From the NCBI GenBank assembly GCA_013822345.1, contig PNKH01000054.1, positions 1 to 51,061 on the forward strand: DNA of 51,061 bases, in the 5' to 3' direction. Shown in pieces: positions 1 through 51,061 of this stretch. Positions within the stretch are counted from its first letter, which is position 1; the number at the start of each line of letters is the position of its first letter. Source of the stretch: Isosphaera sp. (GTDB lineage Bacteria > Planctomycetota > Planctomycetia > Gemmatales > Gemmataceae). The translations under genes were made by a program, and so were the position numbers. The notes under the pieces are model-generated. The model saw nothing but the letters and a program-made list of their open reading frames with translations, was not told where the DNA came from and searched no databases.

Positions 1-122
1 TCGCCGCGAACGTGACCGGGTCGCCGTCCGGGTCGGAGGCGGCCAGCGGCACCGTCACCGTCGCCTGGGTGCTCGGGACGGTCTGGTTCGCCGGCGGCGT
101 CAGCACCGGCGGGGCGTTCGAC
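1..122. repeat. Direct repeat copy 1 (in-frame module duplication)
   Basis: Bases 1-122 are identical to 532-653. The offset is 531 bases, exactly 177 codons, so both copies are read in the same frame of the protease gene and encode the same Ig/cadherin-like module start. The repeat continues beyond the left edge, so its full length is not visible. Confidence 0.95.
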
Positions 123-2518
123 GCCCCGCCGGCGGTGACGGTGACGGTGAACGCCTCGGTGTCGGTGCCGCCGCGGCCGTCGCTGGCGGTGACGGTGACG
201 TAGATCGAGCTGGCCGTGGCCGCCGGGGTGCGGGTCACGGTCAGGGTCGACCCGCTGACGGCGAGGGTGGCGAACGGGGTCGTCGGCACGTTGACCAGCC
301 GGGTCGGGTCGGCGTAGTAGTGCGCCCCGACGTTGCCGACCAGGGCCCCCGAGGTGCCCCCGTCCCAGGCGAACAGCTCCCCGTCCGGCTCGACGAACGC
401 CCACCCGGCGGGGACCAGGGCGGTCTGCACCCACCGCTCGTTCCGGCCGAGGAAGTTCTGGAAGAAGTTCCCGTCGGAGAAGAAGTTGTACCCGAGGGTC
501 ACGTCCAGCCGGTGGGCCAGGCTGACGGCCGTCGCCGCGAACGTGACCGGGTCGCCGTCCGGGTCGGAGGCGGCCAGCGGCACCGTCACCGTCGCCTGGG
601 TGCTCGGGACGGTCTGGTTCGCCGGCGGCGTCAGCACCGGCGGGGCGTTCGACACCCCGCCGATGGCGACGGTGAGGACCGACGGCGGCGAGTTGTCGCT
701 GCCGTTCGAGGTGTCCTCGGCCTTCACCCGGTACGTGTACGTGACCCCCCCGGTGACGGTGGAGTCGGTGTAGGTGGTCCCGGTCTGCGTCGCGAGGAGG
801 GTGAAGTTGACCCCGTCGGTGGACCGTTCGATGTCGTACCGGGACCGGACCACCGGGCTCCACCGCAGGGAGACCGAGGTGCCGGTCACGCTGGTGGTGT
901 GGACCGCCAGGGCGTTGTTCGTGGCGGCCACGGCCGACGCCCGGGAGTCGCCCTGCGGGCTGGTCGCGAACACCCGGTACAGGTAGGTGGTCGAGGCGTT
1001 CAGCCCGGTGTTGGTGAACCCGGGGACGTTCCGCCCGACCGTCCCGACCTGGGTCCAGTTCGTCCCGTCGGTCGACCGCTCGATCCGGTACCCGGTGTCC
1101 CCGGCCACGTCCCGCCAGTTCAGCGCGACCGTCGTTCCGCCGCTCACCCGGGTCACGGTCAGGTTGAACGGGGCGGCCGGGCGGTTGACGATGTTCGCCG
1201 CGGCCGACGGGGTCGACACGGTCGACCCGCTGTTCGCCTGCACCTGGTAGAACCACCGCCGGGAGGCGGACGGCCCGTTGTCGGTGAAGCTCGTCCCGGA
1301 GGTGGTCCCGGCGGTGGTGTAGGTGACCCCGTCCTCGGACCGCCGGACGGTGTACCCGGACGCCCCGGCGACCGCGTTCCAACTGACGGTGATCCCGGTC
1401 CCGGTGGCCGCCAGCACGAGGGCCACCCCGGTCGGGGGCGACAGGCCGTTGAACGTCGGCGGGGAGACCGCCGTCCCGGTCGAGACGTTGAACGTGTACG
1501 TCCCCACGTCGCCGTAGTCCCCGTGGCTGGAGACGAGCGCGAAGTACGTCCCGGCGGCGAGTTGCAGGGTGATGTCGACGTTGTTCGCCGCCGTCCCGGT
1601 CCCGGTGAACGGGTCGGCCTCGGCGATCAGCGCCCCGGCGGAGTTGAACACCTGGACCTTCAGATCCACCCCGGACGGGGCGACCCGGGTGGCCCGGACC
1701 CGGACCGGGCCGCCGCCGGTGGTGAACGAGAACGCGTCCGCGTCGTTCAGCCGCTCGATGATCCCGGTCACCGTCTGGCCGAACGAGACCGCGGTGGCGG
1801 CCCCGGTGGTGTTCCCGAAGTCGTCCGGCCGGAACCCGTCCCCGCCGTAGTTGTCGAGGTCCGCGGCGATCACCGCGATGTCGTCCTGAAAGGCGGTCAC
1901 GCTCCCCGACCGGGCGATCACGAACTTGTGGATCGACCCGGCGAAGTCGACCCCCATGAGCGGCCCGTGGAGCGCGTCGAACCCGCTCGAGTACTCGTTG
2001 ATCTCGTTCCCGAGCAGGTCGTAGTCGCGGACGTGCCCGAGGCCGAAGATGTGCCCGACCTCGTGGGCGATCCCGGACGCCCGGTTGGTCACGTCCCCCT
2101 GCTGGTTGAACCCCTCCGGCTGGTTGTTCGGGAACGTGTTGACGTACGCGAACCCGCCGCTGACGGTGGGCGAGCTGATGTGCCATGCCTTCGGCCGGGC
2201 GTCGAACACGGTCGTCACGTCGACGTTGAACATCGCGAAGTAGACCGAGATCTGGCGGTGCAGCTCGGTGATCGCCGCCACCTCAGCCGCGCTGTAGTCG
2301 CCCGGGTTCCCGTCGGTGTCGTACGGGGCGTAGGTGACCCCGGTCCGGGAGCTGAACCCGCCGTCGAAGTCGAGGTACACGGCGACCGGGGCGGACGGCA
2401 GGCTGTGGAGGGCCGGGATGCCGGCCGGGACCCGGCGGTCCTCGAGCGCTTCCAGGGCCAGGCGGGGGGGCGGGGCGCAAACGGGCGCGGCCTTCCGGCG
2501 CGCGGGGCGGGTCGACAT
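1..2518 (-). CDS. Secreted metzincin (matrixin-like) protease with PPC, FN3 and repeat domains, C-terminus outside window
   Basis: Partial gene: the start is at 2518 and the 3' end lies beyond base 1 (about 839 codons seen). Residues 22-32 carry the planctomycete extracellular motif LEALEDRRVPA; there is no ordinary hydrophobic signal peptide. A zinc-protease domain follows, with HEVGHIFGLGH at 152-162 (metzincin HExxHxxGxxH) and a possible Met-turn (PLMG) about 25 residues on. After it come a PPC-like domain (about 230-330), three or four fibronectin type III domains with titin-like ERSTDG strands (about 345-640), and Ig/cadherin-like modules with DPDGDPV. The last module is starting a second, nearly identical copy at the window edge. 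Likely a large cell-surface or released protease or adhesin acting outside the cell; the substrate is unknown. A candidate promoter lies at 2604-2632, so it can be expressed apart from the upstream gene. Confidence 0.8.
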   Translation of the reverse strand, partial: MSTRPARRKAAPVCAPPPRLALEALEDRRVPAGIPALHSLPSAPVAVYLDFDGGFSSRTGVTYAPYDTDGNPGDYSAAEVAAITELHRQISVYFAMFNVDVTTVFDARPKAWHISSPTVSGGFAYVNTFPNNQPEGFNQQGDVTNRASGIAHEVGHIFGLGHVRDYDLLGNEINEYSSGFDALHGPLMGVDFAGSIHKFVIARSGSVTAFQDDIAVIAADLDNYGGDGFRPDDFGNTTGAATAVSFGQTVTGIIERLNDADAFSFTTGGGPVRVRATRVAPSGVDLKVQVFNSAGALIAEADPFTGTGTAANNVDITLQLAAGTYFALVSSHGDYGDVGTYTFNVSTGTAVSPPTFNGLSPPTGVALVLAATGTGITVSWNAVAGASGYTVRRSEDGVTYTTAGTTSGTSFTDNGPSASRRWFYQVQANSGSTVSTPSAAANIVNRPAAPFNLTVTRVSGGTTVALNWRDVAGDTGYRIERSTDGTNWTQVGTVGRNVPGFTNTGLNASTTYLYRVFATSPQGDSRASAVAATNNALAVHTTSVTGTSVSLRWSPVVRSRYDIERSTDGVNFTLLATQTGTTYTDSTVTGGVTYTYRVKAEDTSNGSDNSPPSVLTVAIGGVSNAPPVLTPPANQTVPSTQATVTVPLAASDPDGDPVTFAATAVSLAHRLDVTLGYNFFSDGNFFQNFLGRNERWVQTALVPAGWAFVEPDGELFAWDGGTSGALVGNVGAHYYADPTRLVNVPTTPFATLAVSGSTLTVTRTPAATASSIYVTVTASDGRGGTDTEAFTVTVTAGGASNAPPVLTPPANQTVPSTQATVTVPLAASDPDGDPVTFAA
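532..653. repeat. Direct repeat copy 2 (in-frame module duplication)
   Basis: Identical over 122 bases to 1-122. Divergence begins at 654 (a against g at 123). The exact match at nucleotide level implies recent duplication or gene conversion of a protein module rather than old domain repetition. Confidence 0.95.
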
Positions 2519-2603
2519 GGACCGGGTCCTCGGGGAGAAAGGACAGAGATAGTGTCGGGCCGGCGGCCGCCGGCCCGAGGCAGACCTTGCGCGAGTGAAG
2601 ACA

Positions 2604-2632
2604 AGTTTAGACCGCGGCCCGACCCTGGTCAA
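2604..2632 (-). promoter_or_regulatory. Candidate promoter of the metzincin gene
   Basis: On the minus strand TTGACC (2632-2627), a 17-base spacer and TAAACT (2609-2604) lie about 85 bases before the start at 2518. It resembles a housekeeping -35/-10 pair and stands out in this GC-rich gap. Confidence 0.45.
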
Positions 2633-2688
2633 CGCCCGGGTACGGTTTCCCCGGCCGTTCCGATCCTCCGCCGGGGTCGGGCCGCGGG

Positions 2689-5145
2689 CTACATCGGCGG
2701 CCGTTCACCGCCGTACACCAGGAACGCCCGGGGCCGGCCGGCGACCGTCCGGACGATGACGTTCCAACCGGGCTCCAGGTTGACGCGGGTCGGGTCGGTG
2801 ACGGTGGCCCCGCCGTTCACCCGGTACCGGAGCTGGTAGTTGGCCAGCGCCGGGCTGTACCTCGCGCTGACGAGGGTCAGTTGGGCCGGGTAGTTGGTGG
2901 TCACCGGCCCGACCAGCCCGGTGATCCCGTCCCGGGCCGCCGCCCCGGCCGGGGCCGGCTTCCCGCCGATCGCCAGCCCGTACTGGTCGAACAGCTCCTG
3001 GTTCGTCTTCCCGAGCAGCTCCGCCGGGACGAACGCCGGGGCCGTCCCGGCCACGAACGGGACGAAGGACGCGGCCTGCTCCGGGTAGTACAGCTGGAGC
3101 TGCTGGCCGTTGTCGTTGTACTTCGGGGTGTTGATCAGCACCCGGTCCCGGTTGAAGAACCGGGTCAGGTCCTGGAAGTTCGGGTTGTAGTTGGTCACCA
3201 GCTCGACGTCGACGTGGGCCGCCCCACCCGTGCGGAGGGTGCCGAACTGCACGTCCCCGCGGATGTCCACCACCCGGTTCGGGTTGATGGCCGACCGGAC
3301 CACCAGGTCCCGGCGGTTGTTGAACGTCCCGCCCTGGATCACGCTCGTCCCCTGCACCGGGACGTTGATCCCGACCGCGAACCCCTCCACCCGGACGTTG
3401 TCGTAGGTGATGTTCCGGGTCACGTCGTTCCGGTCGATCCCGGTCCCGGCCGGGTTCGCGGTGTTCCCGAACACCCGCACGTTCCGGAGCGTCAGGTTGT
3501 TGGTGTACGGGATGTGGATGCCGCGGGCCGACTTCACGTTCCAGGCGGTGAAGTCCTCGATCAGGCTGGCCCCGGTGTGGGTGGCGTTCAGCAGGGTCTT
3601 CCAGGTCTGGAACCCGGGGCCGGTGGCGTACGCGACGTTCCGCCGGAAGTTGGTGATCGGCACGTCCCGGACCGCGATCGTCGCCTGCCCCTGGGCCAGG
3701 GCCGGGTTGTCCAGGTAGGCGGACACGAACCGCCGGACCCCGAGGCCGGCCTCGTTCAGCCCCTGGTTGAAGAACAGGAACCCGGCCGACCGGGTGCCGA
3801 CCGCGATGTTGTCCTCGACCGTCACCCCGGCCCCCTGGAACCAGAACCCGTGGCCGAGCTGGCCGAAGTCGCCCTGGGCCATCCGGTCCTCGAGGGCCCC
3901 GGCCGTCCCGTTCGCCCGGACCGCGAGGTTCCGGCGGAACGCCCCGACCTCGTCCCCGGCCTCGGTCACGAAACCGGACCCGGTCACGTTGAACGCCACG
4001 TTGTCCTCGAACGAGACCCGGCTGCTGTGGCTCGCGAACCCCCACCCGGGGCTGCCGGACACGACGCTCCCGCGGACCGTCACCAGGTCGGCCGGCTCGA
4101 GCCCGGTCCGGTGGACGTGGAGGGAGTACCGGCCGCGGGGGTTGGTCCCGCCGGACGCCACCTGCCCGCCGGCGTCCAGGACCGGGTCGTCGATCACCCG
4201 GGTCTTGTCCGTCCGGCCGAGGTCGTAGAACCCGGCGAAGGCGACGCTCACGGTCGGCTCGTCCATGAACTCGACGTGCCCGCGGCGGGTCAGGTCGGCC
4301 GGGTTCTGGGACCGGACGGAGACGTTCCGGGTGAGGTTGGCGACGTACAGGGACTGCCCGGCCGGGGCGGCGTGGGCGAACCGGAGCGGGGCGCTGAGGG
4401 TGACAGTGCCCCCGGAGATCGAGGTGATCGTCGTGGTCTCGTCCTGGTTGGCGTTCGGGTTCGTCCCGGTCACCACCAGCCGGTCCCCGACCCGCCACCC
4501 GTCCGGGACGGACGACCCGCCGAACACCAGGGTCGTCTGCCCGGCGGCGGCCGGCTGGGCGAGCGGGGCGTATGCGGTGACGGTCGCCCCGTGCATGCTC
4601 ACCGTCCCGACGGAGATCAGCCCGCGGCTGATCTGGGTCGGGTCCCACTGGGTGTCGATCGGCCCGCGGTCGGCGATGGTGAGGGTGGCCCGGACGTCGG
4701 CCCGGACCGGGTTGGCCGCCGTCCCCATCCGCAGGGTCCCGGTGGAGGTGACGACCATGGTGTCGACCAGCAGCCCGGTGTTCACCGTGGTGGAGAACCG
4801 CAGGGTGCCGTCGACCCGGACGGTCCGGAGGGCGGCGGTGTCGACGTGGGTGACCACGGCCGTCATCCCGGCCGGGATCAGGACGTTGGCGTCGGCCGTC
4901 GGCACCCCGTTGGACCCGTCGGGGCGGACCCACGAGTTCGGGTTCGACCAGCTCCCGCCGCTGACCGCCAGCCGGTGGGTGACGGCCTCGTACGGGACGA
5001 GGTCGATCACCGCCCCGTCGAGCACCACCCGGGCCTCCAGCTCCTCGCACCACACCCGGGCGCGGGGCTTGCCGGCCGCCGGCCGCCGGGCCGGGCCGCC
5101 GCGGACACCCCGGACCCACTTCTGCACCGCCGAGAGGATGGTCAT
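2689..5145 (-). CDS. G8-domain, CEMIP/TMEM2-like right-handed beta-helix protein
   Basis: 818 residues. The ATG at 5145 is preceded by GGAGG nine bases upstream. Basic N-terminus with the motif LEARVVLDG at 36-44, the planctomycete extracellular signature. Residues about 63-190 resemble a G8 domain (GSWSNPNSW at the start, then an isolated-strand pattern ending in VDGTLRF). The remainder reads as a parallel beta-helix with short V-x-N repeats. Eukaryotic proteins of this architecture (CEMIP, TMEM2) act on hyaluronan; bacterial members are uncharacterised, so polysaccharide binding or cleavage is inference. It lies between two other LE-x-R proteins, 170 bases before the metzincin gene and 253 bases after the beta-helix gene, with its own candidate promoter. 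Confidence 0.75.
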   Translation of the reverse strand: MTILSAVQKWVRGVRGGPARRPAAGKPRARVWCEELEARVVLDGAVIDLVPYEAVTHRLAVSGGSWSNPNSWVRPDGSNGVPTADANVLIPAGMTAVVTHVDTAALRTVRVDGTLRFSTTVNTGLLVDTMVVTSTGTLRMGTAANPVRADVRATLTIADRGPIDTQWDPTQISRGLISVGTVSMHGATVTAYAPLAQPAAAGQTTLVFGGSSVPDGWRVGDRLVVTGTNPNANQDETTTITSISGGTVTLSAPLRFAHAAPAGQSLYVANLTRNVSVRSQNPADLTRRGHVEFMDEPTVSVAFAGFYDLGRTDKTRVIDDPVLDAGGQVASGGTNPRGRYSLHVHRTGLEPADLVTVRGSVVSGSPGWGFASHSSRVSFEDNVAFNVTGSGFVTEAGDEVGAFRRNLAVRANGTAGALEDRMAQGDFGQLGHGFWFQGAGVTVEDNIAVGTRSAGFLFFNQGLNEAGLGVRRFVSAYLDNPALAQGQATIAVRDVPITNFRRNVAYATGPGFQTWKTLLNATHTGASLIEDFTAWNVKSARGIHIPYTNNLTLRNVRVFGNTANPAGTGIDRNDVTRNITYDNVRVEGFAVGINVPVQGTSVIQGGTFNNRRDLVVRSAINPNRVVDIRGDVQFGTLRTGGAAHVDVELVTNYNPNFQDLTRFFNRDRVLINTPKYNDNGQQLQLYYPEQAASFVPFVAGTAPAFVPAELLGKTNQELFDQYGLAIGGKPAPAGAAARDGITGLVGPVTTNYPAQLTLVSARYSPALANYQLRYRVNGGATVTDPTRVNLEPGWNVIVRTVAGRPRAFLVYGGERPPM

Positions 5146-5325
5146 GGCCGCGAGCCTCCGGAATCGGCGGCCGGGGAGAACCGGCCGCCGGCCGCCGCGC
5201 GGGGGGGGACGGGCGTGAACCCCCGGGCGCGGCGGCCGGGGGGACGCGTCTTCAGCCGCCCGGGCCGGCGGCGTCGAGACCGGACGAGCTGCGAGTGACG
5301 ACGAGGACGGGTACCGAACACGCGA

Positions 5326-5353
5326 ATGGTACCCGTGGGTCGCGCCCTGTCAA
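5326..5353 (-). promoter_or_regulatory. Candidate promoter of the G8 gene
   Basis: On the minus strand a perfect TTGACA (5353-5348), a 16-base spacer and TACCAT (5331-5326) sit about 180 bases before the start at 5145. They are the only such pair I see in the 253-base gap. Confidence 0.45.
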
Positions 5354-5398
5354 CCAACTTCCCGTAACCCGGCGGCCCGCCGCCGGACCGCCGGTGGG

Positions 5399-8300
5399 TC
5401 ACCCGACCTTGGCCAACATGATGTCGTCCAGGAAGGCGGTCGAGTCGCCGCCGACCGTCCCGTCCAGGACGAGCGAGTACGTCCCGGCGGCCGCCACCGT
5501 GAACGTCCCGGTGAACGCCTGGTAGTCGGTCCCGGCCGGGGTGAACGTCCGGGTCGTGCCGGCGAGGCCGGCCCGGACGGTCTGCGGCCCGTCCGGGTTG
5601 GCGTTCCCGCGCTGGGCCGCCCGGAACGTCAGTTCGTAGGTGCCGGGCGCGAGGAACACGGCCTGGCCCACCGACGACTGCCCCTGGAGGAAGGCGACCT
5701 GGGCGCCCTGCGGGGCGGACGGGTTCCCGCCGGTGAACCCGCTCCCGTTCCCGCTCACCCCGGCCGACTCGGAGAACGCCCACGGCCCGCCGGCCGGGGC
5801 GTACCGGAACGACAGGAACTCACCCGCCCCGACGCTCGGGGTCTCGAACCCGGCGTCCCCGAGCACCACCTCGGCCGGCGGCGGGTCGCCGACCGTCACC
5901 GCGAACCGCCGGACCCCGACCGCGTCGTCGGCGTTCCCGGCCACCCCGTCCGGCCCGCGGTCCCTGACCCTCAGGGTGATCACCGCCACCCCCGACTGCC
6001 CGGGCAGCGGGTTGACCGTCACCGTCCGGTTCGACCCCGACCCGCCGAGGACGATCCGGTTGTTCGGGACCACCGCCGGGTTCGACGAGGTGGCCGTCAC
6101 GGTCAGGTTCGCGCCCGGCGTCTCCAGGTCGTTGACGGTGAACGGGATCACACCGGTGCTCCCGCCGACCGGGATCTGCCGGTCGAGGACGGCGTACACC
6201 CGCGGGGACCGGTTCCCGTCCGGCGACCGGAAGTCCAGGAAGATCCGGCGGGTGGTCGACGCCCCGTTCGCGTCCGTGGCGGTCACCTCCAGGCTGACCT
6301 GCCCGGTGGTGTTCGGCTCCGGGGTGAGGGTCAGCGTGCGGTTCGCCCCGGACCCGCCGACCACGATGTTCGCGTCCCGGACGAACTCCGGGTTGAACGA
6401 CCGGGCGGTCACCACGACGCTGCCCGCACCGGAGTTGTCCCCGACCGTCAGTGGGATCACCAGCGGGGTGTTCTTCGTCCCGACCGTCGGGGCGGTCACG
6501 GACGTCGACCCGCCGGAGATCGTCGGCCGCGGGTTGGTGGCGGCCACGGTCAGGAGGAACGACCGCCGGGTCTGGTTCCCGGCCGCGTCAGACACGAACA
6601 CGGTGACGACCGCGTTCCCCGCCCGGTTCGGGGCCGGGGTGACGGTCAGGGTGCGGTTCATCCCGGACCCGCCGAGGACGACCCCGGCCGCCGGCACCAG
6701 GTCCGGGTTGGTGGACGTGGCGGACACGAACAGCGCCCCGCCCGCGGCGTCGCTGACCCCGACGGTGAAGGCGATCGGCCCGGTCGAGGTGTTCTCGTCG
6801 ATGGTCCGGTCGGCCAGGGCACCGGCGACCGGGGGGGAGGTGTCGGGGTCGGCGAGCGGGAGCGCCCCGAGGTACGTCGGCTGGGGCCGGCCGGCGGCGG
6901 CCAGGATGTCGCCCGGCACCGCCCGGAGGTTGGTGCCGCGGTCCGCGGCGACGGTCCCGGCCCGGAGCCGCAGGTTCCCGCCGGCGGCGTTCACGAAGAA
7001 CGGGTCCGGCCCGCCGTCGAACACCAGCTTCCCGGGGCCGGAGGTCGGGGTGTTCAGCTCCCGCCCGAACGCGGCCTTGAAGGATTCGAACTGGGAGAGG
7101 GTGTTGTAGACGAGGTCGGCCCCGGCCCCCGGGTCCCAGGTGAGGAACCGGTCGGCCGCGTCCGCGGTCCAGTACCCGTTGTAGTCCATCCCGGCGACCG
7201 CGGTCGGGGCGGAGTACGGGCGGCCGGTGACCCGGCTGTTCGGTGACGGGTTCCCGTCGGGGAAGGCGGCGGCGTCGAACAGGGTGGTGGCCCGGGTGTT
7301 CGCGAACAGGTTGTTGTAGAAGACGTTGTCGGTGGCCTCCCAGACGGACCCGAGGGAGGCGAACCGGTCGTCCTCCCCGCCCTCGATCGTGTTCCCGTCG
7401 GGGGACGTGTTCGACCCGGTCACCCCCCCGTCCTCGTTCACGTCGTTCACCCGGGTGGTGTCCCGGACCTGGGCGGCGACGTTCGAGTTGAAGAAGGTGT
7501 TGTTGTACACCCGGGTGCCGGACGACCCGGAGACCTGCACCCCCTGGGACGCGCCCCGGGCGACGTTGAACGCCACCACGTTGTCGTGCGAGATCTCGAC
7601 GAAGAACGCGATCCCGCCCCCGACCACGGTGTTGTTCACCACCGCCGCCCGGACGACGTTGATGTCCAGCCACAGGGAGGTGGAGAAGTTGTTCTCGAAC
7701 CGGTTGTTGCGGATCACCAGGTCCTCGGCGCTGGTGATCTTCGTCCCGGCCGCGGACCAGTTGGTGGCGAACCGCTCGACGTTGTTGAACGCGTACGTGT
7801 TCCCGTCCAACAGGAGCCGGTCGGCCCGGCTCGAGCTCCCCCCGACCTGCCCGTTCGCCACCAGCCGGTTGTTCCGGACGACGGTGTCGTCCCCGGTCGC
7901 CGAGTACCCCCGCTGGCCGTTGAAGGTGAACGCGCTGTCCTCCAGCACCAGGCGGCGGGTGGAGTCGTTCGCCCCCACCCCGGCCCGGCCGTAGTACTTG
8001 AACCCGAGGCCCCGGACCGTCACCTCCGCGGCCGTCACGTTCAGCCCCGTCCCGGCCGCCGTCACCTCCACCGTCCGCCCGGCCGCGAACGGGTCGAACC
8101 CGACGTACAGGAAGTTGCCGACGGAGTCGACGAAGAACCGGTCCGGGTCGACCGTCCCGTCCGCCCGGAGCATCAGGGCCAGGTTCGCGGCCGGGTCGGT
8201 GACGGCCGCGAAGTCGGCCGGCGACGTGCCCCCGGTCGGGGCCCCCTCGTCGCTGATCGTCCGCCCGAAGGCGTCGGCGACCGGGACCCCGTTCGGGTCG

Positions 8301-9061
8301 ATGAGCCGGTTGTCGGCGTTCCGCCGGAACCGGTAGGTGGTGGCCGTCGGGGTGCCGCCGGCGTCGACGGTGCGGGTGACGAGGCCGTTCCCGGTCAGCT
8401 CCCGGTACAGCCCGACCTGCTTGACGGGGGTCGGGGCCCCGCCCGTGTTGGTGACGAACACCTGCTCGCCGGCCCCGGCCATCGGGTTGGCGGCAATGTC
8501 GACGTTGTGGAAGTCCAGGTTCTCCGGGAACTCGAAGTTCCGCGGCCCGGACCCGCCGGGGCCGTCCGGGTCGAACCCGGTCGTCCCCATCCGCCAGAAC
8601 GTCCGCTCCCCGATCGCCCCGCCGAGGTCGACCGTCACCTGCTCCCAGTTGGTGACGACGACCGCCCCGTTCAGCCACGGGGTCTCCTGCCGGTACGCCT
8701 GGAGGGTGAGGCGGGCGTCCACGTTGGCGGTCACCCCCCGGTACTCCCCGCCGCGGAGGACGAGGGTCGCCCCGGGGTGGTTGGCGGTGGCGAAGTCGAC
8801 CGCGTCGGTCAGGGTGCGGGGGTTGGTGAGGGTGCCCTCGGCCCCGGTGGTCGGGCCGTCCGGGTTCAGCCCGTCCGGGCTGACATAGATGAGGGTGGTA
8901 CCGGGGTCCCCGGTCTCGGCGTAGTTCGCGTGGGTCGGGATGGCGGTGACGAGCGGGACGCCGACGTAGATGTCGGCGACCGGCACGTCCCGGGCTTCCA
9001 GGCGCTCCGCCCGGAGACTCGTCGGGCGACCGGTCTTCGGCCGGCGGGACCAGTGCGGCAC
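5399..9061 (-). CDS. Large secreted parallel beta-helix protein with Ig-like repeats and C-terminal jelly-roll-like domain
   Basis: 1220 residues starting at GTG 9061, chosen because AGGAG lies seven bases upstream. The planctomycete motif LEARDVPV is at 21-28. Residues about 60-690 are a right-handed beta-helix typical of polysaccharide lyases and carbohydrate-binding surface proteins: an opening of the type GTLTNPRTLTDAVDFA, then many short N-N-x-V/F turns. About 715-1060 hold three or four Ig/cadherin-like modules, each ending in a GGSGxNRTLTVTP signature; the neighbouring GH16 protein has the same signature. About 1080-1220 is a carbohydrate-binding-like jelly roll (GDAGFETP opening, FLDDI ending). 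No catalytic residues can be assigned. It follows the GH16 gene by 54 bases and is probably co-transcribed. Confidence 0.75.
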   Translation of the reverse strand: MPHWSRRPKTGRPTSLRAERLEARDVPVADIYVGVPLVTAIPTHANYAETGDPGTTLIYVSPDGLNPDGPTTGAEGTLTNPRTLTDAVDFATANHPGATLVLRGGEYRGVTANVDARLTLQAYRQETPWLNGAVVVTNWEQVTVDLGGAIGERTFWRMGTTGFDPDGPGGSGPRNFEFPENLDFHNVDIAANPMAGAGEQVFVTNTGGAPTPVKQVGLYRELTGNGLVTRTVDAGGTPTATTYRFRRNADNRLIDPNGVPVADAFGRTISDEGAPTGGTSPADFAAVTDPAANLALMLRADGTVDPDRFFVDSVGNFLYVGFDPFAAGRTVEVTAAGTGLNVTAAEVTVRGLGFKYYGRAGVGANDSTRRLVLEDSAFTFNGQRGYSATGDDTVVRNNRLVANGQVGGSSSRADRLLLDGNTYAFNNVERFATNWSAAGTKITSAEDLVIRNNRFENNFSTSLWLDINVVRAAVVNNTVVGGGIAFFVEISHDNVVAFNVARGASQGVQVSGSSGTRVYNNTFFNSNVAAQVRDTTRVNDVNEDGGVTGSNTSPDGNTIEGGEDDRFASLGSVWEATDNVFYNNLFANTRATTLFDAAAFPDGNPSPNSRVTGRPYSAPTAVAGMDYNGYWTADAADRFLTWDPGAGADLVYNTLSQFESFKAAFGRELNTPTSGPGKLVFDGGPDPFFVNAAGGNLRLRAGTVAADRGTNLRAVPGDILAAAGRPQPTYLGALPLADPDTSPPVAGALADRTIDENTSTGPIAFTVGVSDAAGGALFVSATSTNPDLVPAAGVVLGGSGMNRTLTVTPAPNRAGNAVVTVFVSDAAGNQTRRSFLLTVAATNPRPTISGGSTSVTAPTVGTKNTPLVIPLTVGDNSGAGSVVVTARSFNPEFVRDANIVVGGSGANRTLTLTPEPNTTGQVSLEVTATDANGASTTRRIFLDFRSPDGNRSPRVYAVLDRQIPVGGSTGVIPFTVNDLETPGANLTVTATSSNPAVVPNNRIVLGGSGSNRTVTVNPLPGQSGVAVITLRVRDRGPDGVAGNADDAVGVRRFAVTVGDPPPAEVVLGDAGFETPSVGAGEFLSFRYAPAGGPWAFSESAGVSGNGSGFTGGNPSAPQGAQVAFLQGQSSVGQAVFLAPGTYELTFRAAQRGNANPDGPQTVRAGLAGTTRTFTPAGTDYQAFTGTFTVAAAGTYSLVLDGTVGGDSTAFLDDIMLAKVG

Positions 9062-9115
9062 GGTCGTACTCCTGCGGGGATGCGGAGAGGTCGCCGGCGG
9101 ACAGCGGGCTCCGGG

Positions 9116-10630
9116 TCAGGCCCGGAACAGGTACAGGTCGTCGAAGTAGCTCTCGCCGGCGGTCGTCGGCTTGTACACGAAGATCGTCGCGGAGGTCGAG
9201 GTCGGGCCGGTGGTGAAGGTCACACTGCCCTGGGCGTAGGAAGTCCCCGAGCGGTTCACCGTCTTCTGCGGCCCGCCGTAGTTCTTCACCCCGATCAGCG
9301 TGCTCGTCCCGGCCACCGTCGTCCGGGCGTACCCGCCGAGGACGTAGGTGGTGTTCGGCTCCAGCCCGGTGATCACCTGTTCCGCCCCGCCGGACCCGAC
9401 GATCCGCAGCGCCTTTCCGCCGGTCCGCGCCCCGGTGGTGGTGAGGGCAGCCCCGCCGTACTTGCCCCAGCCGGTCAGGTCCGACTGGAACCCGCCGTTC
9501 CGGAACGACCCGGCGCTCACCGTCACGGTGAAGGTGTCGCTCCCGCTGACGGTGCCGTTGCCGGCGGTGACCGTGACCGTCGCCGTGCCGGTCACGCCGG
9601 CGGCCGGGGTGACGGTCAGCGTCCGGTTCGCCCCGCTCCCGCCGAGCACGAAGCTCTCCGGCGGCAGCAGGGTCGGGTTCGACGAGGTGAACGTGACGGT
9701 CGTGGGCTGGCCGTCCTTCTGGGTCACCGTCAGCGGGACCGAGAAGCCCCCGGCGGCCTCGTTCAGCACCTGGTTCGGCACGTCCGACACCGGCCGCTGC
9801 CACACCCGGACCCAGTCCACGACCATCTTGGTCTGGCTCGTCGCCAGGCTCCCGTACCCGCCGGCCGGGATGTTGCCGGCCCAGCCGTAGTTCTCCACCT
9901 CAGACGTGAGGTAGATGAACTCGCTCCGGCCGGAGATGGCCTGGGTGGTCGACCACACCTGGGTGCCGTCGATGTAGAACCGATACCCGGTCGGGTCCCA
10001 CTGCATGGCGTAGGTGTGGAAGTTCCCCTGGAGCGGGGTCGACCCGGGGTTGTTCTTCAGCCCGCTGCCCGTGGACTGGTGGTTCGCGCCGTACCCGTCC
10101 CAGTGGAGGTTGGAGACCGTCTTGTTCGAGATGTCCGCCCCGCCCGCGTCGCGCACCCGGTGCTCGACGATGTCGATCTCGGTGCCGGCGGTGTACGGGT
10201 CGCCGAGGGGGCTCCCGATGGTCGGGGAGTGCACCCAGAACGCGGACCACATCCCGGGCGAGTCCTGGAAGTTGATCCGCGCCTCCCAGTACCCGTAGGT
10301 CGCCTGGAACTTGTCCTTGGACCCGACGAACCCGGTGCGGTGGCCGCCGGTCTCGTTGGTGTAGGTGGTGATGGTCAGGTTCCCCCCGCCGACGCTCACC
10401 GCCGCCGGGGTGTTGACCGCGTTGCGGCGGGAGCCGGACGCGGCGGTCCAGACGTCGGTGTCCAGGGCGGTGCCGTTGAACTCGTCGGCGAACACCATCT
10501 GCCAGCCGGTGCCGGGCGGGCTGAGGACGAGCCGGCTCTCCAGCCCCTCGACGCCCTCGGTCCGGAGCGGGGACGGGCGCCGGGTCTTCGGCCGGGCTGA
10601 GGAACTGCGCGAGCGGAGCCATCCGAACAT
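9116..10630 (-). CDS. GH16-family glycoside hydrolase with Ig-like and carbohydrate-binding modules
   Basis: 504 residues; ATG 10630 has GGAG seven bases upstream. N-terminal planctomycete motif LESRLVL at 30-36. The catalytic domain spans about 41-270: an opening FADEFNGTALDTDVW, substrate-cleft WEARI and MWSAFWV segments, and the GH16 signature EIDIVE with Glu151 (nucleophile), Asp153 and Glu156 (acid/base). GH16 enzymes cleave beta-1,3 or beta-1,4 glucans and galactans; which one cannot be read here. An Ig-like module with GGSGANRTLTVTP follows (about 285-365), then a CBM-like beta-sandwich to the end (FDDLYLF). It begins 60 bases after the sigma/FecR/PA14 gene, so that regulator probably shares its transcript. 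Confidence 0.9.
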   Translation of the reverse strand: MFGWLRSRSSSARPKTRRPSPLRTEGVEGLESRLVLSPPGTGWQMVFADEFNGTALDTDVWTAASGSRRNAVNTPAAVSVGGGNLTITTYTNETGGHRTGFVGSKDKFQATYGYWEARINFQDSPGMWSAFWVHSPTIGSPLGDPYTAGTEIDIVEHRVRDAGGADISNKTVSNLHWDGYGANHQSTGSGLKNNPGSTPLQGNFHTYAMQWDPTGYRFYIDGTQVWSTTQAISGRSEFIYLTSEVENYGWAGNIPAGGYGSLATSQTKMVVDWVRVWQRPVSDVPNQVLNEAAGGFSVPLTVTQKDGQPTTVTFTSSNPTLLPPESFVLGGSGANRTLTVTPAAGVTGTATVTVTAGNGTVSGSDTFTVTVSAGSFRNGGFQSDLTGWGKYGGAALTTTGARTGGKALRIVGSGGAEQVITGLEPNTTYVLGGYARTTVAGTSTLIGVKNYGGPQKTVNRSGTSYAQGSVTFTTGPTSTSATIFVYKPTTAGESYFDDLYLFRA

Positions 10631-10690
10631 CGTCGAACTCCATGCCAGGGGACGGTGGCGGGCCCGCCGACACGCGGGCGAGGCCCCGAG

Positions 10691-12640
10691 TTACTTCACC
10701 GGGTCGGGCGTATCAACGCGACTCAGCCGCCGCCCGGGGATCGGCCACTCCCGGGTGCCGTCCGGGAGCGTCCACCCGACGGACAGGTGGTCGCCCAGGA
10801 CGGCCTGCCAGTGGAGGGCCTCCAGGTAGTAGGACCGGCCGGCCTCCAGCCGCACCGGGGCGGACACCTGCGACGGGTGGGCGGTCCACTCCCGGACCCC
10901 GGTCCGCAACGGGACCGAGGCGATCACCCGCTTCCCGGCCGGCGCCGGGCCGTTGGCGAGGGACAGGCGGACCTGGTCGTCCCCGGCGACTCGGAACGTG
11001 TACGCCCCGGTCTGCGGGGCGCGGACCACGGCGGCGACCCGGGAGCCGTACCGGTCCGCCCGGGCGCGCCGACCGAACTCGAACGCGGGCAGGTACTCCC
11101 GGCCGTCCGGGAGGCCGGCGGCGAACGGCGGGTGGGCGATCAGGTTGTCGAGGTTCTTCCCCTTCCCGGCGACCCCCAGCCAGAACTCCCGCAGCACCGG
11201 CTTGTCCGGGTCCAGGGCGCCGGGCGCGGGCAACCGGCCGCCGTCGAACACGACGGCTTCCGGGGCTGCCCCGCGGCGCGGCAGGGCGAGTGCCTCCAAC
11301 CCGCCGGCCCGCCGCGGGGCGGCCCCGGCCGCCCGGGCCTCGACCGCCCCGACGAACACGTGCGCCTCGGCCCGCCCGTCCGAAGCCCGCACCCCGAACT
11401 CCGTCCCGAGGTCGACGAAGTCGCCGTTCGCCGTCCGGACGGTGAACCCCTCCGCCCCGGCCGGCACGGTGGCGGTCAGCGCGCCGTCGGCCAGCAGCAC
11501 CCGGCCGCCGGTCTCGGGGGTGAACGCGGCCGGCCCCTCCACCAGCGCCACCGCCCCGCCGTCGAACGCCACCTTCGCCAGGCCCGCCTTCAGCCGCACC
11601 GCCCGCCCGGCCGCCAGCCGGGCCCCGACCTTCGGGACCGCCTCCCCTTTCCCGACCTCCCACCGGTCCCCGCGCACCGCCTCCACGGTGGCGACGAGGA
11701 CGACCGGCTGGGCCGGCGGGGGAGGGGGCGTGTCCGGGGCCTTGGCGACCGGCCGCGGCGCCGGCCGCAGGAGGAGCGCCACCCCGACCAGCACCGCGGC
11801 AGCCGCGGCGGCCGGCACGACCCAGCGGGGGAGCGGTCGCGCGGCCCCGCGGCCCGCCCGGCTCCCCGCCTTCGGGCCGAACGTGAGCGGGGCGCCCGGC
11901 TCGGGCGCCGCCTCTTCGGCCGGGGTCGGCGGGGCCGCGAACAGGGCGCGGGTGAGGAACCGCAGGCAGACCGTGTCGGCCATGTGCCGGGCGTACGCCC
12001 GCCGGGCCGCCGGGCTCGCGGCCAACAGCCCGGCGAGTTCGGCCGCCGCGTCGCCGGCGGTCAGGCGGTGACACGCCTCGGCCACCGGCGCCGGCTCGGC
12101 GGCGGGGTCCTCGCGGCCGAGCCGGTGGCGGACGCACTCCCGCAATTGCTTCCGGATCTGCGACAGGGTGGTGTGGACGGACGCGGCCGGGCGGGCGGTC
12201 AGGCGGGCCGCCTCGCCCGCCGACTTCCCCTCCCCGTAGACCATGTCGACCAGGGCCCGCCAGGTCGGGGGGAGCCGGTCGACGCACTCACGTAGCGCGT
12301 CGCGCCGCTCCTCCAGCTCGCCGGCCGCCTCGGCCGCCGGCCCGGCCAACTGGTCGAGCAGGTCGGGGTCGAACTGCACCCGGGCCTTCCGCCGGCGGCG
12401 GAACGACAGGACCTCGTAGTGGGCGACGGTGCAGGCCCAGCGGACGAAGTCCGAGCCGGGCCGGTACCTGCCGAACCCCTGCCAGAGCTTGACCCCGACC
12501 TCCTGGATGATGTCGTCCGCGTCCGACCAGTTCGGGACCAGGCAGAAGACGTACCCGAACACCGCACGGTAGTGCTTGGCGAACAGCCGGGCGAAGTCCG
12601 ACCCGGGGTCGCCCCCGGCCGGCGGTTGCGGGGAAACCAA
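10691..12640 (-). CDS. ECF sigma factor fused to anti-sigma-like linker, transmembrane helix, FecR and PA14 domains
   Basis: 649 residues in one frame. The start is TTG 12640 with GGAGG five bases before it. Residues 17-82 are sigma region 2 (ADDIIQEVGVKLW), 110-175 sigma region 4 (LPPTWRALVDMVYGEGKSAGEAA), as in the Rhodopirellula/Verrucomicrobium ECF type. About 185-235 resembles the cytosolic start of planctomycete FecR anti-sigmas (ELAGLLAASPAARRAYA). A membrane helix spans 273-292. A FecR domain spans about 315-435 (VDLGTEFGV at 409-417) and a PA14-like domain about 520-640 (TGAYTFRVAGDDQVRL). Usually the sigma factor and the FecR protein are two genes. Here the sigma factor would be membrane-tethered, with a sugar-binding-type domain outside, suggesting release by proteolysis (inference). 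It heads the GH16/beta-helix run. Confidence 0.85.
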   Translation of the reverse strand: MVSPQPPAGGDPGSDFARLFAKHYRAVFGYVFCLVPNWSDADDIIQEVGVKLWQGFGRYRPGSDFVRWACTVAHYEVLSFRRRRKARVQFDPDLLDQLAGPAAEAAGELEERRDALRECVDRLPPTWRALVDMVYGEGKSAGEAARLTARPAASVHTTLSQIRKQLRECVRHRLGREDPAAEPAPVAEACHRLTAGDAAAELAGLLAASPAARRAYARHMADTVCLRFLTRALFAAPPTPAEEAAPEPGAPLTFGPKAGSRAGRGAARPLPRWVVPAAAAAAVLVGVALLLRPAPRPVAKAPDTPPPPPAQPVVLVATVEAVRGDRWEVGKGEAVPKVGARLAAGRAVRLKAGLAKVAFDGGAVALVEGPAAFTPETGGRVLLADGALTATVPAGAEGFTVRTANGDFVDLGTEFGVRASDGRAEAHVFVGAVEARAAGAAPRRAGGLEALALPRRGAAPEAVVFDGGRLPAPGALDPDKPVLREFWLGVAGKGKNLDNLIAHPPFAAGLPDGREYLPAFEFGRRARADRYGSRVAAVVRAPQTGAYTFRVAGDDQVRLSLANGPAPAGKRVIASVPLRTGVREWTAHPSQVSAPVRLEAGRSYYLEALHWQAVLGDHLSVGWTLPDGTREWPIPGRRLSRVDTPDPVK

Positions 12641-12717
12641 CGCGACCTCCGGCGCCGCGGTTTGGCGAACGGGGCTGACGTGAGCCGTGCCCGACCTGCG
12701 AGTCGGTCAGGTACACC

Positions 12718-12747
12718 GAGATAGGTGGGTCGGGGGCGAAACCTCAA
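12718..12747 (-). promoter_or_regulatory. Candidate promoter of the sigma-FecR-PA14 gene
   Basis: Minus-strand TTGAGG (12747-12742), an 18-base spacer and TATCTC (12723-12718) lie about 80 bases before the start. The -10 match is only moderate. The 291-base gap 12641-12931 holds nothing else I recognise. Confidence 0.3.
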
Positions 12748-12931
12748 CCCGGGGACGAGATTTTTCCCCGCCGGCGGTCCGGTAACGGACGTGACCCCGA
12801 GGAATCCCCCCACCGGGGCGTGGGCCGCGGGCGATGGGACACGGCCCCGTCTTCCGGCCCGCGCGGCCCAAAGTGCGGAGGGGCGGCCGGGGCGGCCGCG
12901 CCCCGACCGCCCCCCTCGCCGACGACACCGG

Positions 12932-13867
12932 TCACGCCGCGCGGCCGCGCCACCGCCGGTAGCCGGCCAGGCAGGTGGCCCCGACGGCCGCCAGGGCCAG
13001 GGCGGGCGGGGCGGGGACCGCCGCCGCCGCCGGCCCGAAGTTGAAGTTGACGATCTGCCCCAGCTGGGCGGGGGTGAGGCCGGCCAGCAGGCCCGCGTCG
13101 GCGATCGCGGTGTTGCTGTTGAACACCGCCGCGTCCGCCAGGGCCAGGGCCGCGGTCGTGTGGATCTGGTTGAAGAACAGCAGCGACTGCGTCTCCCCGG
13201 CGCCGACCGTCAGGTTGAAGTCGGCGCGGACGCCCTCGGTGCCGAAGTTGGCGAAGACGGTGGTGCTGACCAGCGACGGGGTGACGAGCGGGGCCCCCGC
13301 GCCGAAGATCACGTGGGTGTTCGTCGGGTCCCCGCCGACCGGCGCGTCGTCCGTGATGATGAACCGGTCCGCGGTGGTGAACGCCAGGTCGCCGCTGCTG
13401 GTGGTGATGGTCTGGGTGCCGCCGTCGGACCCGTTGTTCGTCTGCAGGCTGACCACGGCGCTGAGGGCGGCGGCCGTGGGGTTGGTGAAGGACACCAGGG
13501 TCCGCAGGGTCGGGCTGTTCGGGTCGGCGAAGAACTGAACGGTGACGGCCAGGCCGGACAGCGTCACCGGGCCCGACGTCAGGGTGGTGCCGGTCAGGTC
13601 CACGGTCGCCGGCGACAGGTACGGGGCCCCGTTCACCCGGATCGTCAGGCCGTCGTCGAACGCGTCGAACTGGCCGCCGATGTCCGCGTCCGAGACGCTG
13701 AAGCCGTTGCCCGAGTTGTTGATGAAGGTGAAGTTGGCCCCCCCGCCCGCGGGCAGGTTGGCAACCGGGAGGTTCACGATGGCCGCGCGGCCGGACCCCG
13801 GCACCACGACCAGGGCGGCGAGCGCCGCCCAACCGACGAACGACCGTCGAACCCCGAGCCTACTCAT
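12932..13867 (-). CDS. Secreted protein with PEP-CTERM-like C-terminal sorting tail
   Basis: 311 residues from ATG 13867. This start is preferred because AAGGAG ends a few bases before it; an earlier in-frame ATG at 13897 lacks one. An N-terminal hydrophobic signal peptide (AALAALVVVPGSGRAA) is followed by a beta-rich domain of Ser/Thr/Asn-rich strands. The tail VPAPPALALAAVGATCLAG followed by YRRWRGR has the three-part layout of PEP-CTERM anchors (proline-containing motif, hydrophobic helix, Arg cluster), although the usual VPEP is VPAP. Such tails are processed by exosortase in many bacteria; no exosortase gene is in this window. The function of the main domain is unknown. Confidence 0.7.
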   Translation of the reverse strand: MSRLGVRRSFVGWAALAALVVVPGSGRAAIVNLPVANLPAGGGANFTFINNSGNGFSVSDADIGGQFDAFDDGLTIRVNGAPYLSPATVDLTGTTLTSGPVTLSGLAVTVQFFADPNSPTLRTLVSFTNPTAAALSAVVSLQTNNGSDGGTQTITTSSGDLAFTTADRFIITDDAPVGGDPTNTHVIFGAGAPLVTPSLVSTTVFANFGTEGVRADFNLTVGAGETQSLLFFNQIHTTAALALADAAVFNSNTAIADAGLLAGLTPAQLGQIVNFNFGPAAAAVPAPPALALAAVGATCLAGYRRWRGRAA

Positions 13868-13981
13868 GGCGAACTCCTTCGAATATGGGCGAAGCACACC
13901 CGCCCGGGGGCGGGACGTGACTTAGCCATGACCGGGAAATCGGGCGTCGGAATTCGACCCCCCGTGTAATTTCCCTCTCAG

Positions 13982-14010
13982 AGCGTACCCGGCGCGCTTC
14001 CCCGCGGCAA
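13982..14010 (-). promoter_or_regulatory. Candidate promoter of the PEP-CTERM-like gene
   Basis: Minus-strand TTGCCG (14010-14005), 17-base spacer, TACGCT (13987-13982), about 115 bases upstream of the start at 13867. Only half of the -10 matches the consensus. Confidence 0.3.
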
Positions 14011-14175
14011 GAATCCACCCCGAAGTTTCACCCGACGGGTGAGGCCCCACGGTCGGGCCGGTCACCCGGAACGTGGTCCTTCCGGTGCGGGTCGTCCCGG
14101 CACCGCCCCAGCGCCCCGGCCCGGCCGCGGCCGGCCGCCGACCGGGTGTCCGGATGGCTCGTGGCCGCCGCCCGG

Positions 14176-14535
14176 TTACTTGTTCCGGTTCTCCATGACG
14201 AACAGCAGCTCGCCGGACTTCGTCTCGAAGCCGGTCGGGGCCGGCTTGCCGGGCAGGGCGTAGACGAGCCGGATCGTGTCGCCCTGCTTCTCGACCAGGC
14301 CCTCGGCCACGGCCCCGGAGTTCGGGGCGGCGGTCGCGGTCATGGTGATCCGCCACGGGGTGCGGGAGGTGTCGAGGGTGTACCTGGCGGCGTACGTCTC
14401 GTGGTCGTCCTTGTCGGTCACCACCACCGCGTCGCCGGTGAACCGGACGACGGTGTGGTGGATGCGGTCCGGCGGCAGGGCGTGCCCGTCCCGCTCGCCG
14501 GACACCAGCGTGTAGCCCCCGGTCAGGTCGATCAT
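14176..14535 (-). CDS. TIGR03067-like small beta-barrel protein
   Basis: 119 residues from ATG 14535; a longer reading to 14586 is possible but the family homology starts here. The sequence follows the TIGR03067 pattern common in planctomycetes: an opening GGYTLVSGERDGHALP, then a VVRFTGDAVVVTDKD strand pair, a YTLDTSRTPWRITMT strand, and a closing IRLVYALPGKPAPTGFET. These small lipocalin-like domains usually serve as modules or stand-alone proteins of unknown function. No signal peptide is evident with this start. It lies downstream of the SDR gene, separated from it by a long inverted repeat. Confidence 0.65.
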   Translation of the reverse strand: MIDLTGGYTLVSGERDGHALPPDRIHHTVVRFTGDAVVVTDKDDHETYAARYTLDTSRTPWRITMTATAAPNSGAVAEGLVEKQGDTIRLVYALPGKPAPTGFETKSGELLFVMENRNK

Positions 14536-14615
14536 GGAGGTATCCCCCGGTTGACGTGACGGTGTCACCGGGGGGCGAATGTGCAACTTCGGGGCCGTGC
14601 GGGCGTGGGTCGTGC

Positions 14616-14674
14616 GTCCGAGCCCGAGCGCCAGCGACGGTTCCGCTGACCCTGGCTGGCGCTCGGGCTCGGAC
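14616..14674. repeat. Intergenic palindrome, family I, copy 1
   Basis: Arms 14616-14635 and 14655-14674 (20 bases, GTCCGAGCCCGAGCGCCAGC and its complement), perfect, around a 19-base loop. It sits just after the SDR stop codon at 14695 on the minus strand. Related copies are at 23852-23916 and 43433-43504. Confidence 0.9.
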
Positions 14675-14694
14675 CCCCGCGCCGGGACTCGGCG

Positions 14695-15444
14695 TCACAG
14701 CCGGATGCCGCCGGATACGTCGAGCCAGGCACCGGTCACCCACCGGGCGTCGTCGGTGCAGAGGAACGCGACGGCGTCCGCGATGTCGTCGGGCAGGCCC
14801 TTCCGCCGCAGGGCGGTCATGGCGATCTCCTGCGCCTCCTCCTCCTTCGTCTTCCCGCTCTTCTCGCTGTTCATGTCCGTCTCGGTCGACCCGGGGGCGA
14901 TCACGTTCACCCGGATCCCCTTCGGCCCGAGCTCGGCCGCCAGCACCCGGGTCATCACGTCCACCGCCCCCTTGGTGGCGGTGTACACCACCGCCCCGGG
15001 GTACGCCATCCGGCTGATCGCGCTGGCGACGTTGACGACGCACCCGCCGGCCGGCATCGCCGCGGCCGCGTGCTTGGCGCACAGCAGGTACCCGCGGACG
15101 TTGGTGGCCAGGTGGGCGTCGATCTGCTCGGCCGTCACCTCCTCCAGGAACGCCCGCCGCATGATGGCGGCGTTGTTGACCAGGATGTCGAGTTTGCCGA
15201 ACGCCTTCTTCGTCTCGGCGAACAGGGTCTCGATCTGCTTCGGGTCGGCGGTGCTCGCCTTGACCGCGACCGCCTCCCCGCCGGCCGCCTTGATCGCCGC
15301 CACCACCTCGTCCGCCGGGCCGGGGCTGGAGTTGAAGTTGACCACCACCCTCGCCCCGTCGCGGGCCAGCCGCTTCGCGATCGCCGCCCCGATCCCCCGG
15401 CTCGCGCCGGTCACCAGCGCCACCTTCCCCGCCAGCCGTTGCAT
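14695..15444 (-). CDS. SDR-family NAD(P)-dependent oxidoreductase (FabG-like)
   Basis: 249 residues, the normal length of a classical short-chain dehydrogenase/reductase. Cofactor motif TGASRGIG at 12-19, NNA at 90-92, catalytic Ser141, and YTATK with Tyr154 and Lys158. The end VTGAWLDVSGGIRL is typical of 3-oxoacyl-ACP-reductase-like members. The substrate cannot be told: this family covers fatty-acid, sugar and secondary-metabolite reductions. It stands 127 bases after the DUF1501 gene stop on the same strand and may be a separate unit; no pathway partners are adjacent. Confidence 0.85.
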   Translation of the reverse strand: MQRLAGKVALVTGASRGIGAAIAKRLARDGARVVVNFNSSPGPADEVVAAIKAAGGEAVAVKASTADPKQIETLFAETKKAFGKLDILVNNAAIMRRAFLEEVTAEQIDAHLATNVRGYLLCAKHAAAAMPAGGCVVNVASAISRMAYPGAVVYTATKGAVDVMTRVLAAELGPKGIRVNVIAPGSTETDMNSEKSGKTKEEEAQEIAMTALRRKGLPDDIADAVAFLCTDDARWVTGAWLDVSGGIRL

Positions 15445-15571
15445 GTGTGCGCCCCCGCTGGGAAGTGAACCGACCGCCTCGGGGGCACTTTACGGACCGC
15501 GGGGAGAAAAGGTGCGGCCGCGGGGACGACCCCGCGGCCGGACCGGAGCGGCGGGACCTCCGGGGCGTGCC

Positions 15572-16888
15572 CTACGACCACAGCTGCGAGACCGGGTTCG
15601 CCCCCTTGTCGATCGCCCGGACGGGGCGGTCCCCGGCGTGGAATTCGGTCTCGGTGTCCGCCCCGAGCAGGTGGCACACCGTCGCCATGAAGTCGACCGC
15701 CGACACCGGCCGGTCCTCGACCGCCGCCCCGGTCTTGTCGGTCCGGCCGACCACCTGCCCGCCCTTCACCCCGCCCCCGGCCAGCACGGTCGTCCACGCC
15801 TTCGCGTAGTGGTCCCGGCCGCCGTCCGCCTTCACCTTCGGGGTCCGGCCGAACTCGCCCATCCAGACCACCAGCGTCGTGTCGAGCAGCCCGCGGTCCT
15901 TCAGGTCGGCGAGCAGGGCGCCCATCCCCTGGTCGAGCTGCGGCATCGCCAGGGTCTTCACCTCCTTCGCCCGCGCCCCGGTGTGGGTGTCCCACCCGCC
16001 GGGGGTCGGGGCGTGGTACACCTCGACGAACGGCACCCCGACCTCGACCAGCCGGCGGGCCAGCAGGCACCCCTTCCCGAAGGCGTGGTCGCCGTAGGCC
16101 TCCCGCACCCGCTCGGGCTCCAGCGACAGGTCGAACGCCTTCCCCTTCGGGGACCGCATCAGCTGCACCGCCCGCTGGTACGCGGTCCCGTGGGCGGCCG
16201 CCGCCGGGGCCGGGCGGTCCCGCCGGAACCCGCCGGCCAGCTGGTCCAGGACCGCCACCCGGTCGGCGAACTCGGCGTCCGCGACCCCCGGCCGCAGGTT
16301 CGGCACCCCGCCGGCCGGGTCGGCGACGATCAGCGGGGTGTGCCGCGGGCCGAGGTACCCCGGGCTGGCCACGTACGACCAGTTCGCCGGGTTCAGGTGC
16401 ATCCCGGTGACCACGAAGTTCGGCATCTCCGACTCGGCCGGGGCGGACGCCGCGGTCACCAGCGACCCCATCGTCGGGTACTGCAGCCCCCCGGCCCCGG
16501 TCCGGTACCCGGTGTGCAGGTACTGCCGGGCCCGCCCGTGCTCGCCCTCCCCCGTGCTCATCCCGCGGACCACCGCCGCCAGGGTCATCAGCTTCGCCAG
16601 CCGCGGGAACGTCTCGGTCACCTGCAGTCCGGCGACCGGGGTCTGGATCGGGGTGTACTCCCCGCGGACGTCGGCCGGGGCGTCCGGCTTCATGTCGAAG
16701 GTGTCGTGGTGGCTCGGGCCGCCGTCCATCCACAGCAGGATGCACTGCTTGGCCTTGGCCCGCGCGGCCGGCGGCCGGTCGGCGGCGCGGGCGGCGAGGA
16801 GGTCGAGCCACCCGGACGCGGACGCCGCCCCGACCCCGGCGGCCGACAGGCGGAACAGTTCGCGGCGGGACAGGGCGGGCGGGGACAT
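15572..16888 (-). CDS. DUF1501 family, Tat-exported, alkaline-phosphatase/sulfatase-fold protein (second copy)
   Basis: 438 residues from ATG 16888, with GAGAGG four bases upstream. The N-terminus SRRELFRLSAAGVGAASASG has the twin-arginine signal pattern. The body follows DUF1501: WMDGGPSHHDTFDMKP, RGMSTGEGEHGRARQYLHTGY, GCLLARRLVEVGVPFVEV and WMGEFGRTPKV, then GGRDHY. The conserved Asp, His and Glu residues match a metal-binding phosphatase/sulfatase-like fold, but no activity is established for this family. It follows the PSD1 gene by 47 bases; such pairs are widespread in planctomycetes and presumed to act together in the periplasm. It differs clearly from the other copy at 19784-21193. 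Confidence 0.85.
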   Translation of the reverse strand: MSPPALSRRELFRLSAAGVGAASASGWLDLLAARAADRPPAARAKAKQCILLWMDGGPSHHDTFDMKPDAPADVRGEYTPIQTPVAGLQVTETFPRLAKLMTLAAVVRGMSTGEGEHGRARQYLHTGYRTGAGGLQYPTMGSLVTAASAPAESEMPNFVVTGMHLNPANWSYVASPGYLGPRHTPLIVADPAGGVPNLRPGVADAEFADRVAVLDQLAGGFRRDRPAPAAAAHGTAYQRAVQLMRSPKGKAFDLSLEPERVREAYGDHAFGKGCLLARRLVEVGVPFVEVYHAPTPGGWDTHTGARAKEVKTLAMPQLDQGMGALLADLKDRGLLDTTLVVWMGEFGRTPKVKADGGRDHYAKAWTTVLAGGGVKGGQVVGRTDKTGAAVEDRPVSAVDFMATVCHLLGADTETEFHAGDRPVRAIDKGANPVSQLWS

Positions 16889-16935
16889 CGAACCTCTCCG
16901 GTCGGGGTCGGGGTCGGGGGTCGGGGTCGGGCGGC

Positions 16936-18852
16936 TCACTTCACCAGCACGAACTCGGGGGAGTTCAACAGCACCCACAGGGCGCCGGCGTACCCGTCGG
17001 CCGGGTCCGGCCGCTTCGCCACGTACTCCGCCAGCACCCGCGCCTCGTCCGCCGTCGGCCGGCGGGACAGGGCGGCGAGGAACAGCCGCTCCACCGCCGC
17101 CGGCGGCGGCACCTTGTCCTTCACCAGTTGGGCGACGACCGGGGTGGCGCGGTTCAGGGCCGGGCCGTTCAGCAGGCCGAGGGCCTGCGGGATGCCGTGG
17201 GTGTAGTCGGTCCCGAGGGCGTCCGGGTCGCGGGTCCCGAAGAACCGGACGAACGCGTCCCGCGGCGGCGGCTTCACCCTCGCCCCGCCGCGGCCGGCGG
17301 TCGGCAGGTAGGCGTCGAGGGCGATCTCCTTCAGCCCGGTCGCCCGGACGAGCGAGTCGTACAGCGCCTCCGGCCCCATCACCTTCACCGGCACCCGCGG
17401 GTACAGGTCGACCTGCCCCGCCGGCGTCCCGCCCCGGCTGGTCCGCCCGTACGCCCGGGTCGCGGTGACGCACCGGACCAGGTGCTTCCGGTCGAACCCG
17501 GCCGCCCGGAACTCGTCGGCCAGGACCCGCAGCACCTCCGGCTGCGCCGCCGGGTTTTCCGGCGACAGGTCGTCGACCGGGTTGACCAGCCCGCGGCCGA
17601 AGAACTGGGCCCACACCCGGTTCACCGCGGCCGGGGCGAAGTACGGGTTGTCGGCGGCCGTGAGCCACTCGGCCAGGGCCGGGCGGAACGGCCCCTTGTC
17701 GTCGAGCCGGGGCTCGGCCCCGAGGAAGAACTTCGCCCGGACCGGGGTCCCGGCCCGCCTCCCGGCGTTCGCCCCGATCGGGATGACCGCCCCGGCGAGG
17801 TCCTCCGGCGCCACCTTCTGCCCGCGGGGCGGGTTGACCTTGACCACCGGGGTCTCCGAGTCCCGCAGCCCGGCCGGCGGCTTGGCGGACACCGTCGCCC
17901 GGCTGTAGAACGCGGCCAGGGCCCAGAAGTCGGTCTGCTTCCAGTCGGTGAACGGGTGGTTGTGGCACTCGGCGCACTGCAGCTGCACCCCGAGGAAGAG
18001 GCGCGCGGTCGCCCCGGCCAGCTTCTCCGGGAGCGGCTTCTTGTTCTCCGCGTTCGCCATCACGAACGCCGTCTCCGGCCCGGCCCCGGTCGCCGCGACC
18101 AGGTCCCGGACGACCGCGTCCCACCCCCGGTTCGCGTTGAACTGCTCGGCCAGCCACGACTCGAGCCTCGGCCGCAGGGCCGGCTCGTCCGCGGTGATCA
18201 GGGCCGCCCACAGCCCGCCGGCCGCCCGCCCGTAGGCCGGGTCGGCGAGCAACTCGTCGACCAGCTTCGCCCGCTTGTCCGGGTCCTTGCTGTCGAGGAA
18301 CGCGGCCGCCCGGTCGGCGGTCGGGATGACGCCGGTCAGGTCGAGGCTGACCCGGCGGAGGAACTCGGCGTCGTCGGCCGGGTCGGCGGGCCGGACCTTC
18401 TCCCGGGCGAGCCGGGCGTCGACCGCGTCGTCCACGGCCTTCGCGGTCGCCGCCACCCCGCGCCGGACCGCCGGGCCGGCCGCGGCCGCGGGCCCGGCGG
18501 CCGCCGCGACCGCGGCCGCCCCCTCGCCCGGCGCCCCGGCCTGCACCCACCGGCGGAGGACGTCCTTCTCGGCGTCGGTCAGCTTGTCGCCGGCGGCCGG
18601 CATCCGGTCGGTCGACACGTTCGCCCACAGGAGGCTGTCCTTCAGCGACCCCGGCCTGACGGCCGGCCCGGTCTTCCCGCCGGCGAGGAGGCCGGCCCGG
18701 GTGGTCACGTCGAGCCCGGCCTTCGGGGCCGCCCCGGCGTGGCACGACGCGCACCGGGCGGCGAGGACCGGCCTGACGTCCGCCTCGAACGTCGGCGGGG
18801 CGGGGTCGGCGGCCGCCGCCAGCAGGACGGCGGCCCACGCGGAGCCGGTCAT
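16936..18852 (-). CDS. PSD1-type cytochrome c with DUF1549 and DUF1553 domains (second copy)
   Basis: 638 residues. Its ATG at 18852 overlaps the stop of the upstream beta-propeller gene in ATGA, implying coupled translation. A short signal peptide leads into a planctomycete cytochrome-c domain with CASCH (Cys34, Cys37, His38) and a distal MPAAGDKL Met-ligand region. An Ala-rich linker (about 118-135) follows, then DUF1549 (VSLDLTGVIPT; a second CAECH motif near the middle) and DUF1553 (NRVWAQFFGRGLV to the end, closing LLNSPEFVLVK). The pair with DUF1501 suggests periplasmic redox or polymer processing; no substrate is proven. It is shorter than the first copy (820 residues). Confidence 0.9.
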   Translation of the reverse strand: MTGSAWAAVLLAAAADPAPPTFEADVRPVLAARCASCHAGAAPKAGLDVTTRAGLLAGGKTGPAVRPGSLKDSLLWANVSTDRMPAAGDKLTDAEKDVLRRWVQAGAPGEGAAAVAAAAGPAAAAGPAVRRGVAATAKAVDDAVDARLAREKVRPADPADDAEFLRRVSLDLTGVIPTADRAAAFLDSKDPDKRAKLVDELLADPAYGRAAGGLWAALITADEPALRPRLESWLAEQFNANRGWDAVVRDLVAATGAGPETAFVMANAENKKPLPEKLAGATARLFLGVQLQCAECHNHPFTDWKQTDFWALAAFYSRATVSAKPPAGLRDSETPVVKVNPPRGQKVAPEDLAGAVIPIGANAGRRAGTPVRAKFFLGAEPRLDDKGPFRPALAEWLTAADNPYFAPAAVNRVWAQFFGRGLVNPVDDLSPENPAAQPEVLRVLADEFRAAGFDRKHLVRCVTATRAYGRTSRGGTPAGQVDLYPRVPVKVMGPEALYDSLVRATGLKEIALDAYLPTAGRGGARVKPPPRDAFVRFFGTRDPDALGTDYTHGIPQALGLLNGPALNRATPVVAQLVKDKVPPPAAVERLFLAALSRRPTADEARVLAEYVAKRPDPADGYAGALWVLLNSPEFVLVK

Positions 18853-19709
18853 CGCAACACCTCCCCCTTCGTCGCGTCCCCGGGCACGCCGGTGACGTGC
18901 ACCCCGAACAACCCGGCCAGCGCCGGCCCGGACCGCGACCACACCAGCTTCTTGTCCGGGGTGACCTCGTAGACCGCCCCGTCGGCCGCGAACACGGTGT
19001 TCCCGTTCGGCAGCCGCTGGACCCCGTACGGCTGCCCCTTCGCCCCGGCCGGCAGCTCCTTCATCGTGAACTTCCACACCTCCTTGCCGTCCGCGGCCAC
19101 CTCGACCACCCCGCCGAAGTACCCGGCGATCAGGGTGTTCCCGGTCGGCAGGCGGACGGCCGACATCGGGGCGGTCACCTTGTGCTCCCAGACGACCGTG
19201 CCGGCCGCGTCGTACTCCCGGACGACGTTGTCCTCGCGCTGGGAGACGAGGTACCGGTCCCCCGGGAGCCAGCGGGCGGTGCGGATCATCCCGTGCTCCT
19301 TCGCCTTCGTTTGCAGCTTCACCTCGCGCACCACCTTCCCCTTCTCGTCCACCTCGACCAGGCGGGCGTTCCTGTTGTCCCCGACGAGGGTGCGGCCGTT
19401 CGGGAGCCGCTGGCAGGTGTACGTCTCGCCGTCCGGCTTGAACGACCAGACCACCTTCTTCTCGGGGGTGACTTCCAGGACCCCCTTCGCCCGGCTGGCG
19501 ACGAGGACGTTCCCGTTGGGGAGCTTCCAGGCGTCGAGGCAGGCGGGGGCGTCGAACTCCCACTCGACCTTGCCGTCGGCCGCGACGGCCAGGACCTTGT
19601 TCTTCTGGAAGGTGACGCCGACGAACGGGCGGCCGTCGGGCTCGGGGTCCGCGGCGAGGGCGGGGAGCGCGACGAGCAGGGCGGCGAGGCCGAGCGGGTG
19701 GCGTGACAT
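18849..19709 (-). CDS. Periplasmic PQQ/arylsulfotransferase-like beta-propeller protein
   Basis: 286 residues from ATG 19709; a Sec signal peptide (LGLAALLVALPALAADP) is followed by blades repeating a pattern such as LPNGNVLVAS, LPNGRTLVGD, LPTGNTLIAG and LPNGNTVFAA, each preceded by a V-W/E-x strand. This is a beta-propeller of the PQQ-like/WD family with no catalytic residues I can name. It lies 74 bases after the first DUF1501 gene and overlaps the second PSD1 start by four bases (ATGA), tying it firmly to that module. A role as substrate-binding or scaffold partner of the PSD1 cytochrome is inference. Confidence 0.75.
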   Translation of the reverse strand: MSRHPLGLAALLVALPALAADPEPDGRPFVGVTFQKNKVLAVAADGKVEWEFDAPACLDAWKLPNGNVLVASRAKGVLEVTPEKKVVWSFKPDGETYTCQRLPNGRTLVGDNRNARLVEVDEKGKVVREVKLQTKAKEHGMIRTARWLPGDRYLVSQREDNVVREYDAAGTVVWEHKVTAPMSAVRLPTGNTLIAGYFGGVVEVAADGKEVWKFTMKELPAGAKGQPYGVQRLPNGNTVFAADGAVYEVTPDKKLVWSRSGPALAGLFGVHVTGVPGDATKGEVLR

Positions 19710-19783
19710 CGGCGGGGTGGGGTGGCGGGGGGGGCGGGCGGCAGTCGGGAACGGAACCCCGCCGCCCCGGCCGGCAGACGGCC

Positions 19784-21193
19784 CTACCCGCGGAGAACCT
19801 TCTCGGCCGGCTCGCCCTCGTTCAGCGTCGGGCGCTCGGGCCGGCCCTTGTGGGTGTAGACCAGCTTCATGTGGTCCACCCCGAGCAGGTGGAGGATCGT
19901 CGCGTGCAGGTCGTGGACGTGGAGCCGGTCCTCGACCGCGTGCAGCCCGACCGCGTCGGTCGACCCGATCGTCCGCCCGCCCCTGATCCCGGCCCCGGCC
20001 ATCCACATCGTGAACCCGTACGGGTTGTGGTCCCGGCCGTTCCCCTGCTCCGAGTGCGGCGTCCGGCCGAACTCCCCGCCCCAGATGACCAGCGTGTCGT
20101 CGAGCAGCCCGCGCCGCTTCAGGTCGCGGAGCAGCCCGGCGACCGGCTTGTCCTGGGCCTTGCACAGGGCCGTGTGGTTCTTCTCCAGGTTCGAGTGGCT
20201 GTCCCACTTGCTCCCGCACCCGTGGTACAGCTGCACGAACCGGACGCCCCGCTCGACCAGCCGGCGGGCCAGCAGGCACTGCCGGCCGAACGTCTCGGTC
20301 TCCTTCTCGTCGGCTCCGTACAGAGCCTTCGTCTCGGCCGTCTCCTTCGCCAGGTCGACCACGTCCGGGGCCTCGGCCTGCATCCGGAACGCCAGCTCGT
20401 ACGACTTGATCCGGGCGTCGAGTTCGGTCTGGTCGAGCCGCGTCTCGGCGTGCCGCTTGTTCAGGGCGGCGAGGTAGTCGAGCTTCGCCTTCTGGCGGTC
20501 GGCCCCGACGACGGCGGGCGGGTTCAGGTTCGGGATCGGCTCCGGCCCGGCCTCCAGCCGCGTCCCCTGGTGGACCGCCGGCATGAACCCGGCGCCCCAG
20601 TTCCGCGGGCCGTTCACCACCTGCGTCGGGGTGTCCTGCATGACCACGAACGCCGGCAGGTTCTTGTTCTCGGTCCCGAGGCCGTAGGTCACCCAGCTGC
20701 CGAGCGACGGCCGGCCGGCGAGGGTCGACCCGGTGTTCATCTGGCAGACGCCGCCGGAGTGGTTGATCCCGTCCGCCCAGCACGACCGGATCACCGCCAG
20801 GTCGTCGGCGCACCCGGCGGTGTGCGGGAGCCAGTCCGAAATCCACAACCCGCCCTTGCCGTGCTGCTTGAAGGTCCGCTTGGACGCCATCAGCGGGGCG
20901 TCGTTCTCGCCCATCGACAGGATCACCGGCTTGAAGCTCGCCGGCAGCTTCTGGCCGTGCAGCTTGGTCAGCTCGGGCTTCGGGTCGAACAGGTCGATGT
21001 GGCTCGGCCCGCCCTCCATGAACAGGAAGATGACCGACTTCGCCCGCGGCTTGTGGTGCGGGGCCTTGCCCGGGGCCGGGTCGGCGGCGCGGGCATCCCG
21101 GCCGAGCAGGTACGACAGCACCACAGACCCGAACCCGCCGCCCCCCCGGATCAGGGCGTCGCGCCGCGTCGGGAGTGCGAAGTCGTCGCCCAT
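19784..21193 (-). CDS. DUF1501 family, Tat-exported protein (first copy)
   Basis: 469 residues from ATG 21193; an in-frame ATG at 21205 adds four residues. The shorter start is preferred for its GGTGG upstream and for family similarity. The N-terminus PTRRDALIRGGGGFGSVVLS is a twin-arginine-like signal. Family segments: FMEGGPSHIDLFDPKP, SCWADGINHSGGVCQMNTG, CLLARRLVERGVRFVQLYHG and WGGEFGRTPHSEQGNGRDHNP, then HDLHATILHLLG. This is the common 470-residue form that accompanies large PSD1 proteins. The PSD1 stop at 21272 lies 78 bases upstream, with an inverted repeat between. Confidence 0.9.
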   Translation of the reverse strand: MGDDFALPTRRDALIRGGGGFGSVVLSYLLGRDARAADPAPGKAPHHKPRAKSVIFLFMEGGPSHIDLFDPKPELTKLHGQKLPASFKPVILSMGENDAPLMASKRTFKQHGKGGLWISDWLPHTAGCADDLAVIRSCWADGINHSGGVCQMNTGSTLAGRPSLGSWVTYGLGTENKNLPAFVVMQDTPTQVVNGPRNWGAGFMPAVHQGTRLEAGPEPIPNLNPPAVVGADRQKAKLDYLAALNKRHAETRLDQTELDARIKSYELAFRMQAEAPDVVDLAKETAETKALYGADEKETETFGRQCLLARRLVERGVRFVQLYHGCGSKWDSHSNLEKNHTALCKAQDKPVAGLLRDLKRRGLLDDTLVIWGGEFGRTPHSEQGNGRDHNPYGFTMWMAGAGIRGGRTIGSTDAVGLHAVEDRLHVHDLHATILHLLGVDHMKLVYTHKGRPERPTLNEGEPAEKVLRG

Positions 21194-21209
21194 CGGACCA
21201 CCCATTCTG

Positions 21210-21263
21210 GTGGGGCAGGCATTCCTGCCTGCCGAGCTACAGTGGCAGGAATGCCTGCCCCAC
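21210..21263. repeat. Intergenic palindrome, family VI
   Basis: Perfect 20-base arms 21210-21229 and 21244-21263 (GTGGGGCAGGCATTCCTGCC and complement), 14-base loop. It is directly after the stop codon of the PSD1 gene (minus strand) and reaches to within five bases of the next gene's earliest possible start, so it may also affect translation there. Confidence 0.9.
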
Positions 21264-21271
21264 AGGGAGGC

Positions 21272-23734
21272 TCAGTCCACGTACAGGAACTCGTTCGCGT
21301 TCAGCAGGGCGTGGCAGAAGTCCGTCCACGCGCCGAGCCGGTGGGCCGCGGTGACCGGGCCGTTCCCGCTCGCCACCTTCACCTGGCCCTTCAGGAACGC
21401 CAGCGCCTCCTCCGCCTCGACCGCCGTCGGCGGGCGGCCGAACGCCAGCCCGAACGCCTTCCTCACCCCCTCCGGCGCGTCCTTCCCGTCGGCCGGCATC
21501 ACCCGGGTCGCGAACGCCTTCGCCCGGGCCAGGCCGAACCCGCCGTTCAACAGCAGCAGCGACTGCGTCGGGGTCACCGTGACGTTCCGCTTCGCGCACC
21601 CGAGGATCCCGTCGGCGGCGTCGAACGACGCCAGGAGCGGGTCGGGGGTGTTCCGGATCACCTTGGTGAACACCGACCGCCGCGGCTCGCCCGCCGGGAC
21701 CGACGGGCCGCCGGCGTCGAGCTTCAGCTCGCCGCTCGTCGCCAGCAGCGCGTCGCGGACCTGCTCGGCGTCGAGCCGGCGGACCGTCATCCTCCACAGC
21801 AGCCGGGCGTCGGGGTCGTTCTTCGCCGCCGACGTGGCCGGCACCGCCGACGACTGCCGGTAGGTGGCCGAGGTCACGATCAGCCGGTGCAGCGGCTTCA
21901 GCTTCCACCCGCCGCGGACGAACTCGGCGGCGAGGTGGTCGAGCAGCTCCGGGTGCGTCGGCTTCTCGCCGAGGGTGCCGTAGTCGCTCGGGGTGGCGAC
22001 GAGGCCGGTCCCGAAGTGCTGCTGCCAGACGCGGTTCACCAGCACCCGGGCAGTGAGCGGGTGGTCCGGGCGGGTCAGCCACTCGGCCAGCGCCGCCCGC
22101 CGACCAGTCGTCTGTTCGCCGCCCTTGATCGTCGGGAGCGGCCCGCCGAGAACCGTCGGGAACGCCGGGTCGACGGTCACCGGCTTCTGGCGCCCGCCGC
22201 CCATCCGCGTCTCGGCCGCGACCGGACCGAGGTCGCGGGTGACCATCGCGTCCGGGTCGGCCGGTTTTGCGACCGCGTCCAGCTCCTTCTTCAGCCGGTC
22301 GTACTCGGCCTTCTGCTCGCCCTTCAGCTTCGCCGGTGCCCGGTCGAACTCGTACTCGACCTGGCGGTACGCGAGGTCGTACAACTGCCGCTCGCCGGGG
22401 GTGCGGTCGGCCGGGGCCTTGGCGAAGATCGGCTGGATGTCCGCCGGGAACTTCCCCGCCGCGACCGCCATCTCCTTCTTCCGGATCGGCTCCAGCAGGG
22501 CGTCGATCTTCGCCCGCACCTCGGCCGTCTTCGCCTCCCACGCGGCCAGCTTCGAGTCGTACTCGGCCTTCGCGGCGGGGCTGGCGAACACCGGCTCGTC
22601 GCGCATCGCGATGCCGGCGAAGAACGATTGGAGGGCGAAGTAGTCCTTCTGCAGCAGCGGGTCGAACTTGTGGTCGTGGCAGCGGGCGCAGCCGACGCCG
22701 AGGCCGAGCAGGGCGTCGCCGGTCACGTCCGTCAGGTCGTTCAGGATCGCCGCCCACTGCCCGCGGACGTCGCGCTGGTTGTACTCGTAGATCCCGAGCC
22801 GGAGGAACCCGGTGGCGATCAGGGCGTCCGGGTCGGCGGGGTACAGCTCGTCGCCGGCCAGCTGCTCGCGGACGAACCGGTCGAACGGCTTGTCGGCGGC
22901 GAAGCTGCGGACGACGTAGTCGCGGTACCGCCACGCCTGCGGGCGGGGGAAGTCGGCCCGGTACCCGTCGCTCTCGGCGTACCGGACGAGGTCGAGCCAG
23001 AACCGGGCCTGCCGCTCCGCGTACCGCGGGCTCGCCAGCAGCCGGTCGACGAGCTTCTCGTAGGCGTCCGCGGAGGTGTCGGCGAGGAACGCGGCGACCT
23101 CGTCCGGCGTCGGCGGCAGACCGGTGAGGTCGAACGTGACGCGGCGGAGGAGGGCGAGCTTCCCGGCCTCCGGCGCCGGCGACAGCCCCTCCTTCTCCAG
23201 CCGGGCGAAGACGAACCCGTCGACCGCGTTCCGGGCGGGGTGCCTGGTCCCCGGGACCGCGACCGGGGCCACCGGGCGGAACGCCCACCACGCCCGGTCC
23301 TCGTCGGTGATCGTGCCGGGCTTGCGGGCGGCGTGCCCGGCCGGCACCATCCCGCCGGCCTTCGCCCCCGGCCACACCGCCCCGTCCTTCACCCACTTCT
23401 CGAGGGCGGCGATCTCGGCGTCGGACATCTTCCCGGCCGGCGGCATCTGCACGTCGCCGTACCGGACGGCGTGGATCAGCGGGCTGGCGTCCGGCTTGCC
23501 GGGGACGACCGCCGGGCCGGCGTCGCCGCCCTTGAGCGCCGCCTCGCCGGAGTCGAGCCGCAGCCCGCCTTTCTGCTTCTCGGGGCCGTGGCACTTCACG
23601 CACTGGGCGACGAGGATCGGGCGGACCGACGCCTCGAAGAACTTCGCCGCCTCGTCCTTGTCCGCGGCGGGGGCGGCCGGCGGGACGGCGGTGAGAACGG
23701 CGGCGGCGAGCAGGGGGCGGGCGTAACTGGTCAT
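21272..23734 (-). CDS. PSD1-type cytochrome c with DUF1549 and DUF1553 domains (first copy)
   Basis: 820 residues; Sec signal peptide (PLLAAAVLTAVPPAAPAAD). Planctomycete cytochrome-c domain with CVKCH (Cys45, Cys48, His49) and a MPPAGKMSD Met-ligand region. DUF1549 follows with FDLTGLPPTPDEV and a second CARCHDHKFDP motif, then a mid-protein coiled stretch (about 350-480) and DUF1553 (NRVWQQHFGTGLV, PTHPELLDHLAAEF, LLNANEFLYVD end). This is the standard long architecture. It is the first gene of the five-gene minus-strand run and has a strong TATAAT-type -10 upstream. Presumed exported c-type cytochrome; the substrate is unknown. Confidence 0.92.
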   Translation of the reverse strand: MTSYARPLLAAAVLTAVPPAAPAADKDEAAKFFEASVRPILVAQCVKCHGPEKQKGGLRLDSGEAALKGGDAGPAVVPGKPDASPLIHAVRYGDVQMPPAGKMSDAEIAALEKWVKDGAVWPGAKAGGMVPAGHAARKPGTITDEDRAWWAFRPVAPVAVPGTRHPARNAVDGFVFARLEKEGLSPAPEAGKLALLRRVTFDLTGLPPTPDEVAAFLADTSADAYEKLVDRLLASPRYAERQARFWLDLVRYAESDGYRADFPRPQAWRYRDYVVRSFAADKPFDRFVREQLAGDELYPADPDALIATGFLRLGIYEYNQRDVRGQWAAILNDLTDVTGDALLGLGVGCARCHDHKFDPLLQKDYFALQSFFAGIAMRDEPVFASPAAKAEYDSKLAAWEAKTAEVRAKIDALLEPIRKKEMAVAAGKFPADIQPIFAKAPADRTPGERQLYDLAYRQVEYEFDRAPAKLKGEQKAEYDRLKKELDAVAKPADPDAMVTRDLGPVAAETRMGGGRQKPVTVDPAFPTVLGGPLPTIKGGEQTTGRRAALAEWLTRPDHPLTARVLVNRVWQQHFGTGLVATPSDYGTLGEKPTHPELLDHLAAEFVRGGWKLKPLHRLIVTSATYRQSSAVPATSAAKNDPDARLLWRMTVRRLDAEQVRDALLATSGELKLDAGGPSVPAGEPRRSVFTKVIRNTPDPLLASFDAADGILGCAKRNVTVTPTQSLLLLNGGFGLARAKAFATRVMPADGKDAPEGVRKAFGLAFGRPPTAVEAEEALAFLKGQVKVASGNGPVTAAHRLGAWTDFCHALLNANEFLYVD

Positions 23735-23783
23735 GTGCGAGTGGCTTCCGTCCGGCGTGGGGGTCCGCGGCCCGTCGGGCAGT

Positions 23784-23812
23784 ATTATAAAGTCACCGCC
23801 GGCGGAAGTCGC
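23784..23812 (-). promoter_or_regulatory. Candidate promoter of the PSD1/DUF1501 run
   Basis: Minus-strand TATAAT (23789-23784), perfect consensus, with a weak -35 GCGACT (23812-23807) 17 bases upstream. The transcript would begin about 45 bases before the PSD1 start at 23734. Confidence 0.5.
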
Positions 23813-23851
23813 TCGCGGAAAACCGGAAATCTTCTACCCGGAAATGGCGCG

Positions 23852-23916
23852 GGGTCCGAGCCGGAGTGCCAGCGAGGGTCTGCGTCCGACCCCCGCCGGC
23901 GCTCCGGCTCGGACCC
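23852..23916. repeat. Intergenic palindrome, family I, copy 2
   Basis: 29-base arms 23852-23880 and 23888-23916 with three mismatches, beginning GGGTCCGAGCCGGAG, seven-base loop. It lies between the stop of the zinc-finger gene (23932) and the PSD1 promoter on the minus strand. Related to the copies at 14616 and 43433. Confidence 0.9.
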
Positions 23917-23931
23917 GCCCGGTGCCGACGC

Positions 23932-25059
<1,128 letters not shown>

Positions 25060-28000
25060 CTACCCGCCGTCCGCCGGCAGCGGCAGCCGGGCGTACACCG
25101 TCGTCCCCTTCCCGGGGGACGACTCGACCTCCACGCTCCCGCCGACCAGGGCGGCTCGCTCCCGCATCCCGGCCAGCCCGAGCGGGTCCCCGGGCCGCCG
25201 CGGCTCGCCCAGGGCGTCCGGCTCGAACCCCCGCCCGTCGTCCTCGACGATCGCCGTCAGCTGCCCCGGCCGCCGCTCCACCACCACGCTCACCCGGGTC
25301 GCGGCGGCGTGCTTGACCACGTTCGTCAGCGCCTCCTGGACGATCCGGTAGGCCGCCGTCTCGACCTCCGGGGGGAACCGGTCGGCCGCGTCCGGGAGCC
25401 GCAGGTCGACCGCCACCCCGGTCCGCCCGGCCCACTCCTCGGCGTAGTTCCGCAGGGCGGCCGCCAGCCCCAGGTCGTCCAGGGCGGTCGGCCGCAGCTC
25501 CAGGGCGATCCGGTGGGCCTCCCGCCCGATCCGGTCGGCCAGGGCCTGGAGCCGGCGCACCGCGTCCGGGTCGGTCGACTTCCCCTCCAGGGCCTTCAGC
25601 CCGAGCCCGAGCCCGGCCAGCAGCTGCCCCATTTCGTCGTGCAGTTCCCGGGAGATCCGCTCCCGCTGCTGCTCGGACGCGGTGCTCATCCGCCGGGCCA
25701 TCTCCCGCCGCTGGGCGAACTGCTCCTCCAGGGCGGCGTACGCGACCTGCAGCTCGGCCGTCCGCCCCGCCACCCGGGCCTCCAGCTCGTCCCGGGCCTG
25801 CCGCAGCGCCTCCTCCGCCTCCTTCCGCTCGGTCACGTCCATCACCGCCCCGGACATGTGCAGGGTGCCGTCGTCCGGCTGGCCGAACACGTCCCCCTGG
25901 TCCCGGAGCCACCGGACCGTCCCGTCCGGCCACACCACCCGGAACTCGGTGGCCAGCTCCCGGCCCTCCCGGACGGCCCGGTCGAACGCCGCCCGGACCG
26001 CCGCCCGTTCGTCCGGATGGACGCGGCCGAGGAACTCGGCGAGCGACTGCCGGGTGCGGGCCGGCGGCAGCCCGAGCATCCGGTTCAGGTTCGCGTCCCG
26101 GGTGTGGGTGTCGGTCGGCACGTCCCACCACCACAGCCCCATCCGGGCGGCGGCCAGGGCCTGCCGGAGCTGCTCCTCGGCCCGGCGGATCGCCTCCTCC
26201 GCCGCCCGGGCCTCGGTCCGGTCCCGGACCACCTTGGCGAACCCGGTCAGCCGCCCGGCCTCGTCCCGGACGGCCGAGCTGGCCCCGCTCGCCCAGAACC
26301 GGCTCCCGTCCTTCCGGACGGCCCAGTTGTCGTCCCCCGCCTTCCCCTCTGCGGCGGCCGTCGCCCGCTCCCGCTCGGGAAGGCCGGCGGCCCGGTCGTC
26401 GGGGGTGAAGAACACGTCACCGGTCCGCCCGACGATCTCGTCGGCGGCGTACCCGAACACCCGCTCCGCCCCCTCGTTCCAGGTGGTCACCACCCCCTCC
26501 GGGCTGAGCCCGAAGATGGCGTGGTCCCGGGCGTTCTCGACCAGCAGCCGGAACCGCTCCTCGCTCGCCCGCAGGGACCGCTCGGCCTCGACCCGGGGGG
26601 TGATGTCGTACGACACCGCCAGGGCCGCGGTGACCGCCCCGGCCGCGTCCCGGAGCGGCCGCCCGTGGCTGACGTAGTGCCGCCCGTGGGCGTCGTGCTC
26701 GGCCCGGAACGGCTCCCCGCCGAGGGCCCGCCGGTACCGCTCGGTGTAACTCGGGGCCAGCTCCGGGGGCATCGCCTCGGCCACCGTCCGCCCCTCCAGG
26801 CCGGCCGGGGTGAACCCGGCCTCCCGCAGGGCCTCGCCCTCGGCCAGCACGAACCGGAGGTCGTGGTCGACCACGAACACGGCGGCGCTCGGGAGGTTCT
26901 CGGCCACCGCCCGGAGCCGCCCCTCGCTCTCCCGCACGGCGTCCTCGGCGCGCCGCCGGTCGGTGACGTCCAGGGTGACCCCGACGCAGACGCCCGCCTC
27001 GCCCGGCAGCCCCCGGGGGACCCCGACCGACCGCATCCAGCGGTACTCCCCGTCGCGCCGGCGGAACCGGAACTCGGACTCGAACCGGGCGCCCGCGTCC
27101 ACCGCCCGACGGTACTCGGCCAGGTACCGCTCCCGGTCGTCCGGGTGGACGTGCCGGGCCCACTCGTACCCGCGGACGTCCTCCGGGTCGACCCCGAGGA
27201 ACTCCCGGTACCCGCGGTTGACGTACTCGCACCCGGCCGGGCCGTTCACCCAGATCAGGGCCGGGGTGTGGTCGGCCATCACCCGGAACCGCTCCTCGCT
27301 GTCGCGCAGGGCGGCCTCGGCCCGCTTCCGCTCGGTGATGTCCCGGATCCCCAGCAGGATCAGCTGCACGTGGTCCAGCCGCCGCGCGTTCACCAGCATC
27401 ACCCGCGGGCCGATGTCCTCGAAGTCGTGGCGCACCTCGTAGTCGTCGAACACGTTGCTGTCCGGCAGCACGTCCTCCAGCAGCGTCCGCAGGGCCGGGA
27501 TGTCCCACTGCCCGTTCCCCAGCTGGTACACCTTCCGCCCGACCGTCCGGGCCGGGTCGCCCCGGAAGACGGTGTAGAACGCCTGGTTGACGCTCCGGAC
27601 CGTCAGGTCCGGGTGCAGCACCAGCAGCGGCTCGTGGAGCGTCTCGACGATCTTCTCGGCGTACTCCTTCTCCTCCGCCAGCGCCCGCTCGGCCGCCTTC
27701 CGCTCGGTGACGTCCACGAACGCCACCACCACCCCGTCGATCCGGTTGTCGAGCGTCCGGTACGGGAGGACCCGGCGGAGGTACGCCTTGCCGCTCTCGC
27801 TCGCCACCTCCCGCTCGACCGGGATGAGCTTGTCGAGCACCTGCTCGGCGTCGGCCGAGAGGTCCGGGTCGGCGAACTTCCGCCGCAGGTCGGCGAGCGG
27901 GCGGCCCGCGTCGGACGGGATCAGGTCGAACAGGTCCTTGGTGGCCGGGGTGTACCGGCGGATGCGGAACCGGGGGTCGAGGAACAGGACCGCGATGTCG

Positions 28001-30258
28001 GTGCTGGCCAGCAGGCTGGCGATGTCGTTGCTGCTCGCCTCCAGCTCGGCCATCTTCGCCTGGAGCTGGGCGTTGACGGTGGTCAGCTCCTCGTTCAGGC
28101 TCTGCAGCTCCTCCTTCGAGGTCTCCAGCTCCTCGTTCGTGCTCTGCAGCTCCTCGTTGACGCTCGTCACCTCCTCGTGGCTGGCCTTCAGCTCCTCGTT
28201 GCTGGTCTGCATCTCCTCCAGCGCGCCCTGCAGCTCCTCCCGCACCCGGACCAGCTCGTCGGCCAGCCGGGCGTCGGACGGGGCGTCCGGGTCGAGCGGG
28301 GCCGGGGGCGGGGCCTCCGGGTAGTCGGTGAACACCACGAGGTAGTGCGGGGGCTCCGGCCGGCGGTCGAGCGGGACGACCGACACCTCGACCCGCCGGC
28401 GGCCGTCCGGGGTGTCGATCAGCCCGTCCCGGACGATCACCGGGGCGTCCTTCCCGACGGCCCGCTGCAGCGCGGTCCGGACCGCCCCGCGGACCTGGTC
28501 GTTGGCCAGGATCAGGATGTCCCGGGTCGGCTCCCCGCGCGGCTGGTCCAGGTACCGCCCGGTGTCCCCGTGGAAGTACACGATCTGCCCCTGCCCATCG
28601 GCGACGACCGCGGCCGGGGAGAAGTGTTCGAGCAGCAGCCGGTGGGCGGCCTGGGCGACCGGCGGGCGGACGAACAGCCGGGCCGGGTCGGGCGCCCGGG
28701 GGCCGTCCGCCGGCTTGAGGTACGGGAGGGGGAGGTCGAGGGCCCCGTGCCGGGTCGGCCCGACCCGGCGGTACAGCCGGTGCTTCTTGTCGATCGGCTC
28801 GAAGTCGCCGCCTTCCGCCGCCCCGACCGACTCGCTGTTCCCGAGCAAGAGCGCCCCGCCCTCGCGCAGCCCGAAGTGGAGCAGGGCGAGGACGCGCTGC
28901 TGGGTGTCCGGCTCCAGGTAGATCAGCAGGTTCCGGCAGGTGGCGATGTCGAGGCGGGAGAACGGCGGGTCCTGGAGGACGTTCTGGGGGGCGAAGATGA
29001 CCGCCTCCCGCAGCTCCTTCTTGACCCGGTAGAAGGCGTCGTCCCGGTCGAAGAACCGTTCCAGCCGCCCCGGGCTGACCTCGCTCTCGATCCCGCCGGG
29101 GAACACCCCGGCCCGGGCCTGCCCGAGGGCCCGCTCGGCCATGTCGGTGGCGAACACCTTGATGTCGAACCGCTTGGCCCGGGCCTCGGCCGCCTCTAGC
29201 AGGAGCATGGCCAGGGTGTACGCCTCCTCCCCGGTGGCGCAGGCGGACACCCACGCCCGGACCGGGCCGCCGTCCGGCCGCTCGTCGGCCAAGGGCTCGA
29301 TCACCTTCGCCCGCAGCGCCTCCCACGCCTCCGGGTCGCGGAAGAACCCGGTGACGTGGATCAGCAGGTCGTCGGCCAGGGCGGACACCTCGGCCGCCGT
29401 CTGCCGGAGGACCTTGGCGTACTCCCCGATGGTGTCGACCCGGGTCAGCCCCATCCGCCGCTGGATGCGGCGGAGCAGGGTGGCCCTGCGGTACCCGGCG
29501 AAGTCGTGCCGGGTGCGGGCCCGGAGGACCGCCAGGATCTCGCCGAACGCCTGCCGGTCGCGCTGGGCGAGGAGCTCGGCGGCGACCTCGGCCGCGACGT
29601 ACGGGTGGCGGGCGTACCGGACCAGGGCGTCCGGGATCTCGGCCGGGCGGAGGATGAAGTCGGCGAGGTTGGCGTCGACCACGCTCCGCGGCATGGACGG
29701 GTACTTGGCCGATTCCGGGTCCTGGGCGACGACCAGCCCGCCGACCGCCTTGACGGCCTCGGCCCCGGCGGTCCCGTTCGACCCCATCCCGGACAGGATC
29801 ACGGCCACCGCCCGCTGCTGCTGCTCCTCGGCGAGCGACCGGAAGAAGTCGTCGACCGGGCGGCCGTGCCCGCGGGCGGCGAGCGGCGGCCCGAGGTGGA
29901 GGCGGCCGTCCCTGACGGTGAGGGTGTGGCCGGGGCGGATGACGTAGACGTGGTCCGGCTCGACCGCCTGCCCGTCCTCGACCTGCGACACCGGCATGGC
30001 GGTGTGCCGGGACAGGATCTCGGCGACGAGGCTCTCGCGGTCGGGCGGGAGGTGCTGGACGAGGACGAACGCCATCCCGGTGTCAGCCGGAGTGGCGTCG
30101 AGGAACGCGGTGTACGCCTCCAGCCCGCCGGCGCTGGCCCCGAGGCCGACGACCGGGAACGGCAGCCGCGGCTGCTGGGCGGCGTCCGGCGGCTCGGACA
30201 GGCGGGCGTCCCCGCTCGCCCCGATCTCGTCGAGTTCGTCCAGCGGGTCGGGGGTCAT
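25060..30258 (-). CDS. CheB-CheR-multi-PAS hybrid histidine kinase
   Basis: 1732 residues from ATG 30258 (ATG 30300 adds 14). CheB methylesterase domain about 33-215: GLGASAGG with Ser42, VQHLPP with His69, but GMGSNGTAG has Asn161 where active CheB has the triad Asp. CheR methyltransferase about 215-480 (GFFRDPEAWEAL, SACATGEEAYT, IATCRNLLIYLE). A PAS-like segment, then a long coiled coil of repeated NEELxxxxEEL (about 655-735), six PAS domains (about 740-1480, several ending DVTERK), a HisKA_3 dimerisation domain with RELHDEMGQ, and an HATPase ending GLAGMRERA...GKGTTVYARLPL. The kinase type matches the NarL-type regulator encoded nearby. No membrane helix: a cytosolic sensor. Both neighbours suggest one signalling set. 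Confidence 0.9.
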   Translation of the reverse strand: MTPDPLDELDEIGASGDARLSEPPDAAQQPRLPFPVVGLGASAGGLEAYTAFLDATPADTGMAFVLVQHLPPDRESLVAEILSRHTAMPVSQVEDGQAVEPDHVYVIRPGHTLTVRDGRLHLGPPLAARGHGRPVDDFFRSLAEEQQQRAVAVILSGMGSNGTAGAEAVKAVGGLVVAQDPESAKYPSMPRSVVDANLADFILRPAEIPDALVRYARHPYVAAEVAAELLAQRDRQAFGEILAVLRARTRHDFAGYRRATLLRRIQRRMGLTRVDTIGEYAKVLRQTAAEVSALADDLLIHVTGFFRDPEAWEALRAKVIEPLADERPDGGPVRAWVSACATGEEAYTLAMLLLEAAEARAKRFDIKVFATDMAERALGQARAGVFPGGIESEVSPGRLERFFDRDDAFYRVKKELREAVIFAPQNVLQDPPFSRLDIATCRNLLIYLEPDTQQRVLALLHFGLREGGALLLGNSESVGAAEGGDFEPIDKKHRLYRRVGPTRHGALDLPLPYLKPADGPRAPDPARLFVRPPVAQAAHRLLLEHFSPAAVVADGQGQIVYFHGDTGRYLDQPRGEPTRDILILANDQVRGAVRTALQRAVGKDAPVIVRDGLIDTPDGRRRVEVSVVPLDRRPEPPHYLVVFTDYPEAPPPAPLDPDAPSDARLADELVRVREELQGALEEMQTSNEELKASHEEVTSVNEELQSTNEELETSKEELQSLNEELTTVNAQLQAKMAELEASSNDIASLLASTDIAVLFLDPRFRIRRYTPATKDLFDLIPSDAGRPLADLRRKFADPDLSADAEQVLDKLIPVEREVASESGKAYLRRVLPYRTLDNRIDGVVVAFVDVTERKAAERALAEEKEYAEKIVETLHEPLLVLHPDLTVRSVNQAFYTVFRGDPARTVGRKVYQLGNGQWDIPALRTLLEDVLPDSNVFDDYEVRHDFEDIGPRVMLVNARRLDHVQLILLGIRDITERKRAEAALRDSEERFRVMADHTPALIWVNGPAGCEYVNRGYREFLGVDPEDVRGYEWARHVHPDDRERYLAEYRRAVDAGARFESEFRFRRRDGEYRWMRSVGVPRGLPGEAGVCVGVTLDVTDRRRAEDAVRESEGRLRAVAENLPSAAVFVVDHDLRFVLAEGEALREAGFTPAGLEGRTVAEAMPPELAPSYTERYRRALGGEPFRAEHDAHGRHYVSHGRPLRDAAGAVTAALAVSYDITPRVEAERSLRASEERFRLLVENARDHAIFGLSPEGVVTTWNEGAERVFGYAADEIVGRTGDVFFTPDDRAAGLPERERATAAAEGKAGDDNWAVRKDGSRFWASGASSAVRDEAGRLTGFAKVVRDRTEARAAEEAIRRAEEQLRQALAAARMGLWWWDVPTDTHTRDANLNRMLGLPPARTRQSLAEFLGRVHPDERAAVRAAFDRAVREGRELATEFRVVWPDGTVRWLRDQGDVFGQPDDGTLHMSGAVMDVTERKEAEEALRQARDELEARVAGRTAELQVAYAALEEQFAQRREMARRMSTASEQQRERISRELHDEMGQLLAGLGLGLKALEGKSTDPDAVRRLQALADRIGREAHRIALELRPTALDDLGLAAALRNYAEEWAGRTGVAVDLRLPDAADRFPPEVETAAYRIVQEALTNVVKHAAATRVSVVVERRPGQLTAIVEDDGRGFEPDALGEPRRPGDPLGLAGMRERAALVGGSVEVESSPGKGTTVYARLPLPADGG

Positions 30259-30323
30259 CGGTGGTCGGGGGCCGGCGGGAGGGGGCGGACGATGATCCAT
30301 TATCGTCCGCCGCGGCCCGGAAG

Positions 30324-30428
30324 GTAGGGTGGGCCGAGCCCGGCGCTTCGCCGGGCGAGTCCCACCGGACGGTCGTAGACGGGCGGCGGTGGGACTCGCG
30401 GGCGAGGCGCCCGCTCGGCCCACCCTAC
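30324..30428. repeat. Intergenic palindrome, family III, copy 1
   Basis: 105-base element with outer arms GTAGGGTGGGCCGAGC and its complement, plus an inner pair GCGAGTCCCACCG / CGGTGGGACTCGC, so it folds as a nested cruciform-like structure. It lies between the stop of the REC-kinase gene (30432) and the start of the hybrid kinase (30258), minus strand. A second copy is at 47188-47281. Confidence 0.9.
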
Positions 30429-30431
30429 GAC

Positions 30432-31490
30432 CTACCCGGCCGGCAGCCGCACGACGAACGCGCTCCCGGTCCCGGGGCCGTCGCTGTGGCACCGCACCGT
30501 CCCGCCGTGGAGGGCGACCAGCTCCCGGACGACCGCCAGCCCGACCCCGAGCCCGCCCTTCGACCGGGACAGGGTGTCCGGGAGCTGGGCGAACAGCTCG
30601 AAAATCGCCTCCGCCTGGCCCGGCGGGACCCCGACCCCGTTGTCCCGCACCGTCAGGACCACCTCGCCCCCGTCCGCCTCCGCGGCCACCTCGACCCGCC
30701 CGCCGTCCGGGGTGTACTTGGCGGCGTTGGTCAGCAGGTTCACCAGCACCTGCTCGAGCCGGTCCGGGTCGGCGTGCAGCCAGAGCGGGGCCGGCGGGAC
30801 GCGGACGACCAGCTCGTGCCGGCCGGCGTCGAGGGTCGGGCGGGCCGTCTCGGCGGCGCGGGCGACCGCGTCCCGGGCGTCCACCCGGCGGCGGGCGAGG
30901 CGGGCCGTCCCGCGGCACACTTGGTCGGCGTCGTACGCCTGGTCGAGCAGCCCGGCCATCCGCCGGAGGCAGGCGTCGATCTTCGCCCCGAGGTCGCGCA
31001 CCGCGGCCTCGTGCCCGGGGAGCTGGAGGACCCCGGCGTAGCTGGCGAGCGGGGCGAGCTGGTTCCGCAGCTCGTGGGCCAGGGTGACGAGGAAAGCCGC
31101 CCGCCGGGCGTCCGGCCCGCCCCGGGCGGCCGGCCGGGCCGCCTCGACGGCGGCCACCAGCTCGAGCGGGGTGGGCGGCTTGGCCAGGCACCACCCGACC
31201 CCGGCGGCGGCCGCCCGCTCGAGCTGGTCCGGCTCCCACTCCCCGGACAGGAGGATGACCGGGACCGGGGCCCGCCGGCGGACGGCGGTCGCGGCGGTGA
31301 CGCCGTCCAGGTCCGGCATCCCGGCGTCGCTGATCACGAGGTCCGGGTCGGAGTCGGCAAACGCCCCGACCAGGGCCCGCCCGCCGGCCACCGCGGTGAC
31401 CTCGTGCCCGAGCTGGGCGAGCCACCCGCTGAGGCGGTCGCGTGCCGCCCCGTCGTCGTCGGCGAGAACGATCTTGAGTCGATTCCGCAT
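30432..31490 (-). CDS. Response-regulator receiver/histidine kinase hybrid
   Basis: 352 residues from ATG 31490 (GTG 31499 is an alternative). The receiver domain (1-120) has the acidic pair DDD at 11-13, phospho-acceptor Asp55 (ISDAGMP), LLSGE and Lys104. A HisKA domain follows with LAHELRNQL (His139), then HATPase_c: NLLTNAAKYTPDGG (N box), DNGVGVP and GGLGVGLAVV (G boxes). With the receiver in front and no sensor domain or membrane helix, it probably takes a phosphoryl group or signal from another kinase. It is divergent from the NarL-type regulator gene and upstream of the hybrid kinase gene on the same strand (173-base gap). Confidence 0.88.
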   Translation of the reverse strand: MRNRLKIVLADDDGAARDRLSGWLAQLGHEVTAVAGGRALVGAFADSDPDLVISDAGMPDLDGVTAATAVRRRAPVPVILLSGEWEPDQLERAAAAGVGWCLAKPPTPLELVAAVEAARPAARGGPDARRAAFLVTLAHELRNQLAPLASYAGVLQLPGHEAAVRDLGAKIDACLRRMAGLLDQAYDADQVCRGTARLARRRVDARDAVARAAETARPTLDAGRHELVVRVPPAPLWLHADPDRLEQVLVNLLTNAAKYTPDGGRVEVAAEADGGEVVLTVRDNGVGVPPGQAEAIFELFAQLPDTLSRSKGGLGVGLAVVRELVALHGGTVRCHSDGPGTGSAFVVRLPAG

Positions 31491-31647
31491 CGGCGGCACC
31501 GCGTGGACAGTGGGGCGTTCGCAGGCGGGTCCGTGCCTCCGGTTTCGGCCGCGGGGGCGGATTCGATCGTCAGGGTTACGAGTACGCGGCTGAACTCAGG
31601 ATCGCGGGTGCGGGACCGGGGACTGACGGGAACGGCCGGAAAACCGT

Positions 31648-31666
31648 TGTCGGGATAATCCCGACA
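31648..31666. promoter_or_regulatory. 19-bp perfect palindrome between divergent two-component genes (candidate operator)
   Basis: TGTCGGGAT-A-ATCCCGACA, two 9-base arms with one central base, in the 248-base gap between the REC-kinase (start 31490, minus) and the response regulator (start 31739, plus). It overlaps a GATAAT-like -10 element read on the plus strand. NarL-family regulators bind inverted repeats, so autoregulation is a reasonable guess. Confidence 0.6.
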
Positions 31667-31738
31667 GCGGGTCGGCGGCGGATGATTACTCCTGTAAGGG
31701 TCGTCCCGACTCCGGGCCCCGCATCCCGAGGTGACGCG

Positions 31739-32401
31739 ATGAGCACCGCGACGGCCACCATCCGCGTGCTGCTGGCGGACGACCACGTGGTCGTCCGGGA
31801 GGGGCTGAAGGCGCTGATCAACGCCCAGCCCGGGCTGGAGGTGGTCGGGGAGGCCGGGGACGGGCCGGCCGCCCTCGACCTGGCCGACCGGCTCGACCCG
31901 GACGTGGTGGTGGTGGACGTGTCGATGCCGGGGATGGGCGGGGCGCAGCTGACCGCCCGGCTCCGGGCCGCCCGGGCGGACCGGAAGGTGCTGGCCCTGA
32001 CCGTCCACGAGGACAAGAGCTACCTGCGGCTGATGCTGGAGTCGGGGGCGGCCGGGTACGTGCTGAAGCGGGCGGCGGCCGGGGAGTTGGTGCAGGCGAT
32101 CCGGGCGGTGGCGGCCGGCGGGACGTACCTGGACCCGGCGATGGCCGGGAGCGTGGTGGACAACTACGTCCGCCCGGCCCCGGGGCGGGAGGGGCCGGCG
32201 GTCGAGCTGAGCGACCGGGAGACGGAGGTGGTGCGGCTGATCGCCCTGGGGTACAGCAACAAGGAGATCGCGTCGCGGCTCGGGCTGAGCGTGAAGACGA
32301 TCGAGACGTACAAGACGCGGTCGATGGAGAAGCTCGGGATGCGGAGCCGGGTGGACATCGTCCAGTACGCCGCCCGCCGCGGGTGGCTGGACGAGGCGTG
32401 A
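31739..32401 (+). CDS. NarL/FixJ-type response regulator
   Basis: 220 residues; ATG 31739 has GAGGTGA four bases upstream, which decides against the in-frame ATG at 31682. Receiver domain with Asp14/Asp15 (LLADDHVVVREGLK), phospho-acceptor Asp60 (VVVVDVSMPGMGG), Thr in LALTVHED and Lys in VLKRA. LuxR-type helix-turn-helix about 155-215 (LSDRETEVVRLIALGYSNKEIA, GLSVKTIETYKTRSMEKLG). Typical DNA-binding partner of HisKA_3 kinases such as the one at 25060-30258. It is convergent with the Bax1-like gene, separated by a large palindrome. Confidence 0.93.
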   Translation: MSTATATIRVLLADDHVVVREGLKALINAQPGLEVVGEAGDGPAALDLADRLDPDVVVVDVSMPGMGGAQLTARLRAARADRKVLALTVHEDKSYLRLMLESGAAGYVLKRAAAGELVQAIRAVAAGGTYLDPAMAGSVVDNYVRPAPGREGPAVELSDRETEVVRLIALGYSNKEIASRLGLSVKTIETYKTRSMEKLGMRSRVDIVQYAARRGWLDEA

Positions 32402-32405
32402 CGAA

Positions 32406-32495
32406 CCCGTTTAGCCGCGACGCGGAGTCCTCGGAGCGGAGCGCGCCGGAGGCGCCGCGCTCCGCTCCGAGGACTCCGCGTCGCGGCTAAACGGG
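32406..32495. repeat. Intergenic palindrome, family IV
   Basis: Perfect 40-base arms 32406-32445 and 32456-32495 (CCCGTTTAGCCGCGACGCGG start) with a ten-base loop. It starts four bases after the stop of the response regulator and overlaps the last bases of the convergent Bax1-like gene (stop 32487). It probably serves as a two-way transcription terminator. Confidence 0.92.
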
Positions 32496-33716
32496 GGGGA
32501 TGCCCGCCACCTGACCCGCCACCCGGGCCACCTCCTCCGGCAGCGGGGTCCGCTTGTACCGGTACACCCCGGGGCCGAACGCCACCTCGTCCTCTTCGTC
32601 CGCCCGCATCGACTCCCCGACGCACAGCACGAACCGCCCCGGCGCCCCCTTCCGCAGCCGCTGGTAGTGCGCCTCCACGTCCCCCTTCCGCCAGAACCCG
32701 AACACCTCGACGTACACCTTCTTCCCGGTCGCCGGGTGCGTCAGCTCGAAGTCCGGCACCCACACCCCGTCGGCCAGGGCGACCGGGTGCGGGTCGGCCG
32801 CGATCACCCACCCCTTCGCCTTGGCCGCGAACCCGTCGGCGAACACCCGCAGCTCCGGCGGGGTGTACACCCCGAAGTCGGCCAGGTGCGACCGCACCCC
32901 GTCGGTGCTCGACAGGGTGAACAGCTTCTCCTTCCGGTCGGCGCCCCACCGCACGGTCGCCTTCAGGTCGAACGCCTTGCAGTGGAGCAGGGCCGGGAGG
33001 AACAGGGCGAGCTGCAGCCCGTACTTGTTCGTCGCCGAGAACAGCGACAGCGGGCCGTCGAGCTTGAGGGTGTAGCTGTTCCCCGCCGACTCGTGGATGG
33101 TGCAGATCAGGCGGTGGAACTTGACCGCCCGGAACAGTTGCCGGAACCGGGCCGGCGTCTCGCCCCAGATGCGGGCCTCCATCGCCTGACACCGCAGCAG
33201 GACCGCCTGCGCCAGCGCGACGTTGTACCGGTTCAGGAGGTGCTCCGGGCTGATGTCGTCGAACGAGGTGACCCGCTGCTCGTCCTTCAGGTCGGCGAAC
33301 AGCGACCGGTCGACCTGCTCCACGGTGACGGTCGGCCCGACCGCCGCCGCGACCTCCTTGAGCACCGCGTCGCGGTCGAACGCCACGCCGGCCTTCGCCG
33401 CGTCCGCCCGCGCCACCGCCGCCGCGGCGAACGCCGCCTCGCGGAGGGCATCCGGCGGGTGCTCCGACTCGACCTCGAACTCGCACCGGTCCTCGAGGAG
33501 CTTCGCCAGCCCGGCGGGGAGGAGGCCGCGCGGCCCCTCCGGGATCAGGTCGGACAGGTCGTCGGCGATCTCGCCGCGGGTGCGGCCCGGCGACGCCCGG
33601 TAGGCGAGCAGCAACTGCTCGGCGAGCGCGAGGACGGCCGAGTCGGCCGGCTCGACGTACAGCGGGACGAGCTTGTTCCGGGCGTACCGGAGGCGGACGA
33701 GTTTGCCGGTGAGCAT
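32487..33716 (-). CDS. DUF790/Bax1-like nuclease, partner of XPB helicase
   Basis: 409 residues. The sequence follows the DUF790 family, called Bax1 in archaea, where it binds the XPB helicase and acts as a structure-specific nuclease. Characteristic stretches: N-terminal LTGKLVRLRYARNKLVPLYV, ISPEHLLNRYNVALAQAVLLRC (about 155-175), and a C-terminal PD-(D/E)xK-like core with PDF at 321-323 and YVEVFGFW at 335-342 (Glu337). No Shine-Dalgarno is evident before ATG 33716. It is the gene after the XPB-like helicase on the same strand (99 bases between, containing a palindrome), the arrangement known in archaea. Expected role: DNA opening and cutting in excision repair (inference for this organism). 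Confidence 0.8.
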   Translation of the reverse strand: MLTGKLVRLRYARNKLVPLYVEPADSAVLALAEQLLLAYRASPGRTRGEIADDLSDLIPEGPRGLLPAGLAKLLEDRCEFEVESEHPPDALREAAFAAAAVARADAAKAGVAFDRDAVLKEVAAAVGPTVTVEQVDRSLFADLKDEQRVTSFDDISPEHLLNRYNVALAQAVLLRCQAMEARIWGETPARFRQLFRAVKFHRLICTIHESAGNSYTLKLDGPLSLFSATNKYGLQLALFLPALLHCKAFDLKATVRWGADRKEKLFTLSSTDGVRSHLADFGVYTPPELRVFADGFAAKAKGWVIAADPHPVALADGVWVPDFELTHPATGKKVYVEVFGFWRKGDVEAHYQRLRKGAPGRFVLCVGESMRADEEDEVAFGPGVYRYKRTPLPEEVARVAGQVAGIPPV

Positions 33717-33723
33717 GTGTGGT

Positions 33724-33809
33724 GGCGAACCCGGAGCGTCAGCGACGGGGTGCCACGCGTCCCCTGTTGCACCCGCGGAGCACCCCGTCGCTGACGCTCC
33801 GGGTTCGCC
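33724..33809. repeat. Intergenic palindrome, family V
   Basis: Perfect 29-base arms 33724-33752 and 33781-33809 (GGCGAACCCGGAGCGTCAGC start), 28-base loop. It fills the gap between the XPB-like gene (stop 33816) and the start of the Bax1-like gene (33716) on the minus strand. Confidence 0.92.
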
Positions 33810-33815
33810 CGGCGG

Positions 33816-35198
33816 TTACTGGAACGCCCGGTGTTGCCGCCGCCGGTCCGAGACGTACTCCTCGGCGGTGCCGCGGGCGATCACCTCGTACAGCACCGCC
33901 TGCTTGTCCCCGTGCTTCCGCAGGATGCGGCCGAGCCGCTGGACGTTCTCGGTCGCGCTGCCGGTCCCGCCGAGCACGATCCCGACGCCGGCCGCCGGCA
34001 CGTCCACGCCCTCGTTCAGCACCTGGCAGGTCACCACCGCGGTGTACTCGCCGGCGTGGAACTTCGCCAGGATCGCCTTGCGTTCCTTGGGCTTCGTCTG
34101 GTTCGTCATCGCCGGGATCAGGTACTGGCGTGCGATCCGGTAGACCGTGGCGTTGTCGGCGGTGAAGATCAGGGTGCGGTCCGACGCGTGCTTCTTCAGC
34201 AGGTCCTCGAGCAGGGCGAACTTGCCGCTCGCCGCCTGCACGATCCGCCGCTGCTCGCGGTACGCCCGGATCGCCTTCAGCCCCTCCGGCGTCTTCCCGG
34301 CCTCGAACAGGAACCGGCGGAACCCGTCCGGGCCGGACATCGAGATGTTCCGCTCGGCGACGAACCGGCGGTACTCCTCGCGGCAGAGCCGGTAGCGTTC
34401 TTCTTCTTCCGGGGTCAGGTCAATGTAGACGCGGCGGGCCTCGTACGGGGCGAGGAACTCGCCGGCCACGTCGTTGATGTCGAGGCGGTAGACGATCGGG
34501 CCGACCAACTCCGGCAGCAGGGCGTCGGCCCCGTCGGTCCGCTCGGGGGTGGCGGTGAGGCCGAGGCGGAACGGGGCCAGCGCCGCGTGCGCCGCCTCCA
34601 TGAACGACATGCCGGGCAGGTGGTGGCACTCGTCGAAGATGACGAGGCCGTACCGGTTCGCCCAGCGTTCGAGGTGGATGTACGCCGAGTCGTAGGTGGT
34701 GACGGTGAGCGGCTTGTACTCGAACACCCCGGCCCCGACCATCCCGACCGGCACCCCGAACGCCCGCTCCAGCTCGCCGGCCCACTGCACCATCAGGTCG
34801 ATCTTCGGGGTGACGACGAGGGTCGGCCGGCCGACCCTCTCGATGCACAGGAACGAGGCGAACGTCTTGCCGGTCCCGGTCGGCATGACGACGACGCCGC
34901 GGCGGGTCTTGGACCAGGCGGCGGCGGCGGCGAGTTGGTAGTCGCGCGGCGTCCGCTCGGCGTTGAGCTTCCACCCGGTCTGCTCGGCCGGCCAGCCGCG
35001 GGCGGCGTCCTCGTAGGGCTTCTTCTCGCGGATCAGTTGCTCGACGATCGCCCGGTAGTGGCGGCCTTGGGCGCGGTGGGCCATGGTCCGGGGGTCGAAC
35101 AGGACGCCGGGGAGGTCGGACGGGGCGAACCCGTCCGGCCCGCCGGTGACGACGACGGTCCCGCGGTCGTAGGCGAGGTGGACGGGGGCGTCACTCAT
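33816..35198 (-). CDS. XPB-like superfamily 2 DNA helicase
   Basis: 460 residues from ATG 35198. An N-terminal domain of about 80 residues precedes the helicase core: RDYQLAAAAAW (Q-motif-like), Walker A PTGTGKT (106-112), DECH box (189-192), LTATPERTDG at 213-222 (near the XPB RED-like position; ERTD where others have ERED), a thumb-like helical insertion (about 245-310), and second RecA domain with LIFTADN, VVTCQVLNEGVDVPAA and QRLGRILRK (motif VI). XPB unwinds DNA in archaeal and eukaryotic repair/transcription and occurs in some bacteria. Its adjacency to a Bax1-like nuclease supports a repair role. It starts 32 bases after the stop of the RND-porter-like gene. Confidence 0.88.
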   Translation of the reverse strand: MSDAPVHLAYDRGTVVVTGGPDGFAPSDLPGVLFDPRTMAHRAQGRHYRAIVEQLIREKKPYEDAARGWPAEQTGWKLNAERTPRDYQLAAAAAWSKTRRGVVVMPTGTGKTFASFLCIERVGRPTLVVTPKIDLMVQWAGELERAFGVPVGMVGAGVFEYKPLTVTTYDSAYIHLERWANRYGLVIFDECHHLPGMSFMEAAHAALAPFRLGLTATPERTDGADALLPELVGPIVYRLDINDVAGEFLAPYEARRVYIDLTPEEEERYRLCREEYRRFVAERNISMSGPDGFRRFLFEAGKTPEGLKAIRAYREQRRIVQAASGKFALLEDLLKKHASDRTLIFTADNATVYRIARQYLIPAMTNQTKPKERKAILAKFHAGEYTAVVTCQVLNEGVDVPAAGVGIVLGGTGSATENVQRLGRILRKHGDKQAVLYEVIARGTAEEYVSDRRRQHRAFQ

Positions 35199-35230
35199 GC
35201 CCCGATTATCGCGGCCGCCGGCCGCCGTGA

Positions 35231-36943
35231 CTACCGCGCTTTCGCCCCGGACAGGTCGACCACCGTCCCGCCCTTCGGGGCCAGGTCTTCGGCGACCTTC
35301 CGGCATGTGGCGGTCACGTCCGCGAGCGACTTCCCGGGCGGGAGGGCGGCGGTGACGCGGACGGCGGGGTGTCCGTTCACCCGGACCACGGTCGGCGGGG
35401 CGGTCACCTCGCGGATCTCGGCGAACGCGGCGAGGGCCACCGGCCTCCCGCCCGCCGCCTTCACCGCGAGCTTCTTCAGGTCATCGCCCCGCGCCCGGAA
35501 TTGGTCCGCCGCCCCGGTCACGACGACCGGCCGGCCGAGGCCGGCGTAGTCGTACACGGACACCGACCCGGGGTGGGCCGGGAGGGCGGCGAGCACGTCG
35601 CTCAGCTCCACCCCCAACCGGTCCGCCTTCTCCCGGTCGAGGAGCACGGTGAGGAGAGGGGCGTCGGGTCCGGGGTACACGTCCGGGTCGGGGGCGACGC
35701 CGCTGGCCGCGAGCTTCTCCGCCACGGCGTCGGCCCACGCCCGCAACTTCCCCGGGTCGTCGGTGGTGAGTGCGAGCCGCACCGGGAACGGCCGCCCGGC
35801 ACTCAGGTCGCTTGCCCGAATCCGGGCGTCCTTCACGCCGGCGAGTGCCGCGCGGAGGTCGGCGGGCGACGGGCCGTCCTTCCCCGACGGCTTCACCAGG
35901 ACAGTCGCGCGGCTCGTCTCCGTCCCGCTGTACGCCAGGCAGTCCGGCGACCCGTGGAGGGCGCGGACCGCCTTCACCACCCGCCCGACGGCCTCCGCGG
36001 TGCGGGCCCGGGACGCCCCGTCCGGCAGCCGCAGTTCCACGACCGTGAAGCCGCGCCCGCCGTCGGCAACCAGGTCGACCTGCACGTCCTTCGCGTACGG
36101 GTCGACGGCGGCGAGCTTCTTTCGCACGGCGTCGGCCTGCCCGCCGTCGGCCCTCGCGGCGAGGAGGGCGGCCGGCTTGTCGTTCACCCGGGCGAACTCG
36201 CCGTCCGACCGCCAGGGCTCGAACCGGATTACGTCCCGCACCCGCACCACTCCCTCGTCACGGGTCTTGACCACCACGCCGCCGAGCGCGTGGTGGTGGG
36301 GGAGGTCGTTGGAGGTGGTGGGGGTCAGTCGCAGCTCGAACGCCCCCGTGACGACCGACAGGTTCTGCCCCTCGAGGGCCCGGGCCACGTCTTGCACCGT
36401 GAGCCCAGCGGCGGCGAGCCGGTCCCGTTCGACCCACGCCCGTCCCCCCGCCGCCGGTGCCCCGACGAGCTGCCAGTCTCGGACGCCCGTGGTGAGGGCG
36501 ACGGCATTCCAGGTGCGCGCGGCGACGGCCGGGAGGACCGCCGGATCCGGCCCGGTCACAGCGACCCAGAGGTCCGGCAACCGGTCGGGGTCGAACGGGT
36601 CGGCGTAGATGCCGATCCGGCGGGTCTCCGCGGGGAGTTGCGGCCGCGCGAGGGCGATCCGGTTCAGGACGAGGACCCACGCCGCATAGGCGTCGGTCCC
36701 CGGCTTGAACCGGACGACCAGGGTATACCTCCCGTCGCCGCGCGACTCGGAATCCATCACCGTCACCCCGTCGGCGCCGCCCACCTGCTGCTCGAACGGC
36801 GCCCCCACCGCGCCGGCCACCGCCGTCGCGTCTGCCCCGGGATAGGACGCGGTCACGCGGATGACCGGTCCGGGTTCGGCGGCCGGGGCGGGTGTACCGG
36901 CGGCGAGCACCAGTACCGGGAGTAACCGGGTGGCGGTACGCAC
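35231..36943 (-). CDS. RND efflux porter-domain protein without transmembrane domain
   Basis: 570 residues from GTG 36943, preferred because GAGGAAAG lies a few bases upstream and a signal peptide (RLLPVLVLAAGTPAPAAEP) follows at once. The mature part matches the periplasmic porter loops of AcrB-type pumps in order. First loop: ASYPGADATAVAGAVGAPFEQQV, then TVQDVARALEGQNLSV and a VRVRDVIRFE segment. Second loop: ELRLPDGASRARTAEAVGRVV, then DREKADRLGVELSDVLAAL, VVRVNGHPAVRVTAALPPGKSLADV. Both loops are present and joined directly; all membrane helices are missing. Full pumps are about 1000-1050 residues. It would be a soluble periplasmic protein unable to transport alone. No full RND pump or adaptor gene lies in the window. 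Confidence 0.75.
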   Translation of the reverse strand: MRTATRLLPVLVLAAGTPAPAAEPGPVIRVTASYPGADATAVAGAVGAPFEQQVGGADGVTVMDSESRGDGRYTLVVRFKPGTDAYAAWVLVLNRIALARPQLPAETRRIGIYADPFDPDRLPDLWVAVTGPDPAVLPAVAARTWNAVALTTGVRDWQLVGAPAAGGRAWVERDRLAAAGLTVQDVARALEGQNLSVVTGAFELRLTPTTSNDLPHHHALGGVVVKTRDEGVVRVRDVIRFEPWRSDGEFARVNDKPAALLAARADGGQADAVRKKLAAVDPYAKDVQVDLVADGGRGFTVVELRLPDGASRARTAEAVGRVVKAVRALHGSPDCLAYSGTETSRATVLVKPSGKDGPSPADLRAALAGVKDARIRASDLSAGRPFPVRLALTTDDPGKLRAWADAVAEKLAASGVAPDPDVYPGPDAPLLTVLLDREKADRLGVELSDVLAALPAHPGSVSVYDYAGLGRPVVVTGAADQFRARGDDLKKLAVKAAGGRPVALAAFAEIREVTAPPTVVRVNGHPAVRVTAALPPGKSLADVTATCRKVAEDLAPKGGTVVDLSGAKAR

Positions 36944-37093
36944 GGGGCTTTCCTCGCGGGGGACGTTCCCCGCATGATAACCCGCGTTCGAAGATGTGCG
37001 AAGGAAAACGGGTCGGCGGCGCGGCGGCGACATTCGACGCGGCTCGGGCTGTGGGACTTCGCCGCTGCGGCCCCGAAGAAGTGACCCCGTCGC

Positions 37094-37122
37094 TTGACAG
37101 CCGTGGCCCCGGGTGCGACGGT
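37094..37122 (+). promoter_or_regulatory. Weak candidate promoter of the CBS gene
   Basis: Perfect TTGACA (37094-37099) with GACGGT (37117-37122) 17 bases on, 27 bases before the start at 37149. The -10 is poor. Confidence 0.25.
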
Positions 37123-37148
37123 AACCACGCCCCCCACCCGGAGCCGTC

Positions 37149-37550
37149 ATGCCCCCGCTGTCCCTGAAGGCCGCCACCGCCGCCGAACTGATGACCGCCG
37201 GCCCCACCTCCCTCCACGCCACCGCCACCGTCGACGAGGCCACCCGGTTCCTCACCGAGAAGGCGTTCGGGGCGGCGGTGGTGATCGACGACGCCGGCCA
37301 CCCGCTCGGGGTGGTCACCAAGACCGACGTGCTCGTCCACGCCCGGCAGCGGAAGCCGGGCCTCGAGCCCGACGACACCCCGGTGACCGAGTTCATGACC
37401 CCGGCCGTGTTCTCCGTCCGCCCGGACACCCCGGCCCGGTCGGTGGTCGAGCAGCTCCTGGCCCTGAACGTCCACCACCTGTTCGTCGCCGACGGCGGGG
37501 TGATCGTCGGGGTCATCAGCCCGGTCGACGTGCTCCGGAAGCTGGGGTGA
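37149..37550 (+). CDS. Two-CBS-domain protein
   Basis: 133 residues; ATG 37149 follows GGAG by five bases. Two CBS modules: about 8-66 (AAELMTAGPTSL, FGAAVVIDDAGHPLGVVTKTDVL) and 80-133 (VTEFMTPAVFSV, NVHHLFVADGGVIVGVISPVDVL). CBS pairs bind adenosyl nucleotides such as AMP, ATP or S-adenosylmethionine and act as energy or ligand sensors. A stand-alone CBS protein works on a partner elsewhere, and nothing adjacent suggests which. The gene is divergent from the RND-like gene and convergent with a small membrane protein gene. Confidence 0.88.
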   Translation: MPPLSLKAATAAELMTAGPTSLHATATVDEATRFLTEKAFGAAVVIDDAGHPLGVVTKTDVLVHARQRKPGLEPDDTPVTEFMTPAVFSVRPDTPARSVVEQLLALNVHHLFVADGGVIVGVISPVDVLRKLG

Positions 37551-37561
37551 GGGTGACCCGT

Positions 37562-37617
37562 GAGCCGCGACCGCCAGGGAGCGGCACACAATGGCCGCTC
37601 CCTGGCGGTCGCGGCTC
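37562..37617. repeat. Intergenic palindrome, family II, copy 2
   Basis: Perfect 24-base arms 37562-37585 and 37594-37617 (GAGCCGCGACCGCCAGGGAG start), eight-base loop, between the convergent stops of the CBS gene (37550) and the small membrane protein (37629). It shares its core with the copy at 24978-25039. Confidence 0.92.
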
Positions 37618-37628
37618 GCTGGAACCGG

Positions 37629-37796
37629 TCACCGCGGCAGGTACGACAGTAGGTACAGGGCCAGCGACAGGCAGATCACGGCCAGGAACATCACCAGCCA
37701 CGCCTGGAAGAACCACCCGTACGGCCGCGGGTAGTCCGGGTACGGGTCCGGCGGGGCCGGGTCGGCGGCGGGCTCGGGCCGGGTCGGCTGGGCCAT
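37629..37796 (-). CDS. Small single-helix membrane protein
   Basis: 55 residues from ATG 37796, chosen because GGAGGAG lies five bases before it. A Pro-rich head (PDPYPDYPRPYGW) is followed by one hydrophobic helix (AWLVMFLAVICLSLALYLLSYL) at the C-terminus. No named family recognised. Its strong ribosome binding site argues that it is real. Confidence 0.6.
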   Translation of the reverse strand: MAQPTRPEPAADPAPPDPYPDYPRPYGWFFQAWLVMFLAVICLSLALYLLSYLPR

Positions 37797-37894
37797 GGCG
37801 GCTCCTCCGGGCGGGGGCGTTCCCCTTATCATCGGCTCCCGGCGGCCGCGGTTCCAGTCCGGTCGGGCGGGGCCGGTCGTGAGGGGGATTTCAC

Positions 37895-37923
37895 GCGACG
37901 GGGCGGGGCGGGTTGGGTAAAAT
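37895..37923 (+). promoter_or_regulatory. Candidate promoter of the Ser/Thr kinase gene
   Basis: GCGACG (37895-37900), 17-base spacer, TAAAAT (37918-37923), 77 bases before the start at 38001. The -35 resembles that of the PSD1 promoter candidate (GCGACT). Confidence 0.4.
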
Positions 37924-38000
37924 CGGAGGCGTCACCCCCCGACCGCGCGGCCCGCCCCCCGTTCCGGTCGCGCCCGCCGCCGGGGCACCCCCGCGCCCCC

Positions 38001-40373
38001 ATGCCGATCGAGACGCCCGACGCCCTGTTCCAGGCCCTCCGCTCGTGCGGGCTGTTCACCCCCGAGCAGCTCCTGCTGCTGGTCCGGGAGGCGGCCCCGC
38101 ACGGCCCCGACCTGGCGGCCGTGCTCCGCGGCCTGGTCGACCGCGGGCGGGCCACCTCGTACCAGCTCCGGAAGGTCCTCGCCGGCCGGGCCGAGGATCT
38201 GTTCCTCGGGCCGTACGTCCTGACCGACAAGCTCGGGAAGGGGGGGATGGGCCGGGTGTACCGGGCCCGCCACGCCCGCACCCGCCGGCAGGTCGCCCTG
38301 AAGGTCGTCCACCCGGCACTGGTCAGTAGCCCGACGGTCCGCGGGCGGTACCTGCGCGAGGCGGAGGCGGCCGGGGCCCTGCGGCACCGCAACCTCGTCC
38401 GGCTCGAGGACGCCGGGGAGGACCGCGGCCGGTACTACCTGGCGATGGAGTTCGTCGACGGGCTGGACCTCGCCCGGCTGCTGCGGGACTACCCGCAGCT
38501 GGAGGTGGAGGAGGCGTGCGAGTACGCCCGGCAGGCGGCCCAGGGGCTGCACCACGCCCACCGGGCCGGGTTCGTCCACCGGGACGTGAAGCCGAGCAAC
38601 ATCATCGTCGCCGGGGAGCGGCACGTCCCCCAGGCGACCGAGCCGGCGGTGGTGAAGGTGACCGACCTCGGGCTGGTCCGGGTGGTCGGGCTGGCCGACG
38701 ACGCGGCCGCGGAGGAGCTGACCCGTGACGGGACGGTGGTCGGCACCCCCGACTACATGGCCCCCGAGCAGGCCAAGAACTCCAGCGCCGTCGACCACCG
38801 GGCCGACCTGTACAGTCTCGGCTGCACCCTGTACTTCCTGCTCGCCGGCCGGCCCCCGTTCGCCGACGGGACGGCGGTCGAGAAGCTCCTGAAGCACCAG
38901 CTCGACGACCCGCTCCCGGTCCAGGAGTACCGGCCGGAGGTGCCGGACGTGCTGGCCGCGGTCGTCGCCAAGCTGATGGCCAAGGATCCGGCCGACCGGT
39001 TCGCGTCGGCCGCCGCGGCCGCCGCCGCCCTGGCCCCGCTCGCGGTCTACCCGCGCGGGGCCAGGCCGGTGCCGATCACCGTCCGCCGGCCGGTCCCCGT
39101 CCCCGCCCCCGACTCGGCCGGGACGGCGAGCCGGCCCGGGTCTTCGGCCCAGGTCCCGGCCCCGCCCGCCCGCCCGGCGGCGCCGGTGCCGGTCGCCCAA
39201 CCGGTCGCCCCGTCCGACCCCACCCCGCGCCCGCTCGCCCTCCCCGACCAGGTCCCGGACTCGCCGTTCGCCGTCCTCAACGACCCCCGGTCCGACGACG
39301 ACGACGACGACGACGACGTTCCCCCGGCCCCCGCGGCGACCCTGTCCCGGCCGGTCTGGGCGGCGCTGGCCGGGCTGGTGGCGGTGGCCGGGGCGGTCGG
39401 GGTGTGGGCGGTGACCCGGTCCGGCCGGCCGGAGCCGACCGTGCCGCCCCCCACCGACCCGCCGAAGGTCGCCCGCCCGGCCCCGCCGCCGGCGGCCCGG
39501 CCGCACCCGCCGGCCGCCCTCGTCCCGGACGGGGCGACGCTGGTCGCCGTCGTCCACCCCGGGGCGCACCTGCGGGACCGGACCTCGCCGCTCGCCAGCG
39601 GGGCCGGGCCGGGCAAGCTGGCCGACTGGGTCGACCACGTGGAGAAGACGACCGCCCTGCCGCTCGCCCGGGCCGACCGGATGGTCCTGTCCGTCCCGGC
39701 CGGCGCCCCCGACCAGTTCCTCCTGGCCGCCGAGGGCGACTTCCTCACCCCGAAGTTCGCCGACCGGCTCGACGCCGAGTTCGCCACCTTCAAGCCGGTC
39801 GGGAAGGCCGAGCGCGGGGTGAAGCGGTACCTGACCCAGTCGGGCGGGCTGGAGGTCGGGCTGTTCACCCCGGTCCCGCCGGCCGGCCCGGTGTACGCCG
39901 TCGCCACCGCCCCGGGCCTGGTCGAGCAGCTCGGCCCCCGGTTGCTCGGGCCGCGGCCCGCGGCGCCGCAACTCGACCCCCGGATCGTGTCCGCCCTGGC
40001 CCCGCCCCCCGGGGCCCCGCCGCCCGCCCTCCTGGTCGTGGCGACCGGGGACTGGCGGCCGCCGGGCCCCGACCCGAAGACGCTGAAGGACCTCGGGCTC
40101 GACCTGCTGACCGTCCGCGCCCGGGCCGCCGACCGGGGGGAGGTCGAGGTGACGGGGACCGGGCCGACGGGCCCGGGGGTGAAGTCCGGGTTAGAGGCGG
40201 TGGCGAACCGGCTGGCCGGCCGGCACCCGGCGCTGGGGCCGTCGGTGGCGGAGCTGTTGGGCCGCGGGGAGGCGACGGGCGCCCCGCTGGAGAAGGGGTT
40301 CCGGATCACCGTCCGGGCGACGATGACCCCGGAGCAGTGGTCGGACTTCCTGGAGGGGTGCTTCGCCCCGTGA
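38001..40373 (+). CDS. Transmembrane Ser/Thr protein kinase (planctomycete type)
   Basis: 790 residues. An N-terminal 60-residue helical region common in planctomycete kinases precedes the kinase domain (about 72-335): GKGGMG (79-84), Lys101, HRDVKPSN (193-200), DLG (222-224) in place of DFG, and GTPDYMAPE (248-256), so all catalytic residues are present. A Pro-rich linker contains a run of eight Asp codons (39294-39317). One membrane helix (VWAALAGLVAVAGAVGVWAV, about 452-472) leads to a 300-residue outer domain of unknown family (LVPDGATLVAVVHPG onward). It probably senses an extracytoplasmic signal and phosphorylates cytosolic targets. The start lacks a clear Shine-Dalgarno. Confidence 0.9.
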   Translation: MPIETPDALFQALRSCGLFTPEQLLLLVREAAPHGPDLAAVLRGLVDRGRATSYQLRKVLAGRAEDLFLGPYVLTDKLGKGGMGRVYRARHARTRRQVALKVVHPALVSSPTVRGRYLREAEAAGALRHRNLVRLEDAGEDRGRYYLAMEFVDGLDLARLLRDYPQLEVEEACEYARQAAQGLHHAHRAGFVHRDVKPSNIIVAGERHVPQATEPAVVKVTDLGLVRVVGLADDAAAEELTRDGTVVGTPDYMAPEQAKNSSAVDHRADLYSLGCTLYFLLAGRPPFADGTAVEKLLKHQLDDPLPVQEYRPEVPDVLAAVVAKLMAKDPADRFASAAAAAAALAPLAVYPRGARPVPITVRRPVPVPAPDSAGTASRPGSSAQVPAPPARPAAPVPVAQPVAPSDPTPRPLALPDQVPDSPFAVLNDPRSDDDDDDDDVPPAPAATLSRPVWAALAGLVAVAGAVGVWAVTRSGRPEPTVPPPTDPPKVARPAPPPAARPHPPAALVPDGATLVAVVHPGAHLRDRTSPLASGAGPGKLADWVDHVEKTTALPLARADRMVLSVPAGAPDQFLLAAEGDFLTPKFADRLDAEFATFKPVGKAERGVKRYLTQSGGLEVGLFTPVPPAGPVYAVATAPGLVEQLGPRLLGPRPAAPQLDPRIVSALAPPPGAPPPALLVVATGDWRPPGPDPKTLKDLGLDLLTVRARAADRGEVEVTGTGPTGPGVKSGLEAVANRLAGRHPALGPSVAELLGRGEATGAPLEKGFRITVRATMTPEQWSDFLEGCFAP

Positions 40374-40375
40374 TC

Positions 40376-40397
40376 GCCGTCCGTCCGCTCGGACGGC
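40376..40397. terminator. Candidate two-way terminator hairpin
   Basis: GCCGTCCG (40376-40383) and CGGACGGC (40390-40397), six-base loop, in the 28-base gap between two convergent stop codons (40373 and 40402). No T-tract. Confidence 0.5.
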
Positions 40398-40401
40398 ACG
40401 G

Positions 40402-42615
40402 TCACTTCCCCGTCGTGTGGATCGTCAGGAACACCGACCCGGTGACCTTCGCCCCGCCGGCCGCGGCCACGTTGTACCCGACCTGCATCTGCATCACCGG
40501 CCGGAGCTTCTCGAACCGCAGCTCCACGGTCCGCCCGTCGGCGAGCAGCTCCGCCGACCGCGGGCCGAACTCGTCCTGGCCCTCGGCATTCGGGTCCGAC
40601 ACCTTCCACCGCTTCGACCCGTAGGCCGCCTCCCACCGGTAGTTCCACCAGGCCGCCTTGTACCCCGCCGCGTCGGCGACCGCCTTCGGGTCGAGCGGCC
40701 GGCTGAACGTCAGCCGCAGGGCGTCGCCGTCCACCACCATCTTGACGACCGTGTCGAGCGGCTTGCCGGTGTACCGGACCCGCTGGAGCGACCCGTCGGC
40801 CCGGGCGGCCGTCTGCCATCCGTTCAGCCCGCACACGTACAGGTGCCCGTCCGGGCCGAACCGGCCGCGGCACGACCCGGCCAGGAAGGTGATGTCGAGG
40901 CCCGCGACGCCGCCCTGGACCAGCCCGCCGTCGCACTCCTGCCGGAGGAGGACGTACGGCCGGCACCGGCCGTAGGAGAGGTGGAGCGGCAGCCCGGCGA
41001 GCGGCCCCCACGCCTTTTCCGGCACCCACACGTCGCCGCCGGCGGAGTTGTCCACCTCGCGCGGGAGCCAGCAGACCGGCGGGTCGTAGGTCTTCGGCGG
41101 GTCGGCCCGGTGGTGGGCCCGCATGTCGCCGTAGAACCCGCCCTTCTTGTACTGGTCGAGGCGGGTGGCCGGCATCCAGTTCCCCTCCTGGTCGGCCCCG
41201 GTGAGGATCCCGGTCGGCGACATCCCCATGCCGATCGGGTGGCGGAACCCGGTCGCGAACACCTCGGCCTTCGCCCCGTCCTTGCTTACCTTCATCAGGC
41301 ACCCGCCGGTCGGCAGGTCGGTGTCGCCGGTCTTGAAGAAGTAGAAGTTGCCGTCCGGGTCGGTCTCCAGGCAGGTGTCGAACGAGTGCTCGCCGGGCCC
41401 GGTGTCCCAGTCGTTGCACAGGCACTCGTAGAAGTCGGCCTCGCCGTCGGCGTTCAGGTCGTGGAGGCGGGTCAGTTGGCCGCGCTCCAGTACGACCACC
41501 TTGCCGTCGACGACCTTCAGGCCGAGCGGGTGGTACAGGCCGGTGGCCAACCGCTGCCAGGCACAGGTGCCGGCCGTCTCGTCGACGGTGACGACCCAGA
41601 CGTCCCCGTGGGCAGTGCAGACGGCGACCCTGCCGCCCGGGAGGAAGTCGACGCCGGTGCAGAAGAACAGGGCGTTGAAGCGGTTCTGGTACGGGATGGT
41701 GAGGGTGTCGACGGCGAACGGTCCGGTCTCCGGGCCGCGCTCCAGCTTGGTGACGATCGGGTCGCCCCACCGCCGCGGGCCGCCCTTGGTGAGCGGGTCG
41801 GGATCCTCGGCCGGGCGGCCGGCGGCGGGAGTGAGACTCCGGGAGACGATGGCGCGCTGGGGACCCTCCGGGTAGACGAGAGACTCGGTGCCGCGAGCGA
41901 CGGGGGCCTGCTCGACCGGGGTTCCGCCGGCACGGACGGACGTGACGTGCACGAGGGCGGGTTTGCCGTCCGCCGTGGCGGTCAGCTCCACCGCTTCGAG
42001 CACCTCGCGGCCGCGAACGGTGTAGCTGAACACCACGCGGTCGCCGTGAAGGTAGTGGCCGCGGTACCGGGCCCACTTCGCCGGGAGCGGGGCGGTGAGC
42101 CGGCCGGGCGCGTCCCACTTCCCGTCCGGGTCGGCCCACCCCGGCCCGCGCGGGGCGGCGAACACCACCTCGCCCTTCGGCGTCGGGGTGTTCATCAGTC
42201 CGAACCGGCGGTCGGCGTGGTTCAGGTAGCCGCCGGTCCAGGCGGCGGTCAGCTTCATCGTGGCGCGGTCGAAGACGGCGCCGGCGTCGCCCTTCGCGCC
42301 GAGCCGCACCACCGCCGCCTTGTACACCGCCGGCTGCTCCTTCCCGAGCGGGTACCGCATCGTGCAGTTCAGCACCGGCCCGGTGTCCATCTGGCGGAAC
42401 CGGGCGTCGACCCAGTCCTTGTCGGTCGCCCGCTCCCACGGCTCCGCCTTCCCGACCGCCGGCCGCGGGGTCCAGTCCTCGATGTTGAACGGCAGCGGCT
42501 TCGGCCGCGGCGGCGGGGCGGAGTCCGCAGGCGAGCCGGGGGCGTAGGCCGCCGGAGTCAGGGCGAGTGCCACAGCCGAGGCGACCGCCGGGAGCGGGAG
42601 GAGGCGGGTGGGCAT
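40402..42615 (-). CDS. DUF6797-like/sorbosone-dehydrogenase-like beta-propeller protein, exported
   Basis: 737 residues from ATG 42615 (AGGA eight bases upstream); signal peptide (LPAVASAVALALTPAAYA). The N-terminal domain (about 45-230; DTGPVLNCTMRYPLGKEQPAVYKAAVV cut short here, MNTPTPKGEVVF) resembles planctomycete DUF6797. The middle is a glucose/sorbosone-dehydrogenase-like propeller (GDVWVV, ATGLYHPLGLKVV, YFFKTGDTDLPTGGCLMKV, FRHPIGMGMSPTG, QEGNWMPATRLD). The C-terminal part is a beta-sandwich (LRLTFSRPLDPKAV, VELRFEKLRPVMQMQVGYNV). No heme CxxCH is present. A role in exported sugar or polymer oxidation is plausible but unproven. It is divergent from the ThuA-like gene by 60 bases, a pairing that fits sugar metabolism. 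Confidence 0.65.
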   Translation of the reverse strand: MPTRLLPLPAVASAVALALTPAAYAPGSPADSAPPPRPKPLPFNIEDWTPRPAVGKAEPWERATDKDWVDARFRQMDTGPVLNCTMRYPLGKEQPAVYKAAVVRLGAKGDAGAVFDRATMKLTAAWTGGYLNHADRRFGLMNTPTPKGEVVFAAPRGPGWADPDGKWDAPGRLTAPLPAKWARYRGHYLHGDRVVFSYTVRGREVLEAVELTATADGKPALVHVTSVRAGGTPVEQAPVARGTESLVYPEGPQRAIVSRSLTPAAGRPAEDPDPLTKGGPRRWGDPIVTKLERGPETGPFAVDTLTIPYQNRFNALFFCTGVDFLPGGRVAVCTAHGDVWVVTVDETAGTCAWQRLATGLYHPLGLKVVDGKVVVLERGQLTRLHDLNADGEADFYECLCNDWDTGPGEHSFDTCLETDPDGNFYFFKTGDTDLPTGGCLMKVSKDGAKAEVFATGFRHPIGMGMSPTGILTGADQEGNWMPATRLDQYKKGGFYGDMRAHHRADPPKTYDPPVCWLPREVDNSAGGDVWVPEKAWGPLAGLPLHLSYGRCRPYVLLRQECDGGLVQGGVAGLDITFLAGSCRGRFGPDGHLYVCGLNGWQTAARADGSLQRVRYTGKPLDTVVKMVVDGDALRLTFSRPLDPKAVADAAGYKAAWWNYRWEAAYGSKRWKVSDPNAEGQDEFGPRSAELLADGRTVELRFEKLRPVMQMQVGYNVAAAGGAKVTGSVFLTIHTTGK

Positions 42616-42675
42616 GCGCGGGGTCCTGTCCGGGCGTGCGGGCGGCGGGGTTCGTCCGGGCAAAGGGGGTGTGCC

Positions 42676-43422
42676 ATGCATCTTGCCGTTTCGCGCCGCC
42701 GGTGGCAACGGGCCGCCGGGTTCGTGCTCCTCGCCGCCGCCTGCCCGGCGGCCGCCGCCGACCCGCCGGCGGAGCTGCGGGTGGCGCTGGCCGGCAGCGC
42801 CGGCCAGTTCGGCGAGTTCGGCAAGTGGCTGGAGAAGACGTACCGGGTGAAGACCTCGCTGATCGAGGCGGACAAGGACAAGCGGGTGCCGAACGCCAAG
42901 CTGGTGGGCGACGCCGACGTGCTGCTCCTGAACCTGTACCGGACGGAGCCGGCGGAGGACGACCTGAAGCGGTTCCAGGCGTACTTCGCGGCGGGCAAGC
43001 CGGTGGTCGGGATGCGGAAGGCGAGCCACGCGTTCCAGAACTGGCTGGAGGTCGACCAGGTGGTGTTCGGGGCGAAGTACGGGGGGCACTTCCTGCTGAA
43101 CAAGAAGGACCTCGTGAACGAGGTGGACCCGGCGGCGAAGGACGACCCGCTGGTGAAGGGGCACGTGCCGACGCTGCCGGGCGGCGGGCTGTATTCGTAC
43201 ACGAAGCTGGCCCCGGACGTGACGGTGCTGATCCGCGGCGGGCAGCCCGGGAACCTGATGCCGCAGACGTTCTACCGGGTGAACAAGGAGCGGGGCGGTC
43301 AGCGGGCGTTCTACACCCGGTACGACCCGAAGGACCTGGCGACGAAGCCGGAGGTGAGGGAGTTGGTGGTGCGGGCGCTGTTCTGGGCGGCCGACCGGGA
43401 CGAGGCGAAGTACAAGCGGTGA
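42676..43422 (+). CDS. ThuA-like (trehalose-utilisation-type) exported protein
   Basis: 248 residues; ATG 42676 has GGGGGTG six bases upstream. Signal peptide (GFVLLAAACPAAAADP), then a class-I-amidotransferase-like fold typical of ThuA: ADVLLLNLYRTEPAEDDLKRFQAYF shortened here, AGKPVVGMRKASHAFQNW, GGHFLLNKKDLV, GLYSYTKLAPDVTVLI, and FYTRYDPKDLA near the end. ThuA proteins are implicated in trehalose or related sugar use; the exact chemistry is unclear. It is divergent from the DUF6797-like gene, so the two may share a control region at 42616-42675. Confidence 0.7.
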   Translation: MHLAVSRRRWQRAAGFVLLAAACPAAAADPPAELRVALAGSAGQFGEFGKWLEKTYRVKTSLIEADKDKRVPNAKLVGDADVLLLNLYRTEPAEDDLKRFQAYFAAGKPVVGMRKASHAFQNWLEVDQVVFGAKYGGHFLLNKKDLVNEVDPAAKDDPLVKGHVPTLPGGGLYSYTKLAPDVTVLIRGGQPGNLMPQTFYRVNKERGGQRAFYTRYDPKDLATKPEVRELVVRALFWAADRDEAKYKR

Positions 43423-43432
43423 CGGTGTCCTG

Positions 43433-43504
43433 ACCGGGTCCGAGCCCGAGCGCCAGCGAGGGTCCGGCGCCGGACCCTCGCTGGCGCTCGGGCTCGGACC
43501 CGGT
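43433..43504. repeat. Perfect 72-bp palindrome, family I, copy 3
   Basis: Two 36-base arms with no loop, centre between 43468 and 43469 (starting ACCGGGTCCGAGCCCGAGCG). It lies between the convergent stop codons of the ThuA-like gene (43422) and the HEAT-type gene (43507). The core matches the copies at 14616 and 23852. Confidence 0.95.
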
Positions 43505-43506
43505 TG

Positions 43507-44724
43507 TCACGGCGCCTTCGTCAAGCGGGCGAGCGCCGCCTTGGCGTCGGCGGCGCACCCGGGGGCGAGCTTCCCGCCGGCGATGTCGGCGAGTGCCGCC
43601 CGGGCGTCGGGGGTGGCGGCCCGCTCCAGCACCCGCACCGCCCGCGACAGCCGGGCGTCCGGGCCGGGCGGGCCGGAGGCGTTCGGGTCGGTCCCGAGCT
43701 TCCGCAGCACCAGCCGGCAGCGGTACCGGACCTCGTCGCTCGGGCCGCGGGCGGCGGCGTCCCGGACGAGGTCGACCGCCGGTCCGGCGATCTTCGCCAG
43801 CTCCGCCGTCGCGGCCTCGCGGGTGTCGAATGGGTCGGCGTCGAGGTCGCGGATCAGGGCGATCACCTTGGGGGCGACGTCGGGGGCCTTGTGCGGCGGG
43901 TCGGCGAGCCGGGCGCGGACGAACCCGACCTGGTCCGGGGCGGTCTGGAGGAATCGGCGGAGGGCGGCCGCGGCCTTCGGGGCGTCGGTGCCGACGAGGT
44001 CGGTCCACAGGGCGTCGCGCTCCTTCCCGGCGAGCGGGCCGGCCGGCTTGTCCTTGCCGAGGGCGGCGGCCGTCGCCTTGTCCAGGTCCTCGACCGTCCG
44101 CCCGAGGAGGATGTGGTCGAACAGCCCGGCGGTCCCGTCCATCGGGGTGAGGGCGATCCCGGTGAGGGTGAGGTTGCCGTACTCGGCGAACAGGTCGCGG
44201 GTGTGAACCTCCCACTCGGCCGGGGCCTTGTCGGCGACGGACTTGGTGGCAGGGTGGCCGATGGCGTTGTTCCCGGCGAGGAACCGGTACTCCCAGTACC
44301 GCTCGTTCGGGGCGGCGAACTGGATCATGGTGCCGGTCCCGCCGATCTTCTTCCAGGCGAACCGGACGAACCGGACCTCGTTGTCGGCGGCCGGCTTCTG
44401 GACGACCCGGAACCCCCACCCGGGGAGGTGGGCCCGGTACTTCTGGACCGGGGTGACGCGGACCGCCTCGACCCCGCTGAACACGTCGCGGTCTTCGCGG
44501 GCCACGGTCCCCTCGTACCCGCCGCCGTCGTTGGTGAGGAGCGGGAACAGCGGCTCGACGCCCTCGTCGATCAGGACGACCACCGGCCCGTCGGCCTTGG
44601 GGGTGACGTACCGGGAGTCGGGCCCGTTGGGCGACGCGGCCGCGACGAACGGCTTATCGCGCCCGGCGGCGGTGACGGCGGCCAGGCCGGCGAGGACGAC
44701 CACCCCGGCGACGCGTCGGCGCAT
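43507..44724 (-). CDS. Exported protein with C-terminal HEAT-like repeats
   Basis: 405 residues from ATG 44724 with GGAGGA seven bases upstream; a short signal peptide (GVVVLAGLAAVTAAG). The first half is a beta-rich region (VRFVRFAWKKIGG, WEYRFLAGNNAIG, LTLTGIALTPMDGTAGLFDHILLG) that looks like a carbohydrate-binding-type sandwich. The second half consists of Ala/Leu-rich helix pairs resembling HEAT repeats, including DPFDTREAATAELAKI and RYRCRLVLRKLG. Similar two-part proteins are common in planctomycetes and uncharacterised. Confidence 0.65.
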   Translation of the reverse strand: MRRRVAGVVVLAGLAAVTAAGRDKPFVAAASPNGPDSRYVTPKADGPVVVLIDEGVEPLFPLLTNDGGGYEGTVAREDRDVFSGVEAVRVTPVQKYRAHLPGWGFRVVQKPAADNEVRFVRFAWKKIGGTGTMIQFAAPNERYWEYRFLAGNNAIGHPATKSVADKAPAEWEVHTRDLFAEYGNLTLTGIALTPMDGTAGLFDHILLGRTVEDLDKATAAALGKDKPAGPLAGKERDALWTDLVGTDAPKAAAALRRFLQTAPDQVGFVRARLADPPHKAPDVAPKVIALIRDLDADPFDTREAATAELAKIAGPAVDLVRDAAARGPSDEVRYRCRLVLRKLGTDPNASGPPGPDARLSRAVRVLERAATPDARAALADIAGGKLAPGCAADAKAALARLTKAP

Positions 44725-44786
44725 GTGAAAGTCCTCCGGGTGCTGACCGCGATTATCCGGCATCGGGGGCGGGAAGGGGAGAGGAA

Positions 44787-44975
44787 TCAGTGCCCGCGGG
44801 CGGTGCGGCGCCGTTCGAGTTCGGCGGCCATCTCGGTCCGGAACGCCGGGTAGTCGGTGACCGACGCGCCGACCCCATCGGGCAGACTCGCCCAGAGCCG
44901 GTCGGCGATCTCGGCCCGCTCGGCATCTGGGAGCGACAGCAGTTGCTCCAGCAGTCGCGTCGCCGTCTCGCTCAT
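44787..44975 (-). CDS. Putative addiction-module antitoxin (TIGR02574/PF09720-like)
   Basis: 62 residues from ATG 44975; GGAGGAAACC directly before it decides this start over one four codons upstream. The pattern RLLEQLLSLPDAERAEIADRLWASL fits the short antitoxin family usually followed by a ParE/RelE toxin. Here no toxin of that type follows: the next gene (stop 43507, start 44724) is unrelated. It stands 15 bases after the stop of the decayed MazF-like toxin. Confidence 0.75.
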   Translation of the reverse strand: MSETATRLLEQLLSLPDAERAEIADRLWASLPDGVGASVTDYPAFRTEMAAELERRRTARGH

Positions 44976-44990
44976 GGTTTCCTCCACGCT

Positions 44991-45333
44991 TCACCGCATC
45001 AGGTCTGCGACGAGCTGGCGGATGCGGTCGAGTGTGGCGGTGTTCACCCGGCCGAACCGGGTGACGATGATCGCCTGGGCGAGGGTAAAGACTTTGTCCG
45101 CCCGGACGCGACTCGGGCGGTTCAGCGCCCCCGCGGACAGGCCGGCGGTGGTGACCTCGAAGCTGTACGGCTGGCTCGTCCTTCAGGTTCGAGGTCATGG
45201 CGACTCAGACGAAGTCCTGGGTGGCGGCCTGGTAGGCGTCGTTCGACACCACGACCACCGGCCGCCGCCGCTGCGACGTGAGGTCGGTGAACGGCACCGG
45301 GACGAGGACGATGTCACCTTGGGTCGGGCGCAT
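44991..45333 (-). pseudogene. Decayed MazF/PemK-like toxin
   Basis: Read from ATG 45333 the sequence begins MRPTQGDIVLVPVPFTD and continues RRRPVVVVSNDAYQAATQDFV, the typical MazF/PemK start, but then meets TGA (45207-45205). Continuing in frame gives VAMTSNLKDEP, then a tandem 4-base duplication (ggctggct at 45169-45176 on the plus strand) shifts the frame. After removing one copy the rest reads YSFEVTTAGL...NRPSRVRADKVFTLAQAII to a stop at 44991, which matches the PemK C-terminus. Both lesions suggest an inactive gene; a sequencing error would have to occur twice. It overlaps the upstream antitoxin by 20 bases, as intact pairs do. Confidence 0.85.
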
Positions 45334-45529
45334 TCCAGTCCTCGTCGTCGAGCGGGTTGTCCCAGAACTCCGTCGCCGACCCCGCCGCGGCGACCAGGTC
45401 GGAGAGGTCGTCCGCGTCGGGGACGAAGACGATCACCTCCACCGGCGTCCCGGGCGGGAGCGGGGTGTCGAGTTGCAGCCGCCCGTCCGGGCCGACGGTC
45501 GCCGCGGTCCTGATCGCGTTCCCGGTCAT
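45314..45529 (-). CDS. MazE-like antitoxin
   Basis: 71 residues from ATG 45529 (GAGGAACCC upstream). The head GRLQLDTPLPPGTPVEVIVFV resembles the DUF104/AbrB-like DNA-binding part of antitoxins, and the tail FWDNPLDDEDWNAPDPR the toxin-binding end typical of MazF/PemK antitoxins. It starts seven bases after the dehydratase stop and overlaps the decayed toxin start by 20 bases. It appears intact although its toxin is broken. Confidence 0.75.
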   Translation of the reverse strand: MTGNAIRTAATVGPDGRLQLDTPLPPGTPVEVIVFVPDADDLSDLVAAAGSATEFWDNPLDDEDWNAPDPR

Positions 45530-45536
45530 GGGTTCC

Positions 45537-47105
45537 TCACAGCGTCGGGCCGATCGACCACGGGGCGAACTCTTCCTCCCCCACCCCGTTCTCCTCGCTC
45601 TTCGTCCGCTCCCCGCTCGCCACCGCCAGGACCTTCTCGAAGATCTCCCGCCCCACCTCCTCCACCGCCACCCCGTCCAGGATGCGACCCGCGTCGATGT
45701 CCATGTCCCCGAGCATGTGCCGGTACAGCGGGGTGTTCGTCGCCACCTTGATGCTCGGCGCCGGCTTGCACCCGAACACGCTCCCCCGCCCGGTCGTGAA
45801 CACGCACACGTTCGCCCCCCCGGCCACGATCCCGGTCATGCTCACCGGGTCGTACCCCGGCGTGTCCATCACCACGAACCCCTTCGCCGTCACCGGCTCC
45901 GCGTAGTTCACCACGTCCACCATCGCCGTCCCGCCGGCCTTGGCGATCGCCCCCAGGCTCTTCTCGTAGATCGTCGTCAGCCCGCCCTCCTTGTTCCCCG
46001 GGCTCGGGTTGTTGTTGATCTCCGCCCCGAACACCCCGGCGTACCACTCCCACCACCGGATCCGCTCCACCAGCTTCTCGCCCACCTCCCGCGACACCGC
46101 CCGCCGCGTCAGGATGTGCTCCGCCCCGTAGATCTCCGGCGTCTCGGCCAGCACCGTCGTCCCGCCCTGCTGCACCATCAGGTCCGAGGCGACGCCCAGC
46201 GCCGGGTTCGCCGTCACCCCGCTGTTCCCGTCCGACCCGCCGCAGTTCGTGCCGAGGATCAGGTGCTTCGCCGGCAGTTGCACCCGCCGCACGTCGTTCA
46301 CCCGCGGCAGCATCTCCGCTACCGCCTTCACCCCCGCCTCGACCGTCTTGCCGATCCCCCCGCACTCCTGGATCGACAGCGCCAGCGGGGCCGTCTTCGT
46401 CCCGTTCAGTTGAACCAGGTCGAGCTTCTCGTTCTCGATCAGGTGCGTCGCCTGGACGATCTCGCACCCGAGCCCGACCAGCAGATACCCGCCGACGTTC
46501 GCGTGCCGGGCGAACCCGGCCAGCGTCCGGTCGAGTTGCTTGTGGTCCGGGCCGTCGTACTGCATCGCGCACCCGGCCCGGTGCACGATCGCTACCACCC
46601 CGTCCACGTTCGGGAACTGCTCCAGGATGCCGGCCGCCCGGACCCGCTCGGCGATGTACTTGCTCGTGCTCGCCGAGCAGTTCACCGTGCTGATCACCGC
46701 CAAGTAGTTGCGGGTGCCGTACCGGAGGTGGTCCGGGCGGGCCGGGCCGCGGTCGTAACCCATGAAGGTGCGGTACTCCGCCGGCGGCGGGAGCGGGGCC
46801 GGGACTTCCGTGGCGAACGCGTAGTCCCGCTCGAACGCCCCGACCTTCACGTTGTGCACATGGACGTGCTCGCCCGGGGCGATCGCCCGCCCGGCGAACC
46901 CGATCACCTGGCCGTACTTCAGCACCGGGTCGCCGTCCCGGATCGGCCGGACGGCGAACTTGTGCCCCATCCGGATCCCGGCCGGGACGCGGACGGTCGC
47001 CCCGTCGAACGTCAGGTCGGTGCCGGCCGGCACGGGCCGGCGGCAGACGGCGATGTTGTCCTGCGGGCGGAGGTGGACGGCGTATTCGGACAGTGGCGCG
47101 GCCAC
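45537..47105 (-). CDS. Altronate/galactarate dehydratase (UxaA/GarD family)
   Basis: 522 residues from GTG 47105, chosen for GAGGAG five bases upstream. N-terminal SAF-like domain (about 10-100; IRMGHKFAVRPI, LKYGQVIGFA) followed by the large UxaA core: VDGVVAIVHRAGC, VIGLGCE-like LVGLGCE, TNCGGSDGNSGVTANPALG, NNNPSPGNKEGGLTTIYEKSLGAI, TTGRGSVFG, KVATNTPL and MDIDAGRILDG. Conserved Cys residues and the GGSDGxSG loop match the iron-dependent hexuronate/aldarate dehydratases; the sequence leans towards the GarD branch, but substrate cannot be fixed. It would make 2-keto-3-deoxy sugar acids from uronate- or aldarate-derived acids, fitting a polysaccharide-degrading organism. Confidence 0.88.
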   Translation of the reverse strand: MAAPLSEYAVHLRPQDNIAVCRRPVPAGTDLTFDGATVRVPAGIRMGHKFAVRPIRDGDPVLKYGQVIGFAGRAIAPGEHVHVHNVKVGAFERDYAFATEVPAPLPPPAEYRTFMGYDRGPARPDHLRYGTRNYLAVISTVNCSASTSKYIAERVRAAGILEQFPNVDGVVAIVHRAGCAMQYDGPDHKQLDRTLAGFARHANVGGYLLVGLGCEIVQATHLIENEKLDLVQLNGTKTAPLALSIQECGGIGKTVEAGVKAVAEMLPRVNDVRRVQLPAKHLILGTNCGGSDGNSGVTANPALGVASDLMVQQGGTTVLAETPEIYGAEHILTRRAVSREVGEKLVERIRWWEWYAGVFGAEINNNPSPGNKEGGLTTIYEKSLGAIAKAGGTAMVDVVNYAEPVTAKGFVVMDTPGYDPVSMTGIVAGGANVCVFTTGRGSVFGCKPAPSIKVATNTPLYRHMLGDMDIDAGRILDGVAVEEVGREIFEKVLAVASGERTKSEENGVGEEEFAPWSIGPTL

Positions 47106-47187
47106 GGGTGCTCCTCGGAGGCGGGTGCGGCGGGATACCTTCAACCTACCGGTTTCGGGGGCGGGTTGGAACCGGGGCCGGGTCCGA

Positions 47188-47281
47188 GTAGGGTGGGCCG
47201 AAGCGGGCGCCTCGCCCGCGAGTCCCACCGGGGTAGGCGGTGGTGGGGCTCGCCCGCAGAGCCGGGCTCGGCCCACCCTAC
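47188..47281. repeat. Intergenic palindrome, family III, copy 2
   Basis: 94 bases with outer arms GTAGGGTGGGCCGA and its complement and an imperfect inner pair (GCGAGTCCCACCG / CGGTGGTGGGGCTCGC). It lies in a divergent region, so unlike most of the set it does not follow a gene end. Related to 30324-30428. Confidence 0.9.
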
Positions 47282-47366
47282 CGAGTCCGGCCCGGCGGTC
47301 GGGACGGTTGTGCGGCTCGTCCGGGTCGGGGGTGGGGCGGGCGGGCCGGTCCCTCCGGCCAGGCCG

Positions 47367-47394
47367 TTGCTGGACAGGTGGGGGGTAGTACAAT
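47367..47394 (+). promoter_or_regulatory. Promoter candidate of the small membrane protein
   Basis: TTGCTG (47367-47372), 16-base spacer, TACAAT (47389-47394; five of six bases match), about 130 bases before ATG 47525. Confidence 0.5.
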
Positions 47395-47524
47395 TGCCGA
47401 CACTCTACCCCGCCCGGCCGCCCGGCGGGCTCGTCGCCCCGTGCCACCGCGTCCGTCACGCCGCCGACGCGGAAAGGGGTGTACGATGTCCGCGTCGGCC
47501 GTCGCGCAGTGGAAAGGTCGGGCG

Positions 47525-47725
47525 ATGGACAGAATCCTGTGCTACGCGTCGCTCGGGGTCGCGATCCTGATGTTCGTCGTGTTCCTGGCCGACTTCGTCG
47601 GCCTCGGGCCGTTCGCCCCGAGGGACGCGAAGGACAACCCGTTCTCCATCGTCGACATCTTCGGGATGCTCGCGTCCGGGGTGGTCGCGTACCTCGCGTT
47701 CAACGCCTCCAAGGACCTGAAGTGA
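47525..47725 (+). CDS. Small two-helix membrane protein
   Basis: 66 residues from ATG 47525 (AAAGG seven bases upstream); ATG 47486 also has a good site and adds 13 residues. Helix 1 is ASLGVAILMFVVFLADFVGL and helix 2 IFGMLASGVVAYLAF, with a short polar loop. Not assigned to a named family. Its stop lies four bases from the convergent CobA-HemD stop. Confidence 0.65.
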   Translation: MDRILCYASLGVAILMFVVFLADFVGLGPFAPRDAKDNPFSIVDIFGMLASGVVAYLAFNASKDLK

Positions 47726-47729
47726 CCCG

Positions 47730-49280
47730 TCACGGCCCGTCGGCCGCGGCCAGCCGCACGACCGCCTCGACCAGCCCGTCCTCGGTGAACACGTCCGCCT
47801 CCGCCGCCACCGGGTAGCCCATCGCCCGCACGTCGCCGCCGGTCACCGGGCTGATCGCCACCAGCTTCACCTCGCCGCGCACCACCCGCCCGCGGATCGT
47901 CTCGTCGAACGCCCCGAGCACCGCCCGGGCGATGTTCGAACTCGGCAGCGTGACGTACCGGATCTCGCCGCGCCGCATGGCGTCGAGGACGGCGGCGCTC
48001 GCGTCCACCGCGTCCACCTGGTCGTAAACGGTCACCTGCTCGACCGCCGCCGCGACCGCCGCCAGCTCCTTCCGCAGCAGGTCGCGGCCGCGGTTTGCCC
48101 GGGCCAGCAGCACCCGCGCCCCGCGGACGTGCGGGACCAGCGCCGCGGCCAACCCTTCCGACGAGAACGTCCCGGCCGGGACGACATCCGCCCGGAGCCG
48201 GTACTCGCGGAGGGCGTCGGCGGTCTTCGGCCCGATGGCGGCGAGCCTCACCCGGCCGAGGTCGCGGAGGTCCCGGCCGAGGGCGTCGAGCCGGCGGAGC
48301 ACGGCGTGGACCCCGTTCGCGCTGGTGAACACGAGCCAGTCCCACCCGCCGTCCCGGACTTCCTCCAACGCCCGGTCGAGCGGGCCGAGGTCGGCCGGCT
48401 CGCGGATCTCGACCCCGCCGAGTTGGGACACCACCGCCCCGAGGTGTTCGAGCTTCCGGACCATCCCGCCGGCCTGGTGGCTCGGGCGGGTGACCAGCAC
48501 CCGCCGGCCGAACAGCGGCCGGCCCTCGAACCACGGCCGCGGCGGGCGGTGCCGGACCGCCTCGCCGACGAGGATCAGCCCGGGGGCCTCGAGCCCGGCG
48601 TTCCGCCGCGCCTCCTCCAGGTCGGCGAGCCGGCTGTACACCGCCCGCTGCTCCCCCCACGACGCCCGCTCGACGATCCCGGCCGGGGTGTCCGGGTCCT
48701 TCCCGTACCGCAGCAACTCCGCCACGATGACCGGGAGCCGGGCGACGCCCATGTAGATCGCGAGCGTCCCGGGGAAGGCGGCGAGCGCCTTCCAGTCGAG
48801 GCGGTTGCCGGGCTTGTTCGGCAGCTCGTGGCCGGTAACCAGGGCGACGGCGCTGGCGTAGTTCCGGTGGGTGAGCGGGATCTCGAGGTACGCCCCGGCG
48901 GCGACCGCGGCGGTCACCCCGGGGACGATCTCGTAGGCGACGCCGGCCGTCCGCAGGGCCTCCGCCTCCTCGCCGCCGCGGCCGAACACGAGCGGGTCGC
49001 CGCCCTTCAGCCGCACCACGGTCTTCCCCGCCTGGGCCGTCTCGATCAGCAGTTGGTGGATGTGCGGGTACTTCTCCGGGTGCTGACCGGGCAGGTCGCG
49101 GACGCACACCGTGCGGGCGGTCGGCGGGGCGAAGTCGAGCAGCCGCTCCGGGACGAGTTGGTCGTACAGCACCAGGTCGGCGCGGCCGAGCACCTCGGCC
49201 GCCCGGAGGGTGAGCAGGCCGGGGCTGCCGGGGCCGGCCCCGACCAGAAAGACGCGCGGCGTGGCGGGGTCGGGGTTCAT
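47730..49280 (-). CDS. cobA-hemD: Fused uroporphyrinogen-III C-methyltransferase and uroporphyrinogen-III synthase
   Basis: 516 residues. The N-terminal half (about 8-245) is a SAM-dependent uroporphyrinogen methyltransferase: VGAGPGSPGLLT (13-24), LKGGDPLVFGRGG (91-103), PGVTAAVAAGAY, LTHRNYASAVALVTGH and YMGVARLP. The C-terminal half (about 255-510) is HemD, closing linear hydroxymethylbilane to uroporphyrinogen III: RRVLVTRPSHQAGG, DWLVFTSANGVHAV, AAIGPKTADAL, VTLPSSNIARAV, AISPVTGGDVRAMG. Both activities sit at the branch to siroheme and cobalamin. It follows tatC by seven bases on the same strand and is likely co-transcribed. Fusions of this kind are known in several phyla. Confidence 0.92.
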   Translation of the reverse strand: MNPDPATPRVFLVGAGPGSPGLLTLRAAEVLGRADLVLYDQLVPERLLDFAPPTARTVCVRDLPGQHPEKYPHIHQLLIETAQAGKTVVRLKGGDPLVFGRGGEEAEALRTAGVAYEIVPGVTAAVAAGAYLEIPLTHRNYASAVALVTGHELPNKPGNRLDWKALAAFPGTLAIYMGVARLPVIVAELLRYGKDPDTPAGIVERASWGEQRAVYSRLADLEEARRNAGLEAPGLILVGEAVRHRPPRPWFEGRPLFGRRVLVTRPSHQAGGMVRKLEHLGAVVSQLGGVEIREPADLGPLDRALEEVRDGGWDWLVFTSANGVHAVLRRLDALGRDLRDLGRVRLAAIGPKTADALREYRLRADVVPAGTFSSEGLAAALVPHVRGARVLLARANRGRDLLRKELAAVAAAVEQVTVYDQVDAVDASAAVLDAMRRGEIRYVTLPSSNIARAVLGAFDETIRGRVVRGEVKLVAISPVTGGDVRAMGYPVAAEADVFTEDGLVEAVVRLAAADGP

Positions 49281-49287
49281 CGACGGA

Positions 49288-50466
49288 TTATACCGCGACC
49301 TCCTGCCCGGCCTCGGCCTCCTCGTCCTCGTCGAGCGTCCCGGGGAAGAAGTGGCAGACGGCGACGCCGGCGAGGTACAGGCCGAACATCGGGACGAACA
49401 GGTACATCATGGTGACGATGTCCGGGGTCGGGGTGATGAGGGCGGCGAACACCGCGATCACCATGATCGCCCCGCGCCACCGGGCGAGGTAGTCGGCGGC
49501 GGTGAACATCCCGATCCGGTTCAGGAAGACCATCACCAGCGGGGTCTGGAACGAGATCCCGAACACCAGCGGGAGGATGATCGCCAGGCCGAGCCACTCC
49601 CGCAGCCGGATGTCCGGGTCGAACCCGAGCCACTCGTTGAACGCCAGCAGGGCCTTGACCGCACCCGGCAGGACGAGGAACTGGCACAGGACAATGCCGC
49701 CGAGGAACAGGAACAGGCTCGGGCCGAACAGGGAGTACACGTACTTCTTCTCGTGCGGGTACAGCCCGGCCCCGACGAACGCCCAGAACTGGTACAGGAT
49801 GAACGGGCTCGCCAGGACGAACCCGCACAACAGCGACACCTTGAAGTAGACGACGAACCCTTCCTGGACCGAGAGCGTGCTGAGGTGCTGCTTCGCCTCC
49901 AGCAGCCCCTGCCCCCTCTCGGTCATTACCGTCACCTTGGCCGGGATCACCTGGACCGTGATGCGGGCCTCTTTCTGGCCGCCGGGCGCCTCCGGCAGCC
50001 CGAGTACCTTCCGCAGTTCCGCCACGTCGACGACCATGTCCAGCGGCTGCGGGGCGGAGCGGAGGGTGGCCCGCTCCGACGGGGTTAGCTCCGACAGGTT
50101 GTTCCCGGCCGCCTTGAGCTTCGCCTCCACCCGCCGGACCTCCTCCGGGTCGGTGTCGGCCGGCACGGCGAACTTGTCGACGGCGAACTTCTCGATCCGG
50201 CGGTTGTAGAAGTCCCGGACCTGTTCCTCGACCGGGTCGGTGATGACCTTGAGCATCGGCTTGCCGACGCCGATGTTCGGGTTCTTCGCCGCCTCCCCGA
50301 CGGCGTCCAGGACGAACCCGATGATGAGGAAGAAGAGGAGCCACTTGAGGGCGGCGACCATCCGGTGCCGCAGCTCCTCGATGTGGTCCCCGAACGACAT
50401 CCGGGTGTCTTTGAAGATGTCGTCCGGGTACTCGTCGTACCGGTTCCGGGACTTCGACTTGGCCAT
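49288..50466 (-). CDS. tatC: Twin-arginine translocase subunit TatC with enlarged first periplasmic loop
   Basis: 392 residues; E. coli TatC has 258. MSFGDHIEELRHRMVAAL (23-40) is the conserved N-terminal Tat signal-binding segment; TM1 about 41-58, TM2 about 206-228 (FVLASPFILYQFWAFV), followed by GAGLYPHEKKYV and four more helices (FLFLGGIVLCQFLVL, GLAIILPLVFGISFQTPLVM, IMVIAVFAALITPTPD, YLFVPMFGLYLAGV). The loop between TM1 and TM2 is about 150 residues against about 50 in E. coli. The acidic C-terminal tail lies in the cytosol. Its substrates would include the two DUF1501 proteins in this window. Confidence 0.92.
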   Translation of the reverse strand: MAKSKSRNRYDEYPDDIFKDTRMSFGDHIEELRHRMVAALKWLLFFLIIGFVLDAVGEAAKNPNIGVGKPMLKVITDPVEEQVRDFYNRRIEKFAVDKFAVPADTDPEEVRRVEAKLKAAGNNLSELTPSERATLRSAPQPLDMVVDVAELRKVLGLPEAPGGQKEARITVQVIPAKVTVMTERGQGLLEAKQHLSTLSVQEGFVVYFKVSLLCGFVLASPFILYQFWAFVGAGLYPHEKKYVYSLFGPSLFLFLGGIVLCQFLVLPGAVKALLAFNEWLGFDPDIRLREWLGLAIILPLVFGISFQTPLVMVFLNRIGMFTAADYLARWRGAIMVIAVFAALITPTPDIVTMMYLFVPMFGLYLAGVAVCHFFPGTLDEDEEAEAGQEVAV

Positions 50467-50633
50467 GACGACGGCCCCGCGGCGGGGTGTTGGCCCAACC
50501 CCGAGGCGAGGGTGCCGGATCGGGTGGCGGAAGCGGGTGGTGGGAAGGTCCCCGACATCTTACGGGGGCGGCCGCCGGGGCTCAAGATGGACCGGCCGGC
50601 CGGCGTCCTCCCGTAGCACGGCCGAGTCGTTCT

Positions 50634-50694
50634 CGTAGCACAAGCGTCCTCGCTTGTGCCCCCCCGCGGCACAAGCGAGGACGCTTGTGCTACG
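50634..50694. repeat. Intergenic palindrome, family VII
   Basis: Perfect 27-base arms 50634-50660 and 50668-50694 (CGTAGCACAAGCGTCCTCGC start), seven-base loop. It is in a divergent region, about 170 bases from tatC and 135 from the lipoprotein gene. Confidence 0.93.
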
Positions 50695-50758
50695 GGGGGC
50701 ACCTGGTCGGGATGCACCGGGCGGGGCGGCGGCGGCGGGGCGGGGTTCCCGGAACCGG

Positions 50759-50789
50759 TTGCACGGACGTGCCGGGCGGGGGCGATAAT
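50759..50789 (+). promoter_or_regulatory. Candidate promoter of the lipoprotein gene
   Basis: TTGCAC (50759-50764), 19-base spacer, GATAAT (50784-50789), 40 bases before ATG 50830. The -10 is good, the spacer long. Confidence 0.4.
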
Positions 50790-50829
50790 GGGGGCGGGAA
50801 GGAGTCCGACCCGCCCGGAGGAGTCCGCC

Positions 50830-51051
50830 ATGCGCCGGATCGTGCTGCCCGTTCTGCTGCTCGCCGGCCTGGCCGGCTGCACCCGGTTCGCCGGGCCGCG
50901 GGAGGTCCGCAACTTCGACCGGGCGGACGCCCCGGGGTACACGATCGACGAGCAGCAGCGGCGCGGGCGGGAGCGGCTGGCGATCACCGAGGACGACCCG
51001 CGGATCGGGCCGAGCCCGGGCATCAGCCGCCCCAGCCCGATCGGCCGGTGA
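50830..51051 (+). CDS. Small lipoprotein
   Basis: 73 residues; GGAGGAG lies just before ATG 50830. A lipoprotein signal peptide (IVLPVLLLAGLAGC) ends at the lipobox LAGC with Cys17, so the protein is probably lipid-anchored. The mature part is polar (NFDRADAPGYTIDEQQRRGRERL) with a Pro/Ser-rich end. No known domain. Confidence 0.75.
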   Translation: MRRIVLPVLLLAGLAGCTRFAGPREVRNFDRADAPGYTIDEQQRRGRERLAITEDDPRIGPSPGISRPSPIGR

Positions 51052-51061
51052 TTCCTGGACC

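Follow-up and report, generated by a model that had tools for sequence, protein, structure and literature searches.

IutY of Pseudomonas putida is a one-piece sigma/anti-sigma protein from which Prc and RseP release an N-terminal piece of about 23 kDa (PMC5411451). According to a review, IutY belongs to ECF243 and is the only ECF sigma factor for which activation of this kind has been characterized experimentally, and ECF36, ECF48, ECF52, and ECF53 are among the groups expected to be activated likewise (PMC8999054). For ECF52, proteolytic release has been proposed, and the group is stated to occur exclusively in Actinobacteria (PMC5826349). In a clostridial RsgI anti-sigma factor, PA14 is reported to recognize pectin (PMC12203970). 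The norm for FecR-type anti-sigma factors is a separate gene adjoining that of the sigma factor.

Here we describe a gene of Isosphaera sp. that departs from this norm and encodes both partners in one frame. Like IutY, the fused protein is a single chain in which an N-terminal ECF sigma factor is followed by one membrane segment and then by an anti-sigma part in the periplasm (PMC5411451). IutY is described as having a single membrane segment alone between sigma and the periplasmic anti-sigma part, whereas in our structure model about 100 cytosolic residues, including anti-sigma-like helices at residues 184-230, separate the sigma domain from the membrane helix. IutY is described as responding to an iron carrier via the IutA receptor; the fused protein has an added PA14 domain. 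IutY-type hybrids have a TonB-dependent receptor gene as a neighbor; none was found among the 12 distinct window frames scanned, out of many. The fused protein also resembles ECF52 SCO4117 of Streptomyces coelicolor; in ECF52, a sigma factor, an anti-sigma-type domain, a membrane helix, a proline-rich stretch, and a carbohydrate-binding domain occur together (PMC5826349). In contrast, ECF52 has a zinc finger and another carbohydrate-binding module, and the fused protein has PA14, for which sugar binding is putative. Pfam listed no zf-HC2 match in the fused protein up to an E value of 1; zf-HC2 matches occurred in 4 of 28 aligned members (best, 2.7e-4). The RsgI proteins of Clostridium thermocellum are likewise anti-sigma factors anchored in the membrane; they carry a sensor on the outside (PA14 in one of them) and signal through a proteolytic cascade with RseP, but their sigma factor, of the sigma-I type, has a separate gene, and they contain an autocleaving periplasmic domain (PMC12203970). 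Split sigma/FecR pairs of Planctomycetota and Verrucomicrobiota share the sigma family and the anti-sigma layout; they differ in consisting of two genes (overlapping or stop separated) and in carrying outside domains such as LamG_3 or CBM96 instead of PA14. Since one IutY feature (the lone membrane segment) and one ECF52 feature (the zinc finger) fail, we file the fused protein as a planctomycete-built variant of the known one-piece sigma/anti-sigma proteins. We found no description of a planctomycete sigma-FecR fusion in the literature searched, which lay largely outside subscription journals.

Frame, domain order, and topology of the fused gene

The fused gene lies on contig C54 of a 7.47-Mb genome in 226 contigs, within the window (the whole stretch of DNA that was analyzed, 51,061 nucleotides). 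It is on the minus strand; the initial annotation had given no strand. Translation of positions 10691-12640 yielded 649 residues with no internal stops, inside a full open frame of 671 codons (Table 1). Pfam matched Sigma70_r2 (residues 19-86, 9.3e-13), Sigma70_r4_2 (114-166, 1.7e-7), FecR (380-434, 7.3e-6), and PA14 (524-631, 4e-9), all above the curated cut-offs. The TIGR02989 profile scored 142.5 bits against a cut-off of 124.55 and was covered from position 2 to 158 of 158, and FecR (PF04773), which follows one membrane helix, scored 26.8 bits against a cut-off of 24. These results agree with the initial annotation, which had read one uninterrupted frame with sigma, an anti-sigma-like segment, a membrane helix, FecR, and PA14.

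TABLE 1 Window coordinates of the fused gene, its parts, and the genes downstream
Feature	Position	Strand	Basis or remark
Fused gene, ECF sigma/anti-sigma-like segment/TM/FecR/PA14	10691..12640	-	649 aa, TTG start
Putative ribosome-binding site GGAGG	12646..12650	-	5 bases 5' of TTG, read from sequence
ECF sigma factor TIGR02989, residues 15-170	12131..12598	-	NCBIfam match
Junction, codons 171-186	12083..12130	-	Lacks an RTGA overlap and an in-frame stop; last codon (186) is GTG, a possible internal start
GAGG, codon 177 plus one base	12109..12112	-	Site where split relatives have the anti-sigma Shine-Dalgarno
Anti-sigma-like cytosolic helices, residues 184-230	11951..12091	-	Alignment to separate anti-sigma N termini, predicted helices
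Membrane helix, residues 274-290	11771..11821	-	Hydropathy, structure model
Beta-rich FecR part, residues 315-437	11330..11698	-	Pfam match at 380-434, structure model
PA14 domain, residues 524-631	10748..11071	-	Pfam
GH16 + CBM_4_9 gene	9116..10630	-	60 bp after fused gene; Pfam; putative operon member
Right-handed beta-helix gene, cadherin-like and bacterial Ig domains	5399..9061	-	54 bp after GH16; Pfam; putative operon member
G8 domain + CEMIP-type beta-helix protein	2689..5145	-	After beta-helix gene

A single strong hydrophobic stretch peaked at residues 273-291, with a mean hydropathy of 2.42 compared with 1.07 for the best window elsewhere. Five Arg/Lys residues lie in the 20 residues before the membrane helix and two lie after it, a charge pattern that is the signature expected of an inside N terminus. 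The structure model was built from a 28-row alignment and covers residues 1-470, with the PA14 part left out (mean pLDDT, 82.6; pTM, 0.57). In the model, ten-residue blocks of the sigma part (residues 11-170) reached a pLDDT of 84 to 97. Helices were predicted at residues 184-193, 199-208, and 210-230, with block means of 81 to 95 across residues 184-230, and residues 233-269 fell below 50. The membrane helix follows at residues 274-290 and then the beta-rich part at 315-437. Alignment and model together suggest that residues 184-230 are anti-sigma-like, with a putative role in inhibiting sigma. The initial annotation had also proposed a membrane-tethered sigma factor that must be released; tethering and a need for release are indeed expected, because sigma forms one chain with a membrane protein of the anti-sigma type that bears the inside-N signature.

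A terminator-like stem at window positions 12641-12659 on the minus strand overlies the GGAGG site before the TTG. Four such sites occur in the region compared with 2.4 expected, and this one possibly arose by chance.

The junction in split relatives and in the fused gene

In the relatives compared, the sigma and membrane FecR parts are two adjoining genes, and the fused protein aligns through both halves with these split pairs. The best-matching paralogue in its own genome (L002) is split, with a GTGA overlap. We found that the downstream start overlaps the sigma stop by 4 bases (ATGA or GTGA; RTGA) in 39 of 44 loci from the same taxonomic family, the 44 being those with a sigma stop, some of which may have a partner other than FecR. 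In 29 of the 39, a Shine-Dalgarno core lies no more than 16 bases upstream of the overlap start, within the last sigma codons. The anti-sigma Shine-Dalgarno site often falls inside the sigma tail and there encodes a recurrent R-E-G-like ending (L002-L052).

We searched profile A1, made from the fused protein and five joined pairs, in 102 genomes of the order, 397 of the class, and 392 of the phylum. These sets overlap; the number of candidates scored per genome was about 17, 4, and 4, respectively, and only same-frame pairs can yield spanning rows. Spanning rows, counted by hand among the matches listed as those that begin no later than profile position 20 and end no earlier than position 380, numbered 3, 74, and 40. 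One stop-free row per set was the fused gene itself. No other stop-free spanning row was found among the matches listed, each of the rest having at least one stop (2/2, 73/73, and 39/39). All 20 in-frame pairs picked for having one stop showed an in-frame start 0 to 11 codons past it. In these Planctomycetota pairs (L087-L106), the anti-sigma start sits in frame right behind the sigma stop, one point mutation short of fusion, and 20/20 retain the stop.

A further scan covered GTDB 220 contigs, a collection from which the fused gene's own genome is possibly absent; 80 of 175 confirmed relatives were examined. A FecR frame adjoined the sigma frame at 34 of the 80 loci, and none of the 34 was a fusion: 32 were out of frame and 2 were in frame behind a stop. 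As a positive control, the same profiles detected both halves in a single frame in the fused gene. Close relatives of the fused protein were also sought in these contigs, where 14 stretches matched the pattern and none was confirmed. The fusion is a singleton among the genomes examined, and since no other genome examined has it, there is no sign of its retention by selection.

The outside domains vary among seven anti-sigma frames of relatives: LamG_3 was above its cut-off in two, CBM96 was matched in four (one above cut-off), and FecR stood alone in one. A FecR paralogue in the fused gene's own genome lies at the distal end of an open frame of 1753 codons (L066:9187-14448), which is probably open upstream by chance and not one protein. 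A 596-codon frame (G067:C252), considered as a second fusion, was dropped; stops separate its halves. We discarded a mixed alignment (A2) of separate sigma and anti-sigma rows, in which the anti-sigma N termini landed on the sigma part. The simple gene caller picked shadow frames in the window, and its calls were used only at other loci.

If the G+C-rich junction had been missequenced or misassembled, the organism would have the two genes that the examined relatives have. About 1.1% of off-frame codons are stops, and 100 codons stay open off-frame with a probability of about 0.32. Because off-frame stops are this rare at high G+C, an error would leave the frame open, and an uninterrupted frame carries little weight on its own. 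The case for the fused frame therefore rests on homology on both sides and on codon usage across the junction. RTGA is absent from codons 150-230. We scanned all 1,080 single-base changes in codons 161-205 (135 deletions, 540 insertions, and 405 substitutions; larger errors fall outside the scan) and found that none restored the family-typical 4-base overlap. A sigma stop before codon 217 did result from 97/135 deletions, 12/540 insertions, and 11/405 substitutions (120/1,080 altogether). The commonest split of this kind (76 changes) had a 25-base overlap, with sigma ending at codon 193 and GTG at codon 186, and one error could produce other split layouts as well. However, the 20 bases before this GTG contain no GGAG, GAGG, or AGGA.

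Codon usage likewise speaks against an error. At codons 176-186, the fused frame scored +11.6 bits of codon log-odds and the other frames scored -5.0 and -20.6; the reverse sign occurs in 1.3% of true coding windows, and the margin is below that of 89% of them. The fused frame had the top score in all 18 ten-codon windows over codons 150-244, narrowly so at codons 190-199 (0.7 vs -0.6 bits), which together with codons 165-174 scored weakest. The assembly itself has no visible error burden, since rpoB runs uninterrupted through a frame of 1257 codons and the two contigs that share rpoC show no stops in its pieces. We think that the fusion is real, because no single-base change restored the overlap and codon usage favors the fused frame; an error at the junction is, in our estimate, rather unlikely. 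The GAGG at codons 177-178 may be a relic of the anti-sigma Shine-Dalgarno; this is a hint only, because 12.9% of 30-base coding windows here contain GAGG (24% contain a GGAG, GAGG, or AGGA core).

The initial annotation had held that sigma and FecR/anti-sigma are normally separate proteins, as we found in the examined relatives, beside the one-piece precedents IutY and ECF52. It had also named relatives that always have two genes as grounds for rejecting a fusion. The examined spanning matches and pairs correspond to this in letter. We read the two-gene state of the relatives as suggesting a rare or recent fusion, not an artifact, and it lowers our confidence. The search for the same architecture among planctomycetes that it had called for, run here on genomes, recovered the fused gene and no second stop-free case among the matches listed.

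Divergence and proposed release of the sigma factor

We built one tree for each half from 49 pairs and the fused protein. By path, L108 was the nearest row in the sigma tree and L107 in the FecR tree; neither tree had a well-supported set of at most half of the rows that included the fused protein. Its branches are long (1.24 and 1.72 in the two trees). Given the adjacency of the two genes in relatives, the simple reading is that both halves would derive from one ancestral pair.

We consider it moderately probable that such a pair fused into a membrane-tethered, self-inhibited sigma factor that is freed by proteolysis after an outside signal. According to this model, an ancestral planctomycete pair (an ECF sigma gene, then a gene for a membrane FecR-type anti-sigma factor) would have merged through a minor alteration where the stop of one gene meets the start of the next, giving a sigma factor permanently linked to the part that inhibits it and anchors it in the membrane. 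As long as the protein is intact, sigma would stay at the membrane, the anti-sigma-like helices lying beside its domains. An outside ligand, probably a glycan or surface ligand, would act on PA14 via the FecR domain and expose the protein to a site 1 protease and then to a site 2 intramembrane protease. Trimming of the cytosolic piece would then free sigma, which would activate its own gene and perhaps also the adjoining secreted GH16 and beta-helix genes. In this model, we infer the inhibition in cis, the proteolytic steps, the ligand, and the targets.

By analogy, regulated intramembrane proteolysis as shown for IutY is the likely release route. Consistently with this, the genome has M50 matches, candidate site 2 proteases, in six frames, and five S41 protease matches. 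One of the M50 frames, of 964 codons, has a split match, which we take to resemble RseP-like proteins. A carbohydrate or surface sensor is a natural guess for the outside domain, because PA14 reportedly recognizes pectin in a clostridial RsgI and LamG_3 and CBM96 occur in the relatives' anti-sigma frames. It is possible, although we hold this more specific version only tentatively, that PA14 senses a polysaccharide, that proteolysis then frees the attached sigma factor, and that sigma turns on the neighboring genes for the secreted GH16 and beta-helix proteins. In this version, the gene would have originated from a collapsed translational-coupling overlap, and fusion could fix the one-to-one dose of sigma and anti-sigma.

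The fused gene could also be real but an accidental, decaying paralogue whose product is tethered and silent. It was a singleton in our searches and has long branches, and of the 27 sigma positions with 80% identity or more across the other 27 rows, 6 are changed; in the alignment, its first anti-sigma helix is shorter than that of its relatives. Divergence and the shortened helix would fit either decay or weak inhibition. In contrast, every domain scored above its curated cut-off, the other 21 of the 27 positions are retained, and the start is intact with its GGAGG, and we regard decay as unlikely. Very unlikely is a second product, a separate anti-sigma factor started at GTG codon 186 that would keep a spare inhibitor beside the full-length protein: this in-frame GTG lies near the usual beginning of anti-sigma genes, but the 20 bases preceding it lack a Shine-Dalgarno core, the end of the GAGG is 23 bases upstream of it, and translation begun at this codon would truncate the first anti-sigma helix.

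If the more specific, polysaccharide-sensing version is correct, it would be a one-protein, glycan-gated sigma switch, undescribed in Planctomycetota in the literature searched. The fused protein would also be an independent case of covalent sigma control, one that combines a PA14 sensor with an anti-sigma segment in the cytosol. Planctomycetes hold many sigma/FecR pairs, and the natural fusion settles partner identity for this pair. It offers a single taggable protein for following tethering, cleavage, and signal, as IutY does for iron signaling.

Downstream genes and candidate targets

The GH16 and beta-helix genes each have GGAG before the start, and we found no terminator-like site in the 60- and 54-bp gaps after the fused gene and GH16. 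The close same-strand spacing supports cotranscription of the fused gene, GH16, and the beta-helix gene. This same-strand proximity is the sole basis on which the latter two are candidate targets of sigma. Of nine loci with a FecR frame for which neighbors were listed, three (L065, L069, and L074) are followed directly by a large gene on the same strand. None of these three genes is GH16; they are of the DUF1549/DUF1553 type, the DUF7133 type with a GDSL lipase, and the DUF1592 type. Synteny thus lends no support to GH16 as a target, since no GH16 was found at the scanned loci.

A short N-terminal LE-R stretch is common to the products of 9116-10630 (LESRLVL), 5399-9061 (LEARDVP), and 2689-5145 (LEARVVL). 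NCBIfam had no match at this stretch in the three proteins; it presumably recalls planctomycete sorting signals. Before the G8/CEMIP gene, we found a sigma-70-like promoter match of 10/12 at 5353-5326 (0.0 expected; standard deviation, 0.2), which suggests that this gene may have a promoter of its own.
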